Below are positions 1-64,000 of a stretch of DNA of 64,000 bases, in pieces. How positions within the stretch are numbered: position 1 is the first letter of the stretch; every line of letters starts with the position of its first letter. The DNA comes from Candidatus Obscuribacterales bacterium. GTDB lineage: Bacteria > Cyanobacteriota > Vampirovibrionia > Obscuribacterales > Obscuribacteraceae. The DNA is taken from the NCBI GenBank assembly GCA_031292355.1, contig JARLHI010000032.1:62001-126000 (forward strand). The letters run 5' to 3'. A model generated the notes under the pieces. The model did no database searches. It was given only the letters and a program-made list of their open reading frames with translations, and had not been told where the DNA came from. A program made the position numbers and the translations under genes.

Positions 1-22
1 CATGGTGTACTTAGATTGCAAT

Positions 23-286
23 TTACCAGTGGTGGTAACGCCAGGCTTCGTGTCTATTCCAGTAGTGGTCATGGTCGTAGTCATAACGACCAAAAGCTGG
101 GGCCCATCCAGAATATGGATAGCCGCCGTGATGATGTCCCCAATCGCGTTGCGCCGCGTAGAATTCGTGACGGTTCCAACGACCATCGTGATCGTGGTCC
201 CAGTGATTGAACCAATCGTGGGCAAAAGCGGCATTTCCCATGAGCATGCCGCACAGAAGCAGCATGGCTATCGTAATTTTTTTCAT
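23..286 (-). CDS. Small secreted His/Trp-rich protein with EF-hand-like loops
   Basis: This 87-residue protein begins with a clear signal peptide (MKK, hydrophobic core, cleavage likely after AAFA), so it should be exported. The mature part is only about 64 residues and carries 13 His and 8 Trp. Two acidic loops, DHDHDGRWNRHEF and DYDHDHYWNRHEAW, follow the EF-hand calcium-loop spacing (D-x-D-x-D-G then E), and the His clusters could add binding of zinc, copper or nickel. A GAAGG ribosome-binding site lies about 8 nt before the ATG, which supports the start. It is divergent from the next gene. A metal- or calcium-binding role in the periplasm is inferred; no named family is recognised. Confidence 0.72.
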   Translation of the reverse strand: MKKITIAMLLLCGMLMGNAAFAHDWFNHWDHDHDGRWNRHEFYAAQRDWGHHHGGYPYSGWAPAFGRYDYDHDHYWNRHEAWRYHHW

Positions 287-435
287 TCCTATTTCCTTCA
301 GACGCTAGAAATATTCGCCAGTTTGGTAATAAAACCCTGACTTTTTTAGGGACGGCTCAGCCCGTTCGTGGTTCCGGGTTACGACCAATTAGGGCTTAAA
401 TTTGCCAAATCAAAGCTATACCAGGAAAGCTATTG

Positions 436-840
436 ATGAGTTTGTTGCAAAATCGTCTTTGCGGTTCACAGCGGAACTATGCAAATACTAGGGCGTCACA
501 GCTGTGGTCACAGACAAACACTCTGACAATACTTTTGATTTTCACTCTTGGATGGCTGACAGGCCGAAGCTGGGAAGACAGGTGCGCTATGGTCGATATT
601 GTAGGGGCGGAAGAACGCATTCTCGAGGAAGTCGAAAGCAGTTCCGAGCCGGCTTCGACCCCAAATAATAAGACCCCCACCGATGCGGCTCTTCGTATAT
701 CTCTTATTCTCGCCGGAATTGTTGCGACGGTGTGTATTTTGTGTCTCGTTTTTGCTGCGTATTCTATGCACCATAACAACGATCTTGTTCCTTCTCAGCC
801 TGGACGCTCTTCGCTTTTGACGCAGCCTCGGCATAGATAA
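436..840 (+). CDS. Small two-helix membrane protein, unknown function
   Basis: The 134-residue product has two hydrophobic stretches, around residues 32-45 and 84-110 (LILAGIVATVCILCLVFAAY), joined by an acidic segment rich in Glu and Ser, and a polar tail. The ATG at 436 is preceded by AGGAAAG with 6 nt spacing, a better start than the TTG one codon upstream. No family is recognised. An overlapping minus-strand frame exists, but it is Arg/Ser-rich without a start signal and looks like a shadow. It is a stand-alone gene; 164 nt separate it from the ligase gene. Confidence 0.5.
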   Translation: MSLLQNRLCGSQRNYANTRASQLWSQTNTLTILLIFTLGWLTGRSWEDRCAMVDIVGAEERILEEVESSSEPASTPNNKTPTDAALRISLILAGIVATVCILCLVFAAYSMHHNNDLVPSQPGRSSLLTQPRHR

Positions 841-1004
841 AGGAAGTTGCTTTTTGTCGCAGATTTCGAGCATCTGACACAGCGTTTTGTTTGTCTGTGC
901 CAAGAGGCGTGCTTAATGATAAAGATTCTCAATAAGTTGTAATCTGGTGCTAGCCTAAGAAAATCTGCTTCGAATCAACGCAAGCAGTAAGGGGGAGCAA
1001 GTCA

Positions 1005-2204
1005 GTGCAAATAGGTCAAAAAGATCAAAGAGATCAAAAAAATCAAAAAGGTTTTGGTTTTGGCATTGAGGCCGAATTTTTGTTGGTTGAAAATGACAGC
1101 TTTAAGCCTTTGTGGTTTGAGCAGCTCAAATTCGACGAATTGCTTGCGCTGGTTGAATCAATTGATGTACAGCCGATGTCTCAAGCAGGATTCAATCAAA
1201 AGCCACTGCATAACAGCTGCGGACATTACCTTATTGAAGGATATACGATTACCGATTCTGACTTTGTTGCCCAAACTATTTTGCCTAAAGGTGTGGAAAT
1301 TCGCACACCGCTGGTGCAAAATCCCATTGCGGCAGTTTCTGACCTAAAATATTTGCACGAGAAACTCGTTGGAAGACTCGTGCAATCAGGCATGAACACA
1401 GCGATTTTGTCTCATCACCCGACTGGCGAAAACTTCACGGCGCCTGCCAACTACAGCCGCCATGATTATTGGCAATGGGCACTAACGGCTACGGCTACTT
1501 ATGGACCTGATTTCAATATCAGTTTGCCTTCTTCGCTCTCTGGCACCATTGATCTCGAGAGATTAAATCAGCGTGTCAATTTTTACATGCCGTCAGTGAT
1601 TGCCTTGTCTCTTGCATCGCCGCTGCTCGCGGGCGATTTGTGGAAGATAAAGGGACGCATTGGTAAATCGGTAAGAACTTATCGACGCAGTTTGTGGGCG
1701 CCCTGTTTTTACGTGCACGAAAAGCCTGAGCGTCGCTTTGAGTTTAAAGGATTTGAAATGACTCGCTCGCTCGATGATTACAATGCGTATTTTCTTTTGA
1801 GTCTTGCTCTTTTGCTTGATGATAGTCTTACCGGACAGGCTTCAGATCAAACTCGCATCTATGACCTCGGACAGATCGCAGTAGCTGGTCTCGAGCTGGA
1901 TTTCGTTCAGGAAAGAGTTTGCGCAGACCTTGAGAGCGCCGAAAAGATTGCCACCAGATTTGGTTTTGCCAGAAACGGTCTCAATGATTTGTGGAGACGA
2001 ATGTACGCAAAGCACGTGCCCGCCGATGACATTATCAATGTGTTCACAAAGACTAAGTCTGTTCCAGAAACTCTGCGCAGTTTGCATGGCTTTATTCCCG
2101 ACAAACTTTTGCCAGTGGCCCGGACTGAGTCTGTTTTCGCCAATTATTTGGGTCAAATCAGTCAACGCTCTGCTAGTTTTCCGGCTGCCATTCTTAATCG
2201 CTGA
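1005..2204 (+). CDS. GCS2-family carboxylate-amine ligase (glutamate-cysteine ligase-like)
   Basis: The 399-residue protein matches the GCS2/YbdK fold family, which joins an amino-acid carboxylate to an amine (classically glutamate to cysteine) using ATP. Visible signatures are GIEAEF at residues 20-25 (the metal/ATP-binding strand), VEIRTP near residue 97, HHPTG, and the basic motif around RRSLWAPCFYVHEKPERR. The start is GTG at 1005 with a strong GGGGGAG site 8 nt upstream. The first 15 residues are an unusual Gln/Lys/Asp-rich repeat (KDQRDQKNQK). It overlaps the downstream transporter gene at TGATG, so the two are probably co-translated and may make and export the same product. The true substrate cannot be read from sequence. 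Confidence 0.8.
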   Translation: MQIGQKDQRDQKNQKGFGFGIEAEFLLVENDSFKPLWFEQLKFDELLALVESIDVQPMSQAGFNQKPLHNSCGHYLIEGYTITDSDFVAQTILPKGVEIRTPLVQNPIAAVSDLKYLHEKLVGRLVQSGMNTAILSHHPTGENFTAPANYSRHDYWQWALTATATYGPDFNISLPSSLSGTIDLERLNQRVNFYMPSVIALSLASPLLAGDLWKIKGRIGKSVRTYRRSLWAPCFYVHEKPERRFEFKGFEMTRSLDDYNAYFLLSLALLLDDSLTGQASDQTRIYDLGQIAVAGLELDFVQERVCADLESAEKIATRFGFARNGLNDLWRRMYAKHVPADDIINVFTKTKSVPETLRSLHGFIPDKLLPVARTESVFANYLGQISQRSASFPAAILNR

Positions 2205-3649
2205 TGCAATTTCAAGTTTCACGACGCGCCAGGCCGCTTTTGCGAGCACCGTTGCTTGCACCGGAAACTATCGTCAGTTTGACAAAAGCTTTGCGAACGA
2301 TGGGTTTCGGTGCACTGTCTGTAGTATTGGCTCTGTACTTGCGTGAGCAGAAGTTTTCAGAACTCGCAATTGGCGCGATTTTGTCAGCAACTCTACTTGA
2401 GGATGCCCTGTTTACTGTAGGCTCTGCTCTTCTTGTGCAAAAATTTGGCATGCGTGCAGTACTGATTGGCGCGTCAGCATTGCTTGCCATTTGTGGCTGT
2501 ATCCTTATCTGTAATTGCCCGCAGTGGTTAATAGTGACGGCTCTCGTCTTGGGCATTGTCAGCCCGTCGGGTTTTGAGGGTGGACCATTTTCTGCCATCG
2601 AGCAATCCATAATCGCCAGCAACACGCGCGCTGAACGTCTGACGAGGGCTTATTCGGACTATAATTTGTGGGGTTTTGCTGGTGCTGCCGGTGGTGCTTT
2701 GCTGGCTGGTCTCATAGTTGGAAACAGCATTCATCCAGCTGATTCTTACCACGTCATTTTTGCCGGTTATGCTGCGTCAGGGCTCATTCTGGCATGGTTG
2801 TATTCGATTCTGTCTCTGCCAAACCTAAAGCCACTCAGTCAAGGAAGTGCCCGTCTTGAGCTCGTTCTGCAATCAGTCGGCACCGGCGGAAAGAAATGCA
2901 GGGACAAGAGTCTTGGTTATATGCACTGGTTGGCCGGACTGCAATGCATTGACGCTTTTGGTGGTGGCTTTGTCACGCAAAGCATACTGTCTTACTGGTT
3001 CGTTATGCGTTTTCATACTGACGCCGCTTTTCTCGGTTATCTTTTTTGTGCCACCAATGTGCTCGCCGCCGTGTCTTTTTGGGCGGCTCCATTCGTCGCG
3101 AGACGTTTTGGCCTGCTTGCGACCATGGTTTTTACGCACTTGCCCTGCAGCATGGCGTTGTGCTTGATGCCATTTTTGCCAAGCGCTGGGCTGGCTGCCG
3201 CTTTGTTGCTTTTTCGCTCTATTTTTTCATCAATGGATATTCCAGTCAGACAGGCTTATACCATGCTTCTAGTAGTACCTGAAGATCGCCCATATGCAGC
3301 TGCTTTGACGAGTTCTGCTCGAGCCCTGGCTCAAGCCCTTGCGCCCATCTTTTCTGGCTGGTCTCTAGCAAACGTCGTCTGCGCGTTGCCTTTCGTTTAT
3401 GCAGGCGCGCTCAAAAGCATTTACGATATTTCGATGTTTGCTCGTTTTTCTCATGTGCATTTAAATTCAGTTAGTGAGAACCCAGAACATGATTTCATCA
3501 CCCGGCCGATATCGTCCGGTTCGCAATTAACTGAAGAAGACTTCGAAGCACTGTCCAAGTTGGCGGTGACCAGGCAAACGGCCGAACAAGAAGCATTGCG
3601 CAGAAGAAATAAACGCCTGGTCTTCACATCTGAAACGTTCAATGCTTGA
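2204..3649 (+). CDS. Major facilitator superfamily transporter
   Basis: The 481-residue hydrophobic protein has about 12 predicted membrane helices in two halves. A loop after helix 2 reads VQKFGMRAVLIGAS, the MFS A-like motif position, and the second half has the equivalent ARRFGLLATMV. The last 65 residues are a polar cytoplasmic tail with Lys/Arg at the end. Translation starts inside the stop of the ligase gene (TGATG), so expression is coupled and no separate ribosome-binding site is visible. The context suggests transport of a product or substrate of that ligase, but this is inference. The 3' end overlaps the convergent cytochrome gene by 11 bp. Confidence 0.82.
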   Translation: MQFQVSRRARPLLRAPLLAPETIVSLTKALRTMGFGALSVVLALYLREQKFSELAIGAILSATLLEDALFTVGSALLVQKFGMRAVLIGASALLAICGCILICNCPQWLIVTALVLGIVSPSGFEGGPFSAIEQSIIASNTRAERLTRAYSDYNLWGFAGAAGGALLAGLIVGNSIHPADSYHVIFAGYAASGLILAWLYSILSLPNLKPLSQGSARLELVLQSVGTGGKKCRDKSLGYMHWLAGLQCIDAFGGGFVTQSILSYWFVMRFHTDAAFLGYLFCATNVLAAVSFWAAPFVARRFGLLATMVFTHLPCSMALCLMPFLPSAGLAAALLLFRSIFSSMDIPVRQAYTMLLVVPEDRPYAAALTSSARALAQALAPIFSGWSLANVVCALPFVYAGALKSIYDISMFARFSHVHLNSVSENPEHDFITRPISSGSQLTEEDFEALSKLAVTRQTAEQEALRRRNKRLVFTSETFNA

Positions 3650-4166
3650 ATGATTGCCAGTATTTTTGCGATTTGTCACTTAGGTTAGGCATATTCTTGA
3701 TCAATAGAACTACCCTCCATTGCTCATCTTCCGTTAGCGTTTTGCCGAACGCCGGCATGCCCGTCAGTCTGACCCCATGATTTATGAACCAGTAAATGAG
3801 ACCGTCATCTTCTTTTGACCAGTCCTCCTTGCCAAAGCAATTTGGCTGTTTATACATGCCCTGAGCGATTTTTGTTTTGGCGCCGTCGGCAAAACCATGG
3901 CAAGCGGCGCAATTTTGCACGTAAAGGTCGATTCCGTCATGTAGATTGTCGTCGGTAACCGTGACTGGATTTGTCACTTTGGGCGTGTGGGACTTGAGAT
4001 AGGCACGCAAAGAGGTTTTAGCAGCCCATTTTTCGAGCGGTGGAATTGGTTCATCCGCACCTGGATTGATGACGCCTGTGACGACTGTCAAATAAGCGCC
4101 GCCTACAATCAAAGCGATAGTTGCTGGGCAAACCGCGCAAATTGCCAGAAGGAGTCTTTTAGACAT
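3639..4166 (-). CDS. Membrane-anchored monohaem cytochrome c
   Basis: This 175-residue protein has an N-terminal membrane anchor (LLLAICAVCPATIALIVGG), so its haem domain faces the periplasmic side. CAACHG is a single CxxCH haem c attachment site, and the later MPAFGKTLTEDEQW supplies the usual distal methionine and the C-terminal helix typical of class I cytochromes in the cbb3 CcoP/c-type family. It likely carries electrons in respiration or to a periplasmic reductase. No oxidase gene lies beside it. The ATG at 4166 has only a weak ribosome-binding site. The 3' end overlaps the transporter gene on the other strand by 11 bp. Confidence 0.85.
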   Translation of the reverse strand: MSKRLLLAICAVCPATIALIVGGAYLTVVTGVINPGADEPIPPLEKWAAKTSLRAYLKSHTPKVTNPVTVTDDNLHDGIDLYVQNCAACHGFADGAKTKIAQGMYKQPNCFGKEDWSKEDDGLIYWFINHGVRLTGMPAFGKTLTEDEQWRVVLLIKNMPNLSDKSQKYWQSFKH

Positions 4167-4416
4167 CGTAATGCTCAGCTGTGTCGTTTGTGGAACTAGA
4201 CAATTTTAGCGGCGCCTAGCCCAGAAAGGTCAAAACTGTAAAAAGTCGGAATAATCTTTGTTTGACCGAATGATCCGGCGTCAAGCTAGTACTATATTGT
4301 TGGTCTTTAATCAGGATTTCAAGCTGTCCTGGCTGGATCGAAAGTGCGTTTTGGGGCGGCCCTCTCCTGCCGTTGAAATATCTTTGATATGCTTGGATAG
4401 GTGTTGGCTGATATAG

Positions 4417-6264
4417 ATGCCGAGAAGCTACTCAGAAGAAGAAATTCAAGAAATTGTCGCTGCCGTCGAATCGGCAGATACCGCTTTTCGGGCAGGCAAT
4501 TTTGCCATCGCTGAGGAAATTTATAGTCAGGCCTTGCCGCTTTTAGAACAGGCCATCGGCAAGGACGATCCAGACACTTTGTCTTGTTTGCAGAATCTAG
4601 GCGATTGTTGTTTTGGCGTGGAGGCCTATGCCGATGCCATTCGACATTACGAAAAACTGGTAAACACCCATGAGCGTGTTTTTGGTGCTAGTCATCAAAA
4701 TACGATCGCGGTTCTTTTAAAACTAGCCAAAGCTTACGGCTCGGATGGACGCCAGGCAGATGCAGATCGAGCCATGCAAGCGGCGTCAGACCGCACCCAT
4801 GTGCCTGTTAGTGATTTGCTTGATACCGCCGATAGGGTCATCGATGATGCTCGTCATTCTGAGTCGGATCGCAACGCGCAGCGCAAACAATTGGAAGAAC
4901 TGCAACGTAGCACGCAAGCTTTTCAACAATTGAAAATGCCCACCAGTCAACCTCTCTACGATGATGGACAGGAGTCGCAGTCGGTCGAATTTGATCCAGA
5001 TCAAAACACGTCACAAAAAATGCATCGCCCTTCGGCTCATCGCCTCCAGGCTTCAGATTTAAGGCGCGTGGCTGATGTGACAGAAGAGCAGCGCCCTGAG
5101 CCAGGAGACTGGGTTGGCTTGTTAAAAGCAAAGGCGCCTATCATCGTTCCTGTAGTTGGAGTAATTTTAGTAATTGGACTTGTTGTCTTTATCTGGTTAT
5201 CGTTGCCCTCAAGTGCGCCACCGACACCAGGGCCAAGTCTTCCTGTCGTAAAGACGGCCGACGAGAAGTCCACGCCAGAAGAAACCTATTATCAAACGCC
5301 AGATTCACAAGAAGTGCTCAAGTTAGATGGCGATCAAGCGGATCTTGTCATTGGTAAAGACACCGCTAAGTGTCCTGTGATTCACATCGGCAATAGCTGG
5401 CTGGATATATTTCAAATTTTAGTGGGACCCTTTACGGGCACTGAAATCTGGTTTATCGAAACGCCTGATGGTCTTACTCGTGAAAATGGACCCAAATATT
5501 ACGGCAAAAATTCGCCCGAAAGCGTCGTGATCAATGAAATCAACGCAGTCGCTCGCAGAGCTTCATCCTGGTATACGGTCAGCCGCAAATATCCAGTTTC
5601 AAATGAAGAATTGCAGTCCAGCGAAGTGATGTATACCAATCCAATTTCAAAAATGCCATCTGCACCAATCCTTGGTCGATATGACCGAACTGATGCCGAT
5701 ATCAAAGAGATGATCGATGGGGCGCCAGATCAAACCCTTGAAGAGGCTTTTAAACATGTTCGCTCTAAGGGTATTGGCGTCAACAATGAGACCACCGGCT
5801 TGTGGAGGGAGGAAGCGAAGCCCAAACCCTGCTCCGTGCATTGCGCGACTGTTCTCGTCGGCGCTGATACCATCCATTACCTCTTCTTTGTTCATGGTTT
5901 CGATCGCCACGGCTACTTGCTTAGAGCGGCGACTAATTATCCTGAAGACGTATTTTTGATATCGCTCAAAGATGGTACCCAGACAAAATTCGAACAACCT
6001 AATTTTCTGGAAAAGCCGCCGGTAAGACAACGTCGCATTGTTATTCTCAAGCCACCAGAGAATATGGACACTCGCCTGGTCCACTTTATCTGGCCTTTGA
6101 TTTTCGCTGTTCTAGCTGCGGTGTCTGTTTTTGGTACCGGTTTTGAATCGGCTGCTGACGGTGATCGAAAGGTCGGTGTGTTGCCCAAAGGAACAGCTGT
6201 GACGGCCACCTGGGTTTTTGTGGCGCTATGTTTTGCTTCGATGATTGCTCTTGTCGCTCCATGA
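4417..6264 (+). CDS. TPR-containing membrane protein, unknown function
   Basis: The 615-residue protein has an N-terminal TPR region (about residues 10-125) of the kinesin-light-chain style, for example LLEQAIGKDDPDTLSCLQNL followed by ERVFGASHQNTIAVLLKLA. A polar linker leads to a membrane helix at about 241-264. A large extracytoplasmic domain (about 265-550) follows, then two more helices at about 553-575 and 594-615. Within the outer domain, a stretch ending WYTVSRKYPVSNEEL and followed by YTNP faintly resembles the tail of type II pseudopilins; this is weak. The stop overlaps the ATG of the DUF547 gene (ATGA), so the two are probably one operon. TPRs imply a protein-interaction role in the cytoplasm. 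Confidence 0.75.
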   Translation: MPRSYSEEEIQEIVAAVESADTAFRAGNFAIAEEIYSQALPLLEQAIGKDDPDTLSCLQNLGDCCFGVEAYADAIRHYEKLVNTHERVFGASHQNTIAVLLKLAKAYGSDGRQADADRAMQAASDRTHVPVSDLLDTADRVIDDARHSESDRNAQRKQLEELQRSTQAFQQLKMPTSQPLYDDGQESQSVEFDPDQNTSQKMHRPSAHRLQASDLRRVADVTEEQRPEPGDWVGLLKAKAPIIVPVVGVILVIGLVVFIWLSLPSSAPPTPGPSLPVVKTADEKSTPEETYYQTPDSQEVLKLDGDQADLVIGKDTAKCPVIHIGNSWLDIFQILVGPFTGTEIWFIETPDGLTRENGPKYYGKNSPESVVINEINAVARRASSWYTVSRKYPVSNEELQSSEVMYTNPISKMPSAPILGRYDRTDADIKEMIDGAPDQTLEEAFKHVRSKGIGVNNETTGLWREEAKPKPCSVHCATVLVGADTIHYLFFVHGFDRHGYLLRAATNYPEDVFLISLKDGTQTKFEQPNFLEKPPVRQRRIVILKPPENMDTRLVHFIWPLIFAVLAAVSVFGTGFESAADGDRKVGVLPKGTAVTATWVFVALCFASMIALVAP

Positions 6265-7094
6265 TTTTCTTGCCGGCACGCTCGCTTGTGCTTGCTTTTG
6301 TTTTGTCTATTCTTTGTCAATCTGCTTTTGCTTTTGATAAGCAACACCGCTTATTCACAGCTGAGTTGAAAAAATATGTGCATGCCGGTTGCGTCGATTA
6401 TGCCGCGTGGAAGAAATCACCACAGCAGTTGGACGCTTATTTGGATGGTCTCGCCGGGATTTCTACGCAAGAGTATGAGGCCTTAGGCACTGCCGAAAAA
6501 AAGGCTTTATGGTTGAATGGCTATAACGCTTTTACAATAAAAATTGTGCTCGACCACTATCCCCTGCATGGCAATATCGACTATTATCCAGCCGACAGTT
6601 TGCGCCAGATTCCCGATGTCTGGGAGAAATATCACTTTAAGATAGCCGGTCGCAATGTCGATCTTGATGATGTGGAGCACGGCGTAATTCGTCGCGAGTT
6701 TCATGACCCCAGGATGCATTTTGCAGTTGTTTGTGCGGCTCGCGGAGCTGCACCTCTATGCAATCAGGCCTTTACCGCCGAAGACATTGACGCTGTTCTG
6801 GAAGGGGCTAAAAACGCCTATCTCAGTGACACGAATAATCTGAGATTTGATGAAGTAAATAATGTGCTTCTGGTTTCACGAGTTTTCAGTTGGTTTCCTC
6901 TAGATTTTGCCCCTGCCAATTTTTTCAAAGGGCGGACAACGCCCCCTTCGGATTTTGCTGTTATTCTTGCCTATTTAGCCAGCAACGGACCACCTGACCT
7001 GGTCAAAAAATTGGCGAGAGTGCATGACTTGAATGATATTAAGGTGAGCTATTTAAGTTATGACTGGTCTCTCAACGACTGTTATAAAAACTAA
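6261..7094 (+). CDS. Secreted DUF547 family protein
   Basis: The ATG at 6261 overlaps the stop of the preceding gene (ATGA) and gives a signal peptide (SLVLAFVLSILCQSAFA), so this start is preferred over a longer frame beginning at 6228. The 277-residue product carries the DUF547 signatures: WLNGYNAFTIKIVLDHYP, the H-G-V-I-R segment around DVEHGVIRREFHDPRMHFA, and a Cys pair in VCAARGAAPLCNQAF. The biochemical role of DUF547 is not established; conserved His and Cys suggest a catalytic or metal site. Coupling to the TPR/membrane protein suggests they act together at the envelope. Confidence 0.83.
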   Translation: MIFLPARSLVLAFVLSILCQSAFAFDKQHRLFTAELKKYVHAGCVDYAAWKKSPQQLDAYLDGLAGISTQEYEALGTAEKKALWLNGYNAFTIKIVLDHYPLHGNIDYYPADSLRQIPDVWEKYHFKIAGRNVDLDDVEHGVIRREFHDPRMHFAVVCAARGAAPLCNQAFTAEDIDAVLEGAKNAYLSDTNNLRFDEVNNVLLVSRVFSWFPLDFAPANFFKGRTTPPSDFAVILAYLASNGPPDLVKKLARVHDLNDIKVSYLSYDWSLNDCYKN

Positions 7095-7100
7095 TAGCAC

Positions 7101-8231
7101 TCACTCAGGCATTTGCTTGACGGTGGCTTTGCTGATTAGCTCATCATACCTTGGGAAATCGGTATATCCTACCGTATCGAATGAATACCAAAGCTTCGGA
7201 TTTGCCCCATCATTAAGCGGATGGTCGTTCTCGAAACGTTCCACTAAATCGGGATTTGAAATAAATGGGCGTCCAAAGGAAATCATATCTGCGCGACCGT
7301 CCCTAATTGCTAGTTCCGCAGCTTCTTTTGTATAGCCGCAATTGCCTATTAAGGCACCGCTAAAGACTTCGCGAAATTCATTCAGTCTCATGGGCTCTCC
7401 GAGTCCGTGAAATCCAAATGTAATTCCATCTACAACATGCAAGTAAGCCAGATTGTAGCGCGATAATTCTGAAGCAACGTACAAAAATGTTTCCCTGAAA
7501 TCCGGGGAACCGGTGTCGTTGTAGTTGGTATTTGGCGCAATTTTTACGCCAACATTTGCCGATGAAAAAACTTTTGAAACTTCTTCAACGACGTTTCGCA
7601 GAAAACGAAATCGATTTTCTGCCGAACTCCCATATTCGTCTTTTCTCTTGTTTGTTTTCGATTGCAAGAATGTGTCGAGTAAATAGCCGTTTGCCGAGTG
7701 AATTTCGGCTCCATCAAAACCTGCTAGCTTGGCGTTTTGCGCAGCCTTGGCATAGTCGGCAACAATCTTTGGAATTTCGTGCGATTCAAGAGCACGAGGT
7801 ACCTCGTGCGGTTTTTTGCCGAGTGGTGTATGAATATAGGACTCATTAATGCCGATCGCAGATGGTGCTACCGATAACACATCGTTGTGAAAACTGCTAT
7901 GTGATGCTCGACCACAATGCCAGAGTTGCACAAAAATCAACGAACCAGCCAGGTGAACAGCGTCAGTTATTTTACGCCATGCTTTGGTTTGTTCGTCAGA
8001 CCAGATGCCCGGTGTATTAATCCACCCGATAGCCGAGGGCGAAATGTTCGTACCTTCGCTTATGATTAACCCGGCACCAGATCTTTGCGCGTAATATTCA
8101 GCCATCGCGTCGTTTGGTATTCGTTCAATACCAGCTCTGGCACGAGTCATTGGCGCCATCACAACTCGGTTTTTCAAATTATGGTTGCCAATCTTAATCG
8201 GTTTCAGAAGGTTCGGAACAATTGTGGGCAT
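7101..8231 (-). CDS. Old Yellow Enzyme family FMN-dependent ene-reductase
   Basis: The 376-residue protein is an NADH:flavin oxidoreductase of the OYE/NemA type, which reduces activated C=C bonds in enones or electrophilic xenobiotics using FMN and NAD(P)H. Family marks are KNRVVMAPMTRARA near the N-terminus, QLWHCGRASH, the substrate-site HSANGYLLDTFL, the N-R-x-D-E-Y-G segment after it, and the C-terminal FMN phosphate-binding IRDGRADMISFGRPFISNPD. The ATG at 8231 is chosen because AAGGAG lies 8 nt upstream; a frame beginning 75 nt earlier would add a non-family extension. An AraC regulator lies upstream on the same strand and could respond to the enzyme's substrates. Confidence 0.9.
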   Translation of the reverse strand: MPTIVPNLLKPIKIGNHNLKNRVVMAPMTRARAGIERIPNDAMAEYYAQRSGAGLIISEGTNISPSAIGWINTPGIWSDEQTKAWRKITDAVHLAGSLIFVQLWHCGRASHSSFHNDVLSVAPSAIGINESYIHTPLGKKPHEVPRALESHEIPKIVADYAKAAQNAKLAGFDGAEIHSANGYLLDTFLQSKTNKRKDEYGSSAENRFRFLRNVVEEVSKVFSSANVGVKIAPNTNYNDTGSPDFRETFLYVASELSRYNLAYLHVVDGITFGFHGLGEPMRLNEFREVFSGALIGNCGYTKEAAELAIRDGRADMISFGRPFISNPDLVERFENDHPLNDGANPKLWYSFDTVGYTDFPRYDELISKATVKQMPE

Positions 8232-8325
8232 GATGCCGCTCCTTTTTAGACGGGGTTTACAAGGGTTTCTTTCAAATTCACCAGCCTCTCGCAACTGCTT
8301 AATCAACTACGTCTGCCGGAGCGCG

Positions 8326-8351
8326 TTGACAAAATGCCTTTTTTACGTCAA
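8326..8351. promoter_or_regulatory. Inverted repeat in the promoter region of the ene-reductase
   Basis: TTGAC and GTCAA form an inverted pair 16 nt apart, 95-120 nt upstream of the reductase start. On the minus strand the distal arm also reads as a -35-like TTGACG. It could be an operator for the adjacent AraC protein. The arms are short and could arise by chance. Confidence 0.25.
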
Positions 8352-8465
8352 TCTCCAAGACCTAGGCGGTGTCATATTCTCGACTTTAATTCACTAGTTG
8401 GTACGGAAGTTTGATTTTGGTCAATTTTCTTATTTGTGCTTATAAAAGAACTCGTCAATGTTTCG

Positions 8466-8489
8466 CAAGAAAACCCTAAAAGAGAGGGT
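8466..8489 (-). terminator. Terminator-like hairpin after the AraC gene
   Basis: ACCCT (8473-8477) pairs with AGGGT (8485-8489). Read on the minus strand the stem is followed by a U-rich tail (TTTTCTT), as in intrinsic terminators. It lies 48 nt past the AraC stop. The stem is short. Confidence 0.5.
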
Positions 8490-8536
8490 CTTGATTGACG
8501 ATACCCCCTCACTGCGCTGTTTGGGAGGAAATCTTT

Positions 8537-9382
8537 TTAGCCCCTTCTGCATGCTGCAGGAGTTAGTCCAAAATGTTTTCTAAATGCTTTAGTGAAATGA
8601 CTCTGATCTACAAAACCTGTCCGTTTTGCTATTTCGTCAATGCTTAATTCTGCTCGACGCAAAAGGTGCTTAGCAGTTTCTATCCGCCGGTTGATTATAT
8701 ATTGCCGTGGCGTTTGTCCCGTCACTTCTTTGAACGCTTGTAAGAAAAGTCCTGGGGACAGTGAGCCTCGTTGAGTGATCTCTGAGAGCACTATTTGCGA
8801 AGTGATGTTCATTTCGATGTATTCCAACGCCGCCATTATTTCGCAAATCTCGGCTCTACCTGCTTTTACGACTGCGTTTATCTTTAGTATCGAATAAGTT
8901 CGTATCAAATGCGTTGCCAAATATTGACTAAGGTGGCTTAGTGAATCGTCTCGGTGATGATCGTGTGTACCCATCTCTCTATCAATCAATTCCATGACGC
9001 TAGTTAAATACGGATCTGCCACAATGGCTTGAGACGTCCATTCTAGCTCTTCAGGGACAGGTGAAAGAACGGACTTTGGGAAGAGCACCCTGATAAAAGA
9101 CGTTGGTTTTTTGGTTAATGCTCTGTGTATCTGATTTGATGCATGAAATGCCCCTTGTCCTGGGAGAAGGTAATGAAAGCTTCCGTCCGGTAGTTGCAGC
9201 TCCACCACCCCTGTAAATGAGAAAAATAAAGCGTGCTTTTCGTAAGAGACTGAACCTGTATCGAACATTGCTTCGGTGAATTGCTCAATTTGAACACAGG
9301 TATCATCGTCCGACCACTTAGAGGCAGCGTTCGATGATGTTGCTTGCTCACAGCCGTCTTTGTCAAAACGCAGCTTGTTCAT
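8537..9382 (-). CDS. AraC/XylS family transcriptional regulator
   Basis: The 281-residue protein has an N-terminal cupin-like sensing domain (about residues 30-110, with the LPGQGAFHASNQIHRAL stretch) and a C-terminal double helix-turn-helix of about 100 residues. The second helix-turn-helix and the family signature are seen in IDEIAKRTGFVDQSHFTKAF followed by RKHFGLTPAACR. Such proteins activate nearby operons on binding a small ligand. Its ATG overlaps the stop of the bestrophin gene (ATGA), so the two are co-translated. The ene-reductase downstream on the same strand is the most likely target, with autoregulation possible; both are inferences. Confidence 0.88.
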   Translation of the reverse strand: MNKLRFDKDGCEQATSSNAASKWSDDDTCVQIEQFTEAMFDTGSVSYEKHALFFSFTGVVELQLPDGSFHYLLPGQGAFHASNQIHRALTKKPTSFIRVLFPKSVLSPVPEELEWTSQAIVADPYLTSVMELIDREMGTHDHHRDDSLSHLSQYLATHLIRTYSILKINAVVKAGRAEICEIMAALEYIEMNITSQIVLSEITQRGSLSPGLFLQAFKEVTGQTPRQYIINRRIETAKHLLRRAELSIDEIAKRTGFVDQSHFTKAFRKHFGLTPAACRRG

Positions 9383-10371
9383 AACAGAATGTCACCGATA
9401 GGAAGTAAAGGCTCGGGCAGTTGTGCTGCATCAATCATGCTTAAAAGCTCAATTTCAATGTTCCTACAAATAGCAGACATCGGTACATCATTTAGTCCCA
9501 TTTCAAATGGGTCTTCGCTACTATCACCAACTTGTTCCATAGTAATAAACATCCATGATATAAGTGTGGAGAACGGTACTATCAACCAATCTAAACCTGT
9601 CACTTTTGTCAACTCGTCGAGCAAACCAAATGGCAATAGTAACAAAAAGATCCAGACAAATACGCCGCTGAAATAGGCGTATTGTCTTGGAAAAGGAAAG
9701 TCTTTCAAGCGTTCCGCGCTACCTTGCTCTTTAACGCATTCGACTAATATTTCTAGAATTTGTTCTAAGAGTACTTTTGCTCTTTCTAAGTCGAGTGACG
9801 ACAAAAGCATTGCGTCTTTGACCTGCAATTCCAGCAACCTCAGCGAAGGATTTTGAGCGCTTAGGATTATTGACCTGTCCGCTTCTGTGACTTCTGAATC
9901 GACAAAGCTCCGCACGGACGCTCTGTCGTAGTTTTCTCCGTAGACTTTTTTTACCAGTGCAACTTCGGGCGGTATCTTGTGTGAATTGCGTAGGGCGCCT
10001 CTTTCTCGAAGTTGAAGACTAAACAGTTTGCACCAGGCAATTTGTCTGTTTATCAAAGTTTCTTTTAAACCACGCGCACTGTCAGGAATTGAGTTAGCCA
10101 TTATTCCCAGCGCACGACTAAAGTTAGCAATCGATCCCCAAATTTTCCGGGCTTCCCAAAGGCGTTCGTATGAAGCGTTATTTTTGAAGCCAACGTAGAA
10201 CGCCACGGCCGTTCCAATCGTGCCTACGGGTAAAAAAGGTATGCTTATGAATTTCCAGCCCAATTTGTGATAAGAGCTGTAGACAGCGAGGCTGTAGAGC
10301 AAAAAGAAGACCACATGCTTCCAGCAAAACCACCAAATCACAGATGCTTTAATTTCGTTGCGAATGTACAC
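9379..10371 (-). CDS. Bestrophin-like (YneE/RFP-TM) anion channel protein
   Basis: The 330-residue membrane protein shows the bacterial bestrophin pattern: an N-terminal Trp/Phe-rich helix, PVGTIGTAVAFYVGFKNNAS directly followed by YERLWEARKIWG, and late helices FPFPRQYAYFSGVFVWIFLL then PFGLLDE. Bestrophins form pentameric anion or cation channels in the cytoplasmic membrane. The start is GTG, with GAGGAG about 12 nt upstream. It is the first gene of a two-gene unit with the AraC regulator. Why a channel would pair with this regulator is not evident; export of an organic acid or pH and ion relief is possible. Confidence 0.85.
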   Translation of the reverse strand: MYIRNEIKASVIWWFCWKHVVFFLLYSLAVYSSYHKLGWKFISIPFLPVGTIGTAVAFYVGFKNNASYERLWEARKIWGSIANFSRALGIMANSIPDSARGLKETLINRQIAWCKLFSLQLRERGALRNSHKIPPEVALVKKVYGENYDRASVRSFVDSEVTEADRSIILSAQNPSLRLLELQVKDAMLLSSLDLERAKVLLEQILEILVECVKEQGSAERLKDFPFPRQYAYFSGVFVWIFLLLLPFGLLDELTKVTGLDWLIVPFSTLISWMFITMEQVGDSSEDPFEMGLNDVPMSAICRNIEIELLSMIDAAQLPEPLLPIGDILL

Positions 10372-10644
10372 CTAACTGTATGTCTCCTCTGTCGTAAATG
10401 ATGATTGAATTTTTTTGAAGGATGTCGCTCCTTCTTTATTTGATTTGCTGCAATAGCAGCTAGCGCAGAACACTTATCCACACAAAGAAGATATCTTACA
10501 GTACGGTACGTAGCATATAGATAGGAACATCCACCACACCGGTATCTCCACCGAACTTGATCCGAGTCGATTCGATAATTTTGGTCGAGATTAGTTGGTA
10601 TCGTTAATATGGGTAGTTTCTTCTGAGTCCAGATAGTTCTAAAA

Positions 10645-11961
10645 TTAGTTCTTCTCAACAGGTTTTTCCAGCAATCCGTGTTTTTTGAGTCCACTCATAA
10701 TGAAATTGGTGGTGATGCCCTGGCGCAAGCTGATGCCCATAGTAGGTTCGGCATCTGGCAAGTTGGTGTTGAATGCACTCGTCGAATTGTTGTCGAAGTG
10801 ACCGACAATGTGTAAGACTCTGCCTTTTCCCATTTGGAATGTAGCAGCGAGTATTCCCTTATTGTCAGGGTCGCTTTTCGCCAGTTGATTGCTACGCACA
10901 AGCACATGTACATTGCGCGTATCGTCTACGCGCCCGGTGTCAGCGTCTATGTGCACCGACGCGTCACGCACGTGTACGGTCTGACATTTATCGTCGAGGC
11001 GCCATCGAGCATAGGGTACGCAACCTTTAATGAGAGCCTCAAGCGGATCTACGACGATGGCGTCCACCGTTTCAGGATATGAATAGCCACTATTCCAGCC
11101 AATGAAGCCAGTTTCGTCCACGCTGGTTAAACGAGCGAGGGTTCCGTCAAGTGCCCAATCGGTGGTGACAAGATAGCCGCCGCCCAAAACGAAATTACGA
11201 ACGACTTCAATGGCATCGGGATTGAGGGCACCAGCGCAATCGACAATGATCACGGCGGTTTTGTCCAAATTCGTTTTAGTCAATTGGTTCGGAGAAATTT
11301 TATCGAAGCCCAGACCAAGAGAATGCAATATGTGACCAGAATCATCCCACTGTCCCTTAACGTCGATGATTGCGTTATGGGGAGTGGTGCCGACTTTGCC
11401 GTAATTCTTTTCCAGCCAATTTCTAAATACAGCTGCTCCAACATTGCGTGCGTCTGCTTGAGGAATTCTTGGAGCACCACTCATGATGCGTTCGGCTATG
11501 TCCGACAGCCCCCGAGTTATTCCTGAATCGGTTGCAGAAAGTGGCCTTCTGCGGCCACTACTTACGCTTCTGCCCGCTCCGTCATCTCGAATTTCAAGCT
11601 CAGGACCATCTGGATGAGTATCTGATGTCCAGCCATATGGTGTCGCAGTCGTTTCCGCGTGACCGCCTAGAATGTGACGCGGATGGACATCTTCATTGCT
11701 TGGGCTGGGTAGGTCTACATCGCTTGAGTGACCAGGGGCAAGAGTTTTGTTCGGTGATGGTGGCTTGATGCGGAAATTAGTTTGACCATCTTCAACCCAA
11801 TCTGATGCATTGGCTTCGAGGGCAGTAAATGAGTTTACTGACAGCGACATGACTAGAGCAAGCGAAAGCTGGGCGCACGTGCCTGCGCCCAGCCCCTGCA
11901 TGGCCGTCGTACTAACATGGAATTTTGGCTTTGAGGCTCTTTCTGACATCTCTACATTCAT
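10645..11961 (-). CDS. Exported protein with a glutamine-amidotransferase-like (flavodoxin-type) domain
   Basis: The protein of about 438 residues has a long basic N-terminus followed by a hydrophobic export signal (AQLSLALVMSLSVNSFTALE), so it is probably secreted or periplasmic. Residues about 160-430 look like a class I glutamine-amidotransferase/ThuA-like alpha/beta domain: a strand AVIIVDCAGAL, then VVRNFVLGGGYLVTTDWAL and the late strand GKGRVLHIVGHFDNN. No catalytic Cys-His-Glu triad is evident, so it may be a non-catalytic member. A Pro/Ser/Asp-rich linker lies between signal and domain. ATG codons exist at 11961 and 11949 and a GTG at 11973; none has a clear ribosome-binding site, so the start is uncertain. 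Confidence 0.7.
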   Translation of the reverse strand: MNVEMSERASKPKFHVSTTAMQGLGAGTCAQLSLALVMSLSVNSFTALEANASDWVEDGQTNFRIKPPSPNKTLAPGHSSDVDLPSPSNEDVHPRHILGGHAETTATPYGWTSDTHPDGPELEIRDDGAGRSVSSGRRRPLSATDSGITRGLSDIAERIMSGAPRIPQADARNVGAAVFRNWLEKNYGKVGTTPHNAIIDVKGQWDDSGHILHSLGLGFDKISPNQLTKTNLDKTAVIIVDCAGALNPDAIEVVRNFVLGGGYLVTTDWALDGTLARLTSVDETGFIGWNSGYSYPETVDAIVVDPLEALIKGCVPYARWRLDDKCQTVHVRDASVHIDADTGRVDDTRNVHVLVRSNQLAKSDPDNKGILAATFQMGKGRVLHIVGHFDNNSTSAFNTNLPDAEPTMGISLRQGITTNFIMSGLKKHGLLEKPVEKN

Positions 11962-12038
11962 TTTGCAAAACACTTAGATAGTATTTTAGGCGAAAGTGAA
12001 TAAGATTGCCGAGATTTTCAAAAGTGTCTGCGTCTGCG

Positions 12039-12344
12039 TCAGGCGTGTTTGCTCATGGCTGCGCGAGTTTCAGGCACAGTTTCATTGACCCCGCGGCGCA
12101 AGATAGCCAGAGCCTCAAGACTTGGCCAGATGATTTCTTTCATCTCTTCTAAATGATAAAGGCCAATTTCGTTGCGGTCATAACGCCTGCAGATGTCTTC
12201 CCATAACTGGAATAAACGCTTGGGGCAACAAGTTTCTCTGGCTATTCTTTGAAATTCTAGAAGGTCAAATTTTTCTGGAGTTTTCTCGGGTATATACACC
12301 GATTGTACCGATTGATCTTCCGGCCGTTTTTCCTGATTGGTCAT
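12039..12344 (-). CDS. Small acidic hypothetical protein
   Basis: The ATG at 12344 has a strong GGAGG site 8 nt upstream and gives 101 residues; the longer frame to 12425 would run through the palindrome and lacks a signal. The protein is soluble, charged and probably helical (DLLEFQRIARETCCPKRLFQ), with a CC pair and several Trp. No family is recognised. A 24-bp palindrome sits 29-52 nt before the start, so it is likely controlled by a repressor. Confidence 0.6.
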   Translation of the reverse strand: MTNQEKRPEDQSVQSVYIPEKTPEKFDLLEFQRIARETCCPKRLFQLWEDICRRYDRNEIGLYHLEEMKEIIWPSLEALAILRRGVNETVPETRAAMSKHA

Positions 12345-12752
12345 GACACGTTCCTCCGCACACACTAGCAAGAGAATGCTCATTAATGAGCGTTCTGTCA
12401 AGTTATCTTTTCGTATTTCGTGCAATTGCGGGCGGTATCAGTAGCCGTTAGAAAGTAGCGAAATTTGCACTGGATGTGGTGGCGAAGCCAAAATACCGAG
12501 CTCTTGCGTTTCGAGAAATCCGGACCCAAATTCAAAGACAACAATTTGCTGTGTTCTGGGTATTCGTTTGCGACAGCGGCTAAACAAAACCGAGTAGTCG
12601 GATGTCAAGCCGGTTCGTGCAGTAACCCTGGCGGGCATATTGAGGAATGAGTGCGGTCAGATTTGCCAGCATGGGAAATCCACCATTGTTGATGCCATTG
12701 AATTTGACGTAATCTGAACTTTCCAAGGGTGTATAAGGCTTAAAAGCTCAAA
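12345..12752. other. Divergent intergenic region upstream of the 1866-residue protein
   Basis: These 408 nt separate the small hypothetical gene from the giant gene. They contain the 24-bp palindrome near the left side. Short frames on both strands between 12438 and 12650 have no start signals or recognisable content and are left out. The promoter of the giant gene should lie toward the right side, but I see no clear -35/-10 pair. Confidence 0.5.
12373..12396. promoter_or_regulatory. 24-bp near-perfect palindrome, probable operator
   Basis: AGAATGCTCATTAATGAGCG followed by TTCT is a 24-bp dyad with a single mismatched pair. The centre GCTCATTAATGAGC (12378-12391) is perfect. It lies just upstream of the 101-residue gene. 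The length and symmetry fit a dimeric repressor site such as those used by TetR- or MarR-type proteins; the actual binder is unknown. Confidence 0.55.
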
Positions 12753-15700
12753 ATGGCAAACGACAAAGCAGAACCAGTAAAGGTCAAAGACACACAGGCT
12801 CAGCCAAATGACAGCCAGGTAGTGCATCTACCTAATTTGCTCGAACTTGCCGGTGGCGTCGAAGCCGGATTAAAGGCCGCCAAATATACTGTTCAGGAAA
12901 AAGTCGCCGGCGTCAAACAGCTTGGAGAGCAAACTGCCAATTGGGCGACTGGAACGACAATTTTCTCCAAAGAATCAATCGATGCGCTCGGACCCAAAGA
13001 GCATGAACACGCTAAAGCTTATACAACAAATTGGTATTTCGAGCAGGCCGGTCAAGCCCTTCCTCTAGTGGCCGCGGTCACTATTGGTCATAAATTCTTG
13101 GGCGCTTTCGCCACCAAAGAGGCAGTCGCTGCAGAAAAGAGCTCCGTTGAGGGTGCTAGTGTTTTACAACGGGCTGCCAGTCTCTCCTTGAGACCGACAC
13201 CGCTTGGTCTTAATGTGCGCAACGCTGCCGCCATTGGCTTTGCCTCCGAATTCGCCAATCCTACAGATACTAAAAACAATGACAGCTTGCTCAGTAGTCT
13301 TGGGACCCGAACTGTTGATGGGACCGTTGGTGCCATTGGCATGGCTGGCATGAGTCTGGGCACAATTGGTACACAGGCTGCTTTTAGAGCTGCCGGCAAG
13401 GCAATCTTCAAGGAGGCGGCGGTTACTGCCATTGATAGCGCCGCACTTTCTGGTGAAACCGCGGCGGCCAAAGTCTCGCAAAATGTATTTGCTAAATCCG
13501 CTGAAAGCACTTTCAATAGAATCAAGAGTGCTAGCGGCAACGCTATCATCGCCGGTATCGGTGGTGTACCAGGGGGTGCCCTCGGCTATCTCGCTGGAGC
13601 TGAAGCTCACGGCAAGCAATTTAATTTATCCGATCTCACAGAAAGCGCGGTCGGCTCTGGCGTTGTAGGCGGTATGTTCGGCGTAGCTTCAGGGCTGCGC
13701 GGTAATCCAGAAGCTGCAGTCAAATCAGAAAAGGCAGGCTTGGATAGCCCAAGCACAAGCATTCCTTTTTCAGCACGATTCGAGGGTGCCACACAAGCTG
13801 TGCGCGAGCTGGTATTTGGTCGCCAGGGCGATGCCGGTCAATTAGGCACGGCTATGGCCAGTGATGCTAGAGGTCGGTCAAGCGCAGACTTCGATAAATT
13901 AGCAAACAGCTGGGAAAGCTATCTGGAATTTGCTGGTGGCGAAGGACGAGTTGCGCCAGCAGATGTTGAACACGTATTGAGAAGCGTCGACAACGGCTCC
14001 CTTAAGCCGTCGCTTCTCCAAGATTACGCAGACGGCAATAATTCGGCCGAGCAAAAGGCCTTTGTGGCAGCCAGTTTACGACCTGAAAGTCGAGCCGCGT
14101 TCATCAAAATGATGGAAGTTTCGCGTGACGGCAGTGCCGCCGCTCAGAACGGTTTTGCTAAAGAAGTTTCGGGTGATAAACAAACTATTGCCGATCTTCA
14201 AATGATGACCAATCGTCTTAGTGACCCAAGGTTGATTAAGCTCGTTGAGGCTGCAGCCACCCCTGTTGTGGAAGCGCCAGCGACTACGTCAGTTGAAATA
14301 CCCACCATTAGAACGAACGTTGGTTCGACGCCGATTGATTTTGACGCGGCGACGAGTCCAGCAATGCGCGCCAGAGTTAATGTTCCTGATGTGGCTCTAA
14401 GACAGCCTGTTGCAGATGGATTCGAACAGCTTTTGGAAGCTGCTAAGAAGACAGGTACGCCAGAACAGATGGCCGCATTTTTTAAATCTGTAGAGGCTAA
14501 TCCGAAGATTCTCGACTACGTCAAGCAGATGGCGCAGCAAACGAATGTGCCGTCTATTCAAGACCTTGCTGCTATGGCTGAGAAACCGGCTCTGCGTAAA
14601 GCCATGATGCAACTTGCAGAAGCGGCTAAAGAAGGCAGCACCGCTGCGCAAAAACAGGCATTTATAGACACTTTAAACAGCGATCGCAGCACAATTCCTG
14701 ATTGGAAAACATTAGCCAATCGCTACGATGATCCACGGTTCAAAGACCTGGTGCGTGCCGCGGACACTGCTGATATCGACCTTGTCGTCAAAACGCAAAA
14801 AGAAGCAGATGACCTAAAGTCGGCTACTAAAGTTGTTGAAAATCTGATTCGTTCAGGCGGTACCGATACAACCGACTTAAATAAAATTGTTCGTGATGAC
14901 GATTCTCTAGCCAGTTTGCAGCCACACTTGAGACATATAGCTGAGCGCCTCGGTGGCGAAGAAATAGCGAAGAAAGTGGATGAAGCTTTCGCTGGTCGCT
15001 TCCAGCAAATAGAAGTGCATACTCCCGAAGATTCGAGCTTCCCGCGCCCAGAAGAAGTTCAGACAGTTTCAGTGCGATCTAATTTGGTCGGTGACTTCAA
15101 TCAAATGACTGAAGTCGTAAAAATGCTCGACGAATCGCTCACTAAACCACAGCAGGAAGGCGACGCGGTCAATCCTGACTGGATTTATAATTTGCTTAAA
15201 GCAAAAGCTCAATCTGAAAGTGGAAAAGCACTAGAAGGTTCTGTCAAAGAATACGCGCAAAAGACTTTTGACCCTCGTTTTCAAGCCTTCGTCAATGATG
15301 CTTATTTGCCGGCTGAAGGCATTGTACTTGGTCCAGAGCGCACTTTTACAGCCGCTAACGAAATAGAGCAAAATGCCTTCGGTTCTTTTGCAACCGTCAT
15401 GAAAGGATGGCCCAAAGTCGCAGCGGGCGAAACGCCATCTCGCGACGCTGTGCTTAATTATCGTGGCCAGGTCTTTAAATATTTAGGTGAGCATCCCGAA
15501 TTGCACGAAATGGTGGTGCGTTACGGTCAGCAAACAAATTCTAGTTTTGAAGCAAGCGCTATTGATGCATTCTATGGCACCAAAAACTTGGAACGTTTTC
15601 CTGGCGTCCTCATGAACAAGGAGGCCGCTCCATCTGTTGAAAGCGCGGAACTGCGTGGTCTAAGAAGTGATCCAGTCGCCAACACCTTAATCGACGGTTC

Positions 15701-18353
15701 GCTTGACCCTAAATTCGAATATTTAGGTCAGGTGGCTAAACACCTGGCCTCGCCTGTCGCTCTCGACACTCCATACAGTAAACGCCTGTTTAACGATCAG
15801 CCACGCATCAGTCAGGAGCAACCTGTAGCCGGAGCTGGTACCTGGTCCGTGGCTGAATTCAATGGAAACTCCGTTGCCACCATTACGGGACACCCAGAGA
15901 ATCTGCAAAAAATTCAGGATTTTGCTGACGGTACCAGAATCGAAGTCTATGGGCGCAATGGCGAAACTGAGCCATACACTCAGGTCTACTTCCCAGATCA
16001 ATCTAATGTCAAAGTTGTTAATCCGGGTGCCGAAGGAAGCGGTCGTTTCAAAATTGAATTTCCATTACAGGGTAATTACATCAGCACTGACTTTCCATCA
16101 GATTCACCGGTCGTGCGCGAGATAGCCTGGGATGGCAATTTGACTCAGATTAATCGAGACGGCTCGGTTAGCATGCAAAAGATTGCCGATTTCAAAAACT
16201 TTGATCCAATTGCGTACGATAACGCTCGCAAGGTAGAGGCTCAAGCCAGAGAAGCCGAGCAAAAACAGGCAGATGCTAGGGTCGAGTCGGCCAAACTTGT
16301 GGAAGTGATGAAGACGGCAACTGATCCCGCTGCTCGCCTGGAAGCCGCAAAAGCTTTGAAGCCGCAAAATATGTCGGTCGAACAATTCCAAGACTGGTTG
16401 CAATTCGCTTTTAGAAAATCGCCGCGAACTGGTGCTGCAAATTATCATGAGCTGGATAACAACGCTTCTGCATTAGAAACGATGCGTCCCAAATTTGTGA
16501 GCGCTGATTATGATGCCTGGTCTGCCCGTTTGAAAGACTATTTGTCAGTGCCTGAAGTTGGTGTGGGCAAAGTTTCTGGCTCTTCGGCGTATCCAGAATG
16601 GCTTGCGCGTGAAAATGTTGATGCTCTGCCAAACTGGCTCAAGGGTGACATTTATCAACGATTCAATGCAAAAGACGCTGGCGCTTCAGACAGAATGCCC
16701 GGTGCTCTCGCTGACTATTTCAAAGCGAATGGTGAGCCTCAAGATGTTCGTAAGGGCAAAAATGGTGGGCAAGAGCAAAAGATGCCATTTAGACCAATCG
16801 GGGACGATTCGGTGGCCTTACGTATGGATCGACTCAGTGATTTGAATATAGCTAAACCAGAAGTGACAGCACGCCTGATGGAGCTCGGCTCACAGGATGG
16901 ACGCGCGCTGCAAGACGTCATCAAACAAATGACCAATACTCGTAATAATAATGTCGAGTTTCGTAATTTGTTATCGTTGACTTTGCCTAATGCCAAGGAT
17001 ATTTATTCAGTCAAGCTAATGTTGGATGCACTCGATAAAGCGCGCGCACCATATACGCCAGAAGCTGAAAAGGGGGTCGATCTCGAATTGGCTAGACGGG
17101 CTGCCGCCTCTTTGACCGGCAATCCGGTGCAGGCGTCTGCGGCTAAAGATTTAGTGAGCAAATTGTACAAAGGTGAGGTCACTCGTCCGCCATTTACAAA
17201 AGGACCAAAACCTGGACCGTTCGATACAAATATGCTCGCGAATTACACCCTTGCGGCGCCAGAAGCAGCGGCTGTAGCTGACATTCCTGATGAACTGATT
17301 TTTGGTTCTGCCGTACCAAAGGCACCGGAAGCTGCTCCGGATGATGCAGAAAATGGTACCGCAACTGGTGCCTCTGCAGTGCCTGGCAGTACTGCTGCTT
17401 TAGATGCACTTCGCGGCAAGACCGAGACACCGCCAACAGTAGAATCACCAGCTCCAGCCGCGGAAGTACCCGCTCCAGCCGAAGTAGAAGCACCCGCTGA
17501 ATTCGTCGAGTCACCACTATCTCCAGCTGCAGAAACTCTAGCTCAAAAAATCGGCGAGAAATTGACCGAGGCTGGAAACATTGGTGAGAATACCGTCTAC
17601 CAAACAAGCGATGGCAGCAGAGATTTCCTCATTGAGCCATCAGGCGCGACCTATGAGCGTGCGTTAGACAAGATTGGCGGTCAGCTGTGGAAGAACGTCA
17701 ATGATCAAACTGAGATCTGGACTGACCATCGTGGCAAAGTTTGGGATTACAATTCTGAAAGCAATTTTGCCGTAGCTCGTGAAGTGCCAGAAAATATGAC
17801 GCGACAGGTGTTCAGTTTTGCCGATGAGGGCAGCGACCTGGACAACCGACATCCCGATAGCCCTCATCTTGCTCCACGCGATAATGTGCTCAGCAGTTTT
17901 GGAAAAGATGGTAGCGTCGAGTTTGCTCACATGGACGGCACTATTCATACAATTGGACCAAAAACCGGACCAGATTATAAACCTGCTTTTGAGGAGTTCA
18001 AATATCCAGGCAGCGATGAGGACCAGGGGCTGACTATCCGTATTAACAAGAACCAGGCGATGACAGGCACTTTACCAAATGGTGTCACATTTACGGCCAG
18101 GGACGTCAAAGGCAGAGCAACCATGTTCACTTATCCTGATGGTGTCGCGCCTTATGAGTCTGGCTCGGTTGTAGGTTTCGAGAATGACACTGTTACGGTC
18201 ACGCAACCGAATGGCAAGCAAACCGTTTTCCATCCTAACGGCAGCGTTGAAGAGCATTTGTCTGCGCCAGAAAATCATGAGCATGAAGAGCCAGAAATGA
18301 GCTCGCCGGCGCTCGATCAACTCGAGCGTTTGTTGAGTGGAGACAATCCATAA
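12753..18353 (+). CDS. Giant 1866-residue repeat-containing protein, unknown function
   Basis: This long protein has no ordinary signal peptide. Its first 315 residues contain several Gly/Ala-rich hydrophobic runs that look like glycine-zipper membrane-inserting segments, such as TVDGTVGAIGMAGMSLGTIG near 190 and IIAGIGGVPGGALGYLAGAE near 262. Residues about 370-850 are helical with a repeated module of about 150-190 residues; copies end in DPRLIKLVEAA, DPRFKDLVRAA and DPRFQAFVNDA, each preceded by a G-S-x-x-A-Q/K-x-x-F type helix. A charged middle (about 1150-1500) leads to a Pro/Ala-rich linker near 1560-1590. The last 250 residues are a beta-rich set of repeats built on short turns (GKDGSVEF, QPNGKQTVFHPNGSVE). 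The C-terminal turn repeats recall YD/Rhs-like or adhesin repeats, but no family is firmly recognised. It faces a macrodomain gene end to end. Confidence 0.85.
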   Translation: MANDKAEPVKVKDTQAQPNDSQVVHLPNLLELAGGVEAGLKAAKYTVQEKVAGVKQLGEQTANWATGTTIFSKESIDALGPKEHEHAKAYTTNWYFEQAGQALPLVAAVTIGHKFLGAFATKEAVAAEKSSVEGASVLQRAASLSLRPTPLGLNVRNAAAIGFASEFANPTDTKNNDSLLSSLGTRTVDGTVGAIGMAGMSLGTIGTQAAFRAAGKAIFKEAAVTAIDSAALSGETAAAKVSQNVFAKSAESTFNRIKSASGNAIIAGIGGVPGGALGYLAGAEAHGKQFNLSDLTESAVGSGVVGGMFGVASGLRGNPEAAVKSEKAGLDSPSTSIPFSARFEGATQAVRELVFGRQGDAGQLGTAMASDARGRSSADFDKLANSWESYLEFAGGEGRVAPADVEHVLRSVDNGSLKPSLLQDYADGNNSAEQKAFVAASLRPESRAAFIKMMEVSRDGSAAAQNGFAKEVSGDKQTIADLQMMTNRLSDPRLIKLVEAAATPVVEAPATTSVEIPTIRTNVGSTPIDFDAATSPAMRARVNVPDVALRQPVADGFEQLLEAAKKTGTPEQMAAFFKSVEANPKILDYVKQMAQQTNVPSIQDLAAMAEKPALRKAMMQLAEAAKEGSTAAQKQAFIDTLNSDRSTIPDWKTLANRYDDPRFKDLVRAADTADIDLVVKTQKEADDLKSATKVVENLIRSGGTDTTDLNKIVRDDDSLASLQPHLRHIAERLGGEEIAKKVDEAFAGRFQQIEVHTPEDSSFPRPEEVQTVSVRSNLVGDFNQMTEVVKMLDESLTKPQQEGDAVNPDWIYNLLKAKAQSESGKALEGSVKEYAQKTFDPRFQAFVNDAYLPAEGIVLGPERTFTAANEIEQNAFGSFATVMKGWPKVAAGETPSRDAVLNYRGQVFKYLGEHPELHEMVVRYGQQTNSSFEASAIDAFYGTKNLERFPGVLMNKEAAPSVESAELRGLRSDPVANTLIDGSLDPKFEYLGQVAKHLASPVALDTPYSKRLFNDQPRISQEQPVAGAGTWSVAEFNGNSVATITGHPENLQKIQDFADGTRIEVYGRNGETEPYTQVYFPDQSNVKVVNPGAEGSGRFKIEFPLQGNYISTDFPSDSPVVREIAWDGNLTQINRDGSVSMQKIADFKNFDPIAYDNARKVEAQAREAEQKQADARVESAKLVEVMKTATDPAARLEAAKALKPQNMSVEQFQDWLQFAFRKSPRTGAANYHELDNNASALETMRPKFVSADYDAWSARLKDYLSVPEVGVGKVSGSSAYPEWLARENVDALPNWLKGDIYQRFNAKDAGASDRMPGALADYFKANGEPQDVRKGKNGGQEQKMPFRPIGDDSVALRMDRLSDLNIAKPEVTARLMELGSQDGRALQDVIKQMTNTRNNNVEFRNLLSLTLPNAKDIYSVKLMLDALDKARAPYTPEAEKGVDLELARRAAASLTGNPVQASAAKDLVSKLYKGEVTRPPFTKGPKPGPFDTNMLANYTLAAPEAAAVADIPDELIFGSAVPKAPEAAPDDAENGTATGASAVPGSTAALDALRGKTETPPTVESPAPAAEVPAPAEVEAPAEFVESPLSPAAETLAQKIGEKLTEAGNIGENTVYQTSDGSRDFLIEPSGATYERALDKIGGQLWKNVNDQTEIWTDHRGKVWDYNSESNFAVAREVPENMTRQVFSFADEGSDLDNRHPDSPHLAPRDNVLSSFGKDGSVEFAHMDGTIHTIGPKTGPDYKPAFEEFKYPGSDEDQGLTIRINKNQAMTGTLPNGVTFTARDVKGRATMFTYPDGVAPYESGSVVGFENDTVTVTQPNGKQTVFHPNGSVEEHLSAPENHEHEEPEMSSPALDQLERLLSGDNP

Positions 18354-18354
18354 G

Positions 18355-18927
18355 CTAAGGCATATCTTCGTTTGACAGTTTTTGCAGTGCAGCTTTATAT
18401 GTGCTTTGCGTAAATTGATCAAAAAGGATAAAGCGCACTTCGTCCAAAAGCTGTTGTTCTGCGATGTTCTGGCAGAATTCAATGACAGTAGTCAATGCGA
18501 TTTCTGCAGCTTGTTCAAGAGGATATCCATAAGCACCAGTCGATATCGAAGGAAAAGATATGGTTCTTACTTCGTATTGCAATGCCAGGTCGAGGCTGTT
18601 TCTGTAAGCGTTCGCCAGAATAATGTTTTCATTGGTGCTGCCACCGTGCCAGATTGGACCAACAGTGTGAATGACAAAACGCGCATTTAAATTGCCACCG
18701 CCTGTGATGACAGCTTCGCCTGGGGCGCATTGACCGTGCATGGCACGAATCTGCTTGCACTCTTCCAAAATCGTTGGGCCACCGGCCCTGTGAATGGCGC
18801 CATCCACTCCGCCACCGCCCATGAGACTGGAATTTGCGGCGTTGACAATAGCATCGACATTTTGTCTGGTGATATCGCCCTGCATCAAAAATAATCTTGT
18901 ATGACCGAGTAATTTCTCAGTTGTCAT
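18355..18927 (-). CDS. Macrodomain protein (YmdB-like ADP-ribose/O-acetyl-ADP-ribose hydrolase)
   Basis: The 190-residue protein is a single macrodomain. The ADP-ribose pocket is clear: QGDITRQNVDAIVNAANSSL near residues 16-35, then GGGGVDGAIHRAGG, and the phosphate-binding loop FPSISTGAYGYP. The catalytic Asn and the Gly-rich loop of MacroD-type enzymes are present, so it should remove or hydrolyse ADP-ribose or O-acetyl-ADP-ribose in the cytoplasm. GAGG lies 5 nt before the ATG. It ends one base from the stop of the giant protein gene on the other strand; whether they are functionally linked is unknown. Confidence 0.93.
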   Translation of the reverse strand: MTTEKLLGHTRLFLMQGDITRQNVDAIVNAANSSLMGGGGVDGAIHRAGGPTILEECKQIRAMHGQCAPGEAVITGGGNLNARFVIHTVGPIWHGGSTNENIILANAYRNSLDLALQYEVRTISFPSISTGAYGYPLEQAAEIALTTVIEFCQNIAEQQLLDEVRFILFDQFTQSTYKAALQKLSNEDMP

Positions 18928-18965
18928 TTTGCCTCATTCATTTATCGGTCTATACCTGTTTATAC

Positions 18966-19000
18966 CAGAAAAAGCCCCCCTTTTCAGGAGGGCTTTTCTG
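18966..19000 (-). terminator. Intrinsic terminator after the YflT-like gene
   Basis: CAGAAAAGCCCTCC and its near-complement form a 14-bp stem with a 6-nt loop just past the stop at 19017. On the minus strand the second arm contains CTTTTTCT. The same structure is nearly symmetric and could also act in the other direction. Confidence 0.75.
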
Positions 19001-19016
19001 CCGTAAAACTGATTCT

Positions 19017-19544
19017 TTAGGCTTTCTTCACAGCTGCTTCACCGACGCGGTGAATGTCAGTGGCATCATTTGCTTTGAAAGCTTTTTCGGCGGCTTTCAA
19101 TTCTTCGTTGGTGGCGCAATGCACTGCAAGAAGAATGTTGCCGTCGCGGATTTTGCCTTCGTACATTTTTGCTTCGTACTCAGGAATACCGAGACCGACC
19201 AGAGCTCCTGTGATTCCGCCAGCAGTGGCGCCGACGGCCACACCGCTCAGTGTTGCCATAATTGGACCAGCTGCTATTAGCGGACCAACGCCAGGAATGG
19301 CAAGTGCGCCAATGCCAGCCAGTAATCCAAGAGTGCCGCCAATGACACCGCCAGTAGTTGCACCAGTTACAGCCCCTTCAGGAGCTTTGGTGGAATTTTC
19401 GTGAGCGAAGTCTTTGGTGCCATCTTTATCTGGGAACAGAACTGAAATTTGATTATCGGTAATTCCTTCGAGTTTGAGAGCATCGACGAGATTTTCGGCT
19501 TCAACGCGGGTGTGGACGATGCCAACTAGTGATTGATTAGTCAT
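19017..19544 (-). CDS. YflT/GSP17M-like stress protein with glycine-zipper membrane segment
   Basis: The ATG at 19544 (CGGAGA about 10 nt upstream) gives 175 residues; the longer frame to 19658 would overlap the upstream gene and lacks a signal. Residues 1-40 (SLVGIVHTRVEAENLVDALK, then ISVLFPD) match the N-terminal domain of general-stress proteins of the YflT/GS17M type. Residues about 55-125 are Gly/Ala-rich with alternating small residues (ATTGGVIGGTLGLLAGIGAL), as in glycine-zipper domains. The C-terminal part returns to a ferredoxin-like strand (GNILLAVHCATNEELKAAEK). It is probably envelope- or membrane-associated and stress-induced. It follows the BON gene by 56 nt and likely shares its transcript. 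Confidence 0.75.
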   Translation of the reverse strand: MTNQSLVGIVHTRVEAENLVDALKLEGITDNQISVLFPDKDGTKDFAHENSTKAPEGAVTGATTGGVIGGTLGLLAGIGALAIPGVGPLIAAGPIMATLSGVAVGATAGGITGALVGLGIPEYEAKMYEGKIRDGNILLAVHCATNEELKAAEKAFKANDATDIHRVGEAAVKKA

Positions 19545-19600
19545 TTGATTTAAATCTCCGGGATTTATGTGTTGTATTAGAGGTGGTCTGAATCTGATTT

Positions 19601-19990
19601 TTAGTGAGCCTTCGGTGCTACCGTCAATTCGTTTTGAACAGTGGTGACACCAGAGCAAGCTGCTGCAAGTTCGGCCACTTTTGTTTTTTCTTGGTCACTG
19701 TCTACTGGTCCGCGAAGAATCAATTTGCCATCTTTCATATAACGAAGCTTGCAATTTTTTGCGTCCGTCGATAGCTCTTTTTCAGCCATAATTGATTTGC
19801 GCACTTCTGCGAGAACTTGGACATCGCTCTTTTTGTTGTCCATCGCTTGTTTATCAGCGTTGACAGCATCTGGCTGAGTTGCGCCTTGGTTTTGAGCTGT
19901 GTTATCGGCTTTAGGTGCTTTGGCCTCAGCTTGTGCATTTGCGCTGACCAGTAAAAAAAACAACGCGGCAGCGGATGCGAATATTCGCAT
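19601..19990 (-). CDS. Exported BON-domain protein
   Basis: This 129-residue protein has a signal peptide (IFASAAALFFLLVSANAQA) and a C-terminal BON domain (about residues 55-125; DVQVLAEVRKSIMAEKELST, then DGKLILRGPVDSDQEKTKV and the closing VTTVQNELTV). BON domains bind phospholipid or the envelope and are common in osmotic-stress proteins such as OsmY. AAGGAGGG lies 6-8 nt before the ATG, an excellent start. With the YflT-like gene downstream it forms a likely stress operon. Confidence 0.88.
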   Translation of the reverse strand: MRIFASAAALFFLLVSANAQAEAKAPKADNTAQNQGATQPDAVNADKQAMDNKKSDVQVLAEVRKSIMAEKELSTDAKNCKLRYMKDGKLILRGPVDSDQEKTKVAELAAACSGVTTVQNELTVAPKAH

Positions 19991-20293
19991 AGATCCCTCC
20001 TTGGGATGATCAGTTTCGACCCGAGATAATTGATACCGGTCTAGATTTTGGTGGACATCGATCTCTAGACGAATCGATTAGAAGGGCTCAAACAGCTCAT
20101 CTGTAAACTGTTCCAGCCCTTTTTGTCTGGCGAGGACCCTGACGCACCTTAATTTTTAAAAGTTCCTGGACTTGGCAACAAATCGCACGAAGCAAAAATC
20201 TGCTGGGCATTTAGCAGCTGGTAATTGCGTACGCGTAGGTGCAGGTGCTGTGTGTTAGTCACTGCATCTGGTGGCATTTGGATTGCTATGTTT
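19991..20293. other. Intergenic region upstream of the BON gene
   Basis: These 303 nt contain no gene. They hold the strong ribosome-binding site of the BON gene, two interleaved repeats (TCTAGA twice and ATCGAT twice between about 20040 and 20080), and a hairpin at 20082-20121. The promoter of the BON/YflT-like pair should be here. Confidence 0.5.
20082..20121. terminator. Hairpin between the hypothetical gene and the BON gene
   Basis: AAGGGCT (20082-20088) pairs with AGCCCTT (20115-20121), and an inner ACAG/CTGT pair extends the stem. A short T run follows on the plus strand, while the genes here are on the minus strand. It may end transcription of the gene finishing at 20294, or act as an RNA element upstream of the BON gene. 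Confidence 0.4.
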
Positions 20294-21376
20294 TTAAGCG
20301 TCGAGAAGTTGCACTGTGCCGTCTGGCTTTGTCATTACTTTGTGAACGACATTAGGGCTGTTGCTGTCATAAATTGTCTGAACGACAGTACGCGCTCCCA
20401 TTAAATTGACGCTTTCTTCGTGGACCTTTCGCTTGAGATGGTCCTGTAATTCCATGTTGTAGAAATACTTGCCGTTTTCTCCAGGCATCCAGGTTTCGGT
20501 CAAAGTGCTGAAGTCTTTGGCTGTTTGTACTTGAATACGTAAACCGGAAGGATCGATAGTTTTGACGAAGGCTACGCCATCACCTTTAAATTTCTGCAAT
20601 TCGTGTTTGATATCAACGCCATTGAGAATGGCCTCGGGGCTCAATTTTTTTTCTGGTGCAACCGCGATTTTTTCAGGAGCGACAATTGCGACCTCTGCTT
20701 TTTCTACAGGCGCGGCAACTGCCTGTTTCTCAGGCGGATTGGTGAATGCAATTTCGTCGTCATTTAGCAAAAGCAATTCTGTATAAGGCGTTTGCATCGG
20801 GCCGGATAAAGCTTCGGTCTGACGAATCAAGGCCACATGATCGTGCACAGGAATTGTCGCTTCGGCTTCATGCATTTCACGAAAAGCACGACTCTTTTCC
20901 ACCGGTAATTCTTTTGTTTCAGCTTCGAGATCGAGTCCCCAGGCGGCATATGCAATGGCTTTTGGCGTGTCGGCGACTGACGATTCATGCTCGACTGGTG
21001 TAGATGCCCGCTGTGTATAAGCATTGATTTGTGTTTCGGTTCGCACAAATCCTTTGGCTGAAATCTTATTGGCTTTGGTCAATTCACTGGGCCAAGGCTG
21101 AATGTTGACTGGCAAACTTTCAAGTCCTGCGTTTGCGTCGCTTTTGTTTTGACGGTCGGCATTTAGAGCAATTGGTGACATGCTCGCAATAGCACCAGCT
21201 CCGCGGGTTAAAGTGTCTAACGAAAGACGTTTGCGCGAAGCGTCCGGCGAAGTCGCAGCATTCTGCTTTTCGTCGAGAGGCTGCTGGTCAAGGTCTTGCC
21301 AGGCGTATGCGGCGGGATTGTTTAGATGCGGATCTTGCACTGTTTTAAATTGGTTTCTTGGATTCTGTAAAAACAA
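20294..21376 (-). CDS. Hypothetical protein with acidic/Pro-Ala-rich linker and C-terminal beta domain
   Basis: The protein is up to 360 residues. Residues 1-220 are polar and low in hydrophobics, with no signal peptide. A Val/Ala/Pro/Glu-rich linker (VEKAEVAIVAPEKIAVAPEK) precedes a C-terminal unit of about 110 residues (DIKHELQKFKGDGVAFVKTI, then LRIQVQTAKDFSTLTETWMP and VVHKVMTKPDGTVQLLDA) that looks like a small beta domain. The ending KPDGTVQL resembles the short-turn repeats of the 1866-residue protein, a weak hint of kinship. The first possible start is TTG at 21376 with a hairpin just upstream; a GTG 33 nt further in is an alternative. No family is recognised. Confidence 0.6.
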   Translation of the reverse strand: MFLQNPRNQFKTVQDPHLNNPAAYAWQDLDQQPLDEKQNAATSPDASRKRLSLDTLTRGAGAIASMSPIALNADRQNKSDANAGLESLPVNIQPWPSELTKANKISAKGFVRTETQINAYTQRASTPVEHESSVADTPKAIAYAAWGLDLEAETKELPVEKSRAFREMHEAEATIPVHDHVALIRQTEALSGPMQTPYTELLLLNDDEIAFTNPPEKQAVAAPVEKAEVAIVAPEKIAVAPEKKLSPEAILNGVDIKHELQKFKGDGVAFVKTIDPSGLRIQVQTAKDFSTLTETWMPGENGKYFYNMELQDHLKRKVHEESVNLMGARTVVQTIYDSNSPNVVHKVMTKPDGTVQLLDA

Positions 21377-21378
21377 CG

Positions 21379-21397
21379 CCTCGCAAAAGTCGAGGCT
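21379..21397 (-). terminator. Terminator-like hairpin after the DUF4388 gene
   Basis: GCCTCG and CGAGGC pair across a 7-nt loop, and on the minus strand the stem is followed by GTTGTTTTTAC. It is about 105 nt beyond the DUF4388 gene stop and abuts the first possible start of the next gene. That makes either the start assignment or the terminator call doubtful. Confidence 0.45.
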
Positions 21398-21502
21398 CTG
21401 GTCATAGATATAGGTCTGGACTTTTGCGGATCAATATTGTGTTCTGAGCAATAAGTGATGTCAAGGACAATTAATCTGTACGTGGGAACCTTACTCAAAC
21501 CG

Positions 21503-23167
21503 TCAAACTGGACCCTGGGCTAGGATTTCGCGGGCAAGAACAACTCTTTGTTGAGTAAACTTCGATTTGTCGCGTGCCTTGCGAGCAAGCAAGACCACTT
21601 TATCCAATTCCTGACAGTCTTCAGGCACTGTCGCTACTCCAAATGCCAGAGCCAGACTGCGAGAGTCCATATCTGATGAAAGAGGCGCTTCACGTAAAAC
21701 GTCGGCGATGCGGCTAGCAAGGGCTGACGCTGCAGCCGAGTTCGTATTAGGTAAGAGCATGGCGTAGTCGAATGTCTCGTAATGACCAAGCAGATCTACT
21801 GCTCGTTTGACGAGACTGATACGTTGCATGGCACGTCTGACGGCGAGCATTTGCAATGCTTCTACAACTCCATCAGGACCGCCCTTGCGTTGACCGATTG
21901 AGAATATAATCAGCGAGAACGGGAAGTTGAAATGCTCATAGCGCATGTACTCTTGGTCGAGGATGTGGATAAAGGCCGGGAAAGACAAAATGCCTGTCTC
22001 GGGTTTGATCATCGCTTTAACGACATTTTGGACCGCTGCCTCATCAACACCCAACGAACGCAATTTGGCTAGGCGATTTTGCGTGGGAGCCTGGTCGGTG
22101 ATTGATACGAGACCACAGCTGACCAGATTGAAAACAATTGGCACCCATTGAGTCTTATGCATGGGGCGATGGCGCAGCAATTCAAATAAGGTATTTCGAT
22201 TGTCGATTAGTTCGTAAAAGTCGAGCTGTTGCGGCAAAGGCATTGGCGTGCCTTTGTTCACGCGTGCTGCAAATTCGTCTTCCGAAATCATGGCGTTTTT
22301 CTTGACCAGGCAAGATTCAAATTTCAAACCAGCTGTCTCTAGATATTTGGTTTGATCTAGAAGAGTCGCTCCTTCCATCACAATCGTTTCGAGTCTTTTG
22401 TTGATGGTTCGGTCAAAGCTTTTTTCATCGGGCCAGAATCTGAACTCACCCTGCTGCCAGGTCACAAGTTCAATCAAAGCCGAATCGCCGGTTGTGTTGT
22501 TCAGGGCGCAGTGTAGCGGAATGCCTTCCTGGAAATAGACTTCACAACTTTCGTGACCTGTTTTTACGTCCAGGCGTCCGGTCATTTTGGAGAGACTAAT
22601 CGATTGCATCACTCCAGGCACCTGAATGTTTTTCAGGTCGCCTTCCATTGTAGGACGCAGATTTGGTTTTGGTGGCTCGAAGCGGATTTCACCGTCAGAA
22701 GTTTTGGCTGGCGTTGCGGCGGCGGCGGCCGGAGCAGCTGGAGCCAGCATTGGAGATACTTCGTTGCCTTTTGCGTGCTCCTTATTGAGCTTGTCTTGAT
22801 TTTCCTGAGAACGCCCAGTTAACGCGCTCGTTGGCATCACATCGACTAATTCGGTACCGCACGAAGAGACGACAAGGTTAGTAATTAGTGGAACGTCACG
22901 ACTTTCATAGTTCCAGATTGCCTGCTGATTGCCATTGGCAAAGCTCTCGTACATAACCCAAAGAGGGTCACTATCGCGACCAACTTGCTTGACCGTCAGC
23001 ACAAATTCTTTTTTGTTTTCAGGCTGAAACCAGGGAAGCTCCACAGTGCGACCGGTTGTTTTTACAGCTTCCTGCATCAGAAACTCGATGTCTTGATATG
23101 TAGGAGCGGCTGACTGCTTTGGCAGTCTGATATTACGAGGGGCTTGAAATTTGCCTGCGTTGTACAT
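21503..23167 (-). CDS. DUF4388 (PATAN-like) protein with degenerate GGDEF domain
   Basis: The ATG at 23167 is preferred over a TTG 42 nt upstream and gives 554 residues. Residues about 175-285 are a DUF4388 module (GDLKNIQVPGVMQSISLSKM, TGRLDVKTG, CEVYFQEGIPLHCALNNTTG, QGEFRFWPDEKS), found in bacterial signalling proteins. A helical middle follows. Residues about 420-550 have the fold pattern of a diguanylate cyclase (FPAFIHILDQEYMRYEHFNF, FSLIIFSIG), but the GGDEF signature is replaced by GHYETFDYAMLLP, so catalysis is unlikely. A Pro/Ala-rich linker lies near residue 145. It is probably a regulatory scaffold. The start has only a weak GAGAG site. Confidence 0.72.
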   Translation of the reverse strand: MYNAGKFQAPRNIRLPKQSAAPTYQDIEFLMQEAVKTTGRTVELPWFQPENKKEFVLTVKQVGRDSDPLWVMYESFANGNQQAIWNYESRDVPLITNLVVSSCGTELVDVMPTSALTGRSQENQDKLNKEHAKGNEVSPMLAPAAPAAAAATPAKTSDGEIRFEPPKPNLRPTMEGDLKNIQVPGVMQSISLSKMTGRLDVKTGHESCEVYFQEGIPLHCALNNTTGDSALIELVTWQQGEFRFWPDEKSFDRTINKRLETIVMEGATLLDQTKYLETAGLKFESCLVKKNAMISEDEFAARVNKGTPMPLPQQLDFYELIDNRNTLFELLRHRPMHKTQWVPIVFNLVSCGLVSITDQAPTQNRLAKLRSLGVDEAAVQNVVKAMIKPETGILSFPAFIHILDQEYMRYEHFNFPFSLIIFSIGQRKGGPDGVVEALQMLAVRRAMQRISLVKRAVDLLGHYETFDYAMLLPNTNSAAASALASRIADVLREAPLSSDMDSRSLALAFGVATVPEDCQELDKVVLLARKARDKSKFTQQRVVLAREILAQGPV

Positions 23168-23500
23168 TTTGCTCTCAGGTACGCCAAGTGTAGAAAAGTG
23201 GGAATGCAAAAAAGGCTTTTACAATTACATCGTTCCACGCCGAACCAAATCTCTACCTCGCTATTGAGGATTTTAAGACTTGACAGCCCGATAATCGATC
23301 CAATTTTGAAACAGCTACAGTTTTGAACGATTTTGGCACGATCTAATCTTAGCAATGGTCTGTCAACGCCTCAATGGCACCGATTGGATCGACTTACCTA
23401 ACAGACAAAAAGACTGGAAGGTGATAACACTTCCCAGTCTTTTAATTGTGTTTTGTTCAGATCGGTCAGGTCGGTCAGGCTTGTGATGGTCGCGGCTACC
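23168..23500. other. Intergenic region between gdhA and the DUF4388 gene
   Basis: These 333 nt hold the gdhA terminator (23408-23443). A TTGACA-like -35 on the minus strand (23361-23366) could belong to the DUF4388 promoter, but I find no matching -10 at the usual distance. No gene is seen. Confidence 0.5.
23408..23443 (-). terminator. Intrinsic terminator of gdhA
   Basis: AAAAGACTGG and CCAGTCTTTT form the outer 10 bp of a hairpin of about 16 bp with a 4-nt loop and two mismatches, 58 nt past the gdhA stop. On the minus strand the stem ends in a U-rich tract (CTTTTTGTCTG). Confidence 0.85.
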
Positions 23501-24790
23501 TTATGGATAGAGTCCCCGCAAACGTTTGGCTTCGGCAAGTTTGCTTACGCCAATTCGCAAGGCAGCCATACGTGGGCGCAATCCGGTTTTGGTGCACATG
23601 TCGAAAACCTGATCGCAAGCGCGATTCATGATTTCTTCGAGGCGGGTGTTGACTTCACTTTCAGTCCAGAACAAGTGCATCATGCCTTGCACCCACTCAA
23701 AATAACTGACAGTGACGCCGCCCGCATTGGCCAGAATGTCTGGCACTACGGTGATGCCGTTTTTGTGCAGCCATAAGTCGGCTTCTGGTTCAGTTGGACC
23801 GTTAGCTCCCTCAACAACGATTTTGCAACGCAGATTTGGTGCGTTTTTGGCAGTGATTTGATTGCCTAGTGCCGCTGGAATTAACACGTCGCAAGGCAGT
23901 TCGAGCAGTTCTGAATTGGAGACATTGGTAGTGCCTGCAAATCCAGCCACTTTACCCATCTCTGTGATGTAGGCAAGCAGTCTTGGAATATCGATACCGC
24001 CGGGGTTGTAGATGCCGCCGAAAACGTCGGAGACGCCCACAATCTTGAAGCCGAATTCGTGCAGAATTTTGGCGGAGATTGAACCGACATTGCCGAATCC
24101 TTGAATCACCACAGATGGTGAAGGTCCAGCAATTTTGAAGTGAGCAACAGCCTTCTTAACGCAGAATGCCACGCCTCTTCCGGTTGCTTCGTGACGTCCA
24201 AGCGATCCACCGATTGATACAGGCTTGCCTGTAACTACGCTGGGAACAGTATGGCCTACGTTGATACTGTACGTATCCATGATCCAGGCCATTGTCTGCT
24301 CGTTGGTGTACATGTCAGGAGCTGGAATGTCTTTATCCGGTCCGATGATGTTGATGATTTCAGATGTGTAGCGTCTGGTCATTCTCTCCAGTTCGCCTAC
24401 CGACATATTCCAGGGCTCACATTTGATACCGCCCTTGGCGCCACCATAAGGCAATCCCATCAATGCGCATTTCCAAGTCATCAACATGGCCAGCGTCGAC
24501 ACTTCACCGAGATTCACTTCTGGGTGATAACGCAGACCGCCTTTAGCTGGTCCAAGAGTAGTGTCGTGCTGCACGCGATAACCAGTGAAGGTTTTGACCG
24601 TGCCGTCATCCATACGGACTGGCACTGCGACGATGAGAGCTCGCTTGGGATAGCGCAGACGTTCGTGTAATTCCATATCGAGGCCCATTTCCAGGGCGAT
24701 TTCATCTAGTTGGCGCTGCGCCATCAGAAAATGCTCGGTCTGGCATTCCATTGTTGGTCTTTCTGGTGGTGCGGACTTGACGGAAACCAT
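23501..24790 (-). CDS. gdhA: Glutamate dehydrogenase (Glu/Leu/Phe/Val dehydrogenase family)
   Basis: The 429-residue cytoplasmic enzyme interconverts glutamate and 2-oxoglutarate plus ammonia with NAD(P)H. Signature elements are GPAKGGLRYHP, the active-site lysine region LPYGGAKGGIKCEP, the dinucleotide-binding segment VVIQGFGNVGSISAKILHEF, and GANGPTEPEAD. Its length matches the hexameric family of about 420 residues. AAAGGAG lies about 10 nt before the ATG, and a TTACCGGTAA palindrome lies 48 nt upstream, so transcription is probably regulated. It has its own terminator and stands as a single-gene unit. Cofactor preference is not readable here. Confidence 0.93.
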   Translation of the reverse strand: MVSVKSAPPERPTMECQTEHFLMAQRQLDEIALEMGLDMELHERLRYPKRALIVAVPVRMDDGTVKTFTGYRVQHDTTLGPAKGGLRYHPEVNLGEVSTLAMLMTWKCALMGLPYGGAKGGIKCEPWNMSVGELERMTRRYTSEIINIIGPDKDIPAPDMYTNEQTMAWIMDTYSINVGHTVPSVVTGKPVSIGGSLGRHEATGRGVAFCVKKAVAHFKIAGPSPSVVIQGFGNVGSISAKILHEFGFKIVGVSDVFGGIYNPGGIDIPRLLAYITEMGKVAGFAGTTNVSNSELLELPCDVLIPAALGNQITAKNAPNLRCKIVVEGANGPTEPEADLWLHKNGITVVPDILANAGGVTVSYFEWVQGMMHLFWTESEVNTRLEEIMNRACDQVFDMCTKTGLRPRMAALRIGVSKLAEAKRLRGLYP

Positions 24791-24837
24791 TTGGAGTAAC
24801 TCCTTTAGCCTTTTGGGCAGGGGGATAACATAAATTG

Positions 24838-24847
24838 TTACCGGTAA
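24838..24847. promoter_or_regulatory. TTACCGGTAA palindrome upstream of gdhA
   Basis: A perfect 10-bp palindrome 48 nt before the gdhA start, flanked by further GTTAC and GTAAC half-sites (24837-24874). It may be an operator for nitrogen- or carbon-responsive control. It does not fit the NtcA consensus GTA-N8-TAC well. Confidence 0.4.
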
Positions 24848-24988
24848 TGTTACATGAGGTGTGTAACGGATATCTAAGGGGGCGCTGTAATGTTTTGACC
24901 GAGAAAATTTTTAGCTAAGGTCGAGAGTCAAAAATGGACTATGTCTCGGGCAATGGTTGGGGGCAAAAAAGAAATTATTGAAAGTTAT

Positions 24989-25390
24989 TCAGCTTGAAAG
25001 TATTGACTCCAGCCTTTCAATCAATTCCAGTTGATCATGGTGAATTATCTCTTTCGCTCGACTTAATTCGTGAAAGCAGGCCTGATCTACTTCCCACGAT
25101 GCGTTGTAAGGCTTTGCATCGACTGGAGCTTCACCGATGAAGCCATAAACGCGCTTTTTGCTCTTGGTGTAATCAATAAAACCGATAGAGCGCAATATGC
25201 CAGCGACAACGCCTGTTTCTTCCAGTGTTTCTCTTCTGGCTGCTTCTTCTAACTCTTCACCTGGCTCGGGTAAGCCTTTGGGGATGCTCCAGGCTGACTT
25301 TTTGTTGTAGTTTCCCGACGCATGCACCAGCAGAATCTCGATCGAACCATCGCTCGTTCTGTAGAGCAGAGTGCCTGCTGTTTCTTTCAT
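24989..25390 (-). CDS. Nudix hydrolase
   Basis: The 133-residue protein has a complete Nudix box at residues 39-61 (G39, E45, REtlEEtGV from R53), which binds Mg2+ and hydrolyses nucleoside diphosphates linked to another group. The core SAWSIPKGLPEPGEELEEA and the preceding TAGTLLYRTSDGSIEILLVH recall the Ap4A hydrolase/DIPP-like subgroup, but the substrate is not certain. It is divergent from the antiporter gene across 119 nt. The ribosome-binding site is a purine-rich GAGAGAAAG. Confidence 0.88.
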   Translation of the reverse strand: MKETAGTLLYRTSDGSIEILLVHASGNYNKKSAWSIPKGLPEPGEELEEAARRETLEETGVVAGILRSIGFIDYTKSKKRVYGFIGEAPVDAKPYNASWEVDQACFHELSRAKEIIHHDQLELIERLESILSS

Positions 25391-25509
25391 CTCGTCTTTC
25401 TCTCTTTTCGTTGTTTTTCGCTTTAATTTGCCAAGCCGCTTTCTCTTTTTACAGCTTTTTTGTGAGAAAGTGCGAGTTTGTGAGCGTCCGGACGGGGTAT
25501 TCTATCTGC

Positions 25510-26730
25510 ATGAAATTTGCCTGGAATCTCGAGACAGTCTTTTATACGATGCTTTTGTTCATCCCTTTGCCAATCATCGGCAAAGCCATGAACTTCCCAG
25601 AGACATTCATTTTTTTGACAGCCTGTTTGGCAATTGTGCCTCTTGCCTGGCTGATGGGACGCGCAACTGAATATTTAGCTGACCGAGTAGGCGTCGGTGT
25701 CGGTGGTTTGCTTAACGCGACATTTGGCAATGCCTGCGAGCTGATCATCGCTATTGCCGCGTTGCGAGCAGGACTTATAGATGTCGTCAAAGCTTCCATC
25801 ACAGGTTCAATCATTGGCAACATCTTGCTCGTGCTCGGTGGCAGCATGCTCGCGGGTGGTATGCGTTACCAGATTCAAACCTTTAATCGAACGGCAGCGA
25901 CAACTTCTGCCACCTTGCTTGCCCTTGCGGCAATTAGTTTGTGTGTTCCGGCCGTCTTTCATCTGACTGCAGCGCGTGGTGGTAGCCACAATGACGAGCG
26001 CCTTGCCCTGGTTATCGCCATCGTGCAGTTTTCGACCTATCTGGCGAGCCTCTATTTCAGTCTCAAAACGCATAAGCATCTCTACCAATTTCCAGACGAA
26101 GAAGAAGCAGCCTCCGATAAGAGTTTAAGTGAGCCTAGCCAGGAGCTCTTTGGCGATATTGAAGATGAGTCTAATGCTGAAGAGAACAAAACTTCAGAGG
26201 AATCAGAGCGAGTAAGCGATGAGCGTTCTGATGAAATTGCAGATTCTACGACGCAAGTAAATGAAGAAAAAGCCTGGGGACTGTCTAAGTCGATTACTGT
26301 TTTGCTGGTCGCAACTGTTGCTGTCGCTGTCTTAAGTGAATATTTAGTCCATGCCGTTGAAGGTGCAGCTTCTTCTTTGGGCATGTCGCGCTTGTTCATC
26401 GGGGTGGTGCTCGTTGCTATTGTCGGCAACGCCGCCGAGCACTCAACGGCAATTTCGATGGCGCTGAAGAATAAAATGGACCTCTCTATTAACATCGCTC
26501 TTGGTTCTGGCGCTCAGATTGCTCTGTTCGTAGCTCCTGTCATTGTGTTTGCCAGCTTTATCATGGGCACGCCGATCAATCTTTGTTTTTCAGAAGTTGA
26601 GGTGTTGGCTGTCGTCGTTTCTGTGATCATTCTTTCTTTCGTCGCTACCGACGGAGAATGCAATTGGCTGGAAGGCGTTCAACTACTGGCTGTCTATGCC
26701 ATTCTGGCGGCAGCTTTCTATTTCGCTTGA
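25510..26730 (+). CDS. Calcium/proton antiporter, CaCA/CAX family
   Basis: The ATG at 25510 begins the conserved region and gives 406 residues. Two Na_Ca_ex repeats of about five helices each are present, with the paired ion-binding motifs NATFGNACELIIAIAAL and VGNAAEHSTAISMA. Between them is an acidic cytoplasmic loop (about residues 198-250) very rich in Glu, Asp and Ser. It should export Ca2+ in exchange for H+ across the inner membrane. The ribosome-binding site is poor (GACGGGG about 10-15 nt upstream). An upstream in-frame extension to 25225 overlaps the Nudix gene and is rejected. mutM follows after 8 nt. Confidence 0.9.
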   Translation: MKFAWNLETVFYTMLLFIPLPIIGKAMNFPETFIFLTACLAIVPLAWLMGRATEYLADRVGVGVGGLLNATFGNACELIIAIAALRAGLIDVVKASITGSIIGNILLVLGGSMLAGGMRYQIQTFNRTAATTSATLLALAAISLCVPAVFHLTAARGGSHNDERLALVIAIVQFSTYLASLYFSLKTHKHLYQFPDEEEAASDKSLSEPSQELFGDIEDESNAEENKTSEESERVSDERSDEIADSTTQVNEEKAWGLSKSITVLLVATVAVAVLSEYLVHAVEGAASSLGMSRLFIGVVLVAIVGNAAEHSTAISMALKNKMDLSINIALGSGAQIALFVAPVIVFASFIMGTPINLCFSEVEVLAVVVSVIILSFVATDGECNWLEGVQLLAVYAILAAAFYFA

Positions 26731-26738
26731 GGTAGGCC

Positions 26739-27578
26739 ATGCCTGAATTACCGGAAGTCGAAACTGTATGCCGTGGGTTACGTGCAAACATCTTGGGTGA
26801 CACCATAGCTGGTGTTGAAGTTCTGCGTAGCGACTCAGTCGAATATCCTGATGTCAAAACTTTCAAGTCGTCGTTGATAGGGCATGAGTTCAGTTCAGTA
26901 AATCGTCGTGGCAAATATATTTTGATATCGCTTAATGGGCAAGCGGGTCTGGCTGTGCATTTGCGAATGTCGGGAAGATTGATTGTGATGCCAGGTGACA
27001 AAGAACCAGATCGATTTTTGCGGGTGCATTTAAGACTAAAGAGCGGTCGTCAGATTCAATACTCTGACATGCGCGTTTTTGGCCGACTCTGGTATGTGCC
27101 TGAAAGTGAGAGTTTCGAAACGGTCATCCCGACTCTTGCAGAACTTGGCCCCGAGCCGCTTGAGCATTTGACGGCAAATATTTTGCAGGAATCTTTGAAA
27201 GATCGCAAGCAGGTGATAAAAACAGCCCTGCTCGATCAGCGAATCATTGCTGGTATCGGCAATATTTATGCAGATGAAGCTCTCTTTTTGTCAGGGATTA
27301 ATCCTTTGCGACCAGCAGGCTCTTTGAAGAAAAATGAGCTGATTAAATTGACAGAAACCATTCAAGCTGTTTTGACACGTGCCATTGAAGCTGGTGGCAC
27401 TACATTTAGCGACTACACCAATGCTGAGGGAGTGAATGGCCGCTACCAACATGAGGCATTCGTCTATGGACGCGATGGCGAAAAGTGTCGCGTTTGCGCA
27501 ACCGTTATCGAGCGGGTCAAAGTCGGCGGCCGTTCCACTCACTTTTGTTCGACGTGTCAAAAGAATAAGCGTCTTTGA
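26739..27578 (+). CDS. mutM: Formamidopyrimidine-DNA glycosylase (Fpg/MutM)
   Basis: The 279-residue enzyme removes oxidised purines such as 8-oxoguanine and cleaves the abasic site. The N-terminal MPELPEVETVCRGL gives the catalytic Pro2 and Glu3. The helix-two-turn-helix region has DQRIIAGIGNIYADEALF, and the C-terminal zinc finger reads CRVC followed later by CSTC. GAGG lies close upstream and only 8 nt separate it from the antiporter gene, so the two are probably co-transcribed. Length and motifs fit an active enzyme. Confidence 0.96.
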   Translation: MPELPEVETVCRGLRANILGDTIAGVEVLRSDSVEYPDVKTFKSSLIGHEFSSVNRRGKYILISLNGQAGLAVHLRMSGRLIVMPGDKEPDRFLRVHLRLKSGRQIQYSDMRVFGRLWYVPESESFETVIPTLAELGPEPLEHLTANILQESLKDRKQVIKTALLDQRIIAGIGNIYADEALFLSGINPLRPAGSLKKNELIKLTETIQAVLTRAIEAGGTTFSDYTNAEGVNGRYQHEAFVYGRDGEKCRVCATVIERVKVGGRSTHFCSTCQKNKRL

Positions 27579-27581
27579 AAG

Positions 27582-27625
27582 TTTGAGAAAAGTTTGAGGA
27601 AAGCCTGAGGAAAGCCTGACAAATG
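27582..27625. repeat. 11-bp tandem repeat after mutM
   Basis: Four consecutive 11-bp units (TTTGAGAAAAG, TTTGAGGAAAG, CCTGAGGAAAG, CCTGACAAATG) start 4 bp past the mutM stop, and a partial unit overlaps the stop codon itself. They diverge from unit to unit, which suggests an old expansion. Confidence 0.6.
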
Positions 27626-27707
27626 CTTGATGGCCTTCTCTTAACGTCTTAGTCACTCCTTAAACCGATTGAGCCGAAGATAAAAGCCGGTTCCAACGGA
27701 GTGTTTC

Positions 27708-27899
27708 ATGACTACTTCTGCCCTCGGCTGTATGACCGTCGAACATTTCGATGGCTCAACCGGGAAGTCTGTGCTGATTTCACAGATATCTATCACAACT
27801 CTTGCCCAGCTTCTTTTTTCAGTGCTTGAGATGAATTTGGAAACAGAGTTCGACGGTTTTGCCTGTGCTTCGCCTCTCCAAAGCTCCATAACAAGTTGA
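27708..27899 (+). CDS. Possible small ORF, 63 residues
   Basis: The ATG at 27708 has CGGAG 7 nt upstream. The product is neutral to acidic (MTTSALGCMTVEHFDGSTGK and so on) with no recognised domain. It ends 10 nt before the next gene, which would fit a small operon. Codon content is not convincing and it may not be translated. Confidence 0.3.
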   Translation: MTTSALGCMTVEHFDGSTGKSVLISQISITTLAQLLFSVLEMNLETEFDGFACASPLQSSITS

Positions 27900-27909
27900 T
27901 TAAAAAGCT

Positions 27910-28344
27910 ATGAAATCTCAACGATGCTTGCGCGCCGCTTTGAATACATTTGCGATGGGAGAAGTAGATCTCGCCATCCGAAGTTTGAACATCACTTTCA
28001 ATCACGTAACAAATAAAGATTGGTCAGACACAGACACACAAAAAATTCTTTGTAGTCTGTTCAATCTTTACGTGTATGGCTGCCGTTACGAAGAGGCGGC
28101 TTATTTACTTGAACACGCAATATCAGCTGGTACGGCCGCTTTTGGACCGTTCTATAAACAGCTGCCACATCTTTACTACAATCTTGCCGAAACATATGGC
28201 AGATTGCAGGAGCATGAGCTGTGTCAGAAGTATTTTGCTGTTGCTTTGAATTTAGCCAAAATACATCTGGGCACGCAATCGCGCTCTTTTAAAATGATGC
28301 ATGAGCGAGAGGCTGAAATTATCGCTCGCCAATTGAAAGATTGA
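27910..28344 (+). CDS. Small TPR-type protein
   Basis: This 144-residue cytoplasmic protein is all-helical with TPR-like pairs, clearest in YEEAAYLLEHAISAGTAAFG and PHLYYNLAETYGRLQEHELC. The Gly/Ala/Tyr spacing matches the 34-residue TPR, as in the N-terminal domain of the 615-residue protein at 4.4 kb. It probably binds a partner protein; none is identifiable. There is no clear ribosome-binding site before the ATG, which fits translation following the small ORF upstream. Confidence 0.6.
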   Translation: MKSQRCLRAALNTFAMGEVDLAIRSLNITFNHVTNKDWSDTDTQKILCSLFNLYVYGCRYEEAAYLLEHAISAGTAAFGPFYKQLPHLYYNLAETYGRLQEHELCQKYFAVALNLAKIHLGTQSRSFKMMHEREAEIIARQLKD

Positions 28345-28407
28345 AGCGAAAGACATCGAAGGCTGCACATACGTCCCTAAAATGTTCTTTTTGCGTTTTA
28401 ATAAACT

Positions 28408-28462
28408 CGTTACCACAGGTACGGGATTGACGAGAGCGTTACAACATCTCGTCGTGGTAACG
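28408..28462. repeat. TTACCAC-type inverted repeat, downstream copy
   Basis: CGTTACCAC (28408-28416) and GTGGTAACG (28454-28462) form 9-bp outer arms. A second pair, GACGAGA (28429-28435) and TCTCGTC (28447-28453), lies inside and abuts the right arm. The half-site is the same as in the doubled repeat at 29307-29352, on the other side of the 230-residue gene. Confidence 0.7.
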
Positions 28463-28575
28463 CCTTTGAAGACCGTGAACTTGTCATAGCGCTTTTATTA
28501 AAATTCGAAAAACGGTTTTTCGTTAGTCCACCCAACCAATAAGTCTTTCAATCGAGAGTCTTACACTCCGTGAGC

Positions 28576-29268
28576 TTAAGATTTTGATTTTTGCCGTTCT
28601 CTGTATCGACGTTGTTTTTCTGCTTGATAGCTCGGAATTTCAATCTGTTTGCGCACAGCAAATGAATTAAATCGGCAGATGTCAGTGCAAAATTTGGTAC
28701 CTGGTGCGGAAATAAAGAAATCGGCGCATCTTTCTAAGTCGGGTGCCATTGGGGAATCATCGAGAATTTCTTCCTTCCAGGAATTTTCGAGTGAACGAAA
28801 TTTCTTGTAAAAACTTTTGCAATCCTTCAAACTCGTAGTTTTATAGATTGCCTCACACCTTGCCACCGTATATGGGGTCTCGCTGTCAATCGTTTCCCCC
28901 AGAAAGCAAGCGAATTGAAAAAGCACCGAGTCCAGGATTCGCTGTAAGGGATTGTTTTCAATACTGCTTGAGGGACTCAAGGACGGCAATCGACCTCGCC
29001 GCCTTTTGCTTTTGCTGTCGGTTAGCTCTAGCTGCAACTTAGAAAGTCGCTCATTTATGTATTCAAGATCAAGTTTGCGACGAAAGTGTATTGAGGCCAA
29101 TTGCTCTCGCATGTATGACTCGAGATCGCTCATATGCGAGGTTTCCACTGGTGTTAGCTTGATAGTGCTGCCTGCTATCCCTGAAAGAAATTGTTCTGCC
29201 AGGGCTTTTGTTTCCCAAGTGCAGGATTCGTTTAAAAAATCGATCCAATTAAGTTTTTCAGACGCCAT
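28576..29268 (-). CDS. Hypothetical protein with C-terminal zinc-finger-like basic tail
   Basis: The 230-residue protein has a helical N-terminal half and a basic linker (DSKSKRRRGRLPSLSPSSSI). Its C-terminal end reads ERCADFF, then TKFCTDICRFNSFAVRK and a very basic tail (QAEKQRRYRERQKSKS). The Cys spacing and the C-R-x3-F-x2-R segment recall the treble-clef ends of CGNR/ABATE-like or phage zinc-finger proteins, suggesting nucleic-acid binding. AAAGG lies about 11 nt before the ATG. It is bracketed by TTACCACG inverted repeats and divergent from a MATE pump, so a DNA-binding autoregulator or a mobile-element-derived protein are the two best ideas. No family is firmly recognised. Confidence 0.6.
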   Translation of the reverse strand: MASEKLNWIDFLNESCTWETKALAEQFLSGIAGSTIKLTPVETSHMSDLESYMREQLASIHFRRKLDLEYINERLSKLQLELTDSKSKRRRGRLPSLSPSSSIENNPLQRILDSVLFQFACFLGETIDSETPYTVARCEAIYKTTSLKDCKSFYKKFRSLENSWKEEILDDSPMAPDLERCADFFISAPGTKFCTDICRFNSFAVRKQIEIPSYQAEKQRRYRERQKSKS

Positions 29269-29306
29269 GGCGGTTGGACCTTTACTTATTTGATTTCCGC
29301 ACTAGT

Positions 29307-29352
29307 TTACCACGCCCCTTCGTGGTAACGTTACCACGACCTTCCGTGGTAA
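29307..29352. repeat. Tandem pair of TTACCACG/CGTGGTAA palindromes
   Basis: Two 22-bp dyads, TTACCACG-6nt-CGTGGTAA, lie head to tail with a CG between them (29307-29328 and 29331-29352), so there are four half-sites spaced regularly. The junction CGTGGTAACGTTACCACG is itself a perfect 18-bp palindrome. The cluster fills the divergent promoter region between the 230-residue gene and the MATE gene and ends just before the MATE ribosome-binding site. It looks like a multi-dimer operator or a palindromic repeat element. Confidence 0.75.
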
Positions 29353-29364
29353 CAGGTGATTAAA

Positions 29365-30807
29365 ATGTATTCGCTCATCAGGTTAAATCCCTTCCTGCTG
29401 TGGTTTTGCGGTTTTATTTTCCTCGCGAAGAAAAAGCTCGACCGCCTGAGAAAAATCTCGAGGGTAGTGCTGGCTCCTGCAATCCCGATGGCTATAGCTC
29501 TTTGGTTTTCCGCTCTCATCGGGTTGAGCGACGCTTATCTGGCAGGCAAAATGAGCAACACTGCTCTTGCAGCGCTCGGTTTTTGCGAGCCACTATGGTT
29601 TCTGGTTACCCTTTTAACAACCGGCCTTTGCTCGGGCATAGCCGTTGGACTAGCGGCAAAGTGTTCGCGAGACCACATACAAAAGGACGGTGCCAGTCAA
29701 TTTTTCCTGGTAGATAGTTTGATCATTTGCGCAGCTGTAGGATTGCTCTTGCTTTGTGGCGCTCTAATTCTGTCAGTTATTCTAAGCGCCCACCCTTTCT
29801 GGTTGAGCCGTACCGCGCAATTGGTCGCAGATTATTTTCTCGTTTGCGCCTTAAGCAATCTTCCATTTGCCATAATGCAAGGGCAGTGCGCCATATTTAG
29901 AGCGGCTGGTCGAGGTAACAATGTTGTTTTGCTGTGGGGAGTCGCTGCTTCGATTGAGATTGTGGCCAGCAATTTGTTGGTCGATGTCGGCTTTTTAAAT
30001 TTGACCGTTTTGGCTGTTACCTGGACCGTTGCTTGCAGCGTTTCTGCATGGATTGGATTCATTTTAATGAAGCCTCTATTGCAAAATTTTGATCGCCGCG
30101 CTTATTGCCGCAGCAATTGGTCTGCGCATGTCACTACTGTACACGCGGTTCTGAGCGTAGGACTGCCTGTTGCAGTCGGTGAGCTTGGTTTGATCTGTGG
30201 CAGCATGTTGAATCTGTACGTTATCTCTACATTGCCAGGGGCTCATAATTTAGAAGCAGCCTGGGCGATAAAATCGAGACTGGAGGAGGCTTTTGAAGTT
30301 GTTCCGATCTGTGCCATCGGTTTGATTATAGCTCCGTTCATGGGCTGGCATCATGGCGTTCGCTCGAAACGTGTCGCGAATTGGGCTGCACGTATCTCGT
30401 TTCAAGCGGCGATGACAGCCGGCTGTGCCCTATTGATGATCGTGATTCTGATTCAGTTCGCCTCGCGATTTCTCGCTGGTTTCTTCTGTGTCGATAGTCT
30501 TTTGCTGGAGCAAACTGCTCAGGTTATATCGCTTGCGTCGCTCGCTTGGCCGTTTTTTGCGGTCACTTATATTCTTTCAGGTGCTTTAGAAGGCGTACGG
30601 CAAACTCTAATTCCAACAGCCTTGCATATCATTTTTGCTCTTCCGGTTCGACTGGGATTGGCCATCGTTCTCAAAGATTGTCCGCAATTTTCTGGTTTAA
30701 CCGGCGTGACTATCGCAGGCGTAGTTGCTCAAGCGCTTCTGGCGATTGCAATCGTTGCTGTTTTCAGGCGCACTTTTTTCAAATGTCTTGCTCGGCTAAC
30801 TGTCTGA
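29365..30807 (+). CDS. MATE family multidrug/cation efflux transporter
   Basis: The ATG at 29365 (AGGTGA 5-10 nt upstream) gives about 480 residues with around 12 membrane helices. The family pattern is seen in APAIPMAIALWFSALIGLSD, then AALGFCEPLWFLV, GRGNNVVLLWGV and the second-half HAVLSVGLPVAVGELGL. MATE proteins expel cationic drugs or metabolites using Na+ or H+ gradients. An N-terminal extension (MYSLIRLNPFLLWFCGFIFL) forms an additional hydrophobic stretch before the usual first helix. The start region is covered by the tandem palindromes, suggesting control by a protein that binds them. The 3' end overlaps the patatin gene by 29 bp. Confidence 0.85.
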   Translation: MYSLIRLNPFLLWFCGFIFLAKKKLDRLRKISRVVLAPAIPMAIALWFSALIGLSDAYLAGKMSNTALAALGFCEPLWFLVTLLTTGLCSGIAVGLAAKCSRDHIQKDGASQFFLVDSLIICAAVGLLLLCGALILSVILSAHPFWLSRTAQLVADYFLVCALSNLPFAIMQGQCAIFRAAGRGNNVVLLWGVAASIEIVASNLLVDVGFLNLTVLAVTWTVACSVSAWIGFILMKPLLQNFDRRAYCRSNWSAHVTTVHAVLSVGLPVAVGELGLICGSMLNLYVISTLPGAHNLEAAWAIKSRLEEAFEVVPICAIGLIIAPFMGWHHGVRSKRVANWAARISFQAAMTAGCALLMIVILIQFASRFLAGFFCVDSLLLEQTAQVISLASLAWPFFAVTYILSGALEGVRQTLIPTALHIIFALPVRLGLAIVLKDCPQFSGLTGVTIAGVVAQALLAIAIVAVFRRTFFKCLARLTV

Positions 30808-31699
30808 GCCCATCTTCATAGCCCTGGCGCATGAGATATTTTGAGCTGACAGGTTTGATATCGAGCATGTCTAATATGACATTTCGGTCGGGTTGGAAAA
30901 CCTTTAGACCCAATTTATGGTGTAGAACTTCGGGGCTGGCATTTTGATCAATGATCTTATTGTATTCCTGGACAAGTTTGATACCGTCCTTTGCTGATGC
31001 GTAAAGCAAAATATCAGCGCATCGTGTTAGCACCTGCAAGATATTTTGGGGGCAAGAGCCATCATTATCGGCTTGGACCATCACAGTATAAATCTCTTTG
31101 GCGCCCATATTAATCGCCGTTTGAATAGGTGTGTTGCGTACCAGTCCAGAGTCCATCCACATGCCTTCCCCATTCAAACTGCGAGAAGGAAATATTATTG
31201 GTATCGCTGATGATGCCATCAAAACGTCGACCAATTCTGGAAGCGATTCAATTTCGTCTGTGGTAATTACTCGCGTTTGCAATGTGCACAAATCAGTGGT
31301 GAGCAATCCAACTTTCATTGTGCTCTCTTTGAATTTCTGTAAGTTCAATTCTTTAAAGAGTATTTTTTCTAGTGGTGCCGTATCAAGCAATCCCCAGCGG
31401 CTGCCTTTCAACAGCAGACGAATTTGATCGATAGTGGGCATGCGAAAAACGTCTGTGCCAAGCAAGGTGTTCCAGAGATGTTCCAATCTGTCGAAGTTGC
31501 CTGACGCGATAAATGCGGCGTTGATACCACCGATACTCGTTCCAAAAGCAAAGTCGAATTCAATGCCCTGTTCTAAAAGGGCCTTAACTACGCCGACCTC
31601 ATAAGCGCCGCGAGAGCCGCCACCAGAAAGAACCAGCGCGCGTTTAGGACGCTTTCCCGAATCATCTTTGACCGAATTTGAGTCGCCCAGAGATAGCAC
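30779..31699 (-). CDS. Patatin-like phospholipase
   Basis: The 306-residue protein carries the patatin hydrolase core: oxyanion loop GGGSRGAYE (residues 26-34), nucleophile GTSIGGINAAF with Ser55, and the catalytic-Asp motif MWMDSGLVRN. It should act as a serine acyl-hydrolase on phospholipids, like RssA/YchK-type proteins. The start is GTG with AGGAGT 8 nt upstream. There is no signal peptide, so it acts in the cytoplasm or at the membrane surface. It overlaps the convergent MATE gene at its 3' end. The flippase-like gene lies upstream, 114 nt away, on the same strand. Confidence 0.92.
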   Translation of the reverse strand: MLSLGDSNSVKDDSGKRPKRALVLSGGGSRGAYEVGVVKALLEQGIEFDFAFGTSIGGINAAFIASGNFDRLEHLWNTLLGTDVFRMPTIDQIRLLLKGSRWGLLDTAPLEKILFKELNLQKFKESTMKVGLLTTDLCTLQTRVITTDEIESLPELVDVLMASSAIPIIFPSRSLNGEGMWMDSGLVRNTPIQTAINMGAKEIYTVMVQADNDGSCPQNILQVLTRCADILLYASAKDGIKLVQEYNKIIDQNASPEVLHHKLGLKVFQPDRNVILDMLDIKPVSSKYLMRQGYEDGLRQLAEQDI

Positions 31700-31813
31700 C
31701 GTCAGACTCCTGTTAATTCTCGACTGTTAGTACTCTAACTGATGCCTGATGATTTGGCACAAGAGAATCCGGAATCAATGGTTTGCAGTTGAGTTAGCAG
31801 ATTTGGCTCACCT

Positions 31814-32875
31814 TCACTTGGCTGCCGTCTCGGACTTTTTGGTTTGATTGGACTGGATGACGACGCAGATGAAAGCAGGAATACAAATAGCTACGACGAA
31901 TGCCATGATGTGCAGCACCGTAGCATAAGCAAGAGCCTCATCTTTATTCACTCCAGCCGAGAGTATTAGACCTTGGCTGACGAAATAGTGATAGCCGCCG
32001 ACCGAGCCTGGGGAAGGTATGAGTACACCAATTGAGCCGACTGCAAAGACAATGTACGTTTGCAGAAGACTGACTTGAGATTGCAGATGGAAGGCCAGAA
32101 TGGCGAGATAGCAATTTAGCCAATAAGAAAACCAGATGACGAAACTCAAACCGGCTATCGCTGGGTAAGACGATGCGTCTGTCAAAGATTTTGTGCCCAC
32201 TTTAAATTGATCGGCAAGGCTTTCGGCTATGGTGATCGATTTTTGCGGCAATAGTGTCCGTAGTTTTTTAATGGACAAAATCATATTGATGAAGTCGGCC
32301 ATTCTCGGCAGTAAAACGAGCATGGTCAAGCTGCCGATAATCATGAGCACGCCGCCAAGCGTCAAAAATGGAATTTTAGCGAGCAAAGCCTGCGGCAAAA
32401 CCGGTATACAGGTGCCAAAGATGAAGCACAAAACGGCTAAGTCGAGTAGACGGTCGATGAACATGGTCGGTAAAACGCCAGCCCAGGGGAGGTCTTCGCT
32501 CTTACTAAGTGATAAAAGACGCACCACTTCGCCACCTCTAGGGATGACGAGATTGACTGCATAACCGATCATCACGGCGCAAAAGCAATTCCACACCGAG
32601 ATTTTGCGTTCAGTCAGAGGTCGCAGAAGAATTTTCCAGCGCCAGGCTCTAAAGAGGTGTCCGATAATCACGCAGAGGCAAAGTAATGCCAAATAAACTG
32701 GGGAGACACCTTTTGCGTATGTCCAAATTTGATTGACATCGCAATCTTTGAAGGCAAGCCACAAAAACAATAAGCCAAAAGCAACGGCCGCTAGCCTTTT
32801 GCCGATTTGACTGAGTTGACTTGATTTTGCAGACTGGGGCTCTTGGGGGGCGACGGTAATTGGTGGTTCAGTCAC
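31814..32875 (-). CDS. LPG synthase-like transmembrane family (UPF0104/YbhN-type) membrane protein
   Basis: The 353-residue protein has about eight membrane helices and the family marks of the lysylphosphatidylglycerol synthase transmembrane domain: FRAWRWKILLRPL, MIGYAVNLVIPRGGEVVRLL and the late loop VGSIGVLIPSPGSVGGYHYF. The members without the catalytic C-terminal domain are thought to be lipid-handling or flippase proteins. The start is GTG at 32875 with a weak ribosome-binding site. It lies before the patatin gene on the same strand, so a common role in membrane-lipid turnover is plausible. Confidence 0.85.
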   Translation of the reverse strand: MTEPPITVAPQEPQSAKSSQLSQIGKRLAAVAFGLLFLWLAFKDCDVNQIWTYAKGVSPVYLALLCLCVIIGHLFRAWRWKILLRPLTERKISVWNCFCAVMIGYAVNLVIPRGGEVVRLLSLSKSEDLPWAGVLPTMFIDRLLDLAVLCFIFGTCIPVLPQALLAKIPFLTLGGVLMIIGSLTMLVLLPRMADFINMILSIKKLRTLLPQKSITIAESLADQFKVGTKSLTDASSYPAIAGLSFVIWFSYWLNCYLAILAFHLQSQVSLLQTYIVFAVGSIGVLIPSPGSVGGYHYFVSQGLILSAGVNKDEALAYATVLHIMAFVVAICIPAFICVVIQSNQTKKSETAAK

Positions 32876-33181
32876 TTGATTTCGCTCGATTGTGGCAGTT
32901 GAAGGTCTAAGTATCCACCAAACAGCGCGCAGCTGTTACTCTAACCTAGTCGGACAATTTTACCCGAGCGTACCCGACTTGCCCCTGTCACTAAGACTAA
33001 AGAGTTGAATATAGACATGATTTGACAAAAATGGGAAAACTTTGGCATAGCAATAATGTTTCATGGGTATGGGTGTTATGGTGGGCATAACACTGTAGAG
33101 GACCAGAAAATAAAGTCATAGCCGGACAGGTTCAGGCGATATTCGAGAATCAGTACTTCAAACCAAGGAATCACTTAGTTA
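32876..33181. other. Intergenic region upstream of the REC-GGDEF-EAL gene
   Basis: These 306 nt contain no gene. They hold a perfect inverted repeat at 33073-33093 and an AAGGA site about 12 nt before the next start. I looked for a c-di-GMP riboswitch and do not see its conserved core. Confidence 0.5.
33073..33093. promoter_or_regulatory. Perfect 8-bp inverted repeat upstream of the GGDEF/EAL gene
   Basis: GTGTTATG and CATAACAC flank a 5-nt spacer (GTGGG), 89 nt before the start. It could be an operator or an RNA hairpin in the leader. There is no U run after it, so it is not a terminator. Confidence 0.5.
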
Positions 33182-34879
33182 ATGGTCGGCAACACAACCA
33201 TAGATCCCACTAAAACTCGCATTTTGCTCATCGAGGAGAATGGGAAAGGCTCAGAGGTCTTAGAAACTGTCCTGAATGCGGCCATAGCCGCAGGCTTTGC
33301 CATGGAGAGGACAAAGACTCTTGCAGACGGTTTGAAGGTGCTCAATGAAGGCGGTGCAGATCTCGTTGTCATGGACATTGTTTCGGCGGGTTCTGCAAGT
33401 ATTGCTGCTTTCAATCAGGTCAAGGAATTAGCCGGCAAGGTTCCTCTAGTTGTTTTGTCCAGCGGCAATGAAGATCAAGCATCTGCAGCCATGATGAAAA
33501 TTGGTGCCCAGGATTATTTGCGAAAGAGTTCGCTCGACCCGAAGACTTTTGTTCAGTCTCTCAGGCATGCAGTCGATATGATGCGTGTTGAAGCAGCCCT
33601 TAAAGACGCCACTTTGAGATTGGAGGCAGCAACCAGCAGGCTTGAGACTCTGGCGAATGTCGACGCTTTAACTGAAGTACTTAATCGCATTGGGCTCGAA
33701 CGTGCTCTGCAAAGTGAGTTTAGCCGTGCGCAACGCCAGGGCTGGAATCTTGTTGCGGCGTTGCTGGATTGTGATGATTTCGACCGCATTAATGCCTCTC
33801 TTGGCCATGCTGTGGGTGACGTTGTTCTACGAGAAATTTCGGGAAGATTGCGCGATACTCTTAGACCGACAGACCACATCGCTCGCATTGGGTCTGATGA
33901 ATTTTTAATGCTGTTACCGGATACGCGCCTGGCTGAAGGCATGCTCGTCGCTGAAAAAGTGCGATTGGCTGTTGCTGACAGTCCGTTGCGACTGGCTACA
34001 GAAACTATCCGCGTGACCGCCAGCCTTGGTGTACTCGCTTTGCCATATGATTTTTGTTCAATTGAAGAAGTTCTTTCACTTTGTCGTCTGGCCGTTCGTG
34101 AAAGTAAAATGCTCGGCAAAAACCGCGTGTCAATCAGCGAAAAAGACAAAAAAGAGCATGAACCAAATCGTGAAGCTCTGACCGATTTAACAGATCTATT
34201 GCGCAAAGGCGATTGCTTTAGAGCTGTTTCTATGCCCATTTTTAAATTGGATGAAGAGAAGGTTGTGGGCTACGAAATTCTGAGTCGTGGTCCTGCTGGC
34301 GCGTTTGAAATGCCAGACGATCTATTTAGAATCAGCGTCGAAAATAATCTTCTTACTATTGTCGATCTTCGCTGTTTAAAGACATGCCTTGCTGCATGCG
34401 TGCTGCCGAAGTTCGATCAAAAAGCACGCTTTCACGTCAATTTGTTCCCATCCACTATTATCGACACGCCTATAGATCGTCTGATGACGCTTTTCCCCGA
34501 TGATGGTGTGACACGTGAGTATTGCGTTGAAATCAGCGAACAGCAATTTATCGGTGACCCCGCTTATTTGCGCGATCATGTGCTCGCTCTAAAAGAGAGA
34601 GGAATTCTGGTATCAATTGATGACGTTGGCTTTGGTCGCAGCTCTCTGGAAAGTTTGATTATTCTCGAGCCAGATATTGTCAAAATCGATCGCAAATATG
34701 TTACGGGCATCGCTTCTGAGCCGTCTAAAGCGCGTTTGCTGAAGCGCTTAGTCAAAGTAGTCAATTCTCTTGGTGCAGATGTTATTGCGGAAGGAATCGA
34801 AGAGCGCGAAGAATTAGAAATGCTCGTGGATATCGGCGTGCCTTATGGACAGGGTTGGTATTGGGGCAAGCCTGCCTGA
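33182..34879 (+). CDS. Response regulator with GGDEF and EAL domains
   Basis: The 565-residue protein runs receiver (about 10-130), GGDEF (about 160-310) and EAL (about 330-560). The receiver has an acidic pair and phospho-Asp65 (VVMDIV). The GGDEF site is GSDEF at residues 237-241, with DCDDFDRIN for metal binding. The EAL domain keeps the catalytic elements: YEILSRG (ExLxR from Glu365), FHVNLFP, the DDVGFG pair at 480-481, VKIDRKYV and IAEGIE. It may therefore make and degrade cyclic-di-GMP, or one domain may only sense it. A perfect inverted repeat lies in its leader. The kinase for Asp65 is not identified; the hybrid kinase at 43.6 kb is a candidate. Confidence 0.88.
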   Translation: MVGNTTIDPTKTRILLIEENGKGSEVLETVLNAAIAAGFAMERTKTLADGLKVLNEGGADLVVMDIVSAGSASIAAFNQVKELAGKVPLVVLSSGNEDQASAAMMKIGAQDYLRKSSLDPKTFVQSLRHAVDMMRVEAALKDATLRLEAATSRLETLANVDALTEVLNRIGLERALQSEFSRAQRQGWNLVAALLDCDDFDRINASLGHAVGDVVLREISGRLRDTLRPTDHIARIGSDEFLMLLPDTRLAEGMLVAEKVRLAVADSPLRLATETIRVTASLGVLALPYDFCSIEEVLSLCRLAVRESKMLGKNRVSISEKDKKEHEPNREALTDLTDLLRKGDCFRAVSMPIFKLDEEKVVGYEILSRGPAGAFEMPDDLFRISVENNLLTIVDLRCLKTCLAACVLPKFDQKARFHVNLFPSTIIDTPIDRLMTLFPDDGVTREYCVEISEQQFIGDPAYLRDHVLALKERGILVSIDDVGFGRSSLESLIILEPDIVKIDRKYVTGIASEPSKARLLKRLVKVVNSLGADVIAEGIEEREELEMLVDIGVPYGQGWYWGKPA

Positions 34880-34908
34880 CGTCAATTCGTCGTGCGGACT
34901 AGATTTTT

Positions 34909-37710
34909 ATGAGCGAAGCAGATGTGTTTGGAAAAGTTCAGCTGCTTGCTCTTGCAAGCCTGCTATCCAAAACTGATGCGTCAAAGATAGAAGAAGCTGG
35001 TGCAAGCAAAATTGCGCAGCAGGCAAAACTGCTTTTCATTGAGCTCTGCGCCATAGCTCTTTTACGAAAAACCAACGCTTGTTTCGATACTTCAGGCCGT
35101 ACCAATTTGGGGCACCGAGTCGAACTCGAAAATGACGATGATGTCAAACGTTTGAGCGACGAGCTGCTTCAACAGATTCCGCATGCCGCCTGTGAAGATG
35201 CCCTTTCTGGTGCGTTCTGGCTCATGTCGGTATATGAGCATCTCACGTCGTTTCGCTTGGAAGTTAGCAATTCATGCTGGTGTTTGACGCCTTCTGTCAT
35301 TGATAAGCGCAAGCGTGGTCAATATTTTACGCCCAGGAATTTGACCCAAATCGCAACGCATTCTACCTTGCAAAAGCTGCTTGCCCTGAAGCTCGACGAA
35401 AAAAGCAACGCTCTGCAAATCGATGACCTTACTGCTCTCAAAATCGTCGATCCGGCCATGGGAGCAGGAGCTTTCCTTGTTTGCGCGCTGGATTTTCTGG
35501 CAAAAAAAATCGAGCGTCCCGCCTGGAGAGAAATTGCTGAAAATTGTCTTTATGGAGTGGACCTCGATCCTCTAGCAGCCGGCGTTACTTATTATGTGCT
35601 CGCGTTTTTCTGTTCGTTGAAACTGCACAGTCACGTTTTGGAAGTTTTACCCGAACTGAAAGAACATCTTAAGGTAGGCAATTCACTACTTGGTTGTTGG
35701 ATTGATGGCGATGGCGCGTTGATACAAAAGCGCGAACTAGATCGAATAATTTGTTCGGATGACTTTGCCAGTGATGAATATTTCGATTCGAATATTTTTC
35801 ATTGGCAAATTGAGTTTGCAGAAGTTATGCAAAGAGGCGGATTTGATGCCGTTCTTTGTAATCCACCATGGGAGACGCTTAAACCAAATGCGCGGGAATT
35901 TTTTTCAACTCACGATGAAAAATACAGAGCAATCGGCTTGGCAGAAAGTGAAATTCATCAAGAACAATTGCTGCAAAAATCTCCAGCGTTAAGAAATCGC
36001 TGGCAAGCAGAGAGAAAATTCTTTGAGGGCTTCAATCGCTATCTTCGAATTTCTGCCGAGCGTGCTAAAAATATTAAAACCAAATATGGTATCAACCGTC
36101 CCTTTAAAGCTCAGGGAAATTCTGATCTTAATTCGTACAAACTATTCACAGAACTGGCTTATTGTCTGCTTGCAGGCAACGGTTGTATGTCGCTGATCGT
36201 TCCTTCCGGTATCTACACAGATCAGGGAACCAAAACATTGCGCGACCTGCTTTTTTTTGAGGCAGACGTCTTTGAAATTATTTCGTATTTGAACAAAGAT
36301 CAAACTTTTGCTATACATCCGTCCTTTAATTTTTGCGTTTTCTCACTTTGCAAGAAGACTAGCAATGGACAAATCAGAGTTAGTTTTGGCAACCTTAATG
36401 CCTCTCAGTCTACACCGGCATCTCTTGAGACTTTCGCCTATCCTCTTGCCGATTTGCAAACCTTCTCGCCGAAATGGCGCAGCCTTCTTGAGATAAGCGA
36501 TGAGCGTGACTTAAAAATTCTCAGAAAAATCTACTCGCAATCCAGTCACCTGGCACAAACGATTCTTGAAGATGGCGCTGACATAAAATTCAAGCGCGAA
36601 TTTGATTTGACCAATGATTCTTCCGCATTTGTAGGTAGGCAGGATGCCCTCAACCGTGGCTATATCTGTGATCACTATGGCAATTTTCTCAAAGGTAATT
36701 GGCAGAGTGCGCACGAATCCAAATTCTTGAGTGCTGATGCAGTGCTAGATCAAACCGGCGAGCAGTTTGTCGACATTGGTGAAATCGAAAGTGTTTTGTT
36801 GCCGGTATATGAAGGAAGGATGCTTGGACAATACGATTGTCGCCAGAAAGCTTACGTTAGCGGTAGCGGTCGCTCGGCTGCTTGGAACGCCAATTCAGAC
36901 GGTAGTCAATTGATTCAATCGCAGTATTTACTTCCCCTGCTGGTTGCAAAGAAACGTTGCAATTTAAATTCCCTTAAAATCGGTTATCTGGCGGTTGGTT
37001 CGAGCACTAATGTGCGAACAATGATTGCTGCTGCCTTGACTGGAGTTCCTTGCGGCAACTCGGTTCCTGTTCTTAAGGCTGGTGAAAGTTTGCCTCACAA
37101 TCTGGCGCTGTTAGTTTGTCTCAACAGTTTTGTATTCGACTTTGTTCTACGCTCGAAAATGACCGGCAATAATATCAATTTTTATTTGCTTCAAGACTGT
37201 CCGTTGCCAGATTTAAACGAGCTCGCTGGCAACATGGATTTATTACGTATTGTGGCATCGCTCTCGTTCGATCATCGCCGCTTTGCTCGAGAATTGCTGC
37301 ACATGCAGAATGCTTTTGATGGTCATAGCGCTTTTTGCGATTCACTTTCTTCGGTTCATCGCCTTAATTTGCGAGCAGCCCTTGATGCTCTCGTGGCTCA
37401 GGCGTATGGTCTGAGTTTTGATGATTTTGCCTGGGTCTTAAGGGGGTGTGATGGTTCGTCAGAATTACCAAACGGTACCCTCAAAGGTTTTTGGCGAGTT
37501 AATAAAGCTCAAGAATCATCGCATCGTCACACTACATTAGCCCTTGAACATTTTCAGCGGTTGCTCGATGCAGGAACGTCAGCGTTCTGTCACAATCTAT
37601 TGGTTTCTTATCAGGGCACGTCTGAACCTTCCGTTGCGGATTCGCGCAAGCAAGCGAAGCTAGCAAATGATGCCCAGAACTTAGAGCGGATTCTCGCTCT
37701 TGCCCATTAG
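34909..37710 (+). CDS. Solitary DNA adenine methyltransferase, Eco57I/PglX-like type IIG class
   Basis: The 933-residue protein has a gamma-type N6-adenine methyltransferase core. RKRGQYFTPRN near 135, the S-adenosylmethionine-binding DPAMGAGAFLV at Asp181, and the catalytic NPPW at 318-321 (VLCNPPWETLKPN) are all present. The later region (IVPSGIYTDQGTKTLRDLLF and onward) looks like the target-recognition half seen in type IIG and BREX PglX enzymes. I see no separate restriction, helicase or BREX/DISARM gene beside it, and no clear PD-(D/E)xK nuclease within it. It may be a bifunctional enzyme with an unrecognised nuclease, or an orphan methylase. The ribosome-binding site is weak. Confidence 0.8.
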   Translation: MSEADVFGKVQLLALASLLSKTDASKIEEAGASKIAQQAKLLFIELCAIALLRKTNACFDTSGRTNLGHRVELENDDDVKRLSDELLQQIPHAACEDALSGAFWLMSVYEHLTSFRLEVSNSCWCLTPSVIDKRKRGQYFTPRNLTQIATHSTLQKLLALKLDEKSNALQIDDLTALKIVDPAMGAGAFLVCALDFLAKKIERPAWREIAENCLYGVDLDPLAAGVTYYVLAFFCSLKLHSHVLEVLPELKEHLKVGNSLLGCWIDGDGALIQKRELDRIICSDDFASDEYFDSNIFHWQIEFAEVMQRGGFDAVLCNPPWETLKPNAREFFSTHDEKYRAIGLAESEIHQEQLLQKSPALRNRWQAERKFFEGFNRYLRISAERAKNIKTKYGINRPFKAQGNSDLNSYKLFTELAYCLLAGNGCMSLIVPSGIYTDQGTKTLRDLLFFEADVFEIISYLNKDQTFAIHPSFNFCVFSLCKKTSNGQIRVSFGNLNASQSTPASLETFAYPLADLQTFSPKWRSLLEISDERDLKILRKIYSQSSHLAQTILEDGADIKFKREFDLTNDSSAFVGRQDALNRGYICDHYGNFLKGNWQSAHESKFLSADAVLDQTGEQFVDIGEIESVLLPVYEGRMLGQYDCRQKAYVSGSGRSAAWNANSDGSQLIQSQYLLPLLVAKKRCNLNSLKIGYLAVGSSTNVRTMIAAALTGVPCGNSVPVLKAGESLPHNLALLVCLNSFVFDFVLRSKMTGNNINFYLLQDCPLPDLNELAGNMDLLRIVASLSFDHRRFARELLHMQNAFDGHSAFCDSLSSVHRLNLRAALDALVAQAYGLSFDDFAWVLRGCDGSSELPNGTLKGFWRVNKAQESSHRHTTLALEHFQRLLDAGTSAFCHNLLVSYQGTSEPSVADSRKQAKLANDAQNLERILALAH

Positions 37711-37719
37711 TGGGCATGG

Positions 37720-38913
37720 CTAAAGCTTCGCCACCTTTTCAATCATTGCCACAAACTGGTCGCTTAGAGCCTGTTCAGAAAAACGCTCGACACAACTTTT
37801 TTGCAAATTTGCTAAATTTTCTTGATTGACTCCGTTTGTTCGAATTTCGAGCAAACGTTCTTTTAAAGCGCCGGGCTCACTCAAATCTCGCAGCCATTCC
37901 TCGTCACGCAGAATATATTTACCACCAGAATGTGGATGACTGATGATGGCAATACCGGCCATGGCCGCTTCAATGATGGATGAAGCGAGGCCCTCGCGGA
38001 AACTTGGTAGAACAAAGACGTCTGACAAAGCAAGAGCTTCGTAAACTTCCGTTGGCTGAAGCGTGCTCCAGGTAACGCGATTGTTCAATTTTTCGCTGCC
38101 CAGTTTTTGCAGTGCGGCAGTTTCAAGCTCTGGTTGTCCGCACAAAAACAATTTGACGTTTGGATCGTTGATTGCTGAAACTTCATCAATTAAATAGTCG
38201 AGTCTTTTTTGAAATGAGTTCCAGGCTGCGACGCATATAACGATCCAGTCGGAGTCAGCAAAACCGTATTTTGCCCTCAGTTCTTTTTTGCTCAGAGTCG
38301 GTTGCTTATAGGCCACGCAATTTGGCAATAATTGCATGCGGTTAGCTGGGATGCCGATGGCCTCTGCTTCGACAAAAGAATCCGGATGAAGATGTTGGAT
38401 AAAGTCAAAATCTTTGTAGGTGGTTGGAGCAAAGGCACCACCATTGGCAAAAATAATTTTGTACTTCAATCCAAAAAGATATTTGTATGCCAGCAGAAAA
38501 TGCGCAAGCGGTACTTCTTTTGTCCAGACAACGTTCGGTCGCCATGTGAGGAGGTCCGGCAGGCAAATGCTGAAGGAAATTTGTTCGATGGTATAGCAAA
38601 ACTCCCAGAAGCCACGCTGTCTGGTCGTAAAAAATGCTTTTAATGGAGAATTCAATAAGAAATCGCGCTTGATGCTGAAAGCTTTCCAGGCACCTGGATA
38701 CGGGCCACCAGCGTATAGCTTGGTGTCCAGCGCTTTGTTTTTGCGTACAGCTTCGTACCATCGAGCTGTTGTCAGCTCGAAGCCACGATTGATTATGCCA
38801 AGTCCGCTGCTCAACAGTCCAAATTTGATTAATGGACGTGTTTGAACAGCACCGGCTGTTGCCAGTGGCTTGGTCACGTTATTGGAATTGTCGCTCTGGC
38901 TTGTCCATGACAT
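37720..38913 (-). CDS. Family 4 glycosyltransferase
   Basis: The 397-residue protein has a GT-B fold with the C-terminal GT4 pattern: an NCV boundary strand, VICVAAWNSFQKRLDYLIDE, KLFLCGQPELE, then DVFVLPSFREGLASSIIEAA, whose E-x7-E pair binds the nucleotide sugar. It should transfer a sugar from an activated donor to a lipid or polysaccharide acceptor at the cytoplasmic membrane. There is no cluster of polysaccharide genes around it, so the acceptor is unknown. A strong GC-rich hairpin sits 13 nt upstream of its start. Confidence 0.87.
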   Translation of the reverse strand: MSWTSQSDNSNNVTKPLATAGAVQTRPLIKFGLLSSGLGIINRGFELTTARWYEAVRKNKALDTKLYAGGPYPGAWKAFSIKRDFLLNSPLKAFFTTRQRGFWEFCYTIEQISFSICLPDLLTWRPNVVWTKEVPLAHFLLAYKYLFGLKYKIIFANGGAFAPTTYKDFDFIQHLHPDSFVEAEAIGIPANRMQLLPNCVAYKQPTLSKKELRAKYGFADSDWIVICVAAWNSFQKRLDYLIDEVSAINDPNVKLFLCGQPELETAALQKLGSEKLNNRVTWSTLQPTEVYEALALSDVFVLPSFREGLASSIIEAAMAGIAIISHPHSGGKYILRDEEWLRDLSEPGALKERLLEIRTNGVNQENLANLQKSCVERFSEQALSDQFVAMIEKVAKL

Positions 38914-38925
38914 AGTCTGCTTATA

Positions 38926-38958
38926 TTAACGTGCCGCGGCACAAGTGCCGCGCGTTAA
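38926..38958. promoter_or_regulatory. GC-rich 14-bp inverted repeat with a bulge
   Basis: TTAACG plus CGCGGCAC on the left pairs with GTGCCGCGCGTTAA (38945-38958) on the right around a 2-nt loop, with a 3-nt TGC bulge. The left arm includes a perfect GTGCCGCGGCAC palindrome. It lies between the XRE gene and the glycosyltransferase gene and may be the XRE terminator, an operator, or both. Confidence 0.5.
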
Positions 38959-39063
38959 TAACAAGATATTCTGTCTATTGAAATATTTGGGACTTAATCA
39001 GTTCTGGTAAAGGCGGCCATTTATTGCCTGCATTGCTCAAAAGAGCTAGCAGAACTCAAATGA

Positions 39064-39327
39064 TCAGCGCTTTTTCGTTGTGACTAAACCTTCAGCCATT
39101 TGCATAAGCTCGGCTGGTTCTATTTCAAGTGCGTAAGCAAGACGCATGTAAATCTTGATTGAAAAATTACAGGATTTTCTCTCAATTAAACTTACATACG
39201 TGCGGTGAAGTCCGGCTTTTTCAGCCAAATCTTCTTGCGACAAACCAACTTCCAATCGTCTTTGCTGTAAGGCTAGACCAAGGGCGGTGACTTGTGAATC
39301 GGGGATTGAAAATTTCTTCTTCTTCAT
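39064..39327 (-). CDS. Small XRE-family transcriptional regulator
   Basis: The 87-residue protein is almost entirely a Cro/C1-type helix-turn-helix (about residues 15-75), with RRLEVGLSQEDLAEKAGLHR as the recognition region and YVSLIERKS after it. It is preceded by a basic N-terminus and followed by a short tail. It probably binds DNA as a dimer and may control neighbours such as the glycosyltransferase. It could be the antitoxin-like part of an incomplete pair, but no toxin ORF is seen nearby. Confidence 0.85.
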   Translation of the reverse strand: MKKKKFSIPDSQVTALGLALQQRRLEVGLSQEDLAEKAGLHRTYVSLIERKSCNFSIKIYMRLAYALEIEPAELMQMAEGLVTTKKR

Positions 39328-39755
39328 GCCCGTACTCTAACAGATCATGCGGAGAATGTAATCGCCCAAAATGGTGTTTCATGGGGGAATTTTCTCTTTT
39401 TTGTGTCAATTTGTCGTCGTCGTATTGGTGGCAAAAACGTTCTTGCCTAAACTGCTGTTTCTCAAAGTGTATGCAGGGGCAGGCTTTTCGTGACTGGCAA
39501 ATTGCCTTTCGCAAAAATTTCACAAATGCAAAATGAAAAAAACTTTCTGAGAATATCTTGTACTCCCAGCACTCAATTTGGTGCAGGTTTCCAGACCATT
39601 CGTTCTGATTTGTTAAATTTATGAGAGCTGGGGCTGGCTGAGGCCGAACGTTGCTAACGTTTTGACCTATCCTATTTAACGGCCCAACGTTGCTTCTTGA
39701 AGACAATAGGTGCACCACTGGTGATGACCCCAACTTCCTTGAGTATGGTCGGTGC
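39328..39755. other. Intergenic region between the XRE and REC-PAS genes
   Basis: These 428 nt hold no convincing gene. A minus-strand frame of 170 codons spans part of it, but it is out of frame with the XRE gene, lacks a start signal and has no recognisable content. AACGTT occurs twice, 3 nt apart, near 39648, and the strand is AT-rich in places. The XRE promoter should be here. Confidence 0.45.
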
Positions 39756-40919
39756 TTATTTAGAAATTGTGTCTTTGGGCAGGGGAATGGTGTTGGGACC
39801 GGCTATTGATGTGCTATTAAACTGGCTTGGTGGGAAAAGGCGCGACAATTTGCTGGCGTTCGATTGAGTTGACGAGGACGTCAGAGCTAAATGAATTTGA
39901 CTGGCGCATCTGGCAATTGTCTGCGCAAATCGCACTGCGCTTTCGTCTCCGACTTGTCGACAGTGATTCTGAAGCGAAGCCGTATAGCCTTGCAGGGCTT
40001 CAAGAGGTTCTTTTATGTCGCGCAGCGCAGATGAACTCAGATTCAAGCTGCCCTGTCCGTCGTCGTTTTGGCTACGGCGATCGTTGAGGAGATCTTCCAG
40101 GGCTTTATTGGCCGCCCGGAGGCGCTTCTCGATCGATTTTCGCTCGCTGATGTCGTGAACAAACGTACAAAAGGTGTAGCTGCTGCCGATGGTGACCGGA
40201 AAGATGGCAATTTCTGCGGGAAATAATTGTCCCCCGTTGCGCAATAAAGCCATCTCGACTCGGTTGTTGATTAGATTGCCTCGTGTACCTGCGAGAAACG
40301 CTTCAATTTGTTGATTGAAAAATTCTCGCAGGTCGGCGGGAATGATCGTATCGACGAAAGATTTGCCGATGGCATCCTTGCGAAAAAAACCGAAAATATT
40401 CTCCGCCTGAATATTCCAGCCAGTGATAATGCCGCCAGCGTCAATCGAAGCAAAGGCGTCATGCGCGTTTTCGATAATCAGTCTGGTCAGGCGCTCGCTT
40501 TCCCATAACTTTACTTCAAAGCGTTGTCTTTCGGCCGCATAGCGTAGGCAGCGTGCCACAGATTCGGCACTGGGTATACCTTTGACGAGAAAATCTTGAG
40601 CGCCGCTAGAGATGGCTTCTTGTGCTAGATTTTGATCTGTCAGGCTCGACATGACCACAATAGGAATATCGCTGGCGTAGCGATAAAGTTCATGAAAAGT
40701 GGTGATACCTTCACTGTCTGGCAGTGAAAGATCGAGCAAAATGACATCGAGTCGTGGTTGCTCTTTTGCCCGTGTGTGCGCGGCGCGTACAATCGCTTGC
40801 TGCAGAGTAGGTAGGCATTCGACTTCAAAATCTCGGCGAATTAAATTTAGGCGTAGTAGATTAGCCGCTGTCGGATTATTTTCGACTACCAGAGCGCGTA
40901 GCTTTGTTTCACTGCCCAT
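39756..40919 (-). CDS. REC-PAS protein with degenerate kinase-like C-terminus
   Basis: The ATG at 40919, with AAAGGGG about 9 nt upstream, gives 387 residues. Residues 1-125 are a receiver with phospho-acceptor Asp63 (VILLDLSLPDSEG) and the conserved Lys in FLVKG. Residues about 145-270 are a PAS domain (HDAFASIDAGGIITGWNIQA, then the PAC end FVHDISERKSIE). The C-terminal helix LSSSALRDIKEPLEALQGY matches the dimerisation helix of histidine kinases, but the phospho-His position reads Arg300, and there is no ATPase domain. It is best seen as a phosphorylation-responsive adaptor rather than a kinase. Its signal partner is unknown. Confidence 0.82.
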   Translation of the reverse strand: MGSETKLRALVVENNPTAANLLRLNLIRRDFEVECLPTLQQAIVRAAHTRAKEQPRLDVILLDLSLPDSEGITTFHELYRYASDIPIVVMSSLTDQNLAQEAISSGAQDFLVKGIPSAESVARCLRYAAERQRFEVKLWESERLTRLIIENAHDAFASIDAGGIITGWNIQAENIFGFFRKDAIGKSFVDTIIPADLREFFNQQIEAFLAGTRGNLINNRVEMALLRNGGQLFPAEIAIFPVTIGSSYTFCTFVHDISERKSIEKRLRAANKALEDLLNDRRSQNDDGQGSLNLSSSALRDIKEPLEALQGYTASLQNHCRQVGDESAVRFAQTIARCASQIHLALTSSSTQSNASKLSRLFPPSQFNSTSIAGPNTIPLPKDTISK

Positions 40920-41513
40920 AAAAAACAACCCCTTTGCGCGTCCGTTTTTACGCGTCGAGCAATTTCTTGACCGGTTAGCAGTCGTTTCACGCGGAATTGG
41001 GATTGCCGTCGGAACCTGCTTGGCTACCTATTATCTGCTCTTGGGGGAGGCGATAATCCGAACCAGTATATCAGAGCTTTCTTTTGACGTTGTAAATTTT
41101 CGAAAATTTTCTTGTAGTCAATAAGTGTCAAATTGTGTCTTCATACAAACGTTTTGGCAACGCCGATCTACATCAGTTTGACACAAATAGTCAGTCGATT
41201 TTGGTATCAATCTCGTTGATTGTGATGGACTCCGATTTGTGTGATCTTGCACGTGTCGAACTATGATGAAATTGTTTCCCGTTCAGACCTGTGCAAGTCG
41301 GTTTGTGACATAAGTCGCTCACGTAAAATGTCGTGTCCAAACTCGGTTAAATCCGTTCATATGCGGCAATTTCGCTTCTCTTTGCGCTCCTTCCCGTTTA
41401 GACTAAAGACTGGTCGCCTGGGCACAGTCGTGAGAGCTTCTGGGGCTTGGTCAAGATGTTCACCAGTGCAGAGTTTGATACTGAAATTAGTTAGTAAAGG
41501 TTTGGATAAATTA
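40920..41513. other. Divergent region upstream of the TPR protein
   Basis: The frame of the TPR protein stays open back to 41241, but the extra stretch has no signal peptide or conserved content and the true start is unclear. GTGTCAAA (41125-41132) and TTTGACAC (41177-41184) form a perfect 8-bp inverted pair 44 nt apart; the second contains a -35-like TTGACA. This may be the promoter or operator for one of the two divergent genes. Confidence 0.4.
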
Positions 41514-43559
41514 GTGAGAATAGAAAAAAATGAGCACCGCTGGGCATCTTCTCTATTGTTTTCACGCTCTTTAGTCATCACCTCGGTTTTGTTGAGCGCA
41601 CAACTTTCTTCTTGCCTAGCCGCAGTGGCTCAAGAAGAAATGTCCCCAGCCACGACTTCTTCGAGCCCGCCTGTAAAGCCTGCAAAAGTAATCAAAGCCG
41701 CTGGCGAGTCGACTCAAAATGAAACCAGAGCAACTGAGGAGACCGCGGAGGAAAAGCCCGCTGTCGAGCCAGCAGTGCCTAACGTTAGTTCGCAAATGCG
41801 CACGGCTTCACAACTGATGGTGGATGGAAAATATCCTGAAGCCGTTGAGGTTTTCAAGCAAATAATTGCCGTCGCGCCAAACAATGTTGAGGCTTTGGCC
41901 GGCATGGGGATGGCTCTTGGTAGGCAGCAAAAGCTTGATGAAGCCGATGCTCAATTTAATCGTGTTTTGGAAATCGACGCCAATAATGCAGTTGCTCACT
42001 GTGGCAAGGCGATGACGTCACTCAATCGATTGCAAGCGACAAGTGAATCAGACAAAAAGCAAAGAAGTGCATTGCTCAAGCAAGCTGGACGTGAATGCAA
42101 TAAAGCTCTAGATGCCGATCCAAGAGTGGTTGAGGCGCATTACTTGCTCGGTAAAGTTTATCGTGAGGAAGGACGCCTGGACAGAGCTGAACAGGCTTTT
42201 GGCGGTGCCGCTAAACTTGATCCCAAATACGCAAACGCCTGGGCTTATCTTGGTTTTGTTCAAGTACAACAAGGCAAATACAGCGTCGGCGAAGAGAATT
42301 TACGTCGTGCTATCTCTATCAGTGCTAACAATTCCACGGCCTATTTCGGGCTGGGACAAATGTATGCAAAGCAGGGGCAATTCGATAAAGCGGTGCGCGA
42401 ATATGGTATGGCAGTGTACAAAAATCCCAACAATGATGCTCTTCATATCGCCTATGGTCAGGCTGAGCAGCAACTCGGGGAGTCAGTGGCAGCTCAGCGT
42501 GAATTCTCCGAAGCAATTCGATTGCGTCCCGACAATCCAGAAGGTTATTTGTGTTTGGCCTCAAGTTTCATGGCGCACGGGGATGTGCTCAATGCAGTCG
42601 TTAAGCTCAGACAGGGTTTGCAAGCGATTCCCTCGGATGTACCTTTGCATCTAGCTATTGCAGATGCGAACATTCGCCTGGGCAAGATAACCCAGGCGAT
42701 AGCTGATTACGAATTTGTGCTCACGGCGACACCTTCATCCAGTGAAGCCGCGCGTGGTTTAGCTCGCGCTTTTTATGTGCGATCGCTCAGAGAATCAACT
42801 GGTGGATTTCTACGTGCTGATGATTATGCTAAAGCGAAGGACTTGCTGAGCCAGGCTGCTGGAGCCAATCCTACGAATTTGCAGATACGTTATGCTCAGG
42901 CAGCCTTGCTTGCTTTATCTGGTCAGGCGACCAACCTGACGCCAATGGGTGTACCCACAACAATAGAGGAAAGAGTCGCTCTGGCTGAGGCTCTTCTCGC
43001 TCTGAACAATTTTAGAGAGTCAGATGAGCAGCTGCGACGTGCTATTAACGAGTCTGTCGATCCGACTCAGGTCTTTAATATCGCTGATAGTGCCCTTGCA
43101 TCTAGCGACCTGGAATTGGCTGAAGCCGCTTATCGCAGAGCGCTATCGTTTCCTAATTCAGATATTAGAGGCAGGCAGGGTTTAGAGGTTGTCGCTCGTG
43201 CCCGCCAGGATGGTAAGTCTGCCTTCAACCAGGCTCAAGACTATTTGCAAAAACGTAATTTCTTGCCGGCGTCCGAGAAATTTCATGATGCTATATATGG
43301 TGATCCTCGTAACCCCGATGCGAGGCTCGGATTAGCTCAGGCGTTGGAAAAGCTCACTTTCACTTTGCCTAACGACAATGCCCGCAACTATCGCGAAGCA
43401 AGTCACAGTTATAAATTGTATATAGCGCTTACGCCCAGCATGCCTCCCTCTGTGGCTGAGAAATTCATGCGCAAGGTCGCTAAATTGGATGAGCAAGCGG
43501 CCAAATTTGATGGTTCCGTGCCGACTAAAACCGCGTCTGATCGAAGCAGCTTGCGCTAA
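41514..43559 (+). CDS. Exported TPR-repeat protein
   Basis: From the GTG at 41514 the protein is about 681 residues and starts with a basic region and hydrophobic export signal (RSLVITSVLLSAQLSSCLAA), so it lies outside the cytoplasm or is a lipoprotein (a Cys sits near the cleavage point). A low-complexity Pro/Glu/Ala linker follows. About 12-14 TPR units then run to the end, for example YPEAVEVFKQIIAVAPNNVE, DEADAQFNRVLEIDANNAVA and YANAWAYLGFVQVQQGKYSV. TPR solenoids bind partners and often sit in secretion or envelope complexes. The hybrid kinase gene starts 91 nt downstream on the same strand. GTG is a choice; ATG codons occur further upstream in frame. Confidence 0.75.
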   Translation: MRIEKNEHRWASSLLFSRSLVITSVLLSAQLSSCLAAVAQEEMSPATTSSSPPVKPAKVIKAAGESTQNETRATEETAEEKPAVEPAVPNVSSQMRTASQLMVDGKYPEAVEVFKQIIAVAPNNVEALAGMGMALGRQQKLDEADAQFNRVLEIDANNAVAHCGKAMTSLNRLQATSESDKKQRSALLKQAGRECNKALDADPRVVEAHYLLGKVYREEGRLDRAEQAFGGAAKLDPKYANAWAYLGFVQVQQGKYSVGEENLRRAISISANNSTAYFGLGQMYAKQGQFDKAVREYGMAVYKNPNNDALHIAYGQAEQQLGESVAAQREFSEAIRLRPDNPEGYLCLASSFMAHGDVLNAVVKLRQGLQAIPSDVPLHLAIADANIRLGKITQAIADYEFVLTATPSSSEAARGLARAFYVRSLRESTGGFLRADDYAKAKDLLSQAAGANPTNLQIRYAQAALLALSGQATNLTPMGVPTTIEERVALAEALLALNNFRESDEQLRRAINESVDPTQVFNIADSALASSDLELAEAAYRRALSFPNSDIRGRQGLEVVARARQDGKSAFNQAQDYLQKRNFLPASEKFHDAIYGDPRNPDARLGLAQALEKLTFTLPNDNARNYREASHSYKLYIALTPSMPPSVAEKFMRKVAKLDEQAAKFDGSVPTKTASDRSSLR

Positions 43560-43650
43560 ACGCGAGGATTTTTGACTTGATAATGGGCATGTGATCTAGA
43601 CTGGGGTCTATGTCGATACTCGAATGGATAGGACAAAATTTTCGCTATGA

Positions 43651-46600
43651 GTGTCTATGGAAGAGGCTAAAAACGAGTTCATAGCCAATATTTCGGCAGA
43701 ATTGAAGACGCCTTTGACCTTAATGTTGGCGCCGTTAGAATCCTTGCTGATGGGCGAACATGGTTCGTTAAGCGAAGAGCAAACTGCTTTGCTCCAGGCT
43801 GTTCATGGTAATTCAGTGAAGCTCATGCAAATGGTTGCTGGCTTTGTTGATTTTTCCAAATCACAGACGGGTGAATTGAAGGTTAGTCGTCAACCCGTCA
43901 ATATTTGCGCGTTAATCTCATCCGTGGTGATGGACTTTCAATCCATCGCCGAACGTAAATCTATAAAGATGCGTTTTACTGCTTGCGAAGGTCCTTCAAT
44001 CGTCAGTTTAGACCGTTACTTATTCGAACGAATTACCTTCAATTTAATCTCCAATGCAATTAAATTCACGCCGGTCAATGGACAGGTCGATGTTTTGATT
44101 CGCATCGATGATGGCCGAGCAAAACTAATCGTGATCGACACCGGTATTGGTATTGTTGACATCAAAGATAGGCGTTTATTTCAAGAATTGCGTCAGGTTG
44201 GTGAAGCCTCTTCCAGGCGTCTCGAGGGCATGGGGCTTGGCCTCGCTCTAGTTACTGAATTTAGTGCGCTGCTTGGCGGCGAAGTTTCAATTAGCAGCGA
44301 AATCGGTAAAGGTAGTCGCTTTGAAGTAACAATTGATGCCCCTCTTGTCGATTTGCCCGCGACTTTAAGTTCAGACACCGCTCTCGTTCGTCCGATTGAT
44401 TTGGTGGAAGCAACTAGACTGCGTCCCACTGATTTTCCTCTGGAAATCAGAAAGCAGACACAACATTTGCAGAAGTTGCCCAAGGTTTTGGTGGCAGAAA
44501 ATAACGCCGACCTAGCGGCCTATGTTGTGCATTTACTTAGTGATTTATGTCAAGCGAAAGTGGCTCTGACAGCCGATCAAGCAACCAATGACCTCTTTGA
44601 ATGGAAGCCGGATTTGGTACTGGCAGCGGTGAATCAAAGAGGCATTGATGGACTGGCTTTGTGTCGTGAAATCAAAAGCAAGCCTGAGACCGCTATGGTG
44701 CCTGTGATTTTGCTAACGGCTTTAACCCAAAGAGAAGACATGTTGAGAGGCTGGGAAGCAGGCGCGGATGAGTATTTGTTCAAGCCCTTTCACCCGGCAG
44801 AAATAGTCACGCGCGTGCGCTCGCTTTTGCGCAGCGTGCAGCAGAGAAAACGAGCGCAAGAGCAAATTGAGAGATTGAATGAAGCCCTGGAAAAGCGGGT
44901 CATTGAGTTAGCGGTGGCCAATCGTGAGCTGAAATCACTGGCCACTAAGCTTGAACAGGCAAGGGACCAGGCTTTAGAAGCCTCACGTTTTAAATCTGAA
45001 TTCTTGGCGAATATGAGTCACGAAATTCGCACACCAATCAATGGCGTCATTAGCATGAGCGATTTGTTGATGCGTACGCAGCTCAATCGTCAGCAAGACG
45101 AAATAGCAGGTATCATCCACAATTCAGCTGCGTCTTTGTTGGATATCATCAATGACATTCTCGATTTCTCCAAAATCGAAGCAGGCAAGATTGAATTGGA
45201 AATCCTGGATTTCGATTTACTGCCGGTCATTGAAGGCACTGCCGAACTGGTCGCCGATCAAGCAAGAGCCAAGAATATTTCACTGATGACGTTTGTAGCG
45301 CCTGAAGTTCATCGGCACCTAAGAGGAGATCCTGGACGTCTGCGACAGGTTTTACTAAATTTGCTCAGCAACGCTATTAAATTCACTGATTCTGGTGAAG
45401 TAACAGTGCGAGTCACTCTTGAACAAGCGGATTCGAAGAAGCACCTTATTAAAATTGCCGTGACTGATACCGGTATTGGTATGGCTCATGAAACTGTACA
45501 TCGATTGTTTCAGCCTTTTACTCAAGCCGACGGCTCCATCACCAGACGCTATGGTGGCACCGGATTAGGCCTTTCTATCGCTCGCTTGCTTGTTGAATTG
45601 CTTGGCGGTCAAATTGGTGTACGCAGCGCCGAGGGGAAAGGCTCAACCTTCTTTTTCAACGTGCCTCTCGAGCTATCTGACCTCGCCGATGAAGAAAAGG
45701 GCTATCCAGAGCTTGAACATTCTCGAGTACTCGTTGTGGATGCGCTGCATGGTGCCGGGCAAGTGATGCAGGATTACATTACGTCCTGGGGGATCGCTTG
45801 TGAGCGTGTGACAACGGCTGCTGAAGCCTACGAATTGATTCAACAACAAAGTAGAGCTGGCAATCCCTTTGATCTGGCTATTGTTGAATGGCAAGAAACC
45901 GAGAGCTTTGCTCTTGCTGACTTGATTAAAGAAGATCCTCTGTTGAGTTCGACGAAGTTGATCCTCTGCACATCATCGTCGCGCACCGAACTCGGTGAGA
46001 AAGCAGTGGAAGCAGGGTTCTCGGCGTACCTAGTAAAACCGATTAAACAATCACGTTTCTTTGATTGCATGGCATTGGTATTAAATAAGGTGCCTGTGCA
46101 TAAACCCGCGCATGACGTTGCGTTGCCTGTCAATAGCGATAAAACTCCTTTTATCAAAACCGGACTTATTCTCGTCGCGGAGGACAATGCCGTCAATCAA
46201 AAAGTGGCATTACTTCTCTTGAAGGAGCTTGGCTTTTTTGCCCATGTCGTCGGCAATGGTAGAGAAGCCGTTGCCGCCGTCAATCGTTTCTCCTATTCTG
46301 TCGTCTTGATGGACTGCCAGATGCCAGAGATGGATGGTCTGGAGGCGGCTGGCGCCATCCGGCGCAATGAAACATTAACGGGGCGGCACATTCCCATTAT
46401 TGCCATGACCGCTCACGCCATGGAGGGCGATCGTGAAAAATGCATAGCAGCAGGAATGGACGATTACATCAGTAAACCAGTAACTACTAATAAGCTAAGA
46501 GAGGTTTTGCTGCGGTGGTTTCGTTATGACCAAAGTATTGAGGAGAATCTGGCAGAACAACCAGTTTTATCCGGGGAGACCATAAAAGTAGTGGAGCACA

Positions 46601-47013
46601 ATAGTGAGCAGGGCTTAAATATGGGCATAAATGAAGACACTAATGGTGGTGCCAGTGGCGTCGATGGTGTGCCGCCGCTAAACTGGGATTCACTTCAGAA
46701 TACATGTGGAGAAGAAGGCGCGCGCGAGTTGTTGCAGATTTTTATCGACTCCAGCAACGATTTGATTGAGCGCCTGCAAAAGTCGATTGACGATGAAAAT
46801 GTTCGCGCGTTGCAAGCTGCAGCTCACGAAATGAAGGGCGCGAGCGCCGCCGTCGGTGCTGTGTCCATGGTTGAACCAGCAAAAAATCTAGAAAATGACG
46901 CAGCTCGAGCAGATTGGCAAAAAGCAAGACAGACGTTGGAATCTTTAGCGAATAATTTCAAAATTGTGCAATCTTTTTGTCTATCGATTTTGCATTCTTC
47001 TAGTTCAGTTTAA
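43651..47013 (+). CDS. Hybrid histidine kinase with tandem kinase units, three receivers and Hpt
   Basis: The 1120-residue protein has no membrane segment and no obvious sensor. Order: HisKA-HATPase (1-230), receiver 1 (277-395), coiled coil, HisKA-HATPase (about 430-690), receivers 2 and 3 (about 690-810 and 835-960), and Hpt (about 1010-1120). The first HisKA reads [12 protein letters not shown], with Ala16 where the phospho-His should be. The second has the intact [11 protein letters not shown] with His457. Receiver 1 has Ala326 in place of Asp and receiver 2 has Glu746. Receiver 3 is intact ([11 protein letters not shown], Asp888), and the Hpt has His1059 ([10 protein letters not shown]). 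A His457-Asp888-His1059 relay is likely. The start is GTG at 43651 or ATG at 43657. Confidence 0.9.
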
Positions 47014-47044
47014 AACTGGTTGAACCACGTTGAAGTGCGTTAAA

Positions 47045-47419
47045 TTACAGCAACGCCATTTTTTTGTTCTCTCTTACAGGAAGATCGGCCCCAGTTACGC
47101 TGTTCACAAAGGCTAGAGTTTGAGCGACGAACGATGAAGGGGTATCCCAGTACTCAGCCTTTTCTGCGTTAATGCGCAATACAGCGATGTCTGGAGTGTC
47201 CACTCCTTGAGGAAACCAGGGTTTTAATTCCGGTTGCCATATTTCTTTGATCTTGGCTTTATCTCTCACTAACTGAGCGGTGCCTGAGAGCGAAACATAT
47301 TTTTGATTTTTGATATCGCTGAACGACACATTCACCTGCGGGTGTTCTTGCGCTTCCAGCACTTCGTTCTGAAGCATGACGGGAGGAAGGCTTGGAAGTT
47401 TCGCCAAAAAAAAGCGCAT
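47045..47419 (-). CDS. Truncated pyridoxamine-5-phosphate-oxidase-like (general stress FMN-binding) protein
   Basis: The 124-residue frame matches the C-terminal part of the general stress protein 26/pyridoxamine oxidase-like split barrel: HPQVNVSFSDIKNQKYVSLS, TAQLVRDKAKIKEIWQPELK, then WFPQGVDTPDIAVLRINAEK and the AEYWD motif. The usual members are about 150-170 residues and start with an additional strand-helix block that is missing here. The 40 nt before it do not encode it in frame, and the next gene ends just beyond. It may be a 5'-truncated pseudogene or a short functional variant. Confidence 0.65.
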   Translation of the reverse strand: MRFFLAKLPSLPPVMLQNEVLEAQEHPQVNVSFSDIKNQKYVSLSGTAQLVRDKAKIKEIWQPELKPWFPQGVDTPDIAVLRINAEKAEYWDTPSSFVAQTLAFVNSVTGADLPVRENKKMALL

Positions 47420-47459
47420 GACCTTGAGGTCATACGCCGTAATCTTCTATCTGTGACTA

Positions 47460-49793
47460 TCAGGCCGAAAGTAGTGAACTAAGTTTATTGGATGAAACTC
47501 CTTCTTTTTCCTCAGCTACTGTTTCTTCAACTTCTTCTACAAATTCGCCTGGCTCCAGCGTGAAACCTTCGAGCCAACCGCTGCTATCTGACATTTTTGC
47601 TCGCACTTTGTCGACATTGCCCTTGTTCAAGGCAACTTCTTTATAAATGGAGAGCAGTTGCAGAGTCGTCATTAGACAGACATTTTTCTTCTTGGCATAT
47701 TCTGCAAGTTCCGAATTGAAGTCAGCTGAAGTCAGTTGCTCAGGTTCAGAATCCGAAGCCTTGCTGACAATCAAAATACCCTTTGGCTCGGTGCCTTGTT
47801 CGCACCAGAAGCGTGTTTGAGAGATCGACAGTTGTGCTAGATGAGTTCTATCGGCTTGAGTATTGGTCCAGACGATGCTCGCGATGCAAACATCTTTTCC
47901 ATCACCATTAAGGCGTAATTCATGTTTGTCATCGTCTGAGACCTTCACTTCCCAGCCGAGCAGACTTAGGACTTTGCTGCAACCTTCAACCAGTTCTTCG
48001 CCCTGCGAAGAGAGTAAAACATTGCGTAGACCGCGAGTGAGAGCTACTCTTGACTGGACGTCTTGAATTTTTTGCTGAGCCGCTTTCACCTGCTCATTGA
48101 GTTCACTTAGTTCTTTGCCTAAATCGCTAAGTTCGCCAGAGAAGTACTTCTTGCACCAGTTTGGAACTACGCCGGAAGATTCGATCACTGTGCTCATTGC
48201 GCTCTTTGCTCCGTTGGTGTGTTTTTCTTCTTGGTTCGATTGCGACGTCTCCACGCTGACCTCGGCTGTTTCAGAGCCTTCTTGATCATCTTGATGTGGT
48301 TCATGGGGTTGATTTGGTTGAATCTCACCAATTGCTTTTGATAAACTTTCTCGCTCTTCTTTTTCTAGACGCTCTTCATCAGCCTTTTTCGCATCGCCGG
48401 GCGAACTTGCTTCGCCGACGATTTCGGCGAATTTGTCCAGAGTGGCTGCAGAATTTTCGTCTTTAGCCGTAGGTTCTTCTGTCGTTTCCGCTGTGGTTTC
48501 GGCCGTCTCCGGCAACTGTACTGATGCGCTTTCGGCGGTCGCACTGATTTCGGTGATAACTGGATTTTCTGACGTTTCGGTTTCAGCCTTGGTCGATCCA
48601 TCTGGCTCGGCCTGACTTTTTTCCACTTCATTGGAAGCTGGCGCATTGGCTTCTGCCTCTTGCGCTTCATAAGCGGATGCATCATAAGGCACGAACTCTG
48701 CTGTCGCACTGCTATTGAGCGGTGCTCCATCGATGTTAATGGCGGCTTCGTCACCGGCTGTTTGTCCGGTCAGAGGCTCGAAAAATGTGAAATTGCCAAG
48801 AGCATATTCTTCATCGCGATTCATCAAAGAATCAGGATCGAATCTTCTTAATTTGTCCATCTTCGGAGTGCCTTTAGTCTCCCCCGATTTGGAAGTGTTT
48901 TCGGCATTAACGGTTTTGTCTTTGCTCTCTTCATCTTTATTCGCTTTGGCGTCCAGAGCGGCTTCGGCAGCGGAAGAATTGGAGCCCGCTCCCTGGATGG
49001 ATTCGCTGATTGCGTTCAGCAAAGAAGATTGAGTCTGCTCAGGCGAATTTGGATCTGCGCTGAATGTCTCACCATCGAAATCTTTGCCTTTGTCGGCTTT
49101 TGCTTCAGCTTTAGAGCCTTTTCCTTTCCCATTTTTAGAACTCGCAGTGCTTTTGCCATTGTCGCTTTTCGACTCGACTTTGCTTTCGGGAGTTTCTGAT
49201 TTTGTTACGGGAGCTTCTATTGGCGCTACTTTCGGTAAAGCCATCGTGGCTTCTGAATCTCTATTGGTGACGAGTGCCTCGTCTGAATTGGGAACCATAA
49301 ATTCGAGGTCGTGTCCGGCTCTTACAGAAGTTGGACCTTTATTGGTGTCAGCGGATCCAGCAGCGGATTCTATGACAAACCAGAATAAGGAAACGCCCAC
49401 TTTCAAAACGTCGCCGTCATGGATGGGTTCGGGTTCTGAGATTTGATTGCCGTTGAGAAAGGTACCGTGACGACTTTTACCGTCTTGAACAAAGTACTGA
49501 TTGTTCTCTTTACTGATCACGAAGTGAAAGCGAGAAATTGATTGATCACCGCTGATGACGATGTCGTTGAGGTCATCGCGTCCGACTTTGCAACGAGGTG
49601 TAGTAATTGGTATTTTGCGATTAGAAACCAGGTCTACAAGGAAGGCTGTCGCTGCATCGTCGGAGTTTTCGGCTGACTCAACTTGTAGACCTTCAGAGGC
49701 CATCAGACCGCTCACATCTAAATCAGTCACAGTGCATTGCGAGCAGACGACTCCGTCATAAGGTTTTTTGCAAATTGGGCAGATGCTTTCCAT
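47460..49793 (-). CDS. Zinc-ribbon/FHA protein with coiled coil and nuclease-like C-terminal domain
   Basis: The ATG at 49793 gives 777 residues beginning with a zinc ribbon (Cys5, Cys8, Cys17, Cys20). An FHA domain (about 68-140) has the phosphothreonine-binding residues Gly71-Arg72, Ser85, His90 and Asn115 in their usual order, so it should read phosphorylated partners. Residues 150-530 are a long acidic, Ser/Thr/Ala/Glu-rich low-complexity tract. A coiled coil (SELNEQVKAAQQKIQDVQSR) leads to a C-terminal domain of about 150 residues (GEELVEGCSKVLSLLGWEVK, then GILIVSKASDSEP and VCLMTTLQLLSIYK) shaped like PD-(D/E)xK restriction-type folds. Nuclease activity is not proven. No Ser/Thr kinase gene is nearby. 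Confidence 0.75.
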   Translation of the reverse strand: MESICPICKKPYDGVVCSQCTVTDLDVSGLMASEGLQVESAENSDDAATAFLVDLVSNRKIPITTPRCKVGRDDLNDIVISGDQSISRFHFVISKENNQYFVQDGKSRHGTFLNGNQISEPEPIHDGDVLKVGVSLFWFVIESAAGSADTNKGPTSVRAGHDLEFMVPNSDEALVTNRDSEATMALPKVAPIEAPVTKSETPESKVESKSDNGKSTASSKNGKGKGSKAEAKADKGKDFDGETFSADPNSPEQTQSSLLNAISESIQGAGSNSSAAEAALDAKANKDEESKDKTVNAENTSKSGETKGTPKMDKLRRFDPDSLMNRDEEYALGNFTFFEPLTGQTAGDEAAINIDGAPLNSSATAEFVPYDASAYEAQEAEANAPASNEVEKSQAEPDGSTKAETETSENPVITEISATAESASVQLPETAETTAETTEEPTAKDENSAATLDKFAEIVGEASSPGDAKKADEERLEKEERESLSKAIGEIQPNQPHEPHQDDQEGSETAEVSVETSQSNQEEKHTNGAKSAMSTVIESSGVVPNWCKKYFSGELSDLGKELSELNEQVKAAQQKIQDVQSRVALTRGLRNVLLSSQGEELVEGCSKVLSLLGWEVKVSDDDKHELRLNGDGKDVCIASIVWTNTQADRTHLAQLSISQTRFWCEQGTEPKGILIVSKASDSEPEQLTSADFNSELAEYAKKKNVCLMTTLQLLSIYKEVALNKGNVDKVRAKMSDSSGWLEGFTLEPGEFVEEVEETVAEEKEGVSSNKLSSLLSA

Positions 49794-50164
49794 TGTTTTT
49801 TTAGTATTGATTTCTAGTGTCTGAGGATACTTTTTAGTTCTAGTCAAAGGTCACTCATGACCTTGAGCGGTGGGGCCCGAGGGAACCTATTTAAGATGTT
49901 CCACAATCCCTAGAATATAAACGCCACCACCTCCACACTGAACAACGGCTAAAGTCGCTTGCTACTGCTTGGCAGGGCTTTTTCGCTGTTTTATCCTACC
50001 AACTGTCGAACTTGATGTCACTTTTTTGAGGTCAAAATCGTCAAAGCTTACGATTTATCAGACTCCTTAGACCAATTCAGCCGTTAAAGAAAGACTGAGC
50101 AAGATGCGCGATAATGTGGGGAGCCAAATTGACCGCCTTTCTGGTCACCAATCGCGAGGGGTAG
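49794..50164. other. Divergent intergenic region between the FHA and REC-Hpt genes
   Basis: These 371 nt separate two divergent genes and should contain both promoters. GAGGGG lies a few nt before the ATG of the right-hand gene. A GC-rich stretch near 49871-49890 (GTGGGGCCCGAGGG) could fold, but no known RNA family is recognised. No gene is seen. Confidence 0.45.
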
Positions 50165-52738
50165 ATGAATTTTGATCCGCCTAGGGAAATAGTTCCGTCA
50201 GTCCTTGTATTGGATGATGATGCGCACTTCCGTATGCTGTTGGCCAGTTTGATTAAAACGACTGGCGTCAAAGTTATTGAGGCGCGCAGCGCTAGAGATG
50301 CCGACCAAGTATTGCTAGAGCAACGTCCAAGCTTAGCAATTGTGGATTATCGTTTGCCCGGAATGGATGGCATGGAGTGGATTACTAAGATTCGCGAGGA
50401 AGGCAATAACATTCCTCTTGTCTTCTTGACCGGCACGTGGTGCGATGCCAAAACTTTTAATCGTTTACGTAGCCTTTTGCGCGTTAGTTTGATTTTGCAG
50501 AAGCCGATCGTGCCAGACCTTTTTCTGGAGCAAATTGAATTTTTGCTCCCTCAACTGCAGATGCAAATTCCAACGGGTGTGCTTCCCCCGTCAATGGAGA
50601 GCTATCAAAATGAAGACTCAGCTCAAGATGAGCTCGCCGAGCCTGATGGAATTGATGCTGATAATAATGTCAGCGCAGATTCTCCGGCCGAGCAAAATTT
50701 AGAGAACCAAGACGAGGATTCGTACGAAGTCTTGAAAGCCGAACGTGAGCGCAATCTCTTGAGCGAGGAAGCTCATAAACGCGAAGAACAGGAGGCTGAA
50801 AATCGTGCTCGGGCTGAAGCCGCTAAACAGAATTCGAATTTGGTTGAAGAAAGTAGTGCTGCAACGCCGTTAGCTCCTGAAACAGATCCTTCAACTTCTC
50901 GAGGACCGGGAGCTTCTAGTACCCGTATGCCAGCTATGCGACCAGGTAATACTCCTTACGGCAAAGATGCCATGCGTATGAGCCATTCAAGTATGCCTGC
51001 TCTTGATATTGCTAATGCTAAGGCAAGTGTAGATGATGCAACGCGACCTGAATTTGAAAAAATAGCGCTCAGTCGCAACGATCAAATTGAAACATCGATC
51101 ATTCGCGGAGAAGACTCTGCAGGTAGCGAGCAAGTTGTTGCTTCTCGTCAAAAGATTGATGTAGAGCGCGCTTTGAAAGTGGCACGGGCTGCTTATGGTA
51201 GAAGCTTGCCCGAAAAAGTTGAAGAGCTTGCAAAGGCCGTCGCCGACTTTAAGGCCGATTGCTTTAATTCGGCCAAACTTGACGAGGTGGCTCAGTTAGC
51301 CCATCGTTTTAAAGGAACCGCTGGCTCTCTCGGCTTTCCAGAGGTTGGTAAAGCAGCTGCAAATATCGAACAGTTTCTTCACGCTGGTACTGCAGGTGGT
51401 GCAGCGTTTGATGATAACTTATGGCGACGGATCGAAAACAGCGTCAAGCTTTGTGCTGAGATTGCCGAATCTAGTGCCATCTTGAGCCAGGCGTCGAGTT
51501 CCGGTAGATCAGATGCTGTCCTCAGTCGTGTATTGCTTGTGGGACCATACGAGTCTTTCGCCGGTCTGAGCAAAGAGTTGGCCCGCAATGAGATCGGCGA
51601 GTCGCAATTAGTTGACGATTTGCCGGCGGCTGTTGCTCTTTGTACTAAGCAAAGATTTGATTGCGCATTAATCGATATGAGTCAGGTGCCACTGGAAGAT
51701 GCACTGACAGAGATTGAAAAAGCCAGACAAAATCACTTCTTTCGCGCTTTGCCGTTTGCCTTTGTCACCGAAACAGAATGGCCCGATGATATTCTGCTTT
51801 ACCTAGGCGCTGAGTTTAATCTGGTTGGAAATCACGATCCAGTATCTGTTTCTGTGGCAGTTGAATCGCTTCTGACCTTGCGTGATACGACCAAAGCGCG
51901 AGTTTTGACAATAGATGACGATGTGGTCTTGACGGGATTCATCAGTGGCACTTTGCTTTCACAGGGACTGGCTGTACACGCGTTAAATGAACCCAATCTT
52001 GTTCTTGAAGCTCTTGAAGAATTCGAACCGGATCTTGTTCTTGTCGATGTTGTAATGCCTGGTGTGTCGGGTTACGACATCTGTCGTTTGATGCGATCGA
52101 CCGAACGTTTTGCGAAGTTGCCGATAATATTTCTTACGTCCAAAAGTTCGCCAGAAGGGCGGGCCGCTGCTTTTAGAGCCGGTGGCAATGATTTAATTGC
52201 CAAACCAATTTTGACCGAAGAATTATTGAGTCGGGTACGCAGTCGACTAGAAGTTTCGCAGGCCTTAAAAGAGCGGGCGGGTATTAACGAACGAAGTGGA
52301 CTGATTAGTCGGGTGGCCTTCCTGAACTCTGTGTCTAGATTTATCGAAACCGCTAAAGTGAACGGTTCGCCGTTTTCGCTGGCTCTTCTAGCCATTGAGA
52401 ATTTTCAAGAAATTGCATTATCGAGCGGTTTTGCCGCTCAAGATCAACTTTTTCAAGAACTTACCTTAATTGTTCAGGCTCGCTTTCGTTTGGGTGACAT
52501 CCGCGCCCAGTGGTCAGAGGGTTGCATCGCTGTCAGTTTATTCGGACACGATCACGCGACTGCATCTGCTGCAGTGCAATATTTGCAGGAAGAGTTTAGT
52601 CGACGCTGCGTTGAATCCGCGGACAATTATGCGAAAAATCGACGAATTCGATTCGGCGTTGCTGAATTGTTAATTGATGGCGTTACAGCGGAGAGCCTTG
52701 TGGAATGCGCCTATCAGCGGCTTATGGTCGGTCAATGA
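50165..52738 (+). CDS. Multi-receiver signalling protein REC-Hpt-REC-REC-GGDEF-like
   Basis: The 857-residue protein starts with a receiver (about 13-130) with phospho-acceptor Asp61 (LAIVDYRLPGMDG). A charged, low-complexity linker follows. An Hpt domain (about 335-430) has His380 in AHRFKGTAGSLGF. A degenerate receiver (about 455-580, CALIDMSQ) precedes an intact receiver with Asp628 (VLVDVVMPGVSG). The C-terminal 150 residues resemble a diguanylate cyclase whose GGDEF has become WSEGCIAVSL, so it is probably inactive. There is no kinase domain, so it receives phosphate from elsewhere; the hybrid kinase 3 kb away is the obvious candidate. GAGGGG lies just before the ATG. Confidence 0.85.
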   Translation: MNFDPPREIVPSVLVLDDDAHFRMLLASLIKTTGVKVIEARSARDADQVLLEQRPSLAIVDYRLPGMDGMEWITKIREEGNNIPLVFLTGTWCDAKTFNRLRSLLRVSLILQKPIVPDLFLEQIEFLLPQLQMQIPTGVLPPSMESYQNEDSAQDELAEPDGIDADNNVSADSPAEQNLENQDEDSYEVLKAERERNLLSEEAHKREEQEAENRARAEAAKQNSNLVEESSAATPLAPETDPSTSRGPGASSTRMPAMRPGNTPYGKDAMRMSHSSMPALDIANAKASVDDATRPEFEKIALSRNDQIETSIIRGEDSAGSEQVVASRQKIDVERALKVARAAYGRSLPEKVEELAKAVADFKADCFNSAKLDEVAQLAHRFKGTAGSLGFPEVGKAAANIEQFLHAGTAGGAAFDDNLWRRIENSVKLCAEIAESSAILSQASSSGRSDAVLSRVLLVGPYESFAGLSKELARNEIGESQLVDDLPAAVALCTKQRFDCALIDMSQVPLEDALTEIEKARQNHFFRALPFAFVTETEWPDDILLYLGAEFNLVGNHDPVSVSVAVESLLTLRDTTKARVLTIDDDVVLTGFISGTLLSQGLAVHALNEPNLVLEALEEFEPDLVLVDVVMPGVSGYDICRLMRSTERFAKLPIIFLTSKSSPEGRAAAFRAGGNDLIAKPILTEELLSRVRSRLEVSQALKERAGINERSGLISRVAFLNSVSRFIETAKVNGSPFSLALLAIENFQEIALSSGFAAQDQLFQELTLIVQARFRLGDIRAQWSEGCIAVSLFGHDHATASAAVQYLQEEFSRRCVESADNYAKNRRIRFGVAELLIDGVTAESLVECAYQRLMVGQ

Positions 52739-52893
52739 GTTTTTCCCCGCCCAGTTTTAATATTTTGGTCAGAAAGACCTTTTGTCGGGCATGTATATTT
52801 TGATGGTCTGGTTATAGAACTTGTTAAATCTCATTTGTCCAAACTCATTTGCAAACTCAAGAAATCGAAAACAACACTTCTGGCGGATAAATA

Positions 52894-53343
52894 ATGACTG
52901 AAGGAACTTTCACTACTGTCCAATTGATCGACTTCCTCAAGACTTTGCCCTGGTGTAAACAAGGCTCCGGTGTGCTTGTCGCCGTGCACAAAGCGACTGC
53001 AGAAATTATCGATTTATTGCCCGATAATGAATTGAAAGTTTTTCCAAGCGGCATGATCATCAAGATGCAAAAATCTACTTTGCATAATATGCAGCAACAA
53101 CTTGACGATGGTTTGCCATCACCTGTCGTGCTGGTGTGGAAAAATGCGGGGTTGGAAATCTGGTATCGCAAGCATAATGCAATGGAATTTCCTTATGATG
53201 CCTGGACCAATGAGGCGGCTGCTAATTTGGAAAGAGAAAGAGTTCTTGTTCCTGCAGAGAAATTTGGACCATCGTTTGGCTCGACATTGGCCGAGCAAGC
53301 CGCGAAAACAAAAGAGTGTCCGACAATGATTCCTATCTATTAG
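52894..53343 (+). CDS. Hypothetical 149-residue protein
   Basis: The protein is soluble, with no signal or membrane segment. It begins with a short helix (TVQLIDFLKTLPWCKQGSGV) and a strand-rich middle (LVAVHKATAEIIDLLPDNEL, PVVLVWKNAGLEIWYRKHNA), then a polar tail. No family is recognised. GGCGGA lies about 8 nt before the ATG. It follows the receiver/Hpt gene by 155 nt on the same strand but has its own start signals. The last 11 bp overlap the end of purK on the opposite strand. Confidence 0.65.
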   Translation: MTEGTFTTVQLIDFLKTLPWCKQGSGVLVAVHKATAEIIDLLPDNELKVFPSGMIIKMQKSTLHNMQQQLDDGLPSPVVLVWKNAGLEIWYRKHNAMEFPYDAWTNEAAANLERERVLVPAEKFGPSFGSTLAEQAAKTKECPTMIPIY

Positions 53344-54547
53344 AGTGCTGAGTTACTTTAGGTGGGACGCTCAAAGCTTCGCGAAACTCGTGGACGTCGG
53401 CAATGGCTTGCTCATAATTGAGTGCCTGACCGACAAAGTGTCCCATTTTTCTTTTTGACCTTGCTTCTTTTTTGCCGTAGATAACCACATCTTTTATCGA
53501 GGGAAAGTGCTTTAAAGGCGAAAGGTCCAACTCGTTTCTTTGTTGACCAATCCAGACGTCACCCAGCAAATTCCCCATAAAATAGATGTCATCGCTGACA
53601 AGCGAAGGCTTTGTTAAAGGCACGTCCATCAAGATTCGAGCTAAGGCATCAAACTGGCTGATGTCGCAAGCTTTCATCGTCACATGTCCAGAATTGTGTG
53701 GCCTTGGTGCGAATTCGTTGATCATAATGTACCAGCCCTCTATGTCGGCGACATTGACCGTGCGAGGCCTTTGCCTTGACAGGAAAAATTCGACAGTGAG
53801 AAGTCCAACAACATTGAGTCGTCTAGCAGCTTCGTGAGCTAGTTTGATTAATTCAACTTGCACGGCTAACGGCACCACGCTTGGTACTATCGTTAAATCT
53901 AAGATTTGTTCGTGGTGAATATTTTCCATAACGGGAAATGCAATTTCTTGACCGTGTTTAGAGTGAGCCACGATGCAGCTGACTTCGGCGGCTATTTGAA
54001 TGGCCTCTTCAAGAATGAAATCAACACCCTGGAGATTTGGTTGGTTGGCGAAATTCTCTGCATCCTCTGGTGTCTGCAAAAAATATTGTCCTTTGCCATC
54101 ATAGCCACCAAAGGTAGTCTTCGCCAGACACGGTAGACCAAATTCTTGAATTCGTCGGCGATTGCTGGCTAAATCCTCGTATTTAAAATGAGCGAAGTGT
54201 ACATGGGGCAAACGCAGGTTGTTGAGAAAGCGCTTCTCCGATAGTCGATTTTGAGTGACGCGTAAAACATTGGCCGCTGGATAAAGTGGTTTTTGCTTCT
54301 CGAGACGAAAGAGCAGCTCGCTTTCCACATTTTCAAATTCATAGGTGAGGCAATCGCAGCCTTCAAAGAATTTTGACAATTCCTCTTCGTTCGACCAGGC
54401 AAAGCTGGAAGAATGAGCCAACATCTGGCATGCCGGCGACTGAGCGTCTGGATCGAAAACGTGAACCTCAGCACCCAGTCGGATCAAACTCTGAGCGAGT
54501 AAAAGCCCTAATTGACCGCCGCCGAGAATGCCGATTCTTTTTGCCAT
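53333..54547 (-). CDS. purK: N5-carboxyaminoimidazole ribonucleotide synthase PurK
   Basis: The 404-residue ATP-grasp enzyme carboxylates aminoimidazole ribonucleotide with bicarbonate and ATP, feeding PurE. The start reads RIGILGGGQLGLLLAQSLIR, the nucleotide-binding motif, followed by LTYEFENVE, LAKTTFGGYDGKGQYFL and the late EFAPRPHNSGHVTMKA. The length is at the long end for PurK. The ATG directly abuts the purE stop (TAAATG), so translation is coupled. It is the last gene of the purine operon and ends inside the convergent hypothetical gene. Confidence 0.95.
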   Translation of the reverse strand: MAKRIGILGGGQLGLLLAQSLIRLGAEVHVFDPDAQSPACQMLAHSSSFAWSNEEELSKFFEGCDCLTYEFENVESELLFRLEKQKPLYPAANVLRVTQNRLSEKRFLNNLRLPHVHFAHFKYEDLASNRRRIQEFGLPCLAKTTFGGYDGKGQYFLQTPEDAENFANQPNLQGVDFILEEAIQIAAEVSCIVAHSKHGQEIAFPVMENIHHEQILDLTIVPSVVPLAVQVELIKLAHEAARRLNVVGLLTVEFFLSRQRPRTVNVADIEGWYIMINEFAPRPHNSGHVTMKACDISQFDALARILMDVPLTKPSLVSDDIYFMGNLLGDVWIGQQRNELDLSPLKHFPSIKDVVIYGKKEARSKRKMGHFVGQALNYEQAIADVHEFREALSVPPKVTQHSNR

Positions 54548-55060
54548 TTAAGTGGCCTCTCTAAGCCGTGCTTGTACTTTTTCGTTGCCGGCTAGAGCCG
54601 ATTTAGCCTTCTGCTCGATGAAATGCTGCAATTGTTCAGCCAGCTCTTTATCGTTTAACGCGAGCATGCGCACAGCAAAAAGTGCTGCATTTGTGGCGCC
54701 TGCATTGCCGATAGCAAACGTAGCTGTTGGCACTCCCGCTGGCATCTGGACAATAGAGAGCAAACTGTCCATGCCACTTAGGGCTTTAGATTGAATCGGC
54801 ACGCCAAGCACCGGCAGTGGAGTCATTGCTGACACCATTCCGGGCAAGTGGGCTGCACCACCTGCTCCGGCGATGATTATTTTAAGCCCCCGTTTTGCGG
54901 CGGTTTTCGCATACTCGTACATAACATCAGGTGTGCGATGCGCGCTCGTGACTGAGATTTCGTAGGGGATAGCAAAATGAATGAGAATGTCTTCTGCTTG
55001 TTTCAGCGTTTCATAATCTGATTCGCTGCCCATGACGATACCGACCAGTGGTATGTTCAC
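54548..55060 (-). CDS. purE: N5-carboxyaminoimidazole ribonucleotide mutase PurE
   Basis: The 170-residue enzyme moves the carboxyl group from N5 to C4 of the imidazole. Signatures are [19 protein letters not shown] near the start, the SAHRTPD loop, and [19 protein letters not shown] with the catalytic His. The length fits class I PurE. It lies between purH (25 nt) and purK (0 nt). Confidence 0.96.
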
Positions 55061-55085
55061 TTAATTCTCCGCTCGTAAAGTTCCC

Positions 55086-56675
55086 TTAGTGCTTAAACAC
55101 ACGCTGCCCGGTGAAGAGCATGGTGATGCCTTTGTCGTTGCAAGCGGCAATGACATCCTTGTCTTTGATACTGCCGCCAGGTTGAATGATCACACTGATA
55201 CCGGCTTTAGCTGCTGCTTCGATGTTGTCGATGGCTGGGAAAAAGGCATCTGATGCCATGACAGCACCCCGTGCCTTTTCGCCAGCCTGGTTGATAGCAA
55301 TTCTCACACTGGCGATGCGACTGGTTTGACCAATACCAAATCCCAGTGACTGTCCATCTTTAGCAATGAAAATCGCGTTTGAAGTAAGATGTTTGACGAC
55401 AGACCACGAAAACGCTGCGTCAGCCAGGTGTTCGTGTCCAAGTGCCGCGCCGACCACTGTTTGAAATTGCGCTAATTGCACTGGTGCTTCAACATCTTTT
55501 TCGATGATGCAGCCAAAATCTTGCAAATCGCGAATGTGCCAGGACGTTTCTTTATTTGGTTGCAACAATGTTGGTTTCAGTTTCAGCACTCGCACATTCT
55601 TTTTAGCGGCAAGGGCAACGAGAGCTTCTTTGGTGAAAGATGGTGCGGCGATGATTTCGATAAAACCTTCGGTTACCTTTTTGGCCAGTTCCGCACCGAC
55701 TTCTTCAGTGAAACCAAATATGCCACCAAAAGCAGCATCAGGGTCGGTAGCGTGCGCCTTTGTGAAAGCATCTTCGAGAGTGTTGCCAACGGCTACGCCG
55801 CAGGGATTATTGTGTTTGATGATGCAGCAGCCTGGCGTGCCGATATCGCGCAAAATGCGAACCAGACAATATGTATCGGTGATGTTATTTGAAGACAATT
55901 CCTTCCCTTGCAATTGCTCAAAGGGCGGAAAAGTGTCGAGTATTCCATCTTCGCCAAAGCGACCGTTAGAGTACCAAATAGCTGCTTGATGCGGGTTTTC
56001 ACCGTAACGCAATTCTTGAAATTGCTCCAGTTTGAGATGCAAATTGGCTGGCAGAACTCTATCGGGAACGTCGGTATCAGTCTCACGTGTTTGTTTGGCA
56101 AAGTAAGCAGAAATATGTTGGTCATATTCGCAAGTGCGCGTATAAGCCTGAAAAGCTAGCTTTTTACGGAATTCCAGAGTGGTTTTGCCATGATTGGCTT
56201 TTAGATTCTCTAGAATCGCAGTGTACTGGCTTGGATCGCAGGCAATGACTGCACGCTGGAAATTCTTTGCGGCTGCGCGGATTAGACTCGGTCCCCCAAT
56301 ATCTACATTTTCGACCATCTCGGCTTCAGAGAGATTCTCTAACAGCTTCTTTTCGAAGGGATACAAATTGACGATGACAAAATCAATTTCGTCTATTTCG
56401 TGCTCTTTCAACGTTTTTCTATCAGCATCTGTGTCTCTAGCGAGAATGCCAGCGAAAACTTTGGGATGCAATGTTTTAACGCGTCCACCGAGAATTTCGG
56501 GAAACTTGGTCACATCTTCAACTTGAGTGCAGGAAAGACCGGCTTCCTGCAGAAATTTAGAAGTACTGCTGGTGGCGATGATTTTAAGAGCGGATAGCTC
56601 GGGAATCGTCTTTACGGCTTTGATAAAATCCAGCAAACCGGTTTTATCAGAAACGCTTATCAGTGCTGTGGCCAT
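55086..56675 (-). CDS. purH: Bifunctional AICAR formyltransferase/IMP cyclohydrolase PurH
   Basis: The 529-residue enzyme carries out the last two steps to IMP. The N-terminal IMP cyclohydrolase has ALISVSDKTGLLDF, GGRVKTLHPKVFAGIL and VDIGGPSLIRAAAKN. The C-terminal formyltransferase has the RYGENPHQAA motif, IIKHNNPCGVAVG and SDAFFPAIDNIEAAAKAGIS. It is full length. It sits 45 nt downstream of purM and 25 nt upstream of purE on one transcript. Confidence 0.97.
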   Translation of the reverse strand: MATALISVSDKTGLLDFIKAVKTIPELSALKIIATSSTSKFLQEAGLSCTQVEDVTKFPEILGGRVKTLHPKVFAGILARDTDADRKTLKEHEIDEIDFVIVNLYPFEKKLLENLSEAEMVENVDIGGPSLIRAAAKNFQRAVIACDPSQYTAILENLKANHGKTTLEFRKKLAFQAYTRTCEYDQHISAYFAKQTRETDTDVPDRVLPANLHLKLEQFQELRYGENPHQAAIWYSNGRFGEDGILDTFPPFEQLQGKELSSNNITDTYCLVRILRDIGTPGCCIIKHNNPCGVAVGNTLEDAFTKAHATDPDAAFGGIFGFTEEVGAELAKKVTEGFIEIIAAPSFTKEALVALAAKKNVRVLKLKPTLLQPNKETSWHIRDLQDFGCIIEKDVEAPVQLAQFQTVVGAALGHEHLADAAFSWSVVKHLTSNAIFIAKDGQSLGFGIGQTSRIASVRIAINQAGEKARGAVMASDAFFPAIDNIEAAAKAGISVIIQPGGSIKDKDVIAACNDKGITMLFTGQRVFKH

Positions 56676-56720
56676 TGTTTTCTCCTGATCGCTGTATTTT
56701 TTGCGTGCTTACTTACTTGT

Positions 56721-57758
56721 TTACTTATGTGTGAGGTGCAACCACTGATTTTGGTCTGCTTCTTTCGAGTCAGATTCGGAAAGATTTGTTTTGATTGAGA
56801 CTTTTTGCGCATCGTTTGTGACCACGCCTACCTGTTGAGCCAGAAATCCGTGTTTCGTAAATACTGTAATTATTTCGTTGACACAACCGGACGTAATTAG
56901 AGTGAGTCCCATGCCCATATTAAAAGTGCGGTACAGCTCTTCTGATTCCACACTGTGCGCAAGGGCCTGAAAAATTTCAGGAACTGGCAGTGGTGTATTT
57001 ATTTCGATGCCGATATTTTTGTTTAATCGGAGGATATTGCGCCAGCCACCGCCTGTGATGTGAGCAATGCCTGTGATATTTGTTCGATGACGAGAAAGCG
57101 CCTCAAGGGCTGGTTTGACGTAAATCAAAGTTGGCGTCATCAAAGCACGCACTTGCGATGGTTCTTTTAACAATTTGCGGGCAAGAGTCAAACCATTGGA
57201 ATGTATACCGCTCGAGCTGATACCGATGATGGCGTCACCGGCCTTTATAGACTGACCGTCCAGTAGTTCCGATTTTTTCACCGTGCCTGTAGCGAAGCCA
57301 GCAATATCAAAATGGTTCTCCGCATATAGAGCCGGCATCTCGGCGGTTTCACCACCAACCAGCAACATGTCAGCTTGATCGCAGCCTTCCACGATGCCCT
57401 TGATCAACGCGTCGGCGTGGCTGTCGATGAGTTTTGGAGTGGCGTAATAGTCAAGAAAAGAAGTCGGTGTAGCGCCGACGCAAATCAAATCATTGGCGCA
57501 CATAGCTACCAGATCAATGCCGATTGTCTCTAGATTGTTTTGCTCGCAGGCTAGAAGTAATTTGGTGCCAACTCCGTCTGTGGTCATTGCCACCGCCAGG
57601 TCTGCTGTTACAGGCATGATAGCCGCGTAGCCGCCAGCGCCTGCCCAGAGCTTAGCGTGACCGGGGCGTTTGGCAATTTGCTTCAGTCTGTCAACGAACG
57701 CTTCGCCTTTCGCGATGTTCACTCCCGAGCCAGCGTAAGTTTCTGTTTTTTTTGACAT
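56721..57758 (-). CDS. purM: Phosphoribosylformylglycinamidine cyclo-ligase PurM (AIR synthetase)
   Basis: The ATG at 57758 overlaps the purQ stop (TAATG), giving 345 residues; a longer frame to 57812 is in the purQ coding region and is rejected. The AIR synthetase signatures are visible: KTETYAGSGVNIAKGEAFVD, TTDGVGTKLLLA, IDLVAMCANDLICVGATPTS and the late GIAHITGGGWRNILRL. The enzyme closes FGAM to aminoimidazole ribonucleotide using ATP. Translational coupling to purQ is likely. Confidence 0.95.
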   Translation of the reverse strand: MSKKTETYAGSGVNIAKGEAFVDRLKQIAKRPGHAKLWAGAGGYAAIMPVTADLAVAMTTDGVGTKLLLACEQNNLETIGIDLVAMCANDLICVGATPTSFLDYYATPKLIDSHADALIKGIVEGCDQADMLLVGGETAEMPALYAENHFDIAGFATGTVKKSELLDGQSIKAGDAIIGISSSGIHSNGLTLARKLLKEPSQVRALMTPTLIYVKPALEALSRHRTNITGIAHITGGGWRNILRLNKNIGIEINTPLPVPEIFQALAHSVESEELYRTFNMGMGLTLITSGCVNEIITVFTKHGFLAQQVGVVTNDAQKVSIKTNLSESDSKEADQNQWLHLTHK

Positions 57759-58594
57759 TAGAATGCTCTCTGAATAAAGTTGTGGGCATTTTGTAATAGT
57801 CTGAGACCGCAAGGTATCTCATTGCCTGAATCAATTTGTTTTTTGCGCCAATTCTTGCTAGTCCAGTTTGGATGTTGACTGGTGCGCACAAACGCTTCCG
57901 GGTGAGGCATCAAGCCCAGCACCGTACCTGAAGAATTTGTCAGTGCGGCAATCCTGTCGAAGCTGCCATTGATATCTTCGACATAACGCAGAGCACCTGC
58001 TTCTTTCACCGCTGCCTGAGCAAATGCTTGACTTTTCCGCAAAACATCTTGTTGGCTTGCGGTGCTAGCAGTCTGTGCCATGCTCGTTGCTTCCAGTTGC
58101 AAATTGCCTTCGCCATGTCTTACAGGCAATTCCATAGTTTTTAAACCATGGAAAAAAGTTTCTGAAGCCTTACTCTCGGACACGTCTAAGCTCGTCCAGC
58201 GATTGATAAAGTGTCCCTGAACATTTTTGTTCAAGCTGACAAGACGTTTGCCATTTTCGTTTGAGTTGGGCAGAAGACCCAGTTGAACGAGGACTTGGAA
58301 GCCATTGCAAATTCCTAGAACAAGCCGACCGTGGTCGATATAGTCCTGCAATATTGACTGCATGCGATTTTTTATTTTTACAGCAAGGACCTTACCCGAG
58401 GCGATTTCATCGCCGAAAGAAAAGCCACCAGGTATAGCGAGAAGTTGCACAGACTTTAATTGCTCTGGATTTTCAAGCAATTCGAAGACATGAGTGTTCT
58501 GCACGGTAAAGCCAGACAATTCCAGGGCGAAGCTCGTCTCTTCCTGGCAGTTGATTCCGTCACCATGTAAAACTAATGCATTTGCTTCCGCCAC
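57758..58594 (-). CDS. purQ: Phosphoribosylformylglycinamidine synthase glutaminase subunit PurQ
   Basis: The GTG at 58594 is the best start: AAGGAAGG lies 6-8 nt upstream and the first family strand follows at once (ANALVLHGDGINCQEETSFA). The 278-residue product is a class I glutamine amidotransferase that makes ammonia for PurL, with the nucleophile Cys in VLGICNGFQVLVQLG and the closing LMPHPEAF. It is longer than the usual PurQ of about 225 residues. It lies 19 nt after the purL stop. Confidence 0.93.
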   Translation of the reverse strand: MAEANALVLHGDGINCQEETSFALELSGFTVQNTHVFELLENPEQLKSVQLLAIPGGFSFGDEIASGKVLAVKIKNRMQSILQDYIDHGRLVLGICNGFQVLVQLGLLPNSNENGKRLVSLNKNVQGHFINRWTSLDVSESKASETFFHGLKTMELPVRHGEGNLQLEATSMAQTASTASQQDVLRKSQAFAQAAVKEAGALRYVEDINGSFDRIAALTNSSGTVLGLMPHPEAFVRTSQHPNWTSKNWRKKQIDSGNEIPCGLRLLQNAHNFIQRAF

Positions 58595-58613
58595 TGTTTC
58601 CTTCCTTGAATGA

Positions 58614-61600
58614 TTAATCAAACGGTAGCTGTTTACGCCAGGATTTTTCCATTTCTTCAACGCTTAGATCGATCACGTATTTTTTCACTTCTGAATTGAC
58701 GTTGTCGTTTGGTTGAGATTGTGTCGGCGATGTGACTCGCAACGCGGCTTGCTCTGTCACTTCACCAATTTGAATGCAGCTTAAACCATGGAACAGGTTT
58801 TCGAATTTTTCTTTATCTCTGGCATTTATAGATACGACTATGTGGGCTGGACCTTCGGCAAGGAGCATGAAGTCAGAGCGCGTCAATAATTTTTGAGAAT
58901 TAGCAAAACCTGTATAAGTAGATTGATTATATTGAGACGCTTTGACCAGTTGATCCGAATCTATCGTGGCGCCGAGATCGCTGCCGATAATGCACTCGGC
59001 AAGGGCTACAGCGAGACCGCCTTCAGAAAGGTCATGTGCAGACTGAACGTAATTTGAGCGCATCGCCTGATGTAATTTTGCATAAAGTTTGGCCGCCTGG
59101 CTCAAATCGATGCTTGGCACCAGCGGTGATTGCCAGCCCAGAGTTTCTTCATAATGACTGGCAGCAAGCCCGAGAGTACCGGCTTTCAATAAATAGACAA
59201 GATCGCCTGCTTCTTTAAATTCCATTGAAACGCAATCGTTTATGTCAGGCACACGGCCGATAGCCGAAACAAGCAGAGTCGGCGGAATCGACAGACGTAC
59301 GGTGCCGTCGTCGAAGTCGTTTTTCATACTGTCTTTGCCCGAGATCAAAGGGGCATGATAGGCAAAAACAGCGTCGCGTAGACCCATACAGGTACGCACC
59401 AGCTGCGCCAGTTTGCGCTTGCCGTGTGGATTGCTCTTGGACACTATAGGATCTGGCCAACAGAAATTATCCAGCAACGAAATGCTCGCCGGGTCCGCAC
59501 CGACGCAGACTGCGTTGCGCACTGCTTCGTCGACACAACACACGGCCATCAGGTAAGGGTCGTGACTGCTAAGGCGAGGATTGAGACCATTGGATATCGA
59601 CAAACCGGCATTTGCGCCATAAACCGGAGCAATGACTGCTGCGTCGCAGGGACCTAGTTGTTTTGGCCCCATCAATGGTTTGATTACGCTCTGTCCTTGC
59701 ACTTCGTGGTCGTACTGACGAATAACATTTTCACGACTGCAAATATTGGGATGAGCAAGTAAGTTCAAAACGATCGGATTTAGGTCAGCAGGCATCGCAC
59801 CCGTCGACATGGTTATTTGCGATGGTGTCCATTCCGAGACGAGCTCTAATGTTGGGCAGCCGTCATGTAAAAAACTCAGCTCTAGCGCACAGATTGTTTT
59901 TCCCTCGCGCGTCACTTTGAACAAACCATCAGCAGTAAACTGGCCTACATTGGTCACTTCGACGCTGTGCTTTTTGGCAAGTGTTTCGATTGCGGCAAAA
60001 TTTTGCGTGGCAATTGTCATACGTTCTTGCGATTCAGAAACGACAATTTCCCAGTCCGCTAGACCGGCATACTTCAACGGCACGTTGTCGAGCTCTAGAA
60101 CGGCGCCGTTTGTGGTTTGGGCCATTTCGCCCACTGAAGATGAAAGACCGCCAGCGCCATTGTCTGTAATACCAGTAATGAGACCGAGATCGCGGGCTTC
60201 GATAGTGAAATCAAGCAGACGTTTCTGGGTGAACGGGTCGCCTATTTGCACGGCAGAAACGGGTGACCCTGAATGCAGCGACTCTGATGAGAATGTAGCG
60301 CCATGCACTCCGTCTTTGCCTATGCGACCACCGGCCATAACGATGGTGTCGCCAACTTGAGTATGCTTTTCCCAGGCCTTGGCGCCGTGCACAGATAGGG
60401 GCATGATGCCGCCTGTGCCGCAGAAAACTAAAGGTTTTGCGCGGTAGTTGTCATCAAAGTAGATGGCGCCGTTGACAGTTGGTATACCGCTTTTGTTACC
60501 ACCGTCTTCTACCCCTTTGCGCACTCCATCGAGAATCGTTTTGGGCGGTAATAATTTCGGTCGATTGACCAGCTGGTTGCTTGGATAAGCAAAGCAAAAT
60601 ACATCGGTATTGAAAATTGGTTTGGCACCAAGACCGGTGCCCAAGATATCTCGGTTGACGCCCAAAATACCAGTTAGGGCACCGCCGTATGGCTCAAGGG
60701 CTGACGGCGAGTTGTGGGTTTCAACTTTGAAACAAATGGCATGGTCTTTGTCCCATTTGATGACACCAGAATTATCTTTGAAGACTGACAGCAAATCGAA
60801 GCGAGTCTGCATCAATTCTTTCGTCGGTCCCTGAATGAAAGTCTTATAGAGACTGTGAATCGTTTGTTTGGCGACGTCGTTGACATCGGTGTGAGTGATT
60901 GTGGCATTGAATATTTTGTGTTTGCAATGCTCCGACCATGTTTGAGCAATCACTTCCAGCTCTACATCAGTTGGGTTTTCACTTAAACCAAGATCCTGAC
61001 GCAGAGCCTTCGTCGCGGGTTTACGGAAGTACTGGCGAATCGCTTTCATTTCTTCGAGATTGAGTGCAAGTAGTCTGGTGCGACTCATCTCGCTTAGTTC
61101 CTGATCGTCAACCTCTAAAGAAATTTGCTCAATATGTGTCGTCGCGTTCAGCCTTACTTCAGGAAAAGCAAAATATTCACTGGGATTACCCAGCGTCAAA
61201 TCATGGACGGCGAAATTTTCAGTAATTGGATGAAAAAAACGATAGAGTGCGTGGTTCTCAATTTCTTTCAATGTCTTTGCAGACCAGGATGAATCATCGC
61301 TTTCAGGCGCTGCCTGCCCACTAAAAAGGTAACCGCGGCCGGATGCCACTTTGATATCGGCAGGTAATCCTAAAAGCCGTAATGCTTCGGCGACCGTGTG
61401 AGCTAGATTGTCGGTGACTCCTGGGAGGAACTGTTTTTCTGCCCAGAAACGAAATCCCTGTTTTTGCCAGAATTTGCCCCACTCCGCTCTTTGTGCGGGC
61501 GGGCAGACCCAAAGGTCTTCTTGTAGTTCGTCAATCAAAACTGCTTTCAGGGCCTGCACTATTTCTGATGAAAGCACTGCTGGCTGAGCTTCCTGATTTT

Positions 61601-61751
61601 TCGCTGTGGTGGCGTTGAAGCCTGGAGGAAGCTGAATCCAGTAAAGGGCAAATGAGGAGTATTGTGTACGTGGCACAACGGCTAGACAAAGCACCTGAGC
61701 TCCTGCTCTATCGAGTTCTGCTTGGCCGAGAATTGGCGCTGTTTCCCTCAT
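58614..61751 (-). CDS. purL: Phosphoribosylformylglycinamidine synthase PurL, long form
   Basis: The 1045-residue enzyme converts FGAR to FGAM with ATP and ammonia. Core motifs include TWSEHCKHKIFNATI, KVETHNSPSALEPYGGALTG, RDILGTGLGAKPIF and ISGKDSMKN. It has no C-terminal glutaminase; PurQ supplies that as a separate protein. The first 250 or so residues are extra compared with the usual small PurL of about 730 residues and resemble the PurS-like N-terminal part of the large fused enzymes. No separate purS is seen in the window, which fits a PurS-PurL fusion. The start overlaps the purN stop by 4 bp (ATGA). Confidence 0.92.
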   Translation of the reverse strand: MRETAPILGQAELDRAGAQVLCLAVVPRTQYSSFALYWIQLPPGFNATTAKNQEAQPAVLSSEIVQALKAVLIDELQEDLWVCPPAQRAEWGKFWQKQGFRFWAEKQFLPGVTDNLAHTVAEALRLLGLPADIKVASGRGYLFSGQAAPESDDSSWSAKTLKEIENHALYRFFHPITENFAVHDLTLGNPSEYFAFPEVRLNATTHIEQISLEVDDQELSEMSRTRLLALNLEEMKAIRQYFRKPATKALRQDLGLSENPTDVELEVIAQTWSEHCKHKIFNATITHTDVNDVAKQTIHSLYKTFIQGPTKELMQTRFDLLSVFKDNSGVIKWDKDHAICFKVETHNSPSALEPYGGALTGILGVNRDILGTGLGAKPIFNTDVFCFAYPSNQLVNRPKLLPPKTILDGVRKGVEDGGNKSGIPTVNGAIYFDDNYRAKPLVFCGTGGIMPLSVHGAKAWEKHTQVGDTIVMAGGRIGKDGVHGATFSSESLHSGSPVSAVQIGDPFTQKRLLDFTIEARDLGLITGITDNGAGGLSSSVGEMAQTTNGAVLELDNVPLKYAGLADWEIVVSESQERMTIATQNFAAIETLAKKHSVEVTNVGQFTADGLFKVTREGKTICALELSFLHDGCPTLELVSEWTPSQITMSTGAMPADLNPIVLNLLAHPNICSRENVIRQYDHEVQGQSVIKPLMGPKQLGPCDAAVIAPVYGANAGLSISNGLNPRLSSHDPYLMAVCCVDEAVRNAVCVGADPASISLLDNFCWPDPIVSKSNPHGKRKLAQLVRTCMGLRDAVFAYHAPLISGKDSMKNDFDDGTVRLSIPPTLLVSAIGRVPDINDCVSMEFKEAGDLVYLLKAGTLGLAASHYEETLGWQSPLVPSIDLSQAAKLYAKLHQAMRSNYVQSAHDLSEGGLAVALAECIIGSDLGATIDSDQLVKASQYNQSTYTGFANSQKLLTRSDFMLLAEGPAHIVVSINARDKEKFENLFHGLSCIQIGEVTEQAALRVTSPTQSQPNDNVNSEVKKYVIDLSVEEMEKSWRKQLPFD

Positions 61752-62374
61752 ATTTCAGTCAGCTCCTTTTGACGATTGCTTGAGATTTGAATCTTGCCCG
61801 CAGAAAGCATTTGTAGAACCTGGGGATAAAGTTTGTGTTCAACTGCCAGTCCACGCGCTTTGAATGTCTCAATGGTGTCATCATCCAATCTAACAAACGC
61901 TTCTTGAGCAAGAATCGGACCGTGATCTACAAGTTCGTCGACAAGATGGACCGTGATGCCGGACAACTTGACACCATAGGCAAAGGCGTCTTCATAAGCT
62001 TGTTTGCCGGCAAAAGAAGGAAGCAAGGAGGGATGTATATTGACGACGCGGTAAAAACCACGCTCGTCTTTAAACGCTCGCAAAAAGGTGGGCGACAGAA
62101 TGCGCATGTATCCGGCTAACACTACAAAATCGATTTTATGTTGCGCCAGTTCATCTAGAATCAATTTTTCGTGTTCGTCGCGACTGATGCTGTCTTGATT
62201 GAAAGCTTTGGCCTCGACGCCATAGGTCCGAGCGACTTCAAGCGCCTTGGCTTTGACATCGTTCGTGATGACAATGACTGCTTTCGCGTCTAAGTCACCC
62301 GTTTTGATTGATTCGAGAATGGCTGCAAGATTAGAGCCGCGCCCGGATGCCATAAATGCTAAGTTGATAGACAT
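61748..62374 (-). CDS. purN: Phosphoribosylglycinamide formyltransferase PurN
   Basis: The 208-residue enzyme formylates GAR to FGAR using 10-formyl-tetrahydrofolate. It has the N-terminal LAFMASGRGSNLAAILESI, the active-site region VLAGYMRILSPTFLRAF, IHPSLLPSFAGKQAYEDAF and GITVHLVDELVDHGPILAQ. The length is standard. It overlaps purD by 16 bp and purL by 4 bp, so it is tightly coupled. Confidence 0.96.
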   Translation of the reverse strand: MSINLAFMASGRGSNLAAILESIKTGDLDAKAVIVITNDVKAKALEVARTYGVEAKAFNQDSISRDEHEKLILDELAQHKIDFVVLAGYMRILSPTFLRAFKDERGFYRVVNIHPSLLPSFAGKQAYEDAFAYGVKLSGITVHLVDELVDHGPILAQEAFVRLDDDTIETFKARGLAVEHKLYPQVLQMLSAGKIQISSNRQKELTEI

Positions 62375-63723
62375 TGCTCGGCTGCCCTCCTGCCAATGTC
62401 GGAACGGAAAGAAATATCTTTGAACGAAATTTGTTCAAGAGCAGCATAAGCCTTGGCCCTTGCTTGTTCCATCGTCTGAGCAACAGCGGTCACTGCAAGT
62501 ACGCGCCCACCATTGGTCAATAATTTGCCGTCGACTAACTTCGTGCCGGCGTGGAATACAAACACATCTGATGGCAAGTTTTTGATCACGATTATTTCGT
62601 TTTTCGATGAACTTTCTGGATAAGAAGAGGCTGCCGCAATGACACAACAACTGGCAGATTTTTTCCAGGATATCGAAATATTTTTCAGCTGACGCTTCTG
62701 GCAAGCATCAAGTATTTGATATAGGTCGGCATCTAAAAGTGGCATGAGTGCTTGAGTTTCTGGATCGCCAAAGCGGGCGTTGAATTCCAGTACAAGAATC
62801 CTTGCCTTGCTGTTGTCGTCAGTCGTTTCATCTTCTGACTCGGTCGTGCCAATCATCAAACCGGCATAAAGGATGCCTTGAAAATCAATCTTTTTTTCAG
62901 CGATAGCTTTTTGCAGTGGTTTTATGACCTGTTCGTCAATTGCTTCTTTGAATTTCTCAAATAGCGGAACCGGCGAGTAAACGCCCATTCCACCTGTGTT
63001 TGGTCCTTGATCATTATCAAAGCGACGCTTGTGGTCTTGCGACGCTGGCATAGCCATGACACTTTCGCCGTCGCAAAACAGGAGCAACGACAACTCTTCG
63101 CCTCTGATTTTTTCTTCAATCAAAGCGACTTCACCAGCGGCGCCAAAAATCTTGTCGGTAAAAATTTGCTCTAGAGCATGCTTACACTGATCTTCTGTAT
63201 TGCAGACAAATACTCCTTTGCCAAGTGCTAGCCCATCTGCTTTTACGACTCTCGCCCACTGGTGTGATTTAACTGCTTTCATTCCCTCTTCGAAGTTCGA
63301 GCAGACGACAAATTTCGGCGTTGGAATATTTGTCGCACTCATAAATTCTTTGGCGAATGCTTTGCTCCATTCGAGCTTTGCCGCGAGCTTGGTCGGACCG
63401 AAAACCGGCAAGCTCTTTTCGTTAAAGTAATCGACAATGCCCTCGGCCAGCGGATTATCGGGACCGATCACTGTCAAATCAATATTGTTTTTTTCGGCAA
63501 ATTCGCGCAACGCAGCAAAGTCGTTCACGGGGATGTTTAGATTTTCAGTTTTGCTTTCGCTACCGGTGCCACCATTACCTGGTGCACAATATATCTTTGA
63601 AACATTAGGACTTTGTGCCAGCTTCCAACAAAGAGCGTGCTCACGACCGCCGCCGCCAACCACGAGCAGATGTGCTGATTCTGGAAGCGATGATAATTTA
63701 TTGTTGGGGCTATTGGTATTCAT
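62359..63723 (-). CDS. purD: Phosphoribosylamine-glycine ligase PurD (GAR synthetase)
   Basis: The 454-residue ATP-grasp enzyme joins phosphoribosylamine to glycine. It has LLVVGGGGREHALCWKLAQS at the N-terminus, VIGPDNPLAEGIVDYF, RVVKADGLALGKGVFVCN for ATP binding, SQDHKRRFDNDQGPNTGGMG and LEFNARFGDPETQALMPLL. It is slightly longer than usual owing to an extra loop near residue 305 (TTESEDETTDDNSKARI). It is the first recognised purine gene of the operon, with a 4-bp overlap with the preceding partial ORF. Confidence 0.97.
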   Translation of the reverse strand: MNTNSPNNKLSSLPESAHLLVVGGGGREHALCWKLAQSPNVSKIYCAPGNGGTGSESKTENLNIPVNDFAALREFAEKNNIDLTVIGPDNPLAEGIVDYFNEKSLPVFGPTKLAAKLEWSKAFAKEFMSATNIPTPKFVVCSNFEEGMKAVKSHQWARVVKADGLALGKGVFVCNTEDQCKHALEQIFTDKIFGAAGEVALIEEKIRGEELSLLLFCDGESVMAMPASQDHKRRFDNDQGPNTGGMGVYSPVPLFEKFKEAIDEQVIKPLQKAIAEKKIDFQGILYAGLMIGTTESEDETTDDNSKARILVLEFNARFGDPETQALMPLLDADLYQILDACQKRQLKNISISWKKSASCCVIAAASSYPESSSKNEIIVIKNLPSDVFVFHAGTKLVDGKLLTNGGRVLAVTAVAQTMEQARAKAYAALEQISFKDISFRSDIGRRAAEQCLST

Positions 63724-64000
63724 GAAAATATGGATTTCGATTTTGAAACAAATTCGTTGAGGTCAGGGCATCCGGCAAATACTTTGCGGTCCATCAAAGT
63801 GTTTGTGAGCATGCAATAAAGCGCGTCAACATGTTCTTTGAAAGACGCTGGTAATGGCTGAGGTTTCTCGCCCAGCTCGTTTTCGCAAATGGACTTCCAG
63901 TCAAGCGTGGCGCTTTGCTTTGCTAGCGTTTGAGCTTTCTTCAGGGCAGTTTCCCATTTTGAGCCGCGGTAAAATTGTCGGAGCATTTCTTTAGAGAGTT
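63720..64000 (-). CDS. Partial ORF at the window edge, first in the purine transcript
   Basis: The frame is open to the edge of the window. An ATG at 63986 would give 88 residues, but no ribosome-binding site precedes it, so the gene probably continues beyond. The visible part is helical (SKWETALKKAQTLAKQSATL, DWKSICENELGE) with no recognisable motif; a glycosyltransferase-type C-terminus is one guess but weak. Its stop overlaps the purD start by 4 bp (ATGA), so it belongs to the purine operon transcript. Confidence 0.5.
   Translation of the reverse strand, partial: LSKEMLRQFYRGSKWETALKKAQTLAKQSATLDWKSICENELGEKPQPLPASFKEHVDALYCMLTNTLMDRKVFAGCPDLNEFVSKSKSIFS

Follow-up and report, generated by a model that had tools for sequence, protein, structure and literature searches.

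A putative zinc-finger regulator, an operator-like palindromic array and a divergent MATE pump gene in Candidatus Obscuribacterales

The window analyzed here, a stretch of 64,000 nucleotides (G000:C62:62001-126000) of the 6.6-Mb genome of a Candidatus Obscuribacterales bacterium (G000), encodes a 230-residue protein that is probably a zinc-binding regulator occupying, as two dimers, a palindromic array between its own gene and a divergent gene for a MATE efflux transporter, and most likely repressing both; judging from comparative sequence analysis, we assign this reading a probability of roughly 0.78. The protein belongs to a small, previously unnamed family of putative DNA-binding proteins that is paired with its own MATE clade in uncultured cyanobacterial relatives. 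A candidate role in pump regulation that can be tested, together with a putative operator and a promoter arrangement, is thus proposed for a family nameless in the searched libraries, in a host lineage known mainly from metagenomes. Homologues were sought in 99 genomes (G000 and relatives) and in a wider phylum sample of 291 other genomes; most of the genomes compared are metagenome assemblies, and the coding regions are the ORF calls of the present analysis.

The putative regulator and its MATE neighbour

Both genes named in a preliminary description of this DNA are present as ORFs, namely the putative zinc-finger regulator gene at 28576-29268 on the minus strand and the MATE gene at 29365-30807 on the plus strand (start ATG at 29365, alternative GTG at 29356). 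The MATE product matches PF01554 with 37.4 bits against a cut-off of 24.9, and its counterpart at locus L023 scores 126.6 bits. Homologues of the regulator were detected in 26 of the 99 genomes, including G000, all from the same family, and in none of the other 291 phylum genomes sampled. The 26 homologous loci, distributed among 25 relatives and mostly one per genome, encode proteins with 27-35% identity to the 230-residue protein, and the named matches are mostly to Ca. Obscuribacterales or Melainabacteria assemblies.

A divergent MATE neighbour is found at 23 of these 26 loci, or at 24 loci with the window counted, the exceptions being L022, L031 and L027, the last of which lies at a contig edge. 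A single branch separates the 24 neighbouring MATE proteins from 18 other MATE proteins of the related genomes (SH-aLRT 100, obtained with a quick method); because all 24 fall on one side of this fully supported branch, the pairing between regulator and pump looks old.

Two further gene associations were noticed around these families. Where relatives lack the regulator, their best MATE match stands back to back with a gene of approximately 400 codons (L230, L231, L235 and L238-L241), the product of which contains an OLD-like TOPRIM domain (PF20469) in the two examples scanned, L238 and L240; these predicted genes are a second conserved MATE gene pair. Downstream of the regulator, about ten relatives carry a TPR-repeat gene, in some cases with a DUF6348 domain (L006, L007, L008, L010-L012, L017, L018 and L021), and in the window a small TPR gene (27910-28344) occupies the corresponding side of the regulator but lies in the opposite orientation.

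In the 27-row alignment of the regulator family, cysteines C138, C181, C194 and C198 are invariant and the tail (R/K)(F/Y)C(S/T)-x-x-C-RF...KQ(R/K)RY is nearly so. The invariant columns delineate a C-terminal finger with basic helices at residues 178-230 (28579-28737, minus strand), with C138 lying upstream of this region. Together, the invariant cysteines and the basic KQ+RYR tail point to an end of the protein that binds metal and DNA; the four cysteines fit a metal-binding finger, in agreement with the zinc-finger-like basic C-terminus proposed in the preliminary description. The AlphaFold2 model of the protein is confident, with a pLDDT of 86 and a pTM of 0.80. A Foldseek comparison of this model with the PDB returned no credible fold match, a PDB profile search seeded with the protein returned nothing, and the Pfam and NCBIfam searches yielded nothing above cut-off, the closest Pfam resemblance of the C-terminal finger being a weak one to FCS-type fingers. 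The single match in an Rfam search of the operator and repeat loci was a tRNA.

The palindromic array and the predicted promoters overlapping it

The array (29307-29352, assigned to neither strand) consists of four exact copies of the half-site TTACCACG, at 29307-29314 (plus), 29321-29328 (minus), 29331-29338 (plus) and 29345-29352 (minus), that form two 22-bp palindromes with 6-nucleotide spacers (N6) and a period of 24 bp. The perfect palindrome at their junction, 18 bp long at 29321-29338 and extending to the 20-bp TCGTGGTAACGTTACCACGA at 29320-29339, is the best-kept part of the array among relatives. The half-sites, the two 22-bp palindromes, the 24-bp period and the 18-bp junction palindrome had been described before and were found as described. 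A tandem pair of N6 palindromes with the same arms occurred in none of 100 shuffled windows, and single N6 palindromes with 8-bp arms are expected at a mean of 0.99 per shuffled window.

The array is located at the same place in all 24 gaps between regulator and MATE genes (23 loci of relatives and the window), bearing out, together with the divergent gene order, the earlier proposal that the protein, the repeats and the pump belong together. The consensus of the 24 gaps, read in the MATE direction, is TTGACtACcACG-N6-CGTGGTAaCGTTACCACG-N6-CGTtgTAA. Half-sites 2 and 3 are the best conserved, averaging 0.55 and 0.27 mismatches, whereas the outer half-sites average 1.6 and 1.8; in the window, all four half-sites are perfect. 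The two homologous loci that clearly have no MATE neighbour, L022 and L031, have no array either. The finger of the L022 protein is degraded (FCSHICCTSSYEI). Upstream of this gene there is a different palindrome, TTTAACAC...GATGTTAAA, and L022 may be a paralogue that has an operator of its own.

These observations bear on the alternative that the array is a pump operator bound by a different, unlinked regulator, with the 230-residue protein being a co-regulated sensor or adaptor partner. Homologues that lack both array and pump exist (L022 and L031) and speak for such an arrangement. However, the array is found once per genome, beside the regulator gene, and in relatives its core is essentially confined to this locus; moreover, the 230-residue protein itself has a finger-like basic C-terminus, and it is the array-less L022 that has lost the integrity of this finger. 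We therefore consider an unlinked regulator improbable.

In most relatives, the MATE promoter sits inside the array. In the MATE direction, TTGAC is present in 19 of the 24 gaps, fused to half-site 1, and at least four of six matches to TTGACA are found in 22 of the 24; 17 bp from this -35 element, at the array centre, relatives have an extended -10 element such as (TGG)TAACGT or (TGG)TATCGT, the hexamers of which are weak (three and four of six matches, respectively). A promoter scan selected the same -35/-10 pair in L010. The fusion of the -35 element to half-site 1 and the position of the extended -10 element at the centre account for the near invariance of the inner half-sites and the deviations of the outer ones; the deviations of the outer half-site, CTACCACG and CAACCACG, are those required for TTGACT or TTGACA. 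In the window, the -10 position of the relatives (29326-29331, plus strand) reads TAACGT, the -35 position (29303-29308) reads TAGTTT, so that the MATE -35 element is lost there, and the promoter scan detected no promoter-like pair in this gap. On the regulator side, a -10 element (TATAAT, TATACT, TATATT or TACAAT) abuts half-site 4 or lies just upstream of it at 11 of the 24 loci.

The palindromes might instead function as RNA hairpins, forming an attenuator or leader of the MATE transcript, given that each 22-bp unit could fold into an 8-bp hairpin with a hexaloop. Against this, the N6 pairs are kept in 144 and 136 of 176 cases, compared to 158 of 176 for the centre pairs (22 arrays), and the centre pairs cannot form a hairpin because almost no loop would be left. 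Furthermore, substitutions such as CGTTGTAA opposite TTACCACG lack a compensating change, there is neither a T-run terminator nearby nor an Rfam match, and a hairpin function is accordingly very improbable.

Under the preferred reading, with the 230-residue protein as the DNA-binding factor, two dimers would sit side by side on the array, one on each 22-bp TTACCACG-N6-CGTGGTAA unit, covering the start region of the protein's own gene and the span from -35 to -10 of the divergent MATE gene. Both genes would be repressed until a substrate of the pump is recognized by the N-terminal helical domain. Because the bound protein would cover both start regions, repression with autoregulation is favoured. 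We infer DNA binding, zinc, dimers, ligand and the choice of repression over activation, the last from the layout of the locus; activation, or the action of two different regulators, would produce the same DNA pattern.

A dispersed repeat with an operator-like core

The preliminary description placed a related, more widely spaced pair of half-sites at 28408-28462, beyond the other end of the regulator gene. A pair does exist, but its positions had been misread: the true N6 pair consists of TTACAACA (28439-28446) and CGTGGTAA (28453-28460), within a larger repeat, and TTACCACA at 28410 is in the outer arm of the same imperfect palindrome. This palindrome (28390-28508, without assigned strand; TTTTAATAAA ... 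CGTTACAAC-N8-GTGGTAACG ... TTTTATTAAA) represents one member of a dispersed family of intergenic repeats in this genome, the core of which, CGTTACCAC-N8-GTGGTAACG, is the operator unit, spacing included. The repeat beyond the 3' end of the regulator gene therefore does not belong to one unit with the array.

Because half-sites flank the gene in the window, the gene had alternatively been read as a small mobile element bounded by palindromes. This notion is contradicted by the order of gene, array and MATE gene, which is constant in 24 loci from many genera; besides, one copy per genome is the rule, searches for plasmid and viral-contig relatives of the 230-residue gene found none, and the 3' repeat is an independent dispersed one. 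A mobile unit is, consequently, scarcely credible.

Palindromes at many unrelated loci, named in the preliminary description as evidence against its proposal, do formally occur in this genome, but they are due to the repeat; the array is found solely at the regulator. G000 contains approximately 30 further N6-type palindromes, nearly all within an intergenic repeat whose ends resemble TTTAATAAA...TTTATTAAA. The ends of the copies vary, and one subfamily of about 270 bp accounts for 17 to 20 copies, several of them at contig ends. Contigs C57, C70 and C72 end within or beside this 270-bp repeat, which makes a higher true copy number probable. The core pattern occurs at 34 sites in G000, two of which are the operator array, compared to 0-2 in each of 49 family relatives, and the approximately 30 repeat copies are present only in G000 among the 50 family genomes. 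Likewise, the short-form model R1, which matches the window copy and has that copy among its training rows, detected the repeat in G000 but gave no convincing match in 29 relatives. Since the copies were mostly found through the core, part of the apparent conservation of the core in old copies stems from the way they were selected; a search with the flanks only still recovered almost exclusively core-bearing copies. Of 28 copies (the window copy included, loci without near genes on both sides omitted), 14 are in gaps between convergent genes, which comprise 17% of the intergenic bases (P ~5e-5). This bias weakens the idea that the repeats constitute a promoter regulon, and repeats with co-varying cores in relatives were rejected as a candidate because no relative has such repeats.

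The operator is common across genera and the repeat is not, and therefore it seems to be the repeat that took over the sequence of the operator. With a core identical to the operator unit, G000 may carry about 30 extra binding sites. It is conceivable, on balance rather doubtful, that the repeat took up an ancient pump operator, that its approximately 30 copies are bound by the 230-residue regulator and that the regulator, pump and promoter diverged in this genome, the signs of divergence being the lost -35 element, the perfect four-site array and a long MATE branch. If so, the copies could be decoys that titrate the repressor, or a local regulator could have turned into a chromosome-wide binding protein.

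The competing view, that the resemblance of the core to the operator is a coincidence and the regulator does not bind the repeat, has a chance only somewhat short of even. The preference for convergent gaps over promoters, shared with ERIC or MITE-like repeats, and the lack of such copies in relatives are in its favour. Conversely, approximately 9-10 matching positions per arm combined with the same spacing appear very unlikely to arise by chance in one repeat family, and the window's single copy is situated about 70 bp away from the sole regulator homologue gene of G000.

Comparison with known systems

In the TetR-TetA system, the repressor and pump genes are divergent, the operator overlaps both promoters, and the pump substrate is the inducer. 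The locus described here is similar in its back-to-back genes with an operator-like array between them (24 of 24 gaps) that likewise overlaps both promoters, and in the presumed induction by substrate, but differs in the regulator family, in the operator with four half-sites and a 24-bp period, and in the MATE family of the pump.

The regulator itself is reminiscent of ABATE/CGNR proteins, for which ligand sensing and transcriptional regulation have been proposed and which are exemplified by Jann_2411 (PDB 3H0N), a DUF1470 protein with an ABATE domain and a treble-clef finger (PF07336 and PF11706; PMC2954205). The order of predicted elements is similar (helices, beta hairpin, long helix, knuckle hairpin, finger helix), and C194-x3-C198 with a predicted helix at 196-210 is comparable to the CxxxC formed by Cys168 and Cys172 at the N-terminus of the finger helix of Jann_2411. 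An hhalign comparison with nine ABATE/CGNR proteins gave a probability of 39% (pairwise E 3e-4; 115 collinear columns ending at the first finger cysteine), and with a two-row profile only 8%. In contrast, none of the 27 regulator family members matches PF07336 or PF11706 even at E 1, 3H0N was not among the Foldseek PDB matches of the regulator model, a CRF motif is present in place of CGNR, C138 and C181 are 43 residues apart instead of in a C-x4-C knuckle, helices are inserted, and the C-terminus has an additional basic helix. With scores below the Pfam cut-off, no CGNR motif and a different knuckle spacing, we do not call the regulator a member of this group; it is possibly, and at most, a remote relative. 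A true ABATE/CGNR zinc-finger regulator is encoded elsewhere in G000 (L166, G000:C7:287073-287198).

Finally, the dispersed repeat compares with ERIC, REPIN and MITE-like intergenic repeats (PMC10969869; PMC3116915) in being an imperfect palindrome of about 120 bp (within a repeat of about 270 bp in one subfamily), in its intergenic location, in its approximately 30 copies and in its bias to convergent gaps. It matches no Rfam family and, unlike those repeats, has a core identical to the operator of the putative regulator; if the regulator binds the repeat as well, this would provide a clear instance of a mobile-type repeat that disseminates a transcription-factor site.
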